Assembly: GCA_028696805.1 (NCBI GenBank)
Contig: JAQVGI010000007.1
Span: 1-41,835, forward strand
Reading direction: 5' to 3'
From: Alphaproteobacteria bacterium
Lineage (GTDB): Bacteria > Pseudomonadota > Alphaproteobacteria > CAAHEQ01 > UBA3637
DNA length: 41,835 nucleotides
How positions within the stretch are numbered: the stretch's first letter is position 1; each line of letters starts with the position of its first letter. Under the pieces are notes generated by a model. That model worked only from the letters and a program-made list of their open reading frames with translations. It did not search any database and was not told the origin of the DNA. Shown here piece by piece: positions 1 through 41,835 of the stretch. The position numbers were made by a program, and so were the translations under genes.

Positions 1-693
1 CGTCAGCAGCACGGGCTTTCCCCGCCACTCCCACGGAATCGTGATCGCGTCGCGCGTGACGCCGGCCTCCGGCCCGGTCAGCAGCCTGTCCTGTTTCAGC
101 AGCTTGTTGATCAGCGTGGATTTCCCGACGTTCGGCCGGCCGACAATCGCCAGTTTCAGCGGGCGCGCCGCGGGCTCTTCCGCTGCGGCCGCTTCCGCCG
201 CCGCGACCGACCGCACATGGGCTTTCAGTGCCAGATACAGCTCTTCCAGCCCCAGGTTATGCTCGGCGGACACGGCGATCGGATCGCCTAGTCCGAATTG
301 GTAAAACTCGGCCAGCTGGCTGGATTGCGCCGCGCCCTCGCATTTGTTCGCGACCAGGACGACCGGCTTTTCCAAAGCGCGCAGGTCGGACGCCAGCCGG
401 CTGTCCAGCGGCGTTATCTCGGCCCGCGCGTCGACCACCATCACGACGACATCGCCCTCGGCGATCGCGCGCTGCGTCTGATCCCACATCGCGGCGGCCA
501 GCGCCGTCGTCGCCTCCAGACCGGCCGTGTCGACGATCTTGAAGTTCAAGTCCCGGAAAGCCGCCGGCGCCTCCTTGCGGTCGCGCGTGACGCCGGGCCT
601 GTCGTGCACGATCGCCGCGCGCCGCCCGACGATGCGGTTGAACAGCGTCGATTTCCCGACATTCGTCCGCCCGACCAGAACAATCGTTGTCAT
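1..693 (-). CDS. der: Ribosome-assembly GTPase Der (EngA), N-terminal part, cut by window edge
   Basis: Der has two tandem GTPase domains and acts in 50S ribosome assembly. The visible 231 codons start MTTIVLVGRTNVGKST, a P-loop, followed by DTAG (G3) and NKCE at the G4 position of domain 1. A linker rich in Ala and Glu follows, then a second P-loop GRPNVGKST and DTAG of domain 2. The reading frame is still open at base 1, so the C-terminal KH-like domain lies outside the window. The start is ATG at 693, preceded by AGGAAA. It lies 12 bases after bamB, matching the yfgM-bamB-der order known from many proteobacteria. G4 of domain 1 ends in Glu instead of Asp; I believe this occurs in alphaproteobacterial Der but could not check. 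Confidence 0.96.
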   Translation of the reverse strand, partial: MTTIVLVGRTNVGKSTLFNRIVGRRAAIVHDRPGVTRDRKEAPAAFRDLNFKIVDTAGLEATTALAAAMWDQTQRAIAEGDVVVMVVDARAEITPLDSRLASDLRALEKPVVLVANKCEGAAQSSQLAEFYQFGLGDPIAVSAEHNLGLEELYLALKAHVRSVAAAEAAAAEEPAARPLKLAIVGRPNVGKSTLINKLLKQDRLLTGPEAGVTRDAITIPWEWRGKPVLLT

Positions 694-705
694 GTCTTTT
701 TTCCT

Positions 706-1968
706 TTACCGATACACGCGCAGCTCGGCCCTGTCCGTCAGCACGATCATCCGATCGCCCGCCAGTATCGGCGCGACGGACATCTTGTCCAGCCGCGTCT
801 CCCAGGTCGTCTTGCCGGTCAGCACGTTCACGAAAACCATATCCCCCGCCGAGGAGGTCACAACCGCCTGCGTGTCCGTCAGCGTCGGCCCGAACCAGCG
901 CGCAGGCCCAGCGGCAGCAGAGGTCAGCGGCGTGCGCCAAAACACGGCCCCCGTCGCCTTGTTCAGCGCAATGAGCTCTCCGCCCGATACGAACACCAGC
1001 GCATTGCCGGTCAGCCGCGGCGTGTGGGCGCCGCCCTTGTCGCGCGTCCAGATCTCGGCGCCGGTCGACAACCGGAACGCGCCGACTTTATTCTGCCCCA
1101 CCACATACAGCGCGTCGCCGGCGACGACCGGCGATGCCGTGAATCCCGCCAGATCGCCGAGCAAGCTGAACGCCCGCGCGGGCAGGACGCTTTCAGACCA
1201 TACCAGCGTCCCCGTCTGCGCGTCGAACGCGGACACCTCGCCGGTCGAAAACAACGCGATGACCTTGTCGTCCGCCAACACGGGCGCCCCCATGCCGAAC
1301 AGGCTCGTCTGCGCGCCGCGCGTCTGATACCGCCAGCGCTCGGCGCCCGTCGCGGCGTCCAGCGCGTGCAGCCCGTTGTCCGCCGACAAAACATACAGGT
1401 GCCGGTCGTCCGCCATCGGGTGTGCGCGCACCGGAACCCCCAATTTCGCCTCCCACGCCGGCGTGCCGTTCAGCCGGACGGCCGCAACGCCGCCATCGCC
1501 GGACACCGCGTAAATCAGGCCGCCTTGAATAACCAGGCCGACGCTTTGAATGGCCGTCTGCGGCCGCGGCGTCAAGGCCAAAGACCAGATCCGCGCGCCC
1601 GTTTCCATGTGGACGGCCGTCAGGCGGAACGCGGCGTCCAGCGCGTAAATCACGCCGTCCTTGACCAGCGGCGGCGCCATGCTCAACGCTTTCGCGCCGA
1701 CGCCCGTGCCGACGGAAGCCGTGTAGGCCAGCTGCGGCGGAACGGACAGCGTCCCGATGCGCGGGTTGTTCGCGCCGTTCGCGGAAGCCGTCGTCCAGGA
1801 TTTGATCGTCTGCGCGCGCGCGGGCTTGACGCCCGTCTTGTCGGCCGGCATGGACTCCCACCCGGACGGCACGATGCTCTCGCGCCCGTCGCGCGGAGCC
1901 GGCGTTCCCGTCGGCGCGCATCCGGCGCACAGCAGCCCCAGCAGCAACAGACATCCGATGCGGCGCAT
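706..1968 (-). CDS. bamB: Outer-membrane assembly lipoprotein BamB (PQQ-like beta-propeller)
   Basis: The 420-residue protein begins with a lipoprotein signal (MRRIGCLLLLGLLCAGC, predicted lipidated Cys17). The rest is made of repeated PQQ-propeller blades, for example GARIWSL, GERWRYQT, GTLVWSES, GAEIWTR, GAVFWRT and GKTTWETR, each a Gly-x-x-x-Trp signature about 40 residues apart. BamB is the propeller subunit of the BAM complex that inserts beta-barrel proteins into the outer membrane. Its start codon overlaps the stop of the upstream TPR gene (TAATG), so translation is probably coupled. der follows at once. The lipobox has Cys at -3, which is unusual but tolerated. Confidence 0.93.
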   Translation of the reverse strand: MRRIGCLLLLGLLCAGCAPTGTPAPRDGRESIVPSGWESMPADKTGVKPARAQTIKSWTTASANGANNPRIGTLSVPPQLAYTASVGTGVGAKALSMAPPLVKDGVIYALDAAFRLTAVHMETGARIWSLALTPRPQTAIQSVGLVIQGGLIYAVSGDGGVAAVRLNGTPAWEAKLGVPVRAHPMADDRHLYVLSADNGLHALDAATGAERWRYQTRGAQTSLFGMGAPVLADDKVIALFSTGEVSAFDAQTGTLVWSESVLPARAFSLLGDLAGFTASPVVAGDALYVVGQNKVGAFRLSTGAEIWTRDKGGAHTPRLTGNALVFVSGGELIALNKATGAVFWRTPLTSAAAGPARWFGPTLTDTQAVVTSSAGDMVFVNVLTGKTTWETRLDKMSVAPILAGDRMIVLTDRAELRVYR

Positions 1969-2657
1969 TATTCTTTCTCCAACACGGACAGGATGCCGTT
2001 CAGCCGCTCCTGCATTTCGGGCGCGACCGGCATCTGCGCCGTTTTTTGCAATACCTCGATCGCCTGCGCTTTTTGGCCGGCGCGGATGAACAGGACGGCC
2101 GTCAGCTCGGCGGCCATCGGCGCGAACGCCGCGTCCGATAGCAGCGGCTGCAGCACCGCCCGCAATTCGTCGGGCGATCCGGTGTCGGCCTGATGCCCGA
2201 CGAACGCCAGCGCCGCCAAGGCGCGGATTCCGGCCGGCGCGCGGCGCGTCCGGCGCAATTCATCCAAAATCGCCAAACCTTCCGCCGTCTTTCCGGCGCG
2301 CAGCAGCAGGCCGGCTTCCTCCATCCGGGCCAGGTGCCGGTATCCCGTCCGCGCGGTCCGGGACAAATCCCGCAGCATGTCCAGCGCCGCCTCCTGCCCG
2401 CCCGTCTGCGCGGAGATGACGGCCTGCTCGAACACGTCCGATTCGGTCAGCCGCACCTGCGTGTGCCACGACCGATACACCTCGAACCCGGCCGTTCCCA
2501 AGACCAGCGCCACGACGGCGCCGCAAAACGCCCAGCGGTATCTGCTCCACAGGCCGGCCAGGCGCTCCTGGCGCAATTCCTCGTCCACCTCGCGCGCGAA
2601 GGCGTCTTCCGTCCGTTTCGCGCACGCATCGCAAGAGTTTTGGGTATCTGTGCTCAT
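1968..2657 (-). CDS. YfgM-like tetratricopeptide membrane protein
   Basis: The 229-residue protein has a cytoplasmic N-terminus with CDAC near the start. One membrane segment lies around residues 43-62 (WAFCGAVVALVLGTAGFEVY). The rest is helical, Ala/Leu-rich and TPR-like, presumably periplasmic. This layout and its place directly before bamB match the YfgM family, an ancillary SecYEG-associated periplasmic TPR protein in gamma-proteobacteria. ATG at 2657 has an AAAGGAAG ribosome site and a good promoter upstream. Identification rests on topology plus synteny, not on a diagnostic motif. Confidence 0.75.
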   Translation of the reverse strand: MSTDTQNSCDACAKRTEDAFAREVDEELRQERLAGLWSRYRWAFCGAVVALVLGTAGFEVYRSWHTQVRLTESDVFEQAVISAQTGGQEAALDMLRDLSRTARTGYRHLARMEEAGLLLRAGKTAEGLAILDELRRTRRAPAGIRALAALAFVGHQADTGSPDELRAVLQPLLSDAAFAPMAAELTAVLFIRAGQKAQAIEVLQKTAQMPVAPEMQERLNGILSVLEKE

Positions 2658-2681
2658 CGTCTTCCTTTTGTTGTATCGTTT

Positions 2682-2710
2682 CGTATACCAGAAATCGGGA
2701 CGAAAATCAA
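2682..2710 (-). promoter_or_regulatory. Promoter of the yfgM-like/bamB/der operon
   Basis: On the minus strand TTGATT (2705-2710), 17 bases, then TATACG (2682-2687). The predicted start of transcription is near 2675, giving a short leader that contains the Shine-Dalgarno sequence of the TPR gene. Confidence 0.6.
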
Positions 2711-2735
2711 TGTATTTCCGACCGCGGCCGGTTTT

Positions 2736-3527
2736 TCAAAAGCGCGTTTCCTTTTTCGGAAACAGCCCCATGATCGGGTGCGCGACGCACGCCGGCAGGA
2801 TGCTGCCCAGCCACGCGCCGAACGCCATGATCCGCGGGAAAGCGATAATGGCCGGCGCGCGCGTCAGGCGGCTGCGGATGATCCGCGCCGCTTTTTCGGG
2901 ACGCATGATGAACGGCATTTTGAACTGGTTCTTATCGGTCATCGGCGTTTCGATAAAGCCCGGGCAGATCACGCTGACGGCGATGCGGTCCGGCTTTAAG
3001 GATCCGCGCAGCCCCTCGCCCCACGCCTTGACGCACGCCTTGGACGCCGAGTAGGCCGGACAGCTGGACAGCCCGCGGTAGCCGGCGATGGAGCTGATGA
3101 TCGCGAGCTGGCCGCCGCCGTTCTGCTTCATGATGTCGATGCTCGGCAGGATGGTGTTGACGACGCCGAAGATGTTGGTTTTCAGGATCTGCTGGGTGCT
3201 GAGGGCGTTTTCCTTCGTCCCCAAAACGCCGCCCGACACGCCGGCGTTCGCGATGACCAGGTCGATCGGCTTGATGCGGTTCGCGTCGTTCAGCGCGCTG
3301 GTCGCCTCCAACGCATTGTTCACATCGAAGATGTAGGGATGCACCGCGGCTTTCCGGTCGCGGCAGGCCGCCGCCGTCATGTCCAGCCCGTCCGCGTTGC
3401 GCCCGCAGATGAACAGCGTCATCCCCCTTTCGGCATAGGCGACCGCCAGCGCGCGCCCCAGTCCGCTGGACGCGCCCGTGATGAAGACGGATCTCGGCCG
3501 GCGGTATGTCTGTCGCGTTTTCGTCAT
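2736..3527 (-). CDS. Short-chain dehydrogenase/reductase (SDR)
   Basis: A 263-residue classical SDR. The cofactor motif TGASSGLG is near residue 14, NAGVSGG follows, and the catalytic Ser-Tyr-Lys is in IISSIAG and YSASK. It probably reduces or oxidises a carbonyl or alcohol with NAD(P)H; the substrate cannot be told. I chose ATG 3527 rather than a longer reading from 3554 because GGAGGAG sits 7 bases before it. A C-terminal hydrophobic stretch (IMAFGAWLGSILPACVAHPIMG) suggests membrane association. It is transcribed toward the bamB operon, which has its own promoter. Confidence 0.85.
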   Translation of the reverse strand: MTKTRQTYRRPRSVFITGASSGLGRALAVAYAERGMTLFICGRNADGLDMTAAACRDRKAAVHPYIFDVNNALEATSALNDANRIKPIDLVIANAGVSGGVLGTKENALSTQQILKTNIFGVVNTILPSIDIMKQNGGGQLAIISSIAGYRGLSSCPAYSASKACVKAWGEGLRGSLKPDRIAVSVICPGFIETPMTDKNQFKMPFIMRPEKAARIIRSRLTRAPAIIAFPRIMAFGAWLGSILPACVAHPIMGLFPKKETRF

Positions 3528-3568
3528 GCGTTTTCTCCTCCGTTTGACGGACAATCCTTAAAATTTCC

Positions 3569-3596
3569 TTGACTTTGGATTATAAATCAGTATAAT
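3569..3596 (+). promoter_or_regulatory. Promoter of the tRNA-Leu/tRNA-Arg unit
   Basis: TTGACT (3569-3574), 16-base spacer, TATAAT (3591-3596). Transcription should start near 3603, 16 bases before tRNA-Leu. Confidence 0.75.
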
Positions 3597-3618
3597 GTCG
3601 TTGTCCAGCGAAAAATGT

Positions 3619-3705
3619 GCCTCTGTGGCGAAACTGGTAGACGCAACAGATTCAAAATCTGTCGGCCGCAAGGTCATGTTGGTTCAAGTCCGACCAGAGG
3701 TACCA
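3619..3705 (+). tRNA. tRNA-Leu (CAA)
   Basis: An 87-base cloverleaf. Acceptor GCCTCTG pairs with CAGAGGT, followed by A-CCA encoded at 3702-3705. The anticodon loop TTCAAAA gives CAA. A long variable arm (GGCCGCAAGGTC) is typical of class II leucine tRNA. The T arm contains GGTTCAAGTCC. Confidence 0.95.
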
Positions 3706-3727
3706 TCTTTCCCACGGCACAAAACAG

Positions 3728-3804
3728 GCGCCCGTAGCTCAACTGGATAGAGCATCTGACTACGGATCAGAAGGTTGTGAGTTCGAATCCCGCCGGGCGC
3801 GCCA
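3728..3804 (+). tRNA. tRNA-Arg (ACG)
   Basis: A 77-base cloverleaf. Acceptor GCGCCCG pairs with CGGGCGC, then G-CCA is encoded. The anticodon loop CTACGGA gives ACG, expected to be edited to ICG. Its 3' end is the integration target of the phage remnant that follows; the tRNA is intact. Confidence 0.95.
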
Positions 3805-3808
3805 ATAA
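3789..3808 (+). repeat. attL: left 20-bp direct repeat (tRNA-Arg 3' end)
   Basis: CCCGCCGGGCGCGCCAATAA occurs here, covering the T-stem and acceptor 3' end of tRNA-Arg, and again exactly at 6159-6178. The two copies are 2370 bases apart and bracket phage-like genes, as expected of attL and attR for a tRNA-targeting tyrosine recombinase. Confidence 0.85.
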
Positions 3809-3835
3809 TAAAAAATAGTTTTACGCAAAAACTCT

Positions 3836-3872
3836 AACCCGCAGACTGCCTAGGTTTGCGGGTTTTTATTTT
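3836..3872 (+). terminator. Rho-independent terminator after tRNA-Arg/attL
   Basis: AACCCGCA (3836-3843) pairs with TGCGGGTT (3857-3864) and is followed by TTTATTTTT. It lies inside the element and now ends the tRNA transcript, apparently replacing the native terminator displaced beyond attR. Confidence 0.75.
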
Positions 3873-4123
3873 TCTCTTTTGATTTCCATGTCGTGAATAT
3901 GTAGCGGGCTATGCCGCCCCTAGAACTACAAAATCCCCCACTTTTTCCAGTATGTCCCTTTAATATCCCCACCCATTTTTTTATTTCGGCGCGAGGATAA
4001 TTCTTCCCAAACTGGTAGATTTCCCTACCATTTCTCGTTATTCCTAGTCCTTTTGGGAGCGACTTTCCTCTTTTTCCTCGCTATGTTTTTTCTTGTTCAA
4101 CCCACAACAACAGGAGAAAAACA

Positions 4124-4348
4124 ATGAACGATTTTATGCTTTCCCCCGACGACCGCTGTCTTAAAACTTCCGAGGCGGCAGAATTTCTTGGCCTATCCCC
4201 GAAGACACTAAAAAGTTATCGCGCCGACGGCCTCGGCCCCCACTTCGTGAAGTTCGGGAAAATGATTCGCTATCGCCTTTCCGATGTGAAGCATTGGCGG
4301 GATTCGTTTCTTTGCGCCCCAGTTATAAAGAAAAAAAAGAAAATTTAG
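4124..4348 (+). CDS. AlpA-like helix-turn-helix excisionase
   Basis: A 74-residue protein with a MerR/AlpA-type winged helix: KTSEAAEFLGLSPKTLKSYR followed by GPHFVKFGKMIRYRLSDVKHW. The tail KKKKKI is basic. This family binds DNA as a recombination directionality factor or integrase regulator and is normally found beside tyrosine integrases. AGGAG lies 7 bases before the ATG. Its position between attL and the integrase fits an excisionase role. Confidence 0.82.
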   Translation: MNDFMLSPDDRCLKTSEAAEFLGLSPKTLKSYRADGLGPHFVKFGKMIRYRLSDVKHWRDSFLCAPVIKKKKKI

Positions 4349-4458
4349 GACACGCGTTTTTTTTCGCTGGACTTCTAAAAATATGTCCGGCAGATTGCCT
4401 GTCCAATGGCTGGGAACACTAGGTTTTCCGCCAGAAACGCACACAAAGGAGAATACAA

Positions 4459-5307
4459 ATGCAACAAATATCTTGCCAATACTTAAAGCAAAAACTAACG
4501 GGTGATTACCTTGGCCGCGTAAAAGCCGACACCGATTTACAGGTAAGCGATACCGAAGTCCCCGGCTATCATTTACGCTATTCGGGAAAGACGGGGCGCA
4601 AGGTTTTATATCTGAACTATACCCTGCGACTTGAAGATATGCGCAAAGAGCGCAACTTAAAACTGGGGGTGTTTCCCGAAATATCGGCGGCGGAAGGACG
4701 CGCCGAAGCCATAAAGTGCCGTGGCCAAGTTTTGGGCGGCATAGACCCGATGTTGGAGCGGCAGGAACGGTTGCGCCAAGCAATGGGCGAACAGGATAAA
4801 CGAATCCCGTTCAAGGTCATTATGGAGCGATACCTCGAAGAACATTCCAAAGTATTCAAAAAGGCCGAAACCTCGCGCAAAGAGTTCCAAATGGCTCGCA
4901 AGCATATTATCCCCGCGCTGGGCAATATCCCAATAAACGAATTGAACGTCCGCCACCTTGAAAAAATGCACCAGACCATAGGCGAAAAGACAAAAACGCA
5001 GGCCAACCATTGCCTGCTGTTGGTTTCGTATTTTCTCAACTGGTGCGAAAAACAGGAATATCGGAACATCAACACCAACCCCGTCCGCCTTATCCGAAAG
5101 TTCAAGACCAAAGGCCGCGACCGCGTTCTCTCGGACGAAGAATACCAGCGCGTGTTCGAGGCAATGGAACTGGGTCGGCGCACGAACCTCATTAACCCCG
5201 TTGGCTTCGACATCTTGGCTTTCATAATCTTCACGGGCTGCCGCTCGGCCGAAGCAAAACGGCTTACTTGGGACGAAGTTGGAATCGGACACAAGGCTCG
5301 ATGTTGA
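4459..5307 (+). pseudogene. Tyrosine recombinase (phage integrase), C-terminus deleted
   Basis: A 282-codon reading frame. The N-terminal arm-binding domain (about 1-95, with LKLGVFPEISAAEGR) is followed by the SAM-like core-binding domain (about 115-215). The start of the catalytic domain includes FTGCRSAEAKRLTW, with Arg262 as the first catalytic Arg. The frame then leaves integrase-like sequence at WDEVGIGHKARC and stops. Family members run to about 400 residues, so Lys, His-x-x-Arg and the Tyr nucleophile are lost. AAAGGAG precedes the ATG. The protein might still bind att DNA, but should be inactive for strand exchange. Confidence 0.88.
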
Positions 5308-5410
5308 AAGAGAAGCTGTCCTGTTGCCGCTTATTCGGGCGATAGTCCGGCACGAGAACGGGCAACAGCCGTATTCAGACGAACAAATCTTGGAGGGCAT
5401 AAGATGTTAG
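5282..5410 (+). pseudogene. C-terminal remnant of a phage gene fused behind the integrase
   Basis: Just after the integrase loses homology, another frame reads ESDTRLDVEREAVLLPLIR, then AIVRHENGQQPYSDEQILEG and IRC, ending at TAG 5408-5410. It overlaps the start of the next gene, as lysis genes often do. The HENGxxPY tail resembles the C-termini of phage structural or lysis-associated proteins I remember from other genomes; I cannot name the family with certainty. It has no start of its own, so the deletion joint is near 5280. Confidence 0.55.
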
Positions 5411-5616
5411 CGAAACTGAAACAATACTGGCTGGCAATAGTCGCCGCCGCGCTTGCGGCGGTTTATTTTATAGGCAAACGGAAAGGAAAAGAAAATGAAA
5501 AGGCACATCAAAATCAAAAGGTTTTGGAGAACTTGGGGCGTGCTGATAAAGCTCGGTCTTCTCTTAACAATCCTGATACTGTTAGCAAGCTGCGCAAAAA
5601 ATACACCCGCAAGTGA
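5404..5616 (+). CDS. Small inner-membrane protein, candidate i-spanin (Rz-like)
   Basis: A 70-residue protein with one N-terminal membrane segment (residues 7-23, QYWLAIVAAALAAVYFI) and a short charged, helical periplasmic part (GKRKGKENEKAHQNQK and on). Spanin Rz subunits have this N-in topology, though usually with a longer coiled coil. The supporting fact is that a lipoprotein gene begins inside it in the +1 frame. ATG 5404 overlaps the end of the upstream gene remnant and follows GGAGGGCATAAG. Confidence 0.55.
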   Translation: MLAKLKQYWLAIVAAALAAVYFIGKRKGKENEKAHQNQKVLENLGRADKARSSLNNPDTVSKLRKKYTRK

Positions 5617-5725
5617 TTATTGCCTGCTGTATCGCCCGATTTATTCACACCCCAGCGACACCGAGGAAACCCTGCGCCAAATAGACGGCAACAATATCGT
5701 CTATGACGCACTCTGCGACCGATAG
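5495..5725 (+). CDS. Small lipoprotein, candidate o-spanin (Rz1-like)
   Basis: A 76-residue protein. A basic N-terminus and a hydrophobic stretch (VLIKLGLLLTILILLASC) end in lipobox LLASC, with lipidated Cys33. The mature part contains DYCLLYRPIYSHPSD and ends NNIVYDALCDR, a pattern I associate with Rz1-like phage lipoproteins (C-x-x-YRP-Y). It starts 91 bases into the preceding gene in the +1 frame with its own AAAGGAAAAG site, the embedded Rz/Rz1 arrangement that connects inner and outer membranes during phage lysis. A terminator follows at once. Confidence 0.68.
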   Translation: MKRHIKIKRFWRTWGVLIKLGLLLTILILLASCAKNTPASDYCLLYRPIYSHPSDTEETLRQIDGNNIVYDALCDR

Positions 5726-5728
5726 GAA

Positions 5729-5758
5729 AAGCCCCGAGCAATCGGGGCTTGTTTTTTT
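5729..5758 (+). terminator. Terminator after the spanin-like genes
   Basis: AAGCCCCGA, loop GCAA, TCGGGGCTT (5729-5750), then GTTTTTTT. A strong rho-independent terminator. Confidence 0.9.
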
Positions 5759-6158
5759 GCTATGCCGGAAGCGAGAAAAACCTCGTTTATGTCGGCACCA
5801 TGTCTTTTTTCTATGTAGTGAATATGTCTTTTTCATTTTCCCCATAATCGAGAAAAACACCATAAAAACTACAAAAAACGATAAGTGGCAGGTGCGTCAA
5901 TGCCTACCACAACAGCCCTTGTCGCCCCATAATGGCCTTTCTCGCCCCCAACCGACCAAATAATAAAAAATCCACCCTTCGCGGTGGATTTTTTGTTATT
6001 CCGTGCGACGGACGGGATGAGAACCCGTTCGGCGAGCGAGGGCGGAATTGTGCCCGAGCGAGCGACGCCGCGCCGAAGCACAGCAAGGCGGGCGGTCCCG
6101 CGGTCGGCAAGCCGACAAGGGATAAATCGTGAGCGCAGCATGCGCGCCGATTTACAAC
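5759..6158. other. Non-coding stretch at the right end of the island
   Basis: No convincing gene is seen. 5759-5958 is AT-rich and may carry integrase or excisionase binding sites (GTGAATATGT at 5818-5827 repeats 3893-3902). A first copy of a terminator hairpin follows at 5965-5996. 5997-6158 is GC-rich and shows no gene or known RNA; it may be left over from an older integration at the same tRNA. Confidence 0.5.
5965..5996 (+). terminator. Terminator hairpin, first copy
   Basis: AAAATCCACC, loop, GGTGGATTTTTT. Almost identical to the copy at 6180-6210. It is preceded by AATAATAAAAAAT (5959-5971), which also follows tRNA-Arg at 3804-3816. The right boundary of the newest insertion could therefore lie here rather than at 6178. 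Confidence 0.75.
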
Positions 6159-6178
6159 CCCGCCGGGCGCGCCAATAA
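6159..6178 (+). repeat. attR: right 20-bp direct repeat
   Basis: An exact repeat of 3789-3808 (CCCGCCGGGCGCGCCAATAA). Upstream bases no longer form a tRNA, so this is a displaced copy of the tRNA-Arg 3' end. Confidence 0.85.
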
Positions 6179-6179
6179 G

Positions 6180-6210
6180 AAAAAATCCACCCTCCGCGGT
6201 GGATTTTTTG
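6180..6210 (+). terminator. Terminator hairpin, second copy (probable native tRNA-Arg terminator)
   Basis: ATCCACC, loop CTCCGC, GGTGGAT with A-tract before and T-tract after, so it can work in both directions. It may also end the minus-strand flavoprotein gene at 6256. Confidence 0.75.
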
Positions 6211-6255
6211 TTATTTCCATAGATATAAAATCCCATTTTTTATTAATGATACGCC

Positions 6256-6810
6256 TTATACCAATTGTTCGCCGAATGCACGCGCATCGTCCAAAAACGG
6301 CGTTTTTTCAATCTCTCCCCTGTCCAAAACCCGCCGCGCGAGAATCCGCCCCAAATCATTCCAACCGAAATACTTCACGATCCCATAGTCATAATATGCG
6401 CAGACGGCGTCGAACATATCCTGTTTCTTGCTCGCCCCGACCATCATCAGCACCACATCCTTCCGGGGATACTTGAAATCGTTTTTATAGCCAAGCGCCT
6501 GAAAACGATCGATGAAAGCTTTCAGCTGGCTTGAAACATGCCAGAAATAAAGAGGGGAAGCGAGGACAATCGTATCCGCCCAGAAAAACGCGTCGTATAT
6601 TTCATCCATGCCGTCCTTCTGCACGCACGGGCGGCCGGTCGAATAACATTGGTGGCACCCCAGGCATCCATTGACTTTCGTTTTCCCCAAATGGAACGTC
6701 CTGACCTCATGGCCTTTTGATTCTGCCCCCCCCGCAAACGCATCGGCCAGCTTTTCCGTATTCCCACCGATTCTCGGGCTTCCGATAAGAACTAAAATCT
6801 TGCGCGCCAT
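6256..6810 (-). CDS. Flavodoxin-like NAD(P)H-dependent FMN reductase
   Basis: A 184-residue flavodoxin-fold protein. The FMN phosphate loop is GSPRIGGNTEKLAD near residue 10, and SPLYFWHVSSQLKAFIDR contacts flavin. A cysteine cluster CLGCHQCYSTGRPC around residues 50-63 is typical of the iron-sulfur-flavoprotein-like or NADPH-dependent FMN reductase branch, where it may bind a metal or disulfide. The physiological electron acceptor is unknown. ATG 6810 follows AGGAGA at 7 bases, so the seven extra in-frame codons upstream are not used. It stands alone between the tRNA island and a membrane-protein gene. Confidence 0.85.
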   Translation of the reverse strand: MARKILVLIGSPRIGGNTEKLADAFAGGAESKGHEVRTFHLGKTKVNGCLGCHQCYSTGRPCVQKDGMDEIYDAFFWADTIVLASPLYFWHVSSQLKAFIDRFQALGYKNDFKYPRKDVVLMMVGASKKQDMFDAVCAYYDYGIVKYFGWNDLGRILARRVLDRGEIEKTPFLDDARAFGEQLV

Positions 6811-6838
6811 GGTAAATCTCCTGTCTGACAATCAAAAA

Positions 6839-7402
6839 TTATTTCGCCCCGTCGCCCGACCGCTTTTCGGATTCCAGGGCGGCGAGCCTGTCCCGGACGT
6901 CCAGGACATTCCGGTTCATCTCGTCCAGAACGGGCAGCAATTTTTTCACGACCAGGCGCGCGACGCGATCCTCGGACGACCGGGCCTTGTGGTATTTCAT
7001 CAGCTTGAAGACCGCATAAACAAGCAGCAAAACCGCCAGAACGCTTACCAGGCCGCCCATCAGTCCGGCAACGAAAGCGCTGGCCGCTTCGAGCATCGAG
7101 AGCTTCGTGTGCGCCGTCGCGCTGGCCATCTGCGCGGACACATACTGCGGCAGGCCCAGCGGGAACGACAAATGCCCGCGCAAACTCTCCGCATACCGGG
7201 ACAGCATATCCGCGGACACGCGCGCGGCCGGCACATTGAAATACGACGCGGCATAGGCCGGCATCGCCTGCTTCACATACCGCGCCCCGCACCAGATGCC
7301 GCCGGACAGCACCATAAAAACCACCAGCAGGATCAGCGGGCGCTTCGCCCGATTCCACAGCGTGTCGCGGCGCGCCGCGAAAGGATTTTTCTGCTTTCCC
7401 AT
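6839..7402 (-). CDS. Two-TM membrane protein, function unknown
   Basis: A 187-residue protein with TM1 at about residues 22-43 (PLILLVVFMVLSGGIWCGARYV) and TM2 at about 109-132 (AFVAGLMGGLVSVLAVLLLVYAVF). The loop between is 65 residues, probably periplasmic. The C-terminus is a charged helix (KKLLPVLDEMNRNVLDVRDRL) with heptad character. I do not recognise a family. Its promoter places the start of transcription at the ATG (see 7409-7437). It diverges from lnt. Confidence 0.75.
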   Translation of the reverse strand: MGKQKNPFAARRDTLWNRAKRPLILLVVFMVLSGGIWCGARYVKQAMPAYAASYFNVPAARVSADMLSRYAESLRGHLSFPLGLPQYVSAQMASATAHTKLSMLEAASAFVAGLMGGLVSVLAVLLLVYAVFKLMKYHKARSSEDRVARLVVKKLLPVLDEMNRNVLDVRDRLAALESEKRSGDGAK

Positions 7403-7408
7403 GCGTTC

Positions 7409-7437
7409 CTTATAAGCCGCGCGCGGGCAAAAGTCAA
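7409..7437 (-). promoter_or_regulatory. Promoter abutting the membrane-protein start (leaderless)
   Basis: Minus strand TTGACT (7432-7437), 17 bases, TATAAG (7409-7414), then 6 bases to the ATG at 7402. The predicted +1 is the A of ATG. AAGGA overlaps the -10 box and would not be transcribed. Confidence 0.65.
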
Positions 7438-7470
7438 CACAATACTCCGCGCCGGTTTTGCAGATGACGC

Positions 7471-7499
7471 TTGCAATTCCGCGTTTTTTTCCTTACACT
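7471..7499 (+). promoter_or_regulatory. Promoter abutting lnt (leaderless)
   Basis: TTGCAA (7471-7476), 17 bases, TACACT (7494-7499), 6 bases, ATG 7506. No Shine-Dalgarno sequence lies between, so lnt is predicted to have a leaderless mRNA. Confidence 0.65.
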
Positions 7500-7505
7500 G
7501 CACCC

Positions 7506-8987
7506 ATGCGCATGACAAAACCCGTTTTCCTTTATTTATTTCTGGCCGGACTGGGCGGCGTTTCGGCACTGGCGTTCGCGCCGTATAATTGGGCGCCGAT
7601 CCTGTTCGCGACGCTGGGGTATTTGTTTTACCGCCTGAACGCCGCGACAGCGTTCAAAAAAGCCTTCTGCGCCGGATTCTGGTTCGGATTCGGAATGGGG
7701 GCCGTATCCTTGTCGTGGCTCTCCCACGCGCTGATGATCGACGGCGGGCGGTTCGGGTGGCTGATTCCGTTCGCGCTGGGCGGCATGGGGCTGGTGTTCG
7801 GAGCATTTTGGGGCGTACCGGCCGGATTGGCCGTCTATTTCCCGGCCGGATTCCGCCGGCTGGCCGCATGGACGGCGCTCATCGTCGGCTTCGAATGGGT
7901 GCGCAGCTGGATTTTCACGGGCTTTCCGTGGAACCTGATGGGCACCGCGTGGGCGCGATACCCCGAGCTGATACAATCCGCGGCGCTGTGGGGCGTCTAC
8001 GGCGTGTCGTTCTGCGTGGTTTTTTTGCATGCGCTGCCGGGATTGTGGCCGCGCAGAAAGCCCATCTTACACGCCCTCGCCGGCATTATGCTCCTCTACG
8101 GCGCGGGAGCCTGGCGCCTGTATGATGCGCGCGGAGATGTCGTGCTGGGCGTCCACCTGCGCATCGTCCAGCCCAACATCCCCCAGACCCTGAAATGGGA
8201 CAAGGAGTCCGGCGAAAAGCACTACGCCCGCCTGCTCGCGCTGTCGCGCGATAACAACGCCGGCATCACGCATGTCGTCTGGCCCGAATCCGCCGTCCAA
8301 TTCTTCGTCAACACCGACGAGGCCCAGCGCCTCCGGATGATGTCCGCCGTGCGCCAGGGCGGCACGCTGATCACCGGCGGGATGCGCGCCGACATGGCGA
8401 CGCGCCAGGTCGCGAACAGCATTTTCATCCTGGACGACATGGCGGACATCGTCGGCTTCTACGACAAATCGCACCTGGTGCCGTTCGGGGAGTACACGCC
8501 GATGCGCGGCATCCTGCCGTTCGACAAGATCGTGCCGTTCGAGACGGACTTCGTCGAGGGTAACGGCATCGCGACGCTGCATGTGCCGAAAGCGCCGCCC
8601 GTGTCGCCGCTGGTGTGCTACGAGATTATTTTCCCCGGCCGCGTCGCGCGGAAAAACCCGCGCCCGGGCTGGATCGTCAATGTGACGAACGACGGATGGT
8701 ACGGCGTTTCCGCCGGCCCGCACCAGCACCTGGCGGCCGCCCGGATGCGCGCGGTCGAGGAGGGCCTGCCCGTCGTCCGCGCCGCGAACACGGGGATCAG
8801 CGCGGTCATCGACCCGCACGGCCGCATTGTCGCGCGATTGGAGCTGGACACCGCGGGCGTTCTGGACGCCGATCTGCCGCAGCCGCTGGCGCCGACGCCC
8901 TACGCCGGGGGAGGCGACGGCATCCCGCTGGGGCTGTGCGCGCTGGTGCTTCTGGCCGCCCGCCGGCGAAAAAAAGCGCGCTTGTAA
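7506..8987 (+). CDS. lnt: Apolipoprotein N-acyltransferase Lnt
   Basis: A 493-residue inner-membrane enzyme that adds the third acyl chain to lipoproteins. Several N-terminal membrane segments (about residues 1-210) precede a nitrilase domain. The catalytic triad is visible: Glu261 in VVWPESAV, Lys321 in YDKSHLVPFGEY, Cys371 in LVCYEIIFPG. A final hydrophobic segment (LGLCALVLLAARR) ends in basic residues. A longer reading from 7458 is rejected because the promoter occupies 7471-7499. Substrates encoded nearby include BamB and the small lipoproteins downstream. Confidence 0.95.
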   Translation: MRMTKPVFLYLFLAGLGGVSALAFAPYNWAPILFATLGYLFYRLNAATAFKKAFCAGFWFGFGMGAVSLSWLSHALMIDGGRFGWLIPFALGGMGLVFGAFWGVPAGLAVYFPAGFRRLAAWTALIVGFEWVRSWIFTGFPWNLMGTAWARYPELIQSAALWGVYGVSFCVVFLHALPGLWPRRKPILHALAGIMLLYGAGAWRLYDARGDVVLGVHLRIVQPNIPQTLKWDKESGEKHYARLLALSRDNNAGITHVVWPESAVQFFVNTDEAQRLRMMSAVRQGGTLITGGMRADMATRQVANSIFILDDMADIVGFYDKSHLVPFGEYTPMRGILPFDKIVPFETDFVEGNGIATLHVPKAPPVSPLVCYEIIFPGRVARKNPRPGWIVNVTNDGWYGVSAGPHQHLAAARMRAVEEGLPVVRAANTGISAVIDPHGRIVARLELDTAGVLDADLPQPLAPTPYAGGGDGIPLGLCALVLLAARRRKKARL

Positions 8988-8996
8988 AGATTCCCC

Positions 8997-9025
8997 TTGC
9001 TTTTTCAAATAAAAAGGCGTATACT
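8997..9025 (+). promoter_or_regulatory. Promoter of the cold-shock gene
   Basis: TTGCTT (8997-9002), 17 bases, TATACT (9020-9025). Start of transcription is predicted near 9032, leaving a leader of about 113 bases before the ATG at 9145, as is common for cold-shock genes. Confidence 0.65.
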
Positions 9026-9064
9026 GGCTCTGTCTTCGTAAGTCTTTTTGAGTATCGGACGATT

Positions 9065-9118
9065 ATGTCAAACGTAAACGCACCAGCCCATTTGACTCCT
9101 ACGAATTTCCGCCGATGA
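9065..9118 (+). CDS. Possible 17-codon leader ORF upstream of the cold-shock gene
   Basis: ATG TCA AAC at 9065 opens MSNVNAPAHLTPTNFRR, stop TGA 9116-9118, all inside the predicted mRNA leader. The ribosome site before it is weak (CGGACG). It could be a regulatory upstream ORF or chance. Confidence 0.25.
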   Translation: MSNVNAPAHLTPTNFRR

Positions 9119-9144
9119 TAAGGCATCCAACAATGGAGTATACG

Positions 9145-9348
9145 ATGTTATCTGGTAAAGTTAAATGGTTCAACTATAAAAAAGGTTTTGGTTTTGTTAC
9201 CCCCGACGACGGCGGTAAAGACGTGTTCGTGCACATCACGGCGATGCGTGAAGCCAATATCCGCAATTTAGAGGATGGCCAGCCGATTTCTTACGAATTG
9301 AAAGAAGAAAACGGAAAAACTTGTGCGACAAACTTGGTTTTGAAATAA
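9145..9348 (+). CDS. Cold-shock domain protein (CspA family)
   Basis: A 67-residue single cold-shock domain starting MLSGKVKWFNYKKGFGFV. RNP1 is KGFGFV and RNP2 is VFVHI. It binds single-stranded RNA or DNA as an RNA chaperone. I chose ATG 9145 because GGAG lies 8 bases upstream and family members begin at this Met; the ATGs at 9115 and 9133 are earlier in frame. Monocistronic, with its own promoter, long leader and terminator. Confidence 0.94.
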   Translation: MLSGKVKWFNYKKGFGFVTPDDGGKDVFVHITAMREANIRNLEDGQPISYELKEENGKTCATNLVLK

Positions 9349-9365
9349 TCGTTTGACACAGATAA

Positions 9366-9396
9366 AACCCGCCCGGAAATTCCGGGCGGGTTTTTT
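9366..9396 (+). terminator. Terminator after the cold-shock gene
   Basis: AACCCGCCCGGAA pairs with TTCCGGGCGGGTT, then TTTT. An A-run upstream is short, so it acts mainly on the plus strand; the convergent gene ends at 9417. Confidence 0.9.
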
Positions 9397-9416
9397 GTCG
9401 CGCCTCCGCGCCGCCG

Positions 9417-9878
9417 TTATAACTTCTGGCGGATGCGGGTCTTGCCGTTCATGATGGACAGCAGCACCTCGTCGCCGACTTTCAGGCCCAGCTCGTTGGT
9501 CTGAACGACGGGAACCGTCTGGCCGTTCGTTTTCTGGACGATGAACTCCCACGCGGTATCCGCCGTGATTTTCTTTTCCAGCACGTTTCCGGCGACTGCG
9601 CCGCCGATGCCGCCGGCGATCGCCGCCAGCGTTTGTCCATGCCCGCCGCCGACGGTGTGGCCCGCAACGCCGCCCAGCGCGCCGCCGCCCAGCAGGCCCA
9701 ATCCGGTCTGCTGGCCCTCGACCTCGATGTTCGTCATCGCGATGATCTTGCCCCACTCGACGGCGCCTTGCTTGCCGATTTCGCCGCGGGCGTAGGTCGT
9801 GTTCGTGTTGCCGATGCCGCACGCCGCCACGCCCAAAGCCAGGGCGGCCGCGACCAATAGAGAGATTATTTTTTTCAT
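9417..9878 (-). CDS. Glycine-zipper outer-membrane lipoprotein (SlyB/17-kDa antigen-like)
   Basis: A 153-residue lipoprotein. The signal MKKIISLLVAAALALGVAAC ends in lipobox GVAAC, lipidated at Cys20. A glycine-zipper block follows: GLGLLGGGALGGVAGHTVGGG and GGIGGAVAGNVLEKK (about residues 59-103). A C-terminal beta domain (AWEFIVQKTNGQTVPVVQ and GDEVLLSIMNGKTRIRQ) resembles SlyB. Such proteins sit in the outer membrane and support envelope integrity. GAGGAG precedes the ATG. Confidence 0.85.
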   Translation of the reverse strand: MKKIISLLVAAALALGVAACGIGNTNTTYARGEIGKQGAVEWGKIIAMTNIEVEGQQTGLGLLGGGALGGVAGHTVGGGHGQTLAAIAGGIGGAVAGNVLEKKITADTAWEFIVQKTNGQTVPVVQTNELGLKVGDEVLLSIMNGKTRIRQKL

Positions 9879-9911
9879 GTTTGACTCCTCTGTTTCATAT
9901 AGGAACTGCCG

Positions 9912-10199
9912 TTAGTCGTTCTGTGCGCCGGAACGCACCCGCGTCATGGTCGTGGTCGCCTTGCCCGGCTCGCGCGTGCGCTCCACGATAGTCTTCTGCG
10001 TCCGGACGGCGCATGTTTCGCCATAGTTGCAGTGCTCATACGGCGCGGTTTTCGATGTGCCGCCCGTATTGATGGGCGGGACGTTCAGCGTCGTGTCGAC
10101 ATCGCGCGCCCATTCGGTGCGCGGCGGATCCGACGGCTGGCACGCCGCCAGCCCCAGACACAAGGCGCCGGCAATGCCGATAAGCAATGTTTTTTTCAT
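9912..10199 (-). CDS. Small lipoprotein, function unknown
   Basis: A 95-residue protein with signal MKKTLLIGIAGALCLGLAAC and lipobox GLAAC, lipidated Cys20. The mature part is short, polar and has two further Cys (EHCNYGETCAV) that could form a disulfide, and a Thr/Arg-rich tail. No family recognised. AGGAGG lies 4 bases before the ATG. It is 33 bases upstream of the SlyB-like gene on the same strand, so the two are probably co-transcribed. Confidence 0.8.
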   Translation of the reverse strand: MKKTLLIGIAGALCLGLAACQPSDPPRTEWARDVDTTLNVPPINTGGTSKTAPYEHCNYGETCAVRTQKTIVERTREPGKATTTMTRVRSGAQND

Positions 10200-10343
10200 T
10201 TTTCCTCCTGGTCAAATAAACGACAGACAACCCTGCCCGTGCCTTACCTTACACTTTTTTTCATTAAAAAACAATTAACAAGATGTTTTTTGATTGATTT
10301 TCCGCCCGGAACAAGATAGGCTGACGCTCCAAAGGGGGCTGGC

Positions 10344-10943
10344 GTGAAACGACTTTGGCACAAGACGATGAAATCTCTGTATGACTGGTGCATGCGCCTG
10401 ATGCGCGGGCCGTATGCGGTCTGGACACTCTACGGCATCGCGTTCATCGAAAGCTCGTTTTTCCCGATTCCGCCCGATTTGTTTTTGATCCCGCTGATCC
10501 TCGCGCGGCGGACCCAGGCGTTCCGGATCGCGCTGGGCGCCACGATCGCCAGCATTCTGGGGGGCCTGTTCGGATACGGCATCGGGATGTTCCTGTATGA
10601 CAGCGTCGGCGTTCACATCCTGAACGTCTACAACTACACGGCGCAGTTCGAAAAGTTCTGCGGCTACTACAACGCCTATGGCGCGTGGATCGTGTTCGCG
10701 GGCGGCATCACGCCGTTTCCCTACAAGATCATCACGATCGCCAGCGGCGTGACCCAGCTGGACCTCGCGACATTCATCCTCGCGTCCATACCGGCGCGCG
10801 GGCTGCGGTTCCTGTTGATCGCCTGGCTGCTGTGGAAATGGGGCGAGCCGATGAAGGCCTGGATAGAAAAGAATCTCGGCTGGCTGTCCGTCGCGTTCTT
10901 CATCCTGCTGATCGGCGGATTTTTAGCGCTGAAATGGCTGTGA
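10344..10943 (+). CDS. DedA/YqaA family membrane protein
   Basis: A 199-residue polytopic protein with the VTT/DedA signature ESSFFPIPPDLFLIPLIL near residue 33, then GATIASILGGLFGYGIG and the C-terminal AGGITPFPYKIITIASG with SIPARGLRFLLIAWLL. DedA proteins are proposed undecaprenyl-phosphate or phospholipid translocases; this one resembles the short YqaA branch. Translation starts at GTG 10344, supported by AAGGGGG 5-9 bases before it and the lack of a better ATG. Confidence 0.88.
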   Translation: MKRLWHKTMKSLYDWCMRLMRGPYAVWTLYGIAFIESSFFPIPPDLFLIPLILARRTQAFRIALGATIASILGGLFGYGIGMFLYDSVGVHILNVYNYTAQFEKFCGYYNAYGAWIVFAGGITPFPYKIITIASGVTQLDLATFILASIPARGLRFLLIAWLLWKWGEPMKAWIEKNLGWLSVAFFILLIGGFLALKWL

Positions 10944-10955
10944 GCGCCAATATCA

Positions 10956-11192
10956 TTAGATTCCCCTAGTCATATTAGGCATGCACGAAGTGGCTCCGCA
11001 CGTGCAGGCGCCCCCCGACATCGCTCCGCAGGTGCCATTATGCAGAGTCCCTGTTCTGCCAGGATATGGTTTAGTCGTCGCCGCGTCGCAGGAGGGAGAT
11101 GGCGGCCGCCGGCCAACGGCATTTCCATCAACCGCGCCCCCTATCCAAATGCCCGCCATTAAAGCAATCGCATAATATAAATGATTTCTCAT
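10956..11192 (-). CDS. Small Cys-rich exported protein in the prepilin operon
   Basis: A 78-residue protein with a hydrophobic N-terminus (YYAIALMAGIWIGGAV) that looks like a signal peptide or anchor. The rest is Gly/Pro-rich with Cys at 35, 55, 63, 65 and 70, including GGACTCGATSC. It overlaps the stop of the prepilin-like gene by ATGA and is preceded by GGAGG, so it is translationally coupled. The GG-x-CTC motif is shared with the 50-residue protein at the other end of the operon. No family recognised. Confidence 0.6.
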   Translation of the reverse strand: MRNHLYYAIALMAGIWIGGAVDGNAVGRRPPSPSCDAATTKPYPGRTGTLHNGTCGAMSGGACTCGATSCMPNMTRGI

Positions 11193-11719
11193 TCATCCTC
11201 CTTTTCAAAATGACAAATTTTATCTATCGCCTCGTCCGTCGGAACAGACCATCCCAACCCATCCCGCTCTGCTTTCCAAAATGCCGTGCATGTCCGCTTA
11301 TCCGCAAAAACGGCTGTCAAAAAAAGACCTCCCTCCGAATCGACATGTGCATAAATCGCAGTCTCGGACGGCGTCAGAACCGCATGATAATTGTCCCCAA
11401 ACTTAACATCCAAAACCAAATCGCGCATATCTATATGCATCGGCTCGCAATCCGCGGTGCCGTCCGCATCTATCTGGCAATTATCCAAAAACAACGATAC
11501 ATATTTGTCAACCAAGGCGGGATTCTGCTTGGCGATTTCCAGATTCTGCTTGATCATATTGTAAATATACAGCGTTTCGTTGAACCTGTGTTTCCACACG
11601 GCGTATGTGTATCCCTGCATCGCCGTGATCGTCAAAACGGCGACAATGGCCAGGACGGCGAGTATCTCGATCATGGACCGGCCGCGTTCGGATATCGGAG
11701 CATTATTTTTGAAATTCAT
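11189..11719 (-). CDS. Type IV prepilin-like protein
   Basis: A 176-residue protein. The prepilin peptidase site is ERG-RSMIE: Gly13 at -1, Arg14 at +1 and Glu18 at +5. The hydrophobic helix that follows is MIEILAVLAIVAVLTITAMQ. The C-terminal globular part is acidic and contains three Cys (NCQIDADGTADCEP, RTCTAF). It belongs to the GRSMIE pseudopilin-like proteins; no pilus assembly genes are in the window. GGGGGGAAAG precedes the ATG. It is the middle gene of a three-gene operon. Confidence 0.82.
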   Translation of the reverse strand: MNFKNNAPISERGRSMIEILAVLAIVAVLTITAMQGYTYAVWKHRFNETLYIYNMIKQNLEIAKQNPALVDKYVSLFLDNCQIDADGTADCEPMHIDMRDLVLDVKFGDNYHAVLTPSETAIYAHVDSEGGLFLTAVFADKRTCTAFWKAERDGLGWSVPTDEAIDKICHFEKEDE

Positions 11720-11728
11720 CTTTCCCCC

Positions 11729-11881
11729 CTATGCGCAATAGCACGAATCGCACGAGCAGACACAAGTGCATCCGCCGCCCGAACTTGATGCCTGCGCCTC
11801 TTTCTTGGATATGATTCCCCAGAGCGTCGACAGACAGAAAAACACCGCAATGGTTATGATGTGGTTGACATATTTTGCCAT
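11729..11881 (-). CDS. 50-residue membrane-anchored Cys-rich peptide
   Basis: The frame reads MAKYVNHIITIAVFFCLSTL, then WGIISKKEAQASSSGGGCTC, then VCSCDSCYCA. One hydrophobic helix (about 6-24) is followed by a short polar linker and a tail with six Cys in the last 13 residues (38, 40, 42, 44, 47, 49). AGGAGG lies 5 bases before ATG 11881, and a promoter with operator-like repeats is upstream. It is the first gene of the operon, 9 bases before the prepilin-like gene. The tail suggests metal binding, disulfides or post-translational modification; nothing in the sequence decides which. Confidence 0.65.
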   Translation of the reverse strand: MAKYVNHIITIAVFFCLSTLWGIISKKEAQASSSGGGCTCVCSCDSCYCA

Positions 11882-11926
11882 GATTCCTCCTGGGTTTCGG
11901 GTCGGCGGCGCCCGTCCTGATTTACC

Positions 11927-11969
11927 TCTTTATCATGGATGTTGATTAAAGTCAACATATTTTGTTGAC
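11927..11969 (-). promoter_or_regulatory. Promoter and inverted-repeat operator between the XRE regulator and the Cys-rich operon
   Basis: Minus strand: TTGACT (11950-11955), 17 bases, TAAAGA (11927-11932), reading into the Cys-rich operon. Three half-sites overlap it: ATGTTGA/TCAACAT (11939-11958) form one palindrome, and GTCAAC/GTTGAC (11951-11969) a second sharing the middle half-site. This is a likely operator for the divergent XRE protein. For the regulator, TATATT (11977-11982) lies 6 bases before its ATG without a clear -35. Confidence 0.6.
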
Positions 11970-11988
11970 AATAGTTTATATTTTTATC

Positions 11989-12201
11989 ATGAGCCCATTT
12001 GAACTGATTGGAAAGAATATCCGCGCGGCGCGGCGGCAGGCCCATCTGGCGCAGATCGACCTGGCCGAGATGGTCGGCATCAACCGCGCTTACCTGTCCG
12101 AAATCGAAAACGGCCGGCGCAATATGACCATCGGCATCCTGATGGCTGTCGCCGATGCGCTCAAAATCCGGCTGTCCGACATTTTATCGGGGATAGAATA
12201 G
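11989..12201 (+). CDS. XRE-family transcriptional regulator
   Basis: A 70-residue Cro/C1-type helix-turn-helix protein: IGKNIRAARRQAHLAQIDLA then GINRAYLSEIENGRRNMTIG. It is a stand-alone DNA-binding domain, similar in size to small autoregulators. ATG 11989 has no Shine-Dalgarno sequence and lies just after a TATATT box, so the mRNA may be leaderless. It is divergent from the Cys-rich/prepilin operon with repeats in the shared gap, so it probably represses both. It converges on typA with 2 bases between the stop codons. Confidence 0.87.
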   Translation: MSPFELIGKNIRAARRQAHLAQIDLAEMVGINRAYLSEIENGRRNMTIGILMAVADALKIRLSDILSGIE

Positions 12202-12203
12202 GC

Positions 12204-14030
12204 TTACGCCTCTTTTTTCCGCTCTTCCTTGCGGCGATCGTTGCTGTCCAGCAGCCGCTTGCGCAACCGGATCGACTTGGGCGTGATTTCGACCAGCTCG
12301 TCGTCCTCGATATACGCCAGCGCCGCTTCCAGCGACAGCTGCATCGGCGGCACCAGGGCGACGGCCTCGTCCTTGCCGGCCGCGCGCATGTTGGTCAGCT
12401 GCTTGCCTTTGATCGGATTGACTTCGATGTCGCCCTGCTTCGCATTGGCGCCGATGATCATGCCGGCATACACGGGCACGCCCGGCCCGATGAACAGCGG
12501 CCCGCGCTCCTGGATTTTCCACAGCGCATATGCGACGGAAGCGCCGGTTTCCATCGAAACCAGAACGCCGTTGCGCCGGCCGGCGACCGCGCCTTTGTGC
12601 GGCATGTAGCCGTGGAACAGCCTGTTCAGGACGCCCGTGCCGCAGGTGTCCGTCAAAAACTCGCCGTGGTAGCCGATCAGGCCGCGCGCCGGCGCCAGGA
12701 AAACCAGCCGCGTCTTGCCGCCGCCGGACGGCGACATTCCCAGCATCTCCCCCCGGCGCAGGCTCATTTTTTCAACGACCACGCCGGTGTAGGCGTCGTC
12801 GACATCGATCGTGATTTCCTCGAAAGGTTCCAGCGTGCGGCCGTCGGCGTCCTCCCGCGTCACCACGCGCGGGCGGGACACGGACAGCTCGAACCCCTCG
12901 CGGCGCATCGTTTCGATCAAAATCCCCAGCTGCAATTCGCCGCGGCCGGATACCTCGAACGAATCGGTCGACGCCGTCTGCGCGATTTTCAGGGCGATGT
13001 TGCCCTCGGCTTCCTTTTCCAGCCGCGCCCAGATCATCCGGGAGGTCACCTTGTCCCCCTCGCGCCCCGCCAGCGGCGAGGTGTTGACGCCGAACGTCAT
13101 CGTCAATGTCGGCGGGTCGATCGGCTGCGACGCGATGCCCTCCGCCACGGACAGGTCGCACAGCGTGTCGGCAACCGTCGCGTCCTCGAATCCGGCGATG
13201 CTGACGATGTCGCCGGCGACGCCCGCGTCGATCGGCTGGCGCTTCAGCCCGCGGAAAGCGAGGATTTTGCTGGCGCGCGCCTGCTCGGTTCCCGATCCGT
13301 CGTGCCTGATGGCCTTGATGGTTTGGTTGGTCTTGACTTTGCCGGACAGGATGCGACCCGTCAGAATCCGCCCGACGAACGGGTCGGCTTCCAACGTCGT
13401 CACCAGCATCTTGAACGGCCCGTTTTCATCGCACTGCGCCGGCGGCGGCACATGGTCGACGATTTTTCGGAACAGCGGCGCGATGTCCGTGCGCGCGTCT
13501 TTCAGGTCGTCGACGGCCCAGCCTTCGCGGCCGCTGGCGAACAGCGTCGGAAAATCCAGCTGATCGTCCGTCGCGCCCAGATGCGCGAACAGGTCGAAAA
13601 CGGCGTTGTGCACTTCCACGGGGCGGGCGTCGGCGCGGTCGATCTTGTTGATGACCACGATCGGTCGCAGGCCCAGTTTCAGAGCCTTGCCGAGCACGAA
13701 CTTCGTCTGGGGCAGAGGTCCCTCGGCCGCGTCGACCAGCAGAACGACGCCGTCCACCATGCCCAGGATGCGCTCCACCTCGCCGCCGAAATCGGCGTGC
13801 CCCGGCGTGTCGACGATGTTGATGCGGATGCCGCGCCACTCGACGGACGTGCATTTCGCGAAGATCGTGATGCCGCGCTCGCGCTCCAAATCGCCGGAAT
13901 CCAGCGCGCAGGTGTCGACATGCTGATTGTCGCGGAACGCGCCGGACTGCTTCAAAAAAGCGTCGACGAATGTCGTCTTGCCATGATCGACGTGCGCGAT
14001 GATGGCGATGTTGCGGATGAGGTGTGTCAT
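12204..14030 (-). CDS. typA: Ribosome-associated GTPase TypA/BipA
   Basis: A 608-residue translational GTPase. G1 is AHVDHGKT (residues 12-19), G2 RERGITI, G3 [15 protein letters not shown]4 [13 protein letters not shown]-like domains follow, with the BipA-specific C-terminus including [19 protein letters not shown] and a basic end ([18 protein letters not shown]). It acts in ribosome assembly and stress adaptation. Length and motifs are complete. AAAAGGA lies 8 bases before the ATG. Confidence 0.96.
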
Positions 14031-14053
14031 ATCAAGGTCCTTTTCGGGGGCGG

Positions 14054-14082
14054 ATTATACGCCCTTTTTCACGAAAAGTCCA
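14054..14082 (-). promoter_or_regulatory. Promoter of typA
   Basis: Minus strand TGGACT (14077-14082), 17 bases, TATAAT (14054-14059). Start of transcription is near 14047, giving a leader of about 17 bases with AAAAGGA. Confidence 0.65.
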
Positions 14083-14084
14083 GT

Positions 14085-14110
14085 AAAAAAGGGGGCTTTC
14101 GCAAGCCCCC
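14085..14110 (-). terminator. Terminator of the DUF2934 gene
   Basis: On the minus strand GGGGGCTT, loop GCGA, AAGCCCCC, then TTTTTT. It separates the DUF2934 gene from the typA promoter. Confidence 0.85.
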
Positions 14111-14127
14111 CGTTTTTCGCCGCACCG

Positions 14128-14382
14128 TTATTTCTTGCGGATGCCGTAAAAAGGCTGTCCCCCGGCCGGTTTTTGGGCCGCCGCCGGTTTCGCCGCTCCG
14201 GACGCCGCAGGCTTATTTAGACTTTTTTTTTGAGCCTTGGCCGGCGCCGTCTTGACGGATTTTCCGAACAGCTGCTTGCACGCTTTCGCCCAGAACTCCT
14301 CGCCGGAGCCGTCCGGACGACCGGCCTGCTCCCATAAGTAATAGGCCGCGACGCGGATGTTTTCTTCATTCAATTTTGCCAT
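14128..14382 (-). CDS. DUF2934 protein with basic Ala/Lys/Pro tail
   Basis: An 84-residue protein. The N-terminal half matches the DUF2934 pattern (IRVAAYYLWEQAGRPDGSGE followed by EFWAKACKQLF). The C-terminal half is low-complexity and basic, with repeats such as APAKAQKK and AAKPAAAQKPAGG, resembling histone-H1-like tails. Function is unknown; the tail suggests nucleic-acid binding. ATG 14382 follows GGGAGGAG at 7 bases, better than the Met nine codons upstream. It has its own promoter and terminator. Confidence 0.8.
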   Translation of the reverse strand: MAKLNEENIRVAAYYLWEQAGRPDGSGEEFWAKACKQLFGKSVKTAPAKAQKKSLNKPAASGAAKPAAAQKPAGGQPFYGIRKK

Positions 14383-14415
14383 AGCATACTCCTCCCTTTT
14401 ATCAAACACACAATC

Positions 14416-14444
14416 AGTATAAACACTCGAAAATCAAATTGCAA
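14416..14444 (-). promoter_or_regulatory. Promoter of the DUF2934 gene
   Basis: Minus strand TTGCAA (14439-14444), 17 bases, TATACT (14416-14421). Confidence 0.65.
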
Positions 14445-14467
14445 TACTCCGCGCGTCCTTTTTCGAT

Positions 14468-15373
14468 TTATTTTTTGCGCGGGGCGCGCTTCTTCGGCGC
14501 CGCCGGTTTTTTCCGGGCCTTCGCGGCCGCGGGTTTTTTCGCCGGCGTCCGGGCCGGAGCGGCGCCGGTGTGCTTTTTCAGGAACGGCAGCAGCAGATCC
14601 AGCGGCAGAGGCCGCGAGAACCAGAACCCCTGGCCGGCGTCGCATCCGTTCGCCAGCAGCCATTGCTCCTGCTCGGGCGTTTCGATGCCCTCGGCCAGAA
14701 CCATCAGCCCCAGCGAATGCCCCAGCTGGATGATCATCCGGACGATTTTTTCGTTCTTGATGTCGTTGAACAGGTTGATCACGAAGTCGCGGTCGATTTT
14801 CAGCTTATACGCGTCGACCCGCTTCAAGTGGCCGAACGACGAATACGCCGTTCCGAAATCGTCGATTGAAATCGGTATCCGCAGCGCCTGCAGCGCCTGC
14901 AGCGAGCGCTCTTCCAGCGGATGGCCGTGCATTTCGACGCTTTCGGTCAGCTCGCATTCCAAAAACTGCGGCGCGATTTTGTATTTGTTCAGGTATTTTT
15001 GGATGATGGACACGAAGCTGATGTCTTTCAGCTGGACGACCGAAATGTTGATGGACATCGTCAGCGTCCCGAACCCCGCGCGGTGGATCAGGTTGAGATC
15101 CCGCAGCGTCTGCTCCAGCAGCAGCGGCGTGAACTTGTTGATCAGGCCGGAGCGCTCCATCAGCGGGATGAACTCCATCGGCGCCACCAATCCGCGCGTC
15201 GGGCTGTTCCACCGGACCAGCGCTTCCAGCCCCAGAATCTGCCCCGTTTTCAGATCCCATTCGGGCTGGTAGTAGAAAACGAATTCGTTCTTGGCCAGCG
15301 CGTGCTCCAAATCCCGCACGCCGATCGGCCGCCGCGCGGGCAGCACCCTGGAAAAGTATTTCAAAATAGCCAT
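14468..15373 (-). CDS. EAL-domain cyclic-di-GMP phosphodiesterase with H1-like tail
   Basis: A 301-residue protein, almost all one EAL domain (about 18-262). The metal and catalytic residues are present: Glu50 in LEALVRW, Asn in NISVVQL, Glu in ELTES, DDFG in IDDFGTAYSSF, Lys and Asp in LKIDRDF, Glu in AEGIE and Gln in QGFWFSRP. It should hydrolyse c-di-GMP. No sensor or GGDEF domain is attached. The last 33 residues form a Lys/Ala/Pro tail (for example RTPAKKPAAAKARKK), unusual for EAL proteins. It follows the histidine kinase gene by 27 bases with GGGAGGG before the ATG, so it is probably in one operon. Confidence 0.9.
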   Translation of the reverse strand: MAILKYFSRVLPARRPIGVRDLEHALAKNEFVFYYQPEWDLKTGQILGLEALVRWNSPTRGLVAPMEFIPLMERSGLINKFTPLLLEQTLRDLNLIHRAGFGTLTMSINISVVQLKDISFVSIIQKYLNKYKIAPQFLECELTESVEMHGHPLEERSLQALQALRIPISIDDFGTAYSSFGHLKRVDAYKLKIDRDFVINLFNDIKNEKIVRMIIQLGHSLGLMVLAEGIETPEQEQWLLANGCDAGQGFWFSRPLPLDLLLPFLKKHTGAAPARTPAKKPAAAKARKKPAAPKKRAPRKK

Positions 15374-15400
15374 CGTCAGTCCCTCCCTTTTTCAAACATA

Positions 15401-16360
15401 TCACATATTTTCGGGCATTTCAACACGCATTTTCGGAAAGATGAAACCGATCCGCGTCCCCTTGCCGACGCGGCTGGAAATGTCCAGCCGCCCGCCGTGC
15501 AGCCGCAGCACCTTCTCGACCAGCGCGAGCCCCAGCCCCGACCCCTTGCGCGTCCGCGTCATGACATTCTCCACCTGATAGAACGGCTGCGCCAGCAGCG
15601 CCATCTTGTCCGGCGGGATGCCGATGCCGTTGTCCGCGACGGACACGACGAATCCCTCCGGCCCGTCCGCGAGGCCGATTTTGATTTTCCCCTGGACCTT
15701 CGTGAACTTCACGGCGTTGGACAGCACGTTCAGCAGCGCCTGGCGCACCAGCTGCTCGTCCGCCAGCAGGCGCGGCAGCTTCGGATGCTTCGCGACCGCG
15801 ATCGTCCGCTTGTCGGCGTCCGGGTAGCCGGCGACGATTTTCAGCGCGTCCGCCACGACCCTGTCCATATCCAGCCACACGGCGCTGACCGTCTGGCGCC
15901 CGGATTCGATCTTGATGAGGTCCAGCAGGTTGTTGATCAGGTTCAGCAGGTAATTGCCGCTCCGGTAGATGCGGCCGACATAATCCTTATACGCGGGGTT
16001 TTGAATCGGGCCGAACGTTTCCTGATCCATCGCGCTGGAAAATCCCAGGATGGCGTTCAGCGGCGTGCGCAGCTCGTGGCTGATGTTGGCCAGGAAGTCC
16101 GTCTTGGCCTGATTGGCGTCCTGCGCCGCTTTCAGCGCTTTGTTCAAGGCCTGCGTGCGCTGCGCCACCAGGCGCTCCAATTCGCGCTCGCGGACGCGGA
16201 ACAGCGCGAAATACGACCCCGCCAGCAAAACGACCGCCCCGGCCAGCAGCGCCATTTCCGCAGGCGCCAGCCTGCCCGCGGCGGACAGGCGCCACACCGC
16301 GCCGACTGCGGCGGCCAAGGAAACGAAAACCAGAAGCTTTGTCAATCCGTCCTGACGCAT
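15401..16360 (-). CDS. Membrane sensor histidine kinase, orphan
   Basis: A 319-residue kinase. Two membrane segments lie at about 8-24 and 36-54 with almost no periplasmic domain. A coiled-coil linker follows, then HisKA with ANISHELRTPLNAILGF (His95 phosphorylated). The HATPase domain has an N box (NVLSNAVKFT), G1 DNGIGIPP and G2 GSGLGLALV. No receiver domain or response regulator is adjacent; the next gene in the operon is the EAL phosphodiesterase, a candidate partner by location only. The -10 box lies 6 bases before the ATG (leaderless). Confidence 0.92.
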   Translation of the reverse strand: MRQDGLTKLLVFVSLAAAVGAVWRLSAAGRLAPAEMALLAGAVVLLAGSYFALFRVRERELERLVAQRTQALNKALKAAQDANQAKTDFLANISHELRTPLNAILGFSSAMDQETFGPIQNPAYKDYVGRIYRSGNYLLNLINNLLDLIKIESGRQTVSAVWLDMDRVVADALKIVAGYPDADKRTIAVAKHPKLPRLLADEQLVRQALLNVLSNAVKFTKVQGKIKIGLADGPEGFVVSVADNGIGIPPDKMALLAQPFYQVENVMTRTRKGSGLGLALVEKVLRLHGGRLDISSRVGKGTRIGFIFPKMRVEMPENM

Positions 16361-16366
16361 GCTTTC

Positions 16367-16396
16367 ATTATAGAGCCATCGTTATCCAAAAAACAA
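16367..16396 (-). promoter_or_regulatory. Promoter abutting the histidine kinase start (leaderless)
   Basis: Minus strand TTGTTT (16391-16396), 18 bases, TATAAT (16367-16372), then 6 bases to ATG 16360. The -10 is consensus; the -35 is weak. Confidence 0.6.
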
Positions 16397-16472
16397 CATT
16401 TTTATCAAAAATAAATACACTTTTTCATTTTTTTGTCTTATACTGGGCGCCATCTGGGTGAAAGGAAGACGC

Positions 16473-18011
16473 ATGACACGACAAAAGCCGACGATTTTAT
16501 GCATTCTGGACGGATGGGGCTACCGCGCCGCCAAGAAAAACAACGCGATCGAACTGGGCAAGACGCCCGTCTGGCACAAGCTGGCGCGCGACTGCCCGAC
16601 CTGCCTGATACAGACGTCCGGCCGGGATGTCGGGCTGCCGGACGGCCAGATGGGCAACTCGGAGGTCGGCCACATGAACCTCGGCGCCGGCCGCGTCGTG
16701 ACGCAGGACCTGCCGCGCATCGACGCCGCGATCGCCTCCGGCGATCTGGACAAGAACCCGGCGCTGCTGAACCTCATCCGGACATTGAAGGCCGGCAAGC
16801 GCGCCTGCCACATCCTCGGGCTGCTGGGGCCGGGCGGCGTGCACGCGCACCAGAGCCACATCGTCGCGCTGGCGCGCATCGTGTCGGCCGCCGGCATTCC
16901 GGTCGTCATCCACGGATTCCTGGACGGGCGCGACACGCCGCCCGATTCCGCGCATGGGTTCGTCGCCGATCTGGAAAAAGACATCGCATCCTTTCCCGAC
17001 ACCCGCATCGGCACGCTCGGCGGGCGGTATTACGGCATGGACCGCGACAACCGGTGGGAGCGCGTGACCAAAGCCTACGACGCGATCGTGTCCGCGGACG
17101 CGCCGACGTTCGAAACGCCGGACAAGGCCATCAAGGCCTCCTACGCCGGCAAGGTGTTCGACGAATTCGTCGTGCCGTGCTGCATCGGCGATTACCGCGG
17201 CATGGCGGACGGGGACGCGTTCATCATGGCCAACTACCGCTCGGACCGCGCAAGAGAGATCACGAAGATGCTGGCGCAGCCGGACTTCCATGTGGCGGAC
17301 AGGGCGCGCGTCGTCCGCTTTTCGGACGCCGTCGCGATGACCGAGTATTCCAAAGACCACGCGGCGTTCATGCACGTCCTGTTCCCGCCGCAGAACCTGG
17401 ACAACATTTTCGGCCAGGTCGTCGCGGACGCGGGCCTGACGCAGCTGCGCATCGCCGAAACCGAAAAATACGCGCACGTCACATTCTTCTTCAACGGCGG
17501 GCAGGAAACGCTGTTCCCCGGCGAAGACCGCATCCTGATCCCGTCGCCGAAGGTCGCCACCTACGATCTGCAGCCCGAAATGTCCGCATACGAGGTCACC
17601 GATAAGCTGGTCGACGCGATCATGGGCAAGCGGTTCGACGTGATCATCGTCAACTACGCGAACGGCGACATGGTCGGCCACACCGGCATCCTGGACGCCG
17701 CCATCGCCGCGGTCGAGGCGGTGGACGCCTGCCTGGGGCGGGTCGCGGCGGCCGTCCGCGAGGTCGGCGGCGTGATGCTCGTGACGGCGGACCACGGCAA
17801 CGCCGAACTGATGAGGGATCCCGGCACGGATTCGCCCTACACGGCGCACACGACGGGGCCGGTCAAGGCCATCCTGGTCAACGCGCCGAAAGGCGTCGCA
17901 TTGGTGGACGGGCGCCTGGCCGACATCGCGCCGACGCTGCTGGACCTGATGGGCATGGAAAAGCCCCCGGAAATGACGGGGCGCTCGCTGATCCAGAAGA
18001 CCAAAAAATGA
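16473..18011 (+). CDS. gpmI: 2,3-bisphosphoglycerate-independent phosphoglycerate mutase
   Basis: A 512-residue glycolytic enzyme that interconverts 3- and 2-phosphoglycerate and uses two Mn ions. LDGWGYR holds the first metal Asp, and the phosphoserine is Ser63 in MGNSEVGHMNLGAGR. HGFLDGRDTPP is the substrate loop. The second metal set is in YANGDMVGHTG and TADHGNAE. The ATG at 16473 follows AAGGAAG. It is first in the gpmI-envC-ctpA-rppH operon; envC overlaps its stop codon. A TATACT at 16439-16444 may be its -10. Confidence 0.97.
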   Translation: MTRQKPTILCILDGWGYRAAKKNNAIELGKTPVWHKLARDCPTCLIQTSGRDVGLPDGQMGNSEVGHMNLGAGRVVTQDLPRIDAAIASGDLDKNPALLNLIRTLKAGKRACHILGLLGPGGVHAHQSHIVALARIVSAAGIPVVIHGFLDGRDTPPDSAHGFVADLEKDIASFPDTRIGTLGGRYYGMDRDNRWERVTKAYDAIVSADAPTFETPDKAIKASYAGKVFDEFVVPCCIGDYRGMADGDAFIMANYRSDRAREITKMLAQPDFHVADRARVVRFSDAVAMTEYSKDHAAFMHVLFPPQNLDNIFGQVVADAGLTQLRIAETEKYAHVTFFFNGGQETLFPGEDRILIPSPKVATYDLQPEMSAYEVTDKLVDAIMGKRFDVIIVNYANGDMVGHTGILDAAIAAVEAVDACLGRVAAAVREVGGVMLVTADHGNAELMRDPGTDSPYTAHTTGPVKAILVNAPKGVALVDGRLADIAPTLLDLMGMEKPPEMTGRSLIQKTKK

Positions 18012-19174
18012 TGAAAGCGCTGCTCCTCGCCTGCCTGTTGCTGACGACGGCGGCATCGGCCCAGCCGACGCCGGCGGATTTGAAGCGCGTCGAGCAGCAG
18101 CTGGAATCCGCGCGCCAGCTGGAGCAGGAGCACGCGCGCAAGGCCAACGAGGTGTCCGCCGACATGCAGTCCGTCCGGCGCCAGATGGTGCGCGCCGCCA
18201 AGAACATCCAGGAAAAGGAACAGCAGCTGTCCGATCTGGACAAGCAGCAGGCGGCGCTGGTCGCGCGGCAGAAGGAGCTCGAAAAAAAACTGGCCCTGAC
18301 CCAAAAGCAGCTGGTCAGGCTGGCGACGGGGATGCAGACGCTGGCCGTCCGTCCGTCCGCCTTCCTGTGGATACACCCGCAGGCGCCCGTCGACAACCTG
18401 CGCAGCCGGATCCTGATGCAATACAGCCTGCCCGTCATCGGCAAGACGAGCGAGCAGACGCGGCGGGATCTGGCGGAGCTGACGATCGTCCGGAACGAGC
18501 TGGCGAATAAAATCGCCCAGGCGCGCACGACGGCGGCCCAGCTGGAGGAGCGCTCGATCCAGATGGAAAAGCTGCTGCAGCAAAAGGCCGTGCTGCAAAG
18601 CCAGTATCAGGCGTCCTACGACCAGGCCAAGAAGCGCGCGGCCCAGCTGGCCAACCAGGCCAAGGATTTGAAAGACCTGCTGGAACAATTGGAGACCGAG
18701 CGCCAGAAAAAGGAGGCGGAGCGCCGCCGGCATGCCGCCGCAACGCAGCAGCCGGCTCCCCCTCCGGCGCCAGCGGTTTCCGCGACCGCGTTCGCCGAAT
18801 CGTTCGGCGCGCTGCCGCTGCCGGTGCGCGGCCAGGTGGCGCAGAACTTCGGGGACATCACACCGTCCGGCGCGCATGTCAAGGGCATGATGCTGACGAC
18901 GCGCCCGCGCGCCCAGGTCATCGCGCCGTTCGACGGCGTCGTCCTGTTCTCGGGCCCGTTCCAGTCATACGGGCAGCTGCTGATACTGGATTGCGGCGGC
19001 GGGTATGTCGTGCTGCTGGCCGGCATGGAGACCATCAGCGCATCCGTCGGCCAGGAGCTGCTGACCGGCGAGCCGATCGGGACGACGCGCGCGGCTGCCG
19101 CGCATCTGTATATCGAAATCCGCAAGGACGGGCAGGCGATCGACCCGAAAGGCTGGTTTGTTTTGCAAGGATAA
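18008..19174 (+). CDS. EnvC-like murein hydrolase activator
   Basis: A 388-residue periplasmic protein. The signal peptide (MMKALLLACLLLTTAASAQP) is followed by long coiled coils (about 22-245, rich in Gln/Glu/Lys/Arg). A Pro-rich linker leads to a C-terminal LytM/M23 domain from about 265. The zinc ligands are degenerate: HVKGMMLTT replaces the H-x3-D motif, and AHLYIEIRKDG ends the domain. It therefore probably activates amidases in cell division, as EnvC does, rather than cutting murein. Start could be either of two adjacent ATGs (18008, 18011). ctpA follows after 9 bases. Confidence 0.88.
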   Translation: MMKALLLACLLLTTAASAQPTPADLKRVEQQLESARQLEQEHARKANEVSADMQSVRRQMVRAAKNIQEKEQQLSDLDKQQAALVARQKELEKKLALTQKQLVRLATGMQTLAVRPSAFLWIHPQAPVDNLRSRILMQYSLPVIGKTSEQTRRDLAELTIVRNELANKIAQARTTAAQLEERSIQMEKLLQQKAVLQSQYQASYDQAKKRAAQLANQAKDLKDLLEQLETERQKKEAERRRHAAATQQPAPPPAPAVSATAFAESFGALPLPVRGQVAQNFGDITPSGAHVKGMMLTTRPRAQVIAPFDGVVLFSGPFQSYGQLLILDCGGGYVVLLAGMETISASVGQELLTGEPIGTTRAAAAHLYIEIRKDGQAIDPKGWFVLQG

Positions 19175-19183
19175 GGAGGAAGC

Positions 19184-20491
19184 ATGCGTTTTCTATTGTT
19201 GACGGCGGTGATGGCGGGAGGCCTGTGGCACGGCGTTGCGGCGGCCGCGCCGGCCCAAAAGCCGGAGGCCAAGGACGACCCGTATGTGCTGATGGAGCTG
19301 TTCGGGGCGACGTTCGGCGTGATCAAGGACAACTATGTCGAAGACACCGACAACCGCAAGCTGGTCGAGGCGGCGATCGACGGCATGCTCGCGTCGCTGG
19401 ATCCGCATTCCGGCTTCATGGATCGGGAATCCTTCAACGACATGGAGACGGAAACCAAGGGCGAGTTCGGCGGGCTGGGAATTGAAATCAGCTCGGACAA
19501 GGGCCTCGTCCGCGTCGTGTCGCCGATCGACGACACGCCGGCGCATCAGGCGGGCATCCAGGCCGGCGACTTCATCACGCACATCGACGGCACGGCCGTC
19601 ATCGGCATGTCGCTGGCGGACGCGGTCAAGCGGATGCGCGGCCAGCCCGGCACCAAGGTCAGGCTGACCCTGTCGCGGGCGGACAAAAAGCCGTTCGACA
19701 TCGCTTTGAAGCGCGCCGTCATCAAGGTCAAGCCCGTCAAATACGAGGCCAAGGGCGACATCGGCTACCTGCGCGTCGTATCGTTCAGCGAAAAGACGAC
19801 GGACATGCTGCGCAAGGCGATCGCCGACCTGCGCAAGAAAATCGGCAAAGATAAAATCAAGGGATTCATCCTGGATGTGCGCAACAACCCGGGCGGCCTG
19901 CTGGATCAGGCGGTCGGCGTCGCGGACGCGTTCCTGACCGAGGGGGAAATCGTGTCCACCCGCGCCCGCGCGCCGGAGGAAACGACGCGCTACTCCGCCC
20001 AGAAAGGCGATGACGCCGACGGGCTGCCGCTGGTCGTGCTGGTCAACGAAGGGTCGGCCTCCGCGTCCGAAATCGTCGCCGGCGCGCTGCAAGACCAGCA
20101 CCGCGCGCTGATCGTCGGGCTCAAGAGCTTCGGCAAAGGCTCCGTCCAGACCATCAAGAACATCCCCGGATTCGGCGCCATCAAAATCACGACGGCGCGG
20201 TATTACACGCCCTCGGGCAACTCCATCCAGGCCAAAGGCATCACGCCCGACGTCGTCGTGCCGCGCGCGCAGCTGGAAGAACTGCCCGTCGTCACCGCTT
20301 TCGGCGAAAACGTCCTGCCCGGCGCCATATCCGCGGAGGTCGGCAAGAAGGCGTCGGATACGGACAAGCCGGCGGACGGAAAGGCCGGCGCCGATGCCGG
20401 CGCGGACGGCAAGGCGGATTACCAGCTGGACCGCGCGATGGACTTGCTGCGCGGATTGGCGTGGAGCCGCGCGCGGGAGCAGGGCAAATGA
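19184..20491 (+). CDS. ctpA: Carboxy-terminal processing protease (S41 family)
   Basis: A 435-residue exported protease. The signal peptide is at 1-22. An N-terminal helical region (LFGATFGVIKDNYVED) is followed by a PDZ domain at about 90-175 (GLGIEISSDKGLVRVVSPI and QAGIQAGDFITHIDG). The S41 catalytic core has NEGSASASEIVAGALQD with Ser293 and FGKGSVQT with Lys318, exactly 25 residues apart as in Prc/CtpA. The C-terminus is Ala/Asp/Lys-rich. It processes periplasmic proteins, plausibly murein hydrolase regulators given envC upstream. GGAGG precedes the ATG. Confidence 0.95.
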   Translation: MRFLLLTAVMAGGLWHGVAAAAPAQKPEAKDDPYVLMELFGATFGVIKDNYVEDTDNRKLVEAAIDGMLASLDPHSGFMDRESFNDMETETKGEFGGLGIEISSDKGLVRVVSPIDDTPAHQAGIQAGDFITHIDGTAVIGMSLADAVKRMRGQPGTKVRLTLSRADKKPFDIALKRAVIKVKPVKYEAKGDIGYLRVVSFSEKTTDMLRKAIADLRKKIGKDKIKGFILDVRNNPGGLLDQAVGVADAFLTEGEIVSTRARAPEETTRYSAQKGDDADGLPLVVLVNEGSASASEIVAGALQDQHRALIVGLKSFGKGSVQTIKNIPGFGAIKITTARYYTPSGNSIQAKGITPDVVVPRAQLEELPVVTAFGENVLPGAISAEVGKKASDTDKPADGKAGADAGADGKADYQLDRAMDLLRGLAWSRAREQGK

Positions 20492-20967
20492 CGGCCAAAA
20501 AATACCGCCCGAACGTCGGCCTGATGATTTCCAACCGGGCCGGACAGGTCCTGATGTGCGAGCGTGTCGACACGCCCGGCGCTTTCCAGATGCCGCAGGG
20601 CGGCATCGACGCCGGCGAAACGCCCGCGCAGGCGGCGTGGCGCGAATTGCACGAGGAAGTCGGCCTGACGCGGAGCGAGGTCCGGCTGATCGCCGAAAGC
20701 GGGAAATGGCGCCGGTATGATTTCGTCGGCGCCGGACAACACCACCTGGGCTGGGCCGGACAGACCCAGAAATGGTTCCTGTTCCTGCTGACCGACGATG
20801 CGGCGCCGATCGACTTCCACAGGCAGGCGGCCGCCGAGTTCCAATCCCACCAGTGGATGACGCCGGCGCAGGCGATCCGGGCCATCTGGGAAATCAGGCG
20901 CCCGATTTACCGCGCGGTCTTCGACGAGTTCAAGCCGTTTTTCGCATCATTACCCGCAATAAAATAA
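20488..20967 (+). CDS. rppH: RNA pyrophosphohydrolase RppH (Nudix)
   Basis: A 159-residue Nudix hydrolase starting MTAKKYRPNVGLMI. The Nudix box GGIDAGETPAQAAWRELHEE continuing VGL is complete (GX5EX7REUXEEXGU). QKWFLFLL and the C-terminal FKPFF match the RppH branch, which removes pyrophosphate from mRNA 5' ends and starts decay. It overlaps the ctpA stop by ATGA. Its last 38 bases overlap the convergent ampG gene. Removing 5' triphosphates may matter particularly here if many mRNAs are leaderless, but that link is only a suggestion. Confidence 0.94.
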   Translation: MTAKKYRPNVGLMISNRAGQVLMCERVDTPGAFQMPQGGIDAGETPAQAAWRELHEEVGLTRSEVRLIAESGKWRRYDFVGAGQHHLGWAGQTQKWFLFLLTDDAAPIDFHRQAAAEFQSHQWMTPAQAIRAIWEIRRPIYRAVFDEFKPFFASLPAIK

Positions 20968-22225
20968 GAGCCGGCGCCATCAGCAAACCGGTGAAGACGA
21001 AAAAGAGCGGATACCCCATCTGCCCGGCCCAGACGCCGCTGTATGACGCAATGACCGAAACCGCGACCGCCATCATGCTCGTCAAAAGGGCGTATTGCGT
21101 GGCCGAATACGCCTTGGAGCACAACCCGGACAGGTAGGCGATAAAGACGGCGCCGCCGATGCCGCCGACGATGTTGTCGAACAGGATGGTCAGCGCGAAC
21201 ACCGGCATGCTGGGCCCGACAGCGGCCAGGCCGGCGAACACCAGCGACGTGCCGATTTCGACGAACCCCAGCCAGAACAGGCATTTCAAAACGGAATACC
21301 GCGCCGCCAGCACGCCGCCGGCCAGAACGCCGAGCAAGGTGATAAACGGCCCGTAAAGCCCGGACACAAGCGCGATCTGGGCTTTCGTGAACCCGATGTC
21401 GTAATAGAACGGCAGCGCCATCCGCCCCAGCACGGCGTTGCTGACCTTATACAGCGCGATGAAAACCAGAATCATCAGCCACAGCTTGCGCGTCATGAAA
21501 TCCGCGAACGGGCTGACGACCATCTGCCGCAGCAGGGGGCCCGGCGCGGCCGGCCGCGGTTCTTCGCGCACGCACAAAATGCCGATCATGCCCAGCACGC
21601 CGGCCAGCCCGACGACGGCATAGGCCAGGTTCCAGGAAACCATCGACGAGGCCCACACGACGCCCGCGCCGGAAACCAGCAGCCCCATGCGGTAGCCCAG
21701 CTGATACGTGCCGGCGCCCTCGCCCAGCTCTTCCTTATTCAAGGTATCTATCCGCAACGCATCGACGACGATGTCCTGGCTGGCCGCGAAAAAGGCTGTC
21801 AGAAAGGCAAAGACGAACGTCTGCACCGGAATGTGCGACAGCACGTCGCGGCCGGCTTCCTGAATCAGCCGCGTCATGACGATCGTGTTCTGGTCGGGGC
21901 TATGGCACGCCAGCCCCCAGATGCTGGCGATCAATCCCGCCTGAAAGACCAGCGCCCAGGATTTCTTCTGCCCCAGATGCCGCGCCAGATACGGAATCCG
22001 GACCCGGTCGACGACGGGCGCCCATAAAAACTTCAGCGAATACGGAATGAAAACCAGGCTGAAAAAACCGATGACGGCCAGCGACACGCCGACATTGCGC
22101 ATCCACAGCGACAGGCTGTATCCCAGCAGGTTATACGGCAGCCCGCAGACGAATCCCAACAGCAGGAAAACGGACACGCGCGGCTTCAGATATCCGGCCA
22201 AGGCTTCCGACCATCGGGCTGTCAT
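20930..22225 (-). CDS. ampG: AmpG-family muropeptide permease (MFS)
   Basis: A 431-residue major-facilitator protein with about 12 membrane segments. AmpG hallmarks are GFVCGLPYNLLGYSLSLWMR near residue 20, KFLWAPVVDRVRIPYLARHL near 65, and AASQDIVVDALRIDTL near 140. AmpG imports anhydro-muropeptides for cell-wall recycling. ATG 22225 follows GGAGGAAG; the frame continues upstream only because it overlaps another gene. It overlaps the end of the ELM1-like gene by ATGA, and is the third gene of a minus-strand operon. Confidence 0.92.
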   Translation of the reverse strand: MTARWSEALAGYLKPRVSVFLLLGFVCGLPYNLLGYSLSLWMRNVGVSLAVIGFFSLVFIPYSLKFLWAPVVDRVRIPYLARHLGQKKSWALVFQAGLIASIWGLACHSPDQNTIVMTRLIQEAGRDVLSHIPVQTFVFAFLTAFFAASQDIVVDALRIDTLNKEELGEGAGTYQLGYRMGLLVSGAGVVWASSMVSWNLAYAVVGLAGVLGMIGILCVREEPRPAAPGPLLRQMVVSPFADFMTRKLWLMILVFIALYKVSNAVLGRMALPFYYDIGFTKAQIALVSGLYGPFITLLGVLAGGVLAARYSVLKCLFWLGFVEIGTSLVFAGLAAVGPSMPVFALTILFDNIVGGIGGAVFIAYLSGLCSKAYSATQYALLTSMMAVAVSVIASYSGVWAGQMGYPLFFVFTGLLMAPALILLRVMMRKTA

Positions 22226-23178
22226 GGCTTCCTCCGCAGCAGGGTTGCGATGCGGGCCGCGATGTCGGCGGCGGGGTTCAGCGCGGCTTTCGGCCGGACG
22301 GCTGGGGCCCCCAGCGGCGCCGCCAGCCCGCGCGCATAGAGATCCGCGTGAAACCGCCGGTGTTTTGTGCCCGTCATCGCCGGCGGCGCGAAGACAAACA
22401 CCGGCACGCCCGCGGCGCAGCACTCCGAGCACATCGACATCGAATCGCCCGTCACGACAATGATATCCGCGCAGGACAGCAGCCCGAAATAGGGATTCTC
22501 TCCGGTATCTCCGAACCGGTGCAGGAAGAATGGCTGCGGCAGATGCTCTTTCAAACACGCGACGACGGCCGGCGGCGTCCGGCGCGATGTCGTTGCCAGA
22601 ACGGACGCGGGATTCAGCGCCTGAACGCCCAGCGCCAGATCGCGCGCCATCGCCGGCGTGAAGGGCCTGTCTTTCGTCGCGCCGCCGACGATCAGCGACA
22701 CGCGCGGATGCGGATAATCCGCGAAAACGGGCATCCATTTCTTGCGCGACGCCTTGATTTTTTCCGCCGTCATGCGGTGCGGCGTCCCCGTCACGACCAT
22801 CACATTCCGGGCCGCGCCGCGATACGCGTCATGCGCCGGCAGCACGATCAGGTCGGCCTCCCGAAACCCGCAGCGCCCCGGGTTCATCAGATGGACGATG
22901 CGCGTCTTGCCGCCCGATTGCGCCTTGATGTGCCGCGCGACCGGATACGACCGCCGGCCGGCGGACAGCACGACATCCGGAAACGGCGCGGCGATGCTTT
23001 TCCGGCTCGGCGCGTCCAAGCCGGCCAGCGTCCGCCCGCGCAGGCAGTTCGGCAACCGCACCAGGGATGTATAGCGAATGTCCTTGCGCACGCAGGGGAG
23101 CCCCAGCGCCTCGGCCACGCCCAGCAGCTGATTCACATTCCCCATCCGGTCGTCCGCCAAAATCCAAACGCTTTTCAT
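22222..23178 (-). CDS. ELM1-like protein (mitochondrial fission ELM1 family, GT-B-like)
   Basis: A 318-residue protein of the Mito_fiss_Elm1/DUF1022 family: WILADDRMGNVNQLLGVAEA at the N-terminus, SAGRRSYPVARHIK, VHLMNPGR, PHRMTAEKI, LIVGGATKDRPF and the nucleotide-sugar-like ADIIVVTGDSMSMCSECCAA. The fold resembles GT-B glycosyltransferases, and bacterial members are often placed near envelope genes. The substrate is unknown. It starts 3 bases after the upstream lipoprotein gene's coding sequence and overlaps ampG. Confidence 0.85.
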   Translation of the reverse strand: MKSVWILADDRMGNVNQLLGVAEALGLPCVRKDIRYTSLVRLPNCLRGRTLAGLDAPSRKSIAAPFPDVVLSAGRRSYPVARHIKAQSGGKTRIVHLMNPGRCGFREADLIVLPAHDAYRGAARNVMVVTGTPHRMTAEKIKASRKKWMPVFADYPHPRVSLIVGGATKDRPFTPAMARDLALGVQALNPASVLATTSRRTPPAVVACLKEHLPQPFFLHRFGDTGENPYFGLLSCADIIVVTGDSMSMCSECCAAGVPVFVFAPPAMTGTKHRRFHADLYARGLAAPLGAPAVRPKAALNPAADIAARIATLLRRKP

Positions 23179-23877
23179 TCACCTCTCCCGATGCAGCGCC
23201 GGAACGATTTTATCCAATCCCGACACATCCGACGCGCGCGGCACGACGACAATCGCTTTTTCATTAACCGCCGCGCGTTTCAACGCGGCCGCAGCCGCCG
23301 CATCGCGTTCCCCGACATAGTGCGCCTGCGGCAGTCGCACCCAATCCGCGCCGGCCGCCCGCTCCGGCAGGCCCGCGACGCTGATCCACCTGACCGCCTG
23401 CTCCGGCCGGCGCGCCGCAATCAGGCCGGCGATGTGCGCCCCGCCGCGATACCCCAGCAGGATCACCCGCTCCGTCCGCGCGCGCTTCATCGCCTGGCGG
23501 ACGGCGGCGTCCATGCTGTCGACAATCGCGGGGGCATATCGTCCCGTCGTCCAGTCGCGCGCCGTGCAGTTGCCCGTCCGGACAAGCTGGCACGGGCGGG
23601 CCAGATACACGACGTTCGGAGACGGATCCGCGCCGGCGACCCCGCGCCAGAACGCATCGTCCGGCAGCGGCGCGGCGTCGGATTCCCGCTGCCCGTCGGA
23701 AACGGGCGCATCCGCGTCGATGTAGATCTTGACCGGCTGCCCGGGCGCCGTTATCCTGGACCACGACGCGACGACATGCGACCCGGCCGGCTCCGTCTGG
23801 AACCGGAAATCCGACAGCGGATGGCGATACGCGCACCCGCTCAACAAAAAGCATATCAGAAGAAAAATCCTGCCCAT
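23179..23877 (-). CDS. Alpha/beta-hydrolase-like lipoprotein lacking the nucleophile Ser
   Basis: A 232-residue lipoprotein, signal MGRIFLLICFLLSGC with lipobox LLSGC (Cys15). The remainder looks like an alpha/beta hydrolase: YIDADAPVSDG, NVVYLARPCQ, a helix AAVRQAMKRAR and the elbow ILLGYRGGAHIAGLI. The nucleophile position (GxSxG) is Arg144 instead of Ser, one base change from AGC to CGC, so it may be inactive or a binding protein. Start at 23877, not 23913, because a promoter occupies 23885-23913. First gene of the operon with the ELM1-like gene and ampG. Confidence 0.72.
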   Translation of the reverse strand: MGRIFLLICFLLSGCAYRHPLSDFRFQTEPAGSHVVASWSRITAPGQPVKIYIDADAPVSDGQRESDAAPLPDDAFWRGVAGADPSPNVVYLARPCQLVRTGNCTARDWTTGRYAPAIVDSMDAAVRQAMKRARTERVILLGYRGGAHIAGLIAARRPEQAVRWISVAGLPERAAGADWVRLPQAHYVGERDAAAAAALKRAAVNEKAIVVVPRASDVSGLDKIVPALHRER

Positions 23878-23884
23878 GCGGACG

Positions 23885-23913
23885 AGTCTAGCAAATTTCC
23901 CCGCGCGCCGCAA
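23885..23913 (-). promoter_or_regulatory. Promoter abutting the hydrolase-like lipoprotein (leaderless)
   Basis: Minus strand TTGCGG (23908-23913), 17 bases, TAGACT (23885-23890), 7 bases, ATG 23877. No Shine-Dalgarno sequence in the gap. Confidence 0.6.
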
Positions 23914-23953
23914 GCGTTTTCATGCGGGTTTCATCCGGCGGATATTTCTCCGC

Positions 23954-23982
23954 TTGCCTTTCCGGCGAAAGTGTGGTATAAT
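23954..23982 (+). promoter_or_regulatory. Promoter of ssrA (tmRNA)
   Basis: TTGCCT (23954-23959), 17 bases, consensus TATAAT (23977-23982). Start of transcription near 23990. Confidence 0.75.
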
Positions 23983-23989
23983 ATGGCTG

Positions 23990-24262
23990 TTTCCGCAAGG
24001 GAACTATGATGCTAAACGGCAAGTGGCATAGATACGACGGACTCGGGGGCGGTACCCGACACCTCCACCATTTCCTTCACGGGGGTGAAACAGGCTCGAC
24101 GTGTATAGTAAAGACTTGGCCTTGTATCCGGCATGAATAACCACCGTTATCGGGGTTCAAAAAAACAAATGCAAACGATAACTTTGCACCCGCAGCGATG
24201 GCCGCTTAACGGCGTCCCCGCGTAGGGAAAATCCCCGGATTCTTCGGTAATCCGGGTGGGGT
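23990..24262 (+). ncRNA. ssrA: Transfer-messenger RNA, circularly permuted (two-piece)
   Basis: The acceptor piece comes first and ends in CACCTCC-A-CCA (24060-24070), with a T-arm-like stem TCGGG/CCCGA before it. A 10-base spacer (24071-24080) precedes the coding piece, which starts GGGGGTG (24081-24087), complementary to CACCTCC, and continues with GGCTCGAC. The tag frame is at 24171-24209. Processing removes the spacer so that the two RNAs pair as one tRNA-like domain. This permuted order is typical of alphaproteobacteria. It rescues stalled ribosomes and tags their products. The 5' and 3' ends given are estimates. Confidence 0.9.
24171..24209 (+). other. tmRNA tag reading frame (ANDNFAPAAMAA)
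   Basis: GCA AAC GAT AAC at 24171 opens the tag ANDNFAPAAMAA with stop TAA 24207-24209. AND and the C-terminal AA are the parts recognised by SspB and ClpX in other bacteria. Met at the third-last position replaces the usual Leu or Val. Confidence 0.88.
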
Positions 24263-24264
24263 TC

Positions 24265-24300
24265 CCCGGATTCCCAGCAACAGAATATCCGGGATTTTTC
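24265..24300 (+). terminator. Hairpin with T-run after ssrA
   Basis: CCCGGAT (24265-24271) pairs with ATCCGGG (24287-24293), then ATTTTT. It ends 13 bases before the sspB ATG, so sspB depends on readthrough or on a promoter inside ssrA. Confidence 0.65.
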
Positions 24301-24312
24301 AATGGGGAGAAA

Positions 24313-24708
24313 ATGGATTACGCGCCTTACCTGCAAAAAGCCTTCCGCCAAGCCGTCCGCGATATCCTGGCCGACGCCGCGCGCGACGGCCTGGCCGGAG
24401 ACAGCCATTTCCTGATCACGTTCCAAACGGACAGGGACGACGTCCGGATGCCGGCGTTCGTGCGCGCCAAATACCCCTCGGAAATCAGCATCGTCCTGCA
24501 AAACCAGTTTTCAAACCTGTCCGCCGGTCCGGAGAGCTTTTCGGTCGATGTGTCGTTCGGCGGCGTGTCTTCCCATCTGGTCGTCCCGTATGCCGCCATC
24601 ACGGCTTTCGCCGACCCGTCGACGCAGTTCGGCCTGATGCTGACGCCGGAGCGGCCGGCGGCGCCCAAAGCCCAGGTCATCGACCTGGCCAAGCACCGGA
24701 AAGCATGA
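24313..24708 (+). CDS. sspB: ClpXP adaptor SspB (alphaproteobacterial type)
   Basis: A 131-residue protein beginning MDYAPYLQKAFRQAVRDIL. Family signatures are GDSHFLITFQT, RMPAFVRAKYPSEISIVLQN with QFSNL, FSVDVSFGG and VPYAAITAFADPSTQFGL. SspB binds the ssrA tag and delivers tagged proteins to ClpXP. The C-terminus ends in a short basic AQVIDLAKHRKA (the ClpX-binding XB motif is usually near the end). GGGGAG lies 5 bases before ATG 24313. It directly follows the ssrA gene whose tag it should recognise, a clear functional pairing. Confidence 0.9.
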   Translation: MDYAPYLQKAFRQAVRDILADAARDGLAGDSHFLITFQTDRDDVRMPAFVRAKYPSEISIVLQNQFSNLSAGPESFSVDVSFGGVSSHLVVPYAAITAFADPSTQFGLMLTPERPAAPKAQVIDLAKHRKA

Positions 24709-24908
24709 CAAAACATTCCCTGTCCATCGCCGGCCACGCGACCAGCATTTCGCTGGAACCCGCATTCTGGGACGCGCTGGCGCAGATCGCGGCGCGGCGG
24801 AAAACCTCCGTCCAGGCGCTGATCACCGACATCGACTCCCGCCGGACAGGCAACCTGTCCAGCGCGATCCGCGTCTTCGTCTTACAGGAAATAATACAGC
24901 AGCACTAA
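24705..24908 (+). CDS. Ribbon-helix-helix domain protein (RHH_4-like)
   Basis: A 67-residue protein: KHSLSIAGHATSISLEPAFW, then DALAQIAARRKTSVQALITD, then LSSAIRVFVLQ. This matches the alphaproteobacterial ribbon-helix-helix family (RHH_4), presumed DNA-binding. It overlaps sspB by ATGA, so it is co-translated. Its 3' end overlaps the convergent uppP by 27 bases. Confidence 0.82.
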   Translation: MTKHSLSIAGHATSISLEPAFWDALAQIAARRKTSVQALITDIDSRRTGNLSSAIRVFVLQEIIQQH

Positions 24909-25652
24909 CCCCAGCGCGATGCGGTATATCGCGAATACGCCGAAGGACGCATGCTGCACCCACCGCATCAGAAACCCGATGGCCAGCCATCCGAACACCG
25001 CCGAAAACACGATGCCCGCCGCCAGCTCCGGCCAGACGATCGGCGCCGCATCGCGCACGGCCTGATAAAACACCCAGGCGGCGCCCAGGAAAATCGTCGG
25101 CACGGACAGCAGCATCGAAAACCGCGCGCTGTCCGACCGCTTGACGCCGAGCCACCGCGCGCATGTCATCGTGATGCCCGACCGGCTGACCCCCGGGATG
25201 AAGGCCAGGCACTGCGCGCACCCGATGCAAAAGGCGTCCCACACGCGCATCTGCGTCATGTGCTTGCTGGACCGGGACGTCTTGTCCGCCAGCCACAGCA
25301 GGATGCCGAACACAATGGCCGCCGCCGCGATAACGATCGGGCTGCGCAGCGCCGTCTCGACGATGTCCCGGACGAAAAACCCGACGGCGACCGCCGGAAT
25401 CGTCGCGACGATCAGGTTGATTTCCAGATCGCCGAGCCGCCGCGTCTTGAACAGGCGCTTTTTGATGTCCCACAAATCGCGGCCGAAATACAGGCACACG
25501 GCGAACAACGTGCCGACGTGCAGCGCGATGTCGCTGACGAGCCCCTGCGCCGTGATGCCGGCCTCCTCGGCCAGGATCAGGTGCCCGGACGAGCTGACCG
25601 GCAGGAACTCGGTCAACCCTTGTATCAGCGATAAAATGAATATATGCAGCAT
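24882..25652 (-). CDS. uppP: Undecaprenyl-diphosphatase UppP (BacA)
   Basis: A 256-residue integral membrane enzyme that recycles undecaprenyl pyrophosphate for peptidoglycan and other polymers. Motifs are QGLTEFLPVSSSGHLIL near residue 10 (catalytic Glu and Ser-rich loop) and FIPGVSRSGITMTCARWLGV near 155 (catalytic Arg). About eight membrane segments. Start at 25652: TACACT lies 7 bases before it, so the longer frame from 25688 is excluded and the mRNA is predicted to be leaderless. Confidence 0.94.
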   Translation of the reverse strand: MLHIFILSLIQGLTEFLPVSSSGHLILAEEAGITAQGLVSDIALHVGTLFAVCLYFGRDLWDIKKRLFKTRRLGDLEINLIVATIPAVAVGFFVRDIVETALRSPIVIAAAAIVFGILLWLADKTSRSSKHMTQMRVWDAFCIGCAQCLAFIPGVSRSGITMTCARWLGVKRSDSARFSMLLSVPTIFLGAAWVFYQAVRDAAPIVWPELAAGIVFSAVFGWLAIGFLMRWVQHASFGVFAIYRIALGLVLLYYFL

Positions 25653-25659
25653 GGGCTGC

Positions 25660-25688
25660 AGTGTATCGTCAAAACAAACCCAGGTCAA
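25660..25688 (-). promoter_or_regulatory. Promoter abutting uppP (leaderless)
   Basis: Minus strand TTGACC (25683-25688), 17 bases, TACACT (25660-25665), 7 bases, ATG 25652. No Shine-Dalgarno sequence in the gap. Confidence 0.68.
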
Positions 25689-25726
25689 GACTTTTTTCGC
25701 AAATGCGCGCCGCGCGATAATCTCGC

Positions 25727-25755
25727 TTGATTTTCATCCGATGCTGTGGTATAAA
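25727..25755 (+). promoter_or_regulatory. Promoter of valS
   Basis: TTGATT (25727-25732), 17 bases, TATAAA (25750-25755). A leader of about 26 bases carries AAAGGA before ATG 25788, in contrast to the leaderless uppP on the other side. Confidence 0.65.
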
Positions 25756-25787
25756 TCAGTCAAGTTATTCGACAAAAAAGGACAGAT

Positions 25788-28421
25788 ATGCTGGAAAAGA
25801 GTTTCGATTTCGCCGCGAAAGAATCGGATATCGGCGACAAATGGATTGAAAACGATTTATTCGCGGCCGACCCGGCCTCCGCCAAACCGCCGTTTTGCAT
25901 CATGATTCCGCCGCCGAACGTGACGGGCAGCCTGCACATGGGGCACGCGCTGAACAACGCCGTCCAGGACTGCCTGTGCCGGTTCAAGCGGATGCGCGGG
26001 TTCGACGTGCTGTGGCAGCCCGGAACAGATCACGCCGGCATCGCGACGCAGATGGTCGTCGAGCGGATACTGGCCAAAGACGGCGTGTCGCGCCACGACT
26101 TGGGCCGCGACAAATTCGTCGAGAAAATCTGGGAATGGAAAGAAAAATCCGGCGGGCAGATCATCCATCAGCTGCACAAGCTGGGCGCGTCGTGCGACTG
26201 GGCGCGCGAGCGGTTCACGATGGACGAGGGCCTATCCGCCGCCGTCCGCAAAGTGTTCGTGCAGCTCTACCGCGAGGGCCTGATTTACAAGGACAAGCGG
26301 CTGGTCAACTGGGACTCGAAATTGCAGACGGCCATCTCGGATCTGGAAGTGGAGCAGCGCGAAACCATCGGCACGATGTGGTATATGGCTTATCCCGTCG
26401 AGGGCAGCGCGGACGAATCCATCTGCGTCGCAACGACGCGTCCCGAAACGATGTTCGGGGACACCGCCGTCGCCGTGTCCGCCGATGACGAGCGGTATAA
26501 GCACCTGATCGGTAAAAATGTCATCCTGCCGATCGCCAACCGCCCGATTCCGGTCATCGCCGACGAGCATGCCGACCCGGCCAAGGGGACAGGCGCCGTG
26601 AAGATCACGCCGGCGCACGATTTCAACGACTTCGAGGTCGGCAAGCGCCACAACCTGCCGCTGATCAATATCCTGGACAGGGAGGCGCGCCTGAACGACG
26701 CCGTTCCCGAAAAATACCGGGGGATGGGCTGCCTGGACGCCCGCCCGCTGGTTCTGGCGGACATCAAGGCGCTGGGGCTGTATGTCAAGGAAGAAAACAA
26801 TCCGATGACCATCCCTTACGGCGACCGCTCCGGCGTCGTCATCGAGCCGTGGCTGACGGACCAGTGGTTCGTGAACGCCAAGGAACTGGCCAAGGACGCT
26901 ATTGCCGCCGTCCGCGACGGCCGGACGCGGTTCGTCCCGAAAAACTGGGAGAACACCTACTACGAATGGATGAACAACATTCAGCCGTGGTGCATTTCAC
27001 GCCAGCTGTGGTGGGGGCATCAAGTGCCGGTGTGGTATGGCCCCGACGGCGCGCAATTCTGCGCGGAAACCGAAGCGGAGGCGCAGGCGGCGGCCGACAA
27101 GCACTATGGCAAGACCGCCCTGCTGACGCGCGACACGGACGTGCTGGACACCTGGTTTTCATCCGGCCTGTGGGCGTTTTCGACGCTCGGCTGGCCGGAG
27201 CAGACCGCCCATTTGAAGCGGTATTATCCGACCTCCGTTCTGGTCACGGCTTTCGACATTATCTTTTTCTGGGTCGCGCGGATGATGATGATGAGCCTGC
27301 ACTTCATGAAGGAAGTGCCGTTCCGCGAAATCTGCATCCACGGCCTCGTGCGCGACGAAAAAGGCCAGAAGATGTCCAAGTCCAAGGGCAACGGCATCGA
27401 TCCGCTGGACATATCCGCCAAATACGGCATGGACGCGCTGCGGTTCGCGCTGCTGATTCAGGCCGGGCACGGGCGCGACGTCCTGATGTCCGACGAGCGC
27501 GTCGAAGGATACCGCAACTTCGTGACGAAGATCTGGAACGCCGCGAAGTTCTGCGAGATGAACGGCTGCGTGTTCGCGCAGGCGCCGGCCGCCGCGACGC
27601 TGCCGGTCAACGCATGGATATTGACAAAGTTGGATCAGGCGGCGCAGAGCATCGCCAAAGATCTGGACGGATACGCGTTCAACGAAGCCGCCCACACGGC
27701 CTACCATTTCGTCTGGGGGACGTTCTGCGACTGGTATCTGGAAGCGACGAAACCGATCTTCCGCGGCACGGACGCCGCCGCCATTCAGGAAACCAAAATC
27801 GTCATGGGATACGTGCTGGAAAACATGCTGAAGCTGCTGCACCCGTTCATGCCGTTCGTCACGGAGGAAATCTGGGCCGAAACGGCCGCGCGGCCGAATA
27901 TGCTGATGGCCGAGGCGTGGCCGGATGCCGCGGCGTTCGCAGACGATAAAACGGCGGCGCAGACGGACTGGCTGTTCGACCTTGTCGCGGCGATCCGCTC
28001 CACGAAGGCCGAGGTCCGCATTCCGGCGCCGACGAAAATCGATTTGGTTATCAAAGAGATTCCGTCCGGCAAGAAGGACGCTTTGGCGCGCAACGAAGAC
28101 ATCTTCAAAACGCTGGCGCGCGTCGAATCGATCCGCTTTTCAAAGGACGCCGTGCCGGGCTCCGTGACGCAGGTGTTCGGCGACACGACGTTCGTGATTC
28201 CGCTGAACGGCCTGATCGACATCGCGGCCGAGCGAAAGCGCCTGACGCAGGAAATCGAAAACCTGAAATCCTTTATTACACGGACGGAGGCGCATTTGTC
28301 CAACGACTCGTTCGTGTCGAAAGCGCCGGCGGCCGTCGTCGCGGACAAAAAGAAATCCTTGGCGGACGCGCGGGATGCGGCCGCAAAAATGGAAAAGGTG
28401 CTCGGGCAATTAACCGGCTGA
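25788..28421 (+). CDS. valS: Valyl-tRNA synthetase
   Basis: An 877-residue class Ia synthetase. The HIGH motif is PPPNVTGSLHMGHALNN (His50-His53) and the KMSKS motif is QKMSKSKGNG (528-532). GTDHAGIATQ, the editing domain with ATTRPETMFGDTAV, and WCISRQLWWGHQVPVWYG are typical of ValS. The C-terminus is a coiled-coil arm (ERKRLTQEIENLKSFITRTE). Complete. Confidence 0.97.
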   Translation: MLEKSFDFAAKESDIGDKWIENDLFAADPASAKPPFCIMIPPPNVTGSLHMGHALNNAVQDCLCRFKRMRGFDVLWQPGTDHAGIATQMVVERILAKDGVSRHDLGRDKFVEKIWEWKEKSGGQIIHQLHKLGASCDWARERFTMDEGLSAAVRKVFVQLYREGLIYKDKRLVNWDSKLQTAISDLEVEQRETIGTMWYMAYPVEGSADESICVATTRPETMFGDTAVAVSADDERYKHLIGKNVILPIANRPIPVIADEHADPAKGTGAVKITPAHDFNDFEVGKRHNLPLINILDREARLNDAVPEKYRGMGCLDARPLVLADIKALGLYVKEENNPMTIPYGDRSGVVIEPWLTDQWFVNAKELAKDAIAAVRDGRTRFVPKNWENTYYEWMNNIQPWCISRQLWWGHQVPVWYGPDGAQFCAETEAEAQAAADKHYGKTALLTRDTDVLDTWFSSGLWAFSTLGWPEQTAHLKRYYPTSVLVTAFDIIFFWVARMMMMSLHFMKEVPFREICIHGLVRDEKGQKMSKSKGNGIDPLDISAKYGMDALRFALLIQAGHGRDVLMSDERVEGYRNFVTKIWNAAKFCEMNGCVFAQAPAAATLPVNAWILTKLDQAAQSIAKDLDGYAFNEAAHTAYHFVWGTFCDWYLEATKPIFRGTDAAAIQETKIVMGYVLENMLKLLHPFMPFVTEEIWAETAARPNMLMAEAWPDAAAFADDKTAAQTDWLFDLVAAIRSTKAEVRIPAPTKIDLVIKEIPSGKKDALARNEDIFKTLARVESIRFSKDAVPGSVTQVFGDTTFVIPLNGLIDIAAERKRLTQEIENLKSFITRTEAHLSNDSFVSKAPAAVVADKKKSLADARDAAAKMEKVLGQLTG

Positions 28422-28448
28422 CCGGCCGGAGGAAGGGGGGGAGGCGAC

Positions 28449-30038
28449 ATGCGGGAACAGCGGCGGATTTTCTCCGACCTGATGACGCTGTGGGACGAAT
28501 CGAAACCCCTGATCGCGGAAGGCTACCGCGTTTTGCAAAAAGAAGTCGGCATGGGCCTGCCCGGGCCGTGCATGCCGGCCATCGCCGCGGATAAAAACAC
28601 CGGCATCGGATCGCCCTACGGCGCCGGCGCGCAACGCATCGCCGCGTTTTTCGGCCCGGCCGTCGATAAAATCCAGCTGGGGCCGTGGGGCAAGACCTAT
28701 CGCGCGACGGGGCATTCGCCGTATATGTCCGACTTCGCGCACAATCCTTTTTTCATCCCGCTGGAAGGGCTGCTGGAACGGAAACTGATTGCGCCGGCGA
28801 CGCTGAAATCCATCTATGCGGCGCCCAAAAACCCGACGCGCATCGATTGGGATCAAGTCGAGGCCGCCTATCAGAAAGCGCTGGCCGAAGCACACCGAAA
28901 ATCGAAAACACGCCGATCGTATGACGACTTCGTCGAGCAGCTGGCCGCCTCCTTCATGCCCCAAGCGCCGCTGCCCTACATCGCGGATATCCAGGTGCGC
29001 ATCCCGCCGGATCTGGCGCAGAAATACCCGGATCCGTTTTTGCCGGATTGGACGATCGGGTCGCCGCCGGACATGTTCGGGGACAAGCCGCAGCGGTGGG
29101 GCTTTCCCATCCTGAACCCCGCCCTGCTTTTCGAACCGGACGGCACTCTCGGCAGCAACGGCCGGCTGCTGGCGGAATTGTTCGACCGCGCGCTGCGGGA
29201 AAACGCCGGCGGGGCGCGCGTCGACCACTATATCGGTTTCGTGAACCCGTATGTTTTTCATGCGGGCGAGGAAACCGGCCGGCGCCTCTACAGCTCGCCG
29301 AAGAATCCGCACCTGAAAGCTTTCGCGAAAAAGACGATCGACGATTTCGCGCAGATCACCGAGCAAATCATCCTGCCATGCCTGCGGCGGCACCAGAAAA
29401 GCATCCGGTCGCTGTATGCCGAGGATACCGGCGCGCGCCCGCGGTTCATCGACGCCGTGATGAAGCGCTGCCGGCTGGGGCGCCTGATCGTCGCGCAGTT
29501 CGCCGACCCGGACGACCCGGACCACATGTACCGCCTGCGTCATGCGAAGCCGGACGATGTCGCCTCGCTGGACACGCACGACACGAAATCCGCCCAGATG
29601 TTCTTCATCGACATGGACGACGCGACGCGCGCACGCACCGCCCGCCTGCTGGCGCAGGATCTGCGGTTCAACTACACGGACGACCTGGCCAGCGTGCCCC
29701 AGCTGCTCCGGATGCAATGGGGCGCCCTGATGGCCTGTCCGGCCCGGCGCGTCCACGCGTTCTTCACCAGCTGGACGGGGCAGATCGGCCGCTACAACAT
29801 CCCGAACTATCCGTCGCAGTGGATGCTCCGGTGCGCGCCGGATTTCGACGCGCTGTATTTCCAAAACCTGGGAAAAGGAATGGCCTACAACCCGTTCGAC
29901 GCGATCAGCCTGGCCATCTACGCCCGCGGGGATTCCTTCTACCGCAAGCATGCCGCCCTCGTGCACCGATTGCGCGCCGCCGAGGACGACATCCTGTCTC
30001 TGGCGCGCCGATTCAGCATTGAAAGGAAAACACCATGA
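28449..30038 (+). CDS. 4-alpha-glucanotransferase-like protein (GH77, divergent)
   Basis: A 529-residue protein with GH77 (MalQ/amylomaltase) signatures: GIGSPYGAGAQRIAAFF, DKPQRWGFPILNPALLF, the nucleophile region ARVDHYIGFVNPYVF (Asp259), acid/base Glu325 in AEDTGAR, and DTHDTKSA with His377-Asp378. The enzyme would transfer alpha-1,4-glucans. The loop after the nucleophile (YIGF, not FRGF) and the short N-terminus make it divergent. No other glycogen or maltodextrin gene is in the window. GGGGAGG lies before the ATG. It is followed by an overlapping membrane-protein gene. Confidence 0.85.
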   Translation: MREQRRIFSDLMTLWDESKPLIAEGYRVLQKEVGMGLPGPCMPAIAADKNTGIGSPYGAGAQRIAAFFGPAVDKIQLGPWGKTYRATGHSPYMSDFAHNPFFIPLEGLLERKLIAPATLKSIYAAPKNPTRIDWDQVEAAYQKALAEAHRKSKTRRSYDDFVEQLAASFMPQAPLPYIADIQVRIPPDLAQKYPDPFLPDWTIGSPPDMFGDKPQRWGFPILNPALLFEPDGTLGSNGRLLAELFDRALRENAGGARVDHYIGFVNPYVFHAGEETGRRLYSSPKNPHLKAFAKKTIDDFAQITEQIILPCLRRHQKSIRSLYAEDTGARPRFIDAVMKRCRLGRLIVAQFADPDDPDHMYRLRHAKPDDVASLDTHDTKSAQMFFIDMDDATRARTARLLAQDLRFNYTDDLASVPQLLRMQWGALMACPARRVHAFFTSWTGQIGRYNIPNYPSQWMLRCAPDFDALYFQNLGKGMAYNPFDAISLAIYARGDSFYRKHAALVHRLRAAEDDILSLARRFSIERKTP

Positions 30039-30433
30039 CACCCGAACAATTCCTGTCCGCCCGGCTGCGGCGGCTATCCATCGTCGATTTCGCCCTGATC
30101 GAGATGATTTACATCGCGCTCGGCCTGCTACTGGCCAAAGCATACGCGCCCTTCGCATCGCTGGGGTGGGGCGTCTACCTGACGCTGTCTCTGGTCTGCG
30201 CGCTGCCCGTCTGGATGCGGATCCTGGGATACGCCGGCAGCATCTGGGAGCGGGAAAAGCAATTCCTCAAAAACAACACGCCGGCATATCAGGTGCTCGT
30301 TTTGATCGCGTGCGTCAGTTTCAGCCTGTTCGCCAGCGTGCTCTTCCCGAGCCTCCTGGCCGCGCCGTATTGGGTTTATATCGCGCTCATCGGCCTCCTG
30401 GCCGTCAAGCCGATCCGGCGCGCCTGGTTCTAG
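30035..30433 (+). CDS. Small membrane protein, function unknown
   Basis: A 132-residue protein with about four membrane segments: at 21-34 (LIEMIYIALGLLLA), 43-62, 83-105 (AYQVLVLIACVSFSLFASVLF) and 107-124. It has no recognised motif. ATG overlaps the stop of the GH77 gene (ATGA), after AAAGGAAAAC. It converges on dusA with a 4-base overlap. Confidence 0.7.
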   Translation: MTPEQFLSARLRRLSIVDFALIEMIYIALGLLLAKAYAPFASLGWGVYLTLSLVCALPVWMRILGYAGSIWEREKQFLKNNTPAYQVLVLIACVSFSLFASVLFPSLLAAPYWVYIALIGLLAVKPIRRAWF

Positions 30434-31392
30434 CCGTCCGCCGTCCGGCAAAAATCCCGCAGCGCGGATAAATCCCGCGTCATCAGCGTCCGTTTATAGG
30501 CGCCGGCGTTCGGCCGGCCGTGGAACAGCCCCATCATATGCGACAGGATCAGCGGCAGGCGCTCCCTGTTGCGCTCCAAATACGGCAGCATGCGCTCCAA
30601 CACCTCCGCGCGCGTCGGGACGGCATGTGCGTCGCCGTAGAACAGCCTGTCCGCCTCGGCCAGCGCATACGGCTGGCCATACGCGAATCGCCCCAGCATC
30701 ACGCCGTCGACCTGCGCCGCATGCTCCCGCGCGGCGGCGAGGCTCAACACATTGCCGTTCAACGTGATAAACATATCCGGAAAAGATTTTTTCAGGCGGT
30801 AGACGGCTTCGTAGTTCAGCGGCAGTTTCCGGCGGTTGTCCTCGGGCGACAGGTTCAACCGGGCCTGGCGCGCGTGCACGATGATGTGGCGGCAGCCCGC
30901 CCGACGAATCGCATCGGCGAACCGCAGCAACGCGTCGAACCCGTCCCCGCCGGCATCCGCCAGCGAAATGCGCGTCTTGACCGACACCGGTATGCCGGCC
31001 GCCGCGCGCATCGCGGCGACGCAGTCCGCGACCACCTCGGGCGTCTGCATCAGGACGGCGCCGAACCGGCCCGCCTGCACCCGGCCGGAGGGGCAGCCCG
31101 CGTTGATGTCGACGGCGTCGTAGCCGTATTCTTCGGCCATCCGGGCGCACAGGGCCATCGGGCGCGGGTCGCTGCCCCCGACTTGCAGGGTCAGCGGCCG
31201 CTCGTCCGGATGATGGGCCAGCAGCCTATCCCGATCCCCGCAGATCAGCGCCGGGCAGGCGATCATCTCGGTATACAGCATCGGCCGGCGGGCGATCAGC
31301 CGCACGAAATAGCGGAAATGCCGGTCCGTCCAATCCAGCATCGGCGCGACGGACAGCGCGTCCGCCGAAAAAAGTTGCTTTCGAGGCGTCAT
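30430..31392 (-). CDS. dusA: tRNA-dihydrouridine synthase (DusA type)
   Basis: A 320-residue FMN enzyme that reduces uridines in the tRNA D-loop. APMLDWTDRHFRYFVRLI, then MLYTEMI, is diagnostic of DusA. The catalytic Cys100 is in DINAGCPSGRVQAGRFGAVL, then VKTRISLAD and HARQARLNLSPEDNR (FMN phosphate region). Start at 31392: the longer frame is excluded by the promoter 6 bases upstream. Predicted leaderless. Confidence 0.93.
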   Translation of the reverse strand: MTPRKQLFSADALSVAPMLDWTDRHFRYFVRLIARRPMLYTEMIACPALICGDRDRLLAHHPDERPLTLQVGGSDPRPMALCARMAEEYGYDAVDINAGCPSGRVQAGRFGAVLMQTPEVVADCVAAMRAAAGIPVSVKTRISLADAGGDGFDALLRFADAIRRAGCRHIIVHARQARLNLSPEDNRRKLPLNYEAVYRLKKSFPDMFITLNGNVLSLAAAREHAAQVDGVMLGRFAYGQPYALAEADRLFYGDAHAVPTRAEVLERMLPYLERNRERLPLILSHMMGLFHGRPNAGAYKRTLMTRDLSALRDFCRTADG

Positions 31393-31398
31393 TCTGGT

Positions 31399-31427
31399 AT
31401 GATAGCACAGACGGGCGGAAAAATGAA
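31399..31427 (-). promoter_or_regulatory. Promoter abutting dusA (leaderless)
   Basis: Minus strand TTCATT (31422-31427), 17 bases, extended -10 TGC-TATCAT (TATCAT 31399-31404), then 6 bases to ATG 31392. Confidence 0.58.
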
Positions 31428-31475
31428 TCGAAAAATCGGCCGCCGACAAAAAAGACATTCGACAAGGAGGGCATC

Positions 31476-31697
31476 ATGGCGTTGACGCAAGCGGAAATGG
31501 AAAAGATCCAAACCTATTTGCAGCAGTTGTTCTGGAACTCCGAAATCAAGCTGGCGCCGGGACAAGGCGGCGATGCGCCGGCGGAGGTCTTCGTCGGCAA
31601 GGAATTCATCGGCGTGATTTACAAGAACAACGACGACGGCGACATTTCGTATGACTGGAACATGTCCATCCTCGCCGAAGATTTGGAAAAGTTCTGA
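31476..31697 (+). CDS. DUF3126 family protein
   Basis: A 73-residue acidic protein: MALTQAEMEKIQTYLQQLFW, then AEVFVGKEFIGVIYKNNDDG and SYDWNMSILAEDLE. It matches the small alphaproteobacterial DUF3126 family, function unknown. AAGGAGG lies 7 bases before the ATG. Divergent from dusA. Confidence 0.85.
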   Translation: MALTQAEMEKIQTYLQQLFWNSEIKLAPGQGGDAPAEVFVGKEFIGVIYKNNDDGDISYDWNMSILAEDLEKF

Positions 31698-31720
31698 ACG
31701 GAAAACGGGGGCGCGCAGCC

Positions 31721-33055
31721 ATGGCCGTATCGGACAAGAGCACATTCGAGATCATCAAGAAGCAAAACGGCGAGCGGTTTGCCAAGGCGATCCGCGCGTA
31801 TGACAGCGGCATCTTCGACGTGCCGGATTTGCCTGCAATCGTTAAATACGCCGGCCGCGACGCCGAGCCGATCATGGCCTACCTCGTCTCCCTGAAAAAC
31901 ATCCGGATCGAGGAGCAGACCGTTTCCCTGCCGCCGATCGAACTGCTGCGCCAGGCGGGGTATGACGCCGAGTATGCCGACACGCTGGCGAAGCAGAACG
32001 CCATCCGCAAATACTTCGCCCCCGGCGAGGCGCTGTGCACATTCAATGACCCAACCCGGTATCAAAAATACCACATCATCAACGCCGTCAGGAAGAATGT
32101 CGCCGACATCCGGCGGGAAAATTTCCCGCGCCCGCAGCGCGAGGACGATTACGGCACCAGCGTGATTTCCATCCAGGTCTTGAAAACCGGCGGATTCATC
32201 TCGATTTAAAACAGGTATAACCATGCGGTTGCCAATCCGGACAATACGTTCGGCAGCAACCCGGACGCCATTATCCCCGGCCTGGCCGCCGCGATCAAGC
32301 ATCATTACCACGTGGACTTTTCAAGCCAGCAATCGGTTTTGCCGGACAAGTATGCCCTCATCGGGGGGCGGGTTATCCATTACAACCGGGAAATAAACAA
32401 CGTCTATTTCGGCGAAGACTTTTACGTGAAAGACGGCGTGGTGCATGAACTGGACAAGAATACGGAGATCATGCTGGATAGCTTTGTTTTCAATATCAAA
32501 GACAAAACGATTGCCGACCCGGCGAACCAGGAGGATGGGTTCATCGCGGCGTTTCAAGATGAAATCCAAGACAAGGCCGTTCAAATCGCCGTCAATGACA
32601 AGGGCCATAAATGCGTGGTGGTGGACGGCGTATGCCTTTTGGAATTGGATCGCGGCCAAATCGTTTCCTTGAACTTTCCGAACTTGAAAAGCGCCAGGGA
32701 TGAGTTCCTTTTTTATAACCATACACTGACCACATTTGATGCACCGAACTTGACGAGCGTCGGGAGTGCTTTCCTTCAGAATAATGACCTACTGACCACA
32801 TTTGACGCATCAAAGTTGACAAGCGTTGGGAATGGGTTCCTTGCTTCCAACACTGCGTTGACCACATTTGACGCACCGAACTTGACGAGCGTCGGGAATC
32901 ACTTCCTTCGTCATAATACCGCGCTCACCACATTTACAGCGCCAAAGTTAAGAGAACCAGGAAAGAATTTCTTTTCGGCACATACGAACCGCGATAAATT
33001 TCTGCCGCGCTCCCAAAAACCGCTGCGGCAGATGCGACGCGACGGCGGAAGGTAA
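31721..33055 (+). pseudogene. Leucine-rich-repeat protein gene interrupted by an in-frame TAA
   Basis: Two reading frames, 31721-32209 (162 codons) and 32312-33055, lie in the same frame and are separated only by TAA at 32207-32209. After this stop the frame stays open and reads NRYNHAVANPDNTFGSN and on, which continues the preceding IQVLKTGGFISI naturally. ATT-TAA-AAC could be one base from ATT-AAA-AAC. The whole would be 444 codons: a helical N-terminus, a middle domain (YALIGGRVIHYN) and C-terminal 22-residue leucine-rich repeats (LTTFDAPNLTSVG). No signal peptide is seen. Either a nonsense mutation, an assembly error, or readthrough. Confidence 0.75.
32660..32989 (+). repeat. Five tandem 66-bp units encoding 22-residue LRRs
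   Basis: Units begin at 32660 (degenerate), 32726, 32792, 32858 and 32924, exactly 66 bases apart. Each encodes LTTFDAPNLTSVGnxFLxxNxx. The spacing keeps the frame, so this is a coding repeat that could change in copy number. Confidence 0.9.
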
Positions 33056-33057
33056 GA

Positions 33058-33645
33058 TCAGCCCGCCGCGCCCCGCGCTAAAAACGCGACCAGTTTTTCC
33101 AGCGCCCGCGCGCGGTGCGAAAGGGCGTTTTTAACCCGCTCGTCCAGCTCGCCGAACGTCTGCGCGTATCCGTCCGGAACGAATATCGGGTCGTATCCGA
33201 ACAGCTTGCCGCCGCGGGCTTCCGGCGCGATCCGCCCGTGCACTTCGCCGGTGAAAAAATGGTGCTCCGCGCCCGCCGCGAAAGCGATGCAGCATTTGAA
33301 AAAAGCGCTGCGGTCGGACGCATTGCCCAGCCGCCGCTGAATGACCTCGAACACCGCCGGATACCCGCCGTTTTGCTGCGCGAACCGCGCGGAATATACC
33401 CCCGGCGCGTCGTTCAGCGCCCGGATGCACAGCCCCGAATCGTCCGCCAGCGTCGGCAGGCCGGTGTGCGCGAACCCCGCGCGCGCCTTGATCAATGCGT
33501 TTTCCTCGAATGTCGTTCCGGTTTCCGCGACATCCGGCAGTCCGGCTTCGTCCGCGCCGACGACGGCGACGGACGCGGCGGCCAGAATCGCGCGCGCTTC
33601 GGCCAGTTTGTGCGCGTTGCGCGTCGCCAGCAGCAGCCTGCGCAT
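33058..33645 (-). CDS. rdgB: XTP/dITP diphosphatase RdgB (HAM1 family)
   Basis: A 195-residue house-cleaning pyrophosphatase that removes ITP and XTP. It starts [18 protein letters not shown], with TFEENALIKARAGF, LADDSGLCIRALNDAPGVYS, KLFGYDPIFVPDGYAQTFGE and a C-terminal SHRARALEKL, all family signatures. ATG 33645 overlaps the rph stop by one base (TGATG), so translation is coupled. It ends 2 bases from the convergent LRR gene. Confidence 0.95.
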   Translation of the reverse strand: MRRLLLATRNAHKLAEARAILAAASVAVVGADEAGLPDVAETGTTFEENALIKARAGFAHTGLPTLADDSGLCIRALNDAPGVYSARFAQQNGGYPAVFEVIQRRLGNASDRSAFFKCCIAFAAGAEHHFFTGEVHGRIAPEARGGKLFGYDPIFVPDGYAQTFGELDERVKNALSHRARALEKLVAFLARGAAG

Positions 33646-34364
33646 CAGCCGACCCCCAGCGCTTCCTTCTGCTTTCGAATCAGCGCGTCGCACCCCGCGC
33701 GCGCCAGATCCATCAGCGCGGTCAGCTCGGCCGGCGTGAACGGCGCGTGCTCGGCGCAGCCCTGAACCTCGATGATCTTGCCCGCGTCCGCCATCACGAA
33801 GTTGGCGTCCGTGTCCGCCGTCGCGTCCTCGTGGTAGTCCAGATCCAGCACCGGCGCGCCGCCGACAATCCCGCATGAAACGGCCGCGATGAACCGGACG
33901 ACCGGCATTTTTTTGATCTTGCCCTGCTCAACCAGCCGCCGCAGCGCCAGATACAGCGCGACGAACCCGCCGGTGACCGCCGCCGTCCGCGTGCCGCCGT
34001 CCGCCTGAATCACATCGCAGTCGATCTTGATGTTGACATCCGGCATCGCGGCCAGATCGACGCCGGCGCGCAATGCGCGGCCGATCAGCCGCTGAATTTC
34101 GTGCGTCCGGCCCGTCTGCCCCTTGCGGGACTCGCGCTCCATCCGCTGGGACGTCGACCGCGGCAGCATCCCGTATTCGGCCGTTATCCAGCCCTGGCCC
34201 GTCCCCTTGACCCACAGCGGGACCTTGTCCTCGACGCTGGCGGTGCACATGACCTGGGTGTCGCCGCAGGTGATCAGGCACGACCCTTCGGCGTGCTTGC
34301 TGGCGCCGATGTGCAGCGAAACGGGGCGCATTTCGTCCGGCGCGCGGTTGGATGGACGGGGCAT
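33645..34364 (-). CDS. rph: Ribonuclease PH
   Basis: A 239-residue phosphorolytic 3'-5' exonuclease for tRNA 3' ends. It starts [15 protein letters not shown], with [40 protein letters not shown] with [45 protein letters not shown] and [20 protein letters not shown]. The start is ATG 34364 with AAGGAG 7 bases before it; a TTG two codons earlier is less likely. rph-rdgB is a common pair. Confidence 0.96.
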
Positions 34365-34392
34365 GGGCAACTCCTTTGTTCAGATGCGTCGC

Positions 34393-34421
34393 AGAATACC
34401 ACGTTCTCCGTCCGAATGCAA
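34393..34421 (-). promoter_or_regulatory. Promoter of rph-rdgB
   Basis: Minus strand TTGCAT (34416-34421), 17 bases, TATTCT (34393-34398). Confidence 0.6.
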
Positions 34422-34499
34422 GCGCAAAATGCCCGGCGGGCGCCGGCGCGGCGGCGGACTTTGTCACAAAGGTGTCATAAACCCGCCGGACGATGTTTC

Positions 34500-34528
34500 T
34501 TGATTCCGGCGGCGATTTGTGGTATGCT
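34500..34528 (+). promoter_or_regulatory. Promoter of the Aas-like gene
   Basis: TTGATT (34500-34505), 17 bases, TATGCT (34523-34528), leaving a 20-base leader with AAAGGAG before ATG 34555. Confidence 0.62.
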
Positions 34529-34554
34529 TGCGCCAGATGAAAAGGAGTCCTCCC

Positions 34555-37500
34555 ATGACGACACGCCTCTTTGCACACAAAAAGTTCTGGCCGCTGCTGG
34601 CGTCCCATCTGCTGTCCGCCGTCAACGAAAACTTCCTGCGGACGGTTTTCTTGTTTTTCGCGACCTACAGGCTGACGGAGTTCCAGGCCGTCCCGATCAT
34701 CTGGGCGGTCTTGCTGTATGTCTTCGGATTCTGCGCCGGCAGCATCTTCACCGGCGAGATCGCCGACCGCATTTCCAAGACGCGGCTGCTGCAATTCTTC
34801 CGCCTGACGGAGATTCTGATCATGGTGCTGGCTCTGCTGGGGCTGGCGTTCGATTCGGTGGAATCCTATGTCGGCGTCATCGCGCTGTCCGGCTTCGTCG
34901 GCACGGGCCTGCGCGTGACGGGCTTCTCGCTGATACCCAGCCTGCTGGACGCGGCGAAATGGCACCTCGGCAACATGTGGATCAAGCTCGCGAGCGTCCT
35001 GGGCACCAGCCTGGGCAGCCTGCTGTTCGTGTCGGTCGTCAAGTTCGATTTCGCCTACTACCTGATCTTAAGCGTCGGCATCGCCGTGTCCTTCGCGTCG
35101 TTCTTCGTGTCGCTGAAAATCCCGTATGAAACGGCCAAGGACGCCGACAGCCCGTTCATCCTGAACCCCGTCCGCATCTTCAAATTCGTCGCGGCCGACA
35201 TGAAATACCAGTTCAACCGCTGGACATACATCGTCGGCATCGCGTGGTTCTGGACGCTGATGAGCCTGGTCATCCTGTTCTCGACGGATTTCTCGCGGGC
35301 CTACCTGCACATCCGGTGGTCCGCGGTGATGTTCCTGTCGTCGGCGGTCTTCACGGCCGGATACATCGTCGGGTCGTTCCTATACACCCGGCTGTTCAAG
35401 AAAGGCATCCTGGGCACGCACACATCGTGGACGTGCGCGCTGATTTCCGTGCTGATGATGGACTTCGTGTTCGCGGGGCACGCCCTGGGCGAAACGGCCG
35501 TCTCATCCGATTTGAGCGTCTTCAGGCTGCTGACGACGGATCCGACCTACTGGCGGATTATTTTCGATGTGTTCGCGCTGGGCATCCTGGGGCCGCTCTA
35601 CATCATCCCGTTCTACACCAGCGTCCAGCAGACCACCTCCCCGAAGATGATGGGCCGCATGTGGTCGTTCAGCAGCATGTTCAACGGGTTGAGCATCGCC
35701 GCCGCGTTCCTGCTGGTCCAGCTGCTGCACCTGTTCGGGCTGAGCCTGCTCAACATCATCGTCGTGTTCGCGGTCGTCAACCTGTTCGTCGCGATCTACC
35801 TGGTGCGGCTGCTGCCCGTCGCGCTGCGGCGCAAGGCGTGCCGCGGGATGCTGAAACTGCTGTTCGGCGCCCGGATAGACGGCCTGGAGCATTTGGAAAA
35901 GCTGGACGGCAAGCGCGCGCTGATCGTCACGAACCACCAGTCGTATCTGGACGTCCTGCTGATCTCCGCGTTTATCCGGCGGCCGATCGTCTTCGCGATC
36001 AGCAACCGCTTCATGGGCAAATCCTTCGTGCGGTTCATGACGAACCTGGTCGACGTCCGCCCGCTGGATCCGACCAACCCGTTCGCGGTCAAGAAGATGG
36101 TCGAGGAGCTCCGCCGGGACCAGCTGTGCATGATTTTCATGGAGGGCCTGGTGCGCGGCGGCAACACGAACATGAAAGCCTACGAAGGCCCGGCGCTGAT
36201 GGCGCTGAAAGGGGACGCGCCGATCCTGCCGATACGCATCGACGGCGCCAAGTTCGCGCTGTTCTCGCGCGTGCTGGGGCGCAAGGCCGACTTCCGGTGG
36301 TTCCCGCGCATCGCGCTGCACATCCTGCCGCCGGCGCGCATCCGGGTGCCCGACGGCCTGACGACGCGCGAGGAGCGCGAGCGGGGCAGCTCGCAGCTCT
36401 ACGACATCGTGATGGAGATGAACTTCGACGCGCAGGAGAAAAACATCACGATCTTCGAGGCCGTCGCCCGCGGCATGCGGATGGTCGGCCGGTTCAAGCC
36501 GATGATCGAGGACACCGAGCGCAAGCCGATGAAGTTCCTCCTCATCTTCATGAAGGCCTTCATCCTGGGGCGGCTGATCGACCGGGCGCTGCCGGACGAG
36601 CGGCGCGTCGGCATGATGGTGCCGACCTCCAACACCTTCCTCCTGACGCTCCTGGGGCTGCACGCGTTCGGCAGGACGCCGGCGATGATCAACTTCACAT
36701 CCGGCCCGGCGCAGGTGATTTCGACCTGCCGCACCGTCGGGCTGAAGACCATCATCACCGCGCGGAAAATCGTCGCGCTGGCCAAATTGGAGCCGCTGGT
36801 CGCCGAGCTGGAAAAGGCCGGCATCCGCCTGTCGTATCTGGAAGATTTGAAGCCGACGCTGACGACGCGCGACAAATTGTTCGGCATCTTCGGCGCGTTT
36901 TTCCCGACATGCGCCTACCGCCGGACATCGGGCGGCCAGGTCAAGGCGTCCGACTGCGCGGTCATCCTGTTCACCTCCGGCTCCGAGGGAATGCCGAAGG
37001 CCGTCCTGCTGTCGCACGCGAACGTCCTGGCGAACGTGATGCAGGTGCCGTCGCGGCTGGACATCGGGCCCGAGGACGTCATGCTGAACTGCCTGCCGAC
37101 ATTCCACTCGTTCGGATTCACGGCCGGCGCGATCCTGCCGCTGGTTTTGGGATTCAAGGTCTTTTCCTACCCGACGCCGCTGCACTACCGGATCATTCCG
37201 GAAATCTGCGCGTCCGTCAAGGCGACCATCTTCTTCGCGACGGACACGTTCATGGCCGGATACGCCAAGTGCGCCAATGTGTATGACTTCAACAGCCTGC
37301 GCATCGTCGTCGTCGGCGCCGAGAAGCTGAAAGACGAAACGCGCCGGATTTATTCCGAGAAATTCGGCATCCGCATCCTGGAAGGCTACGGCACGACGGA
37401 ATGCGCCCCGGTGCTGTCCCTCAACACGTTCCTGCACGACAGGCGCGGCTCGGTCGGCAAGATCCTGCCGGGCATGCAGACGAAGCTGAAAGCCGTCGAC

Positions 37501-37980
37501 GGCATCAAGGAGGGCCAGGAGCTCTGGGTCCGCGGCCCGAACGTGATGATGGGCTACATGAAGCCCGACAAGCCCGGCGCATTGCAGCCGCCGCCGGACG
37601 GCTGGTACGATACCGGCGACATCGTGCGGATCGACGCCGACGGATACATCTTCATCCAGGGGCGGTGCAAGCGCTTCGCGAAAATCGGCGGCGAGATGGT
37701 ATCCTTGCTGGCGATCGAGCAGATCATCGACAAGCACTGGCCGGGATTCGTCACGGGCGCCGTCAACATACCGGACGAGAAAAAAGGCGAGAAAATCGTG
37801 CTGATCACGACCTGCAAGGACATCACGCGCGACGGATTGTCCGAGATCTTCCGCGCCGCCGGCTTCACGGAGCTCGGCGTGCCGTCCCGGATCGTCATTA
37901 CGGACGCGCCGCCGCTACTGGGCACCGGCAAGTTCGACTACCAGGGGGCGAAAGCGCTGGCGTTGAAAGAATGCGGCTAG
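34555..37980 (+). CDS. Fused LplT-like MFS / PlsC acyltransferase / acyl-ACP synthetase (Aas-like)
   Basis: A 1141-residue three-part protein. Part 1 (about 1-415) is an LplT-like major-facilitator transporter (LLSAVNENFLRTVFLFFATY). Part 2 (about 430-640) is a PlsC/LPLAT acyltransferase with H-x4-D at His461-Asp466 (NHQSYLDVLL) and EGLVRGGNTNMK. Part 3 (about 680-1140) is an AMP-forming ligase: LFTSGSEGMPKAVLLSH (about 806), GYGTTECAPVLS (944), YDTGDIVRIDADGYIFIQGR, and Lys1126 in GTGKFDYQG. Together they would flip lysophospholipid inward and reacylate it. AAGGAG precedes ATG 34555. Monocistronic. Confidence 0.9.
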   Translation: MTTRLFAHKKFWPLLASHLLSAVNENFLRTVFLFFATYRLTEFQAVPIIWAVLLYVFGFCAGSIFTGEIADRISKTRLLQFFRLTEILIMVLALLGLAFDSVESYVGVIALSGFVGTGLRVTGFSLIPSLLDAAKWHLGNMWIKLASVLGTSLGSLLFVSVVKFDFAYYLILSVGIAVSFASFFVSLKIPYETAKDADSPFILNPVRIFKFVAADMKYQFNRWTYIVGIAWFWTLMSLVILFSTDFSRAYLHIRWSAVMFLSSAVFTAGYIVGSFLYTRLFKKGILGTHTSWTCALISVLMMDFVFAGHALGETAVSSDLSVFRLLTTDPTYWRIIFDVFALGILGPLYIIPFYTSVQQTTSPKMMGRMWSFSSMFNGLSIAAAFLLVQLLHLFGLSLLNIIVVFAVVNLFVAIYLVRLLPVALRRKACRGMLKLLFGARIDGLEHLEKLDGKRALIVTNHQSYLDVLLISAFIRRPIVFAISNRFMGKSFVRFMTNLVDVRPLDPTNPFAVKKMVEELRRDQLCMIFMEGLVRGGNTNMKAYEGPALMALKGDAPILPIRIDGAKFALFSRVLGRKADFRWFPRIALHILPPARIRVPDGLTTREERERGSSQLYDIVMEMNFDAQEKNITIFEAVARGMRMVGRFKPMIEDTERKPMKFLLIFMKAFILGRLIDRALPDERRVGMMVPTSNTFLLTLLGLHAFGRTPAMINFTSGPAQVISTCRTVGLKTIITARKIVALAKLEPLVAELEKAGIRLSYLEDLKPTLTTRDKLFGIFGAFFPTCAYRRTSGGQVKASDCAVILFTSGSEGMPKAVLLSHANVLANVMQVPSRLDIGPEDVMLNCLPTFHSFGFTAGAILPLVLGFKVFSYPTPLHYRIIPEICASVKATIFFATDTFMAGYAKCANVYDFNSLRIVVVGAEKLKDETRRIYSEKFGIRILEGYGTTECAPVLSLNTFLHDRRGSVGKILPGMQTKLKAVDGIKEGQELWVRGPNVMMGYMKPDKPGALQPPPDGWYDTGDIVRIDADGYIFIQGRCKRFAKIGGEMVSLLAIEQIIDKHWPGFVTGAVNIPDEKKGEKIVLITTCKDITRDGLSEIFRAAGFTELGVPSRIVITDAPPLLGTGKFDYQGAKALALKECG

Positions 37981-37991
37981 GCCGGGCGGGG

Positions 37992-38768
37992 CTATTTTCC
38001 GCCGCGGCCGGCCTGGTGCGTCCGGCGCATCATTTCCAGATCCATCTGCCGCCGGCGCGCGCGCTCCTGTTCCAATTCGCGCTCCTGCTCCGCCTGCCGG
38101 TCGAAATCGTAGACCAGCGCCCGGACATTGCGCAGCAGGTCGTTGTCGCGCGGCTGCTTTGAAAAGGCTTCCAGGAACGCCTCGATCTGGCGCCGGTTCT
38201 GCAAAATACTCATCAGCATCGCCTGCTCGGACGCGTCCATCACCAAAAACAGGTTCATCAGCAGCATGTCCGTCTGGCGCGTCAGCAACGTGAAATCGCC
38301 GGTCAGTTTTTCCACAAGCGACTTGAACGCCAGCGCCGACGCCGCATGGCGCTTGTCGTGCTCGCCGCGCCAGATGCGTAGCGCCTGGTTCGCCAATTCG
38401 TCGGAGGTCTTCGGCTTGTTTTCCTGCAAATAAATCTCCCGACCGGTCCGGGCGATGAGATCCGAAAACGCCTGCCGGTAGATTTTGTCCATCTCCGAAA
38501 ACGCCTGCCGCGTTTCGGGAATGCGCGCAAGATCCGCATACGATTCGATGAACGCCAGCCCCTGCCTTTTCGCATCCGGCAGAATTCCGCGGCATTGGTG
38601 GCACCGCGCGATGCGCCGCGACGGCGCCGCCCCCAGCACGCCCAGAAACACCTCGTACCGGCCGCAGAAGTAAGGCAACGTGTCCGGCTGCCACGACCGG
38701 ACGATCAAAAAGGGGCAGTCGGGCGGGCATTCCTTTTCCGTCGCCACCAGATTCGGTTTCCTCGTCAT
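37992..38768 (-). CDS. Cys-containing coiled-coil protein, function unknown
   Basis: A 258-residue soluble protein. The N-terminal part has CPPDCPF (about 15-21), YFCGRYEVFLG and ARCHQCRG (about 56-63), so a zinc-finger-like or Fe-S site is possible. The middle is helical (FIESYADLARIPETRQAFSE), and the C-terminus is a Glu/Arg/Gln coiled coil (QAEQERELEQERARRRQMDL). No family recognised. Start at ATG 38768, 7 bases after a TATACT box; GGAAAG there could act as a very close ribosome site if transcribed. Confidence 0.72.
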   Translation of the reverse strand: MTRKPNLVATEKECPPDCPFLIVRSWQPDTLPYFCGRYEVFLGVLGAAPSRRIARCHQCRGILPDAKRQGLAFIESYADLARIPETRQAFSEMDKIYRQAFSDLIARTGREIYLQENKPKTSDELANQALRIWRGEHDKRHAASALAFKSLVEKLTGDFTLLTRQTDMLLMNLFLVMDASEQAMLMSILQNRRQIEAFLEAFSKQPRDNDLLRNVRALVYDFDRQAEQERELEQERARRRQMDLEMMRRTHQAGRGGK

Positions 38769-38775
38769 GCTTTCC

Positions 38776-38803
38776 AGTATATCCCTTTTTCCCAAAAGCG
38801 CAA
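38776..38803 (-). promoter_or_regulatory. Promoter abutting the Cys/coiled-coil gene (near-leaderless)
   Basis: Minus strand TTGCGC (38798-38803), 16 bases, TATACT (38776-38781), 7 bases, ATG 38768. Confidence 0.55.
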
Positions 38804-38826
38804 GGCGAAAACGCCGGCCGGATGCG

Positions 38827-38853
38827 AAAACCCCCGGACAAGCCGTCCGGGGG
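38827..38853 (-). terminator. Terminator of rpsD
   Basis: Minus strand CCCCCGGAC, loop GGCTT, GTCCGGGGG, then TTTT. It ends the rpsD transcript, 22 bases after its stop codon. Confidence 0.85.
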
Positions 38854-38875
38854 CTGCATAAAATCACAGGCGGTT

Positions 38876-39490
38876 TTACCGCGAGTAGAACTCGATGACC
38901 AGGTGCGGCTCCATCTGGACGGCATACGGCACGTCCGCCAGTTTCGGCACGCGCGCGAATTTGCCTTTGAACTCTTTCGCGTCCACTTCCATGTAATCGG
39001 GCGCGTCGCGGTCGGCGGCGTTCATCGCCTCGATCACGAAAGCCATTTCCTTCGCCTTGGCGCGCAGCGCGATTTCATCGCCGGCGCGGACCAGATAGGA
39101 CGGGATGTTCACCCTCTTGCCGTTGACGCTCACGTGGCCGTGGCTGACGAACTGGCGCGCGGCGAACACCGAGTTCACGAACTTCATCCGATACACGACG
39201 GAATCCAGCCGGCTTTCCAGCAGGCCGACCAGGTTTTCCGAGCTGTCCCCGGGACGGCGAACGGCCTCGGCGTAGTATTTGCGCATCTGCTTTTCGGAGA
39301 TGTTGCCGTAGACGCCCCTCAATTTCTGCTTGGCGTGCAGCTGCAAGCCGTAGTCCGTCGGCTTTTTGCGGTTGGCGCCGTGCTGGCCGGGGCCGTAGTT
39401 GCGCTTGTTGACGGGGGATTTGGCCTTGCCCCACAGGCTGACGCCGTAGCGGCGGTCGATTTTGAATTTTGACGCGAGTCTTTTAGACAT
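38876..39490 (-). CDS. rpsD: 30S ribosomal protein S4
   Basis: A 204-residue primary 16S-binding protein. It starts [20 protein letters not shown], then [20 protein letters not shown] and [20 protein letters not shown]. The S4 RNA-binding domain is [20 protein letters not shown] with [19 protein letters not shown]. The Zn-binding Cys motif is absent, as in many bacteria. AAGGAAAAAC precedes the ATG. Single gene with its own promoter and terminator, as usual in alphaproteobacteria. Confidence 0.97.
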
Positions 39491-39593
39491 GTTTTTCCTT
39501 GATACTTAATTATCCCGATAGTCCTTAACCACTTGATAAGGCGTGGCGGTCAGGTTTGTTCCCGGCCGCCCGCATTCTCGGGGAATGGACGGG

Positions 39594-39622
39594 AGTATAT
39601 CGGATTCTTCCCCGAAAGTCAA
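39594..39622 (-). promoter_or_regulatory. Promoter of rpsD
   Basis: Minus strand TTGACT (39617-39622), 17 bases, TATACT (39594-39599). Start near 39587, so the leader is about 97 bases and could host an S4 autoregulatory structure; none was worked out. Confidence 0.7.
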
Positions 39623-39668
39623 GGGAAATTTACGATCGCGGCATCGGCCGCACGGAACAGCGGCTTAT

Positions 39669-41045
39669 TTACGGCGGCGTGCAGCTTGATCCCGTCCAGG
39701 TGCCGCCGCAGGAGGCGCACTGACGCTGATACGCCAGGGCGGAGATGTCCAGCTCGTCGCAGGCGATGCAATGACCGTAGCCGCCGGCTGTAATTTGTTG
39801 TCCGCTGGGAAGCGTGATCGTCGTATTTGCAGTATACGTCCGGGTTTGCCCGTCGCGGAACCTCAATGAATTGTTTAGAACCCATCCGACCTCTCCGACC
39901 GGACAGCGCACACAATAACCGCCCGTTCCGCCCCTAAAATTGCATGCCACGCAGTGTGGATAAGTATATGTTTGTGTAATGCCGAGAGGCAAAATATTTG
40001 TCACTTGGGTCGGCGCATTATCGCACGTATAACACAATCCCCGCATGTACATCAGCGGCGTATCCGGATTGCAAACACACGTATCACCCACTAGGGTCTG
40101 GTGCGCCGGATCGGGGCATTCATTCAGAAAACAATCATGGCCGGCAAACACCCGGTTGGGGCAGTATCGGCATCTTGCCACTCCACCCGGCACAGTTATG
40201 GCAGAAGGCGTATTGCAGTCCAGACATTGGGTATTCGCGCTATTCGGCATTGTTTCCGCCGGACAGCACAAAAACGTGCTGTAACAGCATGTCGGGGCGC
40301 CAGATGCGTCGACGCCCACGGAAGCGCAGCATTTGCCGTCTACGATTTTATCGTTGTTGCAGCAGGAAAAAGTAAATGCATTAAAGTTCCGGGCACATGT
40401 CTGGCCGCCGATGCATGTCGTTTCGCAAATGCCGCCCAAACATGTTTCGCAAGGGCCGCAATCGGCGGCAACCGAACATGTTCTCTGGGAGCAATCGGCG
40501 CCGGCCCACCCGGCATCGCAATGGCAGATGCCGTCCGCGCAGGTCGCGTTGGCCGGGCATACGACGCCTTCGCACAGCAAATCCGCCGGAACATTTTCCG
40601 CGTCGATAGGCGTCAGGTCTTTGTTGAAAACAAACCGCAGCCTCGGCTGGCCGTCGATACAATCCGCTTCCGTTGCCAAATGCCCGTCCGAATTGTAGAC
40701 CAGCGCCAGATTACCCTTTCCGGCCTTCAACACCAACCGGCAAATCCCGGGCCGAATGCCGCCGTCCCTTTCCGCGGTCAAATCAAATTAGCGGTTGTTG
40801 ATCAGCTCGTTGGAAGTAATCACATATCCGCGCCAGTTCGGATCGAACTCGGACAACCCGCAGGGCTGGGCGGACGCCTGCAGTTCCGCGGAGCACAGAA
40901 CGGCGCGGTTGCGCACCTCGGCGAGCAGTTCGTTGGCCTCGATCCTGTCCACCGCGTGGCGGTATCCAGCGATGCCGCCGATCGTCAGAACCCCGACAAC
41001 CGCCAGAACCCCCAGCATCTCCACAAATGTCCGACCCGTTTCCAT
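39669..41045 (-). pseudogene. Prepilin/EGF-like Cys-rich surface protein interrupted by an in-frame TAA
   Basis: An 85-codon piece ([20 protein letters not shown], prepilin site G4-RTFVE with Glu9 at +5) ends at TAA 40788-40790. The same frame then continues FDLTAERDGGIRPGICRLV to 39669. Together 459 codons: prepilin helix, pilin-like head (SEFDPNWRGYVITSNELINN before the stop), an EGF-like module (CPANATCADGICHCDAGWAG), then many Cys pairs such as CPVGEVGW, CIACDEL and CASCGGTW. Downstream of the stop, only a TTG is near. The join reads naturally, so this is probably one gene with a nonsense codon. The start overlaps merR by TGATG. Confidence 0.75.
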
Positions 41046-41398
41046 CAGCCGTCCACATACGGCGCCAGCAGATCGCGCACCTCGGACATTTCCTGAACGA
41101 ACGCATCCTGCGCGTGCAAAACCTCTTCCGTTTTTTCCGGCAGCGGCGCGACACCGGCCTCCGTTTCCGTTTTCAGGCGCTTTTGGACGCCCTTGATCGT
41201 GTAGCCTTCCTTATACAGGTAATCGCGGATGCGCGCCAGCAGCACGACATCCTCGGCGCGGTAATACCGGCGGCCCATCCGCTTGACCGGCTTGATCTGA
41301 TGGAACTGCGTCTCCCAAAAACGCAACACGGACGCCTGGATTTGAAGCAGGTCTGCCACTTCCGAAATCGTCCGGTATGCGTGTTCGGCTTTCATCAT
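41045..41398 (-). CDS. MerR-family regulator (ihfA-linked)
   Basis: A 117-residue protein: [20 protein letters not shown] then [20 protein letters not shown] and [20 protein letters not shown], a MerR winged-helix DNA-binding domain. A short acidic C-terminus lacks ligand Cys. A MerR protein directly after ihfA is common in alphaproteobacteria, function not established. ATG 41398 or the next ATG (41395) follows the ihfA stop without a gap. Its stop overlaps the prepilin-like start. Confidence 0.87.
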
Positions 41399-41683
41399 CT
41401 ATTTCAAGCCTTTGCGCAAATGCTGGGACGGCCGGAACGACACGACCCGCCGCGGCTCGATCGCATGCGCCTCCCCCGTTTTCGGGTTGCGCCCCATCCG
41501 CTGCTTCTTCGCATGCGGGATGAACGAGGCGAATTTCGAAATCTTGACGGTCTCCCCGCGTTGCAGCGCGGCGATGACCTCGCCGAAGACATTTTCAATC
41601 ATCTTGAACGAATCGGCGTGGGAAAATCCCATCTCGCGGTTCAGCGCATCTGCGATATCGGCGCGCGTCAATGTTTTCTGCAT
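41399..41683 (-). CDS. ihfA: Integration host factor, alpha subunit
   Basis: A 94-residue DNA-bending protein of the HU/IHF family: MQKTLTRADIADALNREMGF, then IAALQRGETVKISKFASFIP, and the signature MGRNPKTGEAHAIEPRRVVS followed by FRPSQHLRKGLK. The form of the N-terminus and the linked merR favour IhfA over HU or IhfB. AAAGGAAAAGAC precedes the ATG. Confidence 0.9.
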   Translation of the reverse strand: MQKTLTRADIADALNREMGFSHADSFKMIENVFGEVIAALQRGETVKISKFASFIPHAKKQRMGRNPKTGEAHAIEPRRVVSFRPSQHLRKGLK

Positions 41684-41713
41684 GTCTTTTCCTTTCTTAT
41701 GCCATTCGTGGAC

Positions 41714-41742
41714 AGCATGCCATAAAACCGACTGATATGCAA
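41714..41742 (-). promoter_or_regulatory. Promoter of ihfA-merR
   Basis: Minus strand TTGCAT (41737-41742), 17 bases, CATGCT (41714-41719). The -10 is imperfect. Confidence 0.5.
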
Positions 41743-41752
41743 GTATTTTTGA

Positions 41753-41835
41753 TTAAAAAGTTATTTTTTTCACCAGGCAGACGGCATCCGTCGCGCCGCG
41801 CGCCGTCCGGTAGTATTTGGGCCGCGTGCGCTGAA
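41753..41835 (-). CDS. C-terminal end of an unidentified minus-strand ORF, cut by window edge
   Basis: The frame from the window edge reads QRTRPKYYRTARGATDAVCL then VKKITF, stop TAA 41753-41755. It is too short to identify. It does not look like the C-terminus of FabH, which often precedes ihfA. Confidence 0.35.
   Translation of the reverse strand, partial: QRTRPKYYRTARGATDAVCLVKKITF

Follow-up and report, generated by a model that had tools for sequence, protein, structure and literature searches.

A putative pilin and accessory-protein cassette with two small Cys-rich proteins and a divergent XRE regulator in an alphaproteobacterial genome

Organisation and control of the locus

The window, i.e., the whole stretch of 41,835 nucleotides that was analysed, is contig C16 of a source genome of 0.96 Mb (98% complete), the single genome of its genus in the set searched, which itself consists of draft assemblies with one genome per species. 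From the list of open reading frames (ORFs) and a reading of the sequence, three frames on the (-) strand and a divergent XRE gene on the (+) strand were found where the original prediction had placed them, with overlapping palindromes in between, namely:

10956..11192, (-) strand: pep78, a 78-aa Cys protein predicted to be exported, with the SD AAGGAGG and an ATGA overlap
11189..11719, (-) strand: a short type IV prepilin-like protein of 176 aa, with the processing motif GRSMIEI and without a long Cys-rich extension
11729..11881, (-) strand: pep50, a 50-aa ORF with the SD AGGAGG
11927..11955, (-) strand: a putative operon promoter, TTGACT-17-TAAAGA, with a weak -10, read from the sequence
11940..11969, no strand: a putative operator in the sequence, formed by two overlapping palindromes
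11977..11982, (+) strand: TATATT, a possible -10 of the XRE gene as read from the sequence
11989..12201, (+) strand: an XRE/Cro-type regulator of 70 aa with one HTH domain, matched in Pfam, PADLOC and the PDB

The tight operon originally predicted is borne out by a 9-base gap between the stop of pep50 and the prepilin gene, by the ATGA in which the start of pep78 overlaps the prepilin stop, and by an SD-like purine run 5' of the ATG in all three genes, i.e., AGGAGG for pep50, GGGGGGAAAG for the prepilin and AAGGAGG for pep78. The descriptions of the small proteins stood as well, with six Cys within the last 13 residues of the 50-residue peptide, five Cys and the motif GGACTC in the 78-residue protein (10956-11192, (-) strand), for which export is predicted, and GG-x-CTC common to both. 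The GC3 of the three operon genes is 0.54-0.63 vs 0.84-0.89 in five long neighbouring genes, and their codon scores are all negative, the codon usage being atypical; two other short pilins of the same genome (GC3 of 0.51-0.55) are similar to the operon genes in this respect. The ten neighbouring genes checked include those for a VTT-domain-like protein and TypA/BipA. Elsewhere in the window, at 5958-6216, a 42-nt self-complementary repeat (AAAAAATCCACC...GGTGGATTTTTT) is present in two near-identical copies, 215 bases apart.

The XRE protein is matched by Pfam HTH_3 (7.2e-14), by a PADLOC control-protein model (3.7e-12) and, in the PDB, by C.BclI (9.5e-7). Its gene most probably starts at the ATG at 11989, which gives a protein of 70 aa and is not preceded by an SD; since, in addition, TATATT sits 6 nt before this ATG, the XRE mRNA is likely leaderless. 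Between the divergent genes, half-sites alternate in sense, i.e., TGTTGA (11940-11945), TCAACA (11952-11957) and TGTTGA (11963-11968), and compose a first palindrome, TGTTGA-n6-TCAACA (11940-11957), overlapped by a second, GTCAACA-n5-TGTTGAC (11951-11969), the latter also listed by a scan of the sequence. The middle half-site overlaps TTGACT, the -35-like hexamer of the operon, of which the -10, TAAAGA, is weak; a consensus promoter scan reported none at TTGACT-17-TAAAGA. In the 0.96-Mb genome, the exact 18-bp palindrome (11940-11957) occurs once, and two weaker matches with 2-3 mismatches are both inside ORFs of other genes. The divergent XRE gene and the overlapping inverted repeats over the -35, from which dedicated control had been proposed, are thus present, and a dedicated-looking putative operator holds up.

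C-protein genes possess palindromic operators and leaderless mRNAs (PMC4824078). Like C.BclI and C.Csp231I (PMC4824078), the protein of the window is a single-HTH XRE protein, here of 70 aa, with inverted repeats in its own promoter region and a probable leaderless start. Unlike the C proteins of R-M systems, however, it has no restriction or modification gene among the ten genes neighbouring its locus, and three overlapping half-sites are present instead of two separate operators. As for a constant association of XRE gene and prepilin, which had been suggested as a check, it was not encountered, with none of the XRE relatives read lying beside a prepilin; the closest relative (G040, 52% identity) was set aside, being without an adjoining pilin.

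The prepilin and its family

At the processing site ERG^RSMIEILAVLAIVAVLTI, the prepilin has the G(-1) and E(+5) expected of a class III signal peptide, together with the hydrophobic N-helix. Matches to its N-terminus occur in 40/40 family genomes, with 4 to at least 87 per genome, and the 12 other matches in its own genome are likewise all to the N-terminus. A family HMM, built from 37 N-terminal regions fetched from pilin-like sequences, gives 77.9 bits over residues 5-63, the C-terminal half showing only a loose, non-significant alignment. The prepilin-like nature of the protein is therefore supported by the GRSMIE motif, the family-wide N-terminal matches and the family HMM, and on these sequence grounds it is assigned to a family of pilin-like proteins that has expanded strongly within this bacterial family. 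A single-sequence AlphaFold model, weakly informative (mean pLDDT 52, pTM 0.32) and of insufficient quality for a fold search, displays an N-terminal helix starting at residue 11, with strands further along the chain. The own genome further encodes a prepilin peptidase (one PF01478 match, E 4.2e-17) and T2SSE-type ATPases (PF00437, best E 2.3e-68). While the G(-1)/E(+5) motif, the hydrophobic N-helix, the prepilin peptidase and the ATPases are shared with the type IV filament superfamily, the GRSMxE protein differs from it in remaining under the N-methyl cut-offs of Pfam (13.0 of 21.2 bits) and NCBIfam (15.5 of 16.3 bits) and in having many paralogues with Cys-rich domains. A GRSMxE family of this kind presumably occurs in uncultured gut Alphaproteobacteria (GTDB RF32).

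Of the longer pilin-like paralogues in the same genome, six, with lengths of 390-794 aa, have 26-80 Cys past residue 180. Five Cys are present in a 641-aa match whose leader differs (GSILIE), and a 1102-aa paralogue appears Cys-rich too in the portion read. In most paralogues of at least 390 aa, the same chain thus continues into a Cys-rich C-terminal domain. As read from its gene, the prepilin of the window is without such a domain, its Cys-rich neighbours being encoded separately instead.

Several observations concern other members of the family. A second pilin-like gene of the window (39600-41050, (-) strand), has the leader GRTFVEML and continues, still in frame, as a Cys-rich sequence, but a single in-frame stop breaks it after about 85 residues, which may reflect a pseudogene, an assembly error or read-through; an in-frame stop at a similar place is found in a pilin of G015, a genome of another genus (L209). 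Two nearly identical short pilin genes (G000:C18, L057 3326-4588) are divergent, and their 5' ends agree even upstream of the likely start, which points to an inverted duplication. Many of the pilin N-terminus matches in the family genomes are no more than about 300 bases from the end of their contig, which looks as though the assemblies had broken at repeated pilin 5' ends. No relatives of the prepilin were found in genome_contigs, viral_contigs or phages, the one exception being MT839721.1 (L113), a record labelled Bacteriophage sp. whose pilin has a similar N-terminus; its GRSMVE pilin adjoins an ORF reading like a PilT/PilB-type ATPase, and the record looks like a bacterial contig.

Small Cys-tailed proteins and their recurrence

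pep50 comprises a hydrophobic stretch at about residues 8-24, then SKKEAQA and then the Cys tail CTCVCSCDSCYCA, which is built of CxC and CxxC motifs (CTCVCSCDSCYC). Among the window ORFs of 40 aa or longer (317), no other packs five or more Cys into a stretch of 13 residues. Originally described as membrane-anchored, it does possess the hydrophobic segment, but the anchoring itself is uncertain, AQA-S after this segment being a possible signal peptidase site. The search of related genomes that had been proposed for this peptide yielded no credible relative in the family genomes searched (40-43), and none was found in genome_contigs, viral_contigs or plasmids; a match in G012 (E 8.5e-4) has five stops inside and was taken as chance. 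Likewise, pep78 has no homologue outside its own genome at E<0.05 in the family genomes searched. The cassette is absent from the DNA downstream of yqaA in all of 29 relatives, and both tiny proteins together with the layout were not found in any other genome searched.

A comparable pairing was nonetheless met upon scanning the DNA beside the fetched pilins, where, in G015, two short pilins each precede an 85-aa protein that reads MAR[RK]IKRFLVFMFFSLFF...SKK... and has a Cys-rich tail. A profile built from this pair of proteins, which has no match in the own genome of the window, retrieved five more loci in G015, i.e., seven in all, including two similar pairs of short pilin and small protein. 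The seven small proteins have in common a basic-hydrophobic N-terminus ([MT]AR[RKE]IKRF..F.FFS.FF), and all seven genes are directly downstream of a pilin-like gene, with gaps of 14-69 nt in six cases and overlapping frames in one. Among the six proteins readable to their end, five have 3-5 tail Cys and one a single Cys, the pilin preceding the latter having an in-frame stop; the seventh runs off the end of its contig. As in the pilins, a conserved N-terminus is here combined with a variable tail.

A filter for small hydrophobic ORFs with an SD and two or more Cys was applied downstream of 70 pilins, each followed by 150 nt or more of sequence, and retained four candidates in G015 and, in the window, pep78, besides two ORFs that are second pilins and a TTG ORF. 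Small SD-preceded Cys proteins with predicted export are thereby confined, among the 70 pilins scanned in this downstream direction, to G015 and the window, and an upstream partner such as pep50 would escape such a filter; no sampled genome besides G015 shows the pairing. pep50 and the G015 proteins share MA[KR] and a hydrophobic stretch, with SKK common to pep50 and two of them, but, against a profile of six G015 proteins, pep50 ranks only 5/501 relative to its own block-preserving shuffles. The small gene is downstream of the pilin in G015, whereas pep50 is upstream of its pilin in the window. By sequence, the architecture is similar and homology is possible, though unproven. As the pairing of pilins with Cys-tailed proteins recurs in G015, a functional link between pilin and small proteins is more likely than coincidence. 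The original prediction had tied its own fate to conservation of the small frames, and the outcome is divided, i.e., the frames themselves have no credible relatives in the genomes searched, but pilin-linked small Cys-tailed proteins recur in G015.

A candidate pilin and accessory-protein cassette

In Pseudomonas, accessory genes are located downstream of the pilin gene (PMC11841053). Together with tfpX/tfpY/tfpZ, the pilA gene of P. aeruginosa forms a small cassette, the accessory gene adjoining the pilin gene and varying from one pilin group to another (PMC11841053), and in the window as in G015 a putative accessory gene belongs to the same cassette as the pilin gene. Compared by layout, the partners found here are, unlike those of pilA, tiny and Cys-tailed and flank the pilin gene on its upstream and downstream sides, next to an XRE gene in divergent orientation. 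A literature search with limited term combinations found no paper with this layout, for which no described system had originally been named either; its likeness to published pilin-accessory cassettes (PMC11841053) nonetheless means that it is not without parallel. An arrangement of a known kind in a new form, with tiny Cys-tailed proteins, is the best-supported description.

The best reading of the locus, to which we give about an even chance on the sequence data, is a lineage-specific, fast-evolving cassette of a pilin and accessory proteins. Counting against it are the lack of homologues of pep50 and pep78, the rank of pep50 in the G015 comparison and the failure of the two-sequence profile to match the own genome, the differing position of the small gene in G015, the restriction of the pairing to G015 and the window among the genomes sampled, the poor alignment of the C-terminal half of the pilin, and the single-Cys, truncated and stop-interrupted cases among the seven G015 loci. 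The prepilin would be exported by the type IV filament machinery of the genome, the use of which is surmised from its genes, and processed by its prepilin peptidase, and pep50 and pep78 would either leave the cytoplasm alongside it or remain attached to the inner membrane. Their Cys-rich tails would associate with the pilin as stabilisers or assembly partners, probably by disulfides, which are preferred in view of the many Cys of the partners and of the longer paralogues alike and of their predicted extracytoplasmic location; as such, the small proteins may replace the Cys-rich domain that the longer paralogues carry on the same chain. The XRE protein probably attaches to the three half-sites that separate the divergent genes and controls both of these, which would yield switch-like expression. 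In its boldest form the proposal is doubtful; there, a class of tiny Cys-tailed proteins that evolve rapidly and are encoded with pilins would be exported and joined to the filament by covalent disulfides, as a split-off version of the Cys-rich domain of the longer paralogues and, in the window, under a dedicated switch.

The small frames could instead be orphan young genes, recently arisen or horizontally acquired beside the pilin and without a shared role, an explanation in keeping with their lack of homologues, their low GC3 and the one genome available for the genus in the set. It is rather unlikely, as it fits poorly with the SDs, the 9-bp gap, the ATGA overlap and the common GGxCTC, and with the recurrence of pilin-linked Cys-tailed small proteins in G015. 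Extracytoplasmic metallothionein-like peptides, chelating metal through CxC/CxxC under a stress-responsive XRE gene, are suggested by the CxC and CxxC motifs that make up the pep50 tail; repeated CxC is however absent from pep78 and from the G015 tails, neither small protein has a metallothionein family match in Pfam or NCBIfam, and no metal transporter or regulator is among the ten neighbouring genes checked, which leaves this role improbable. Finally, pep50 could be a secreted Cys peptide of the bacteriocin or RiPP type, switched by the XRE gene and with the pilin incidental, for which its leader-like N-terminus and Cys core and its sub-threshold match to lactococcin_972 (E 0.072) might speak. 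This is very improbable, the match being far under the cut-off of the model and no maturation enzyme, peptidase-transporter or immunity gene being among the ten neighbours checked.

For the reading as a pilin and accessory-protein cassette, the broader setting is a bacterial family which spends many genes on pilin-like proteins, often with Cys-rich exteriors, and on which a limited full-text literature search found no paper dealing with its many Cys-rich pilin-like proteins. Small Cys-tailed proteins beside pilins in two genera would offer an entry point to the way such fibres are constructed, possibly including disulfide linkage.
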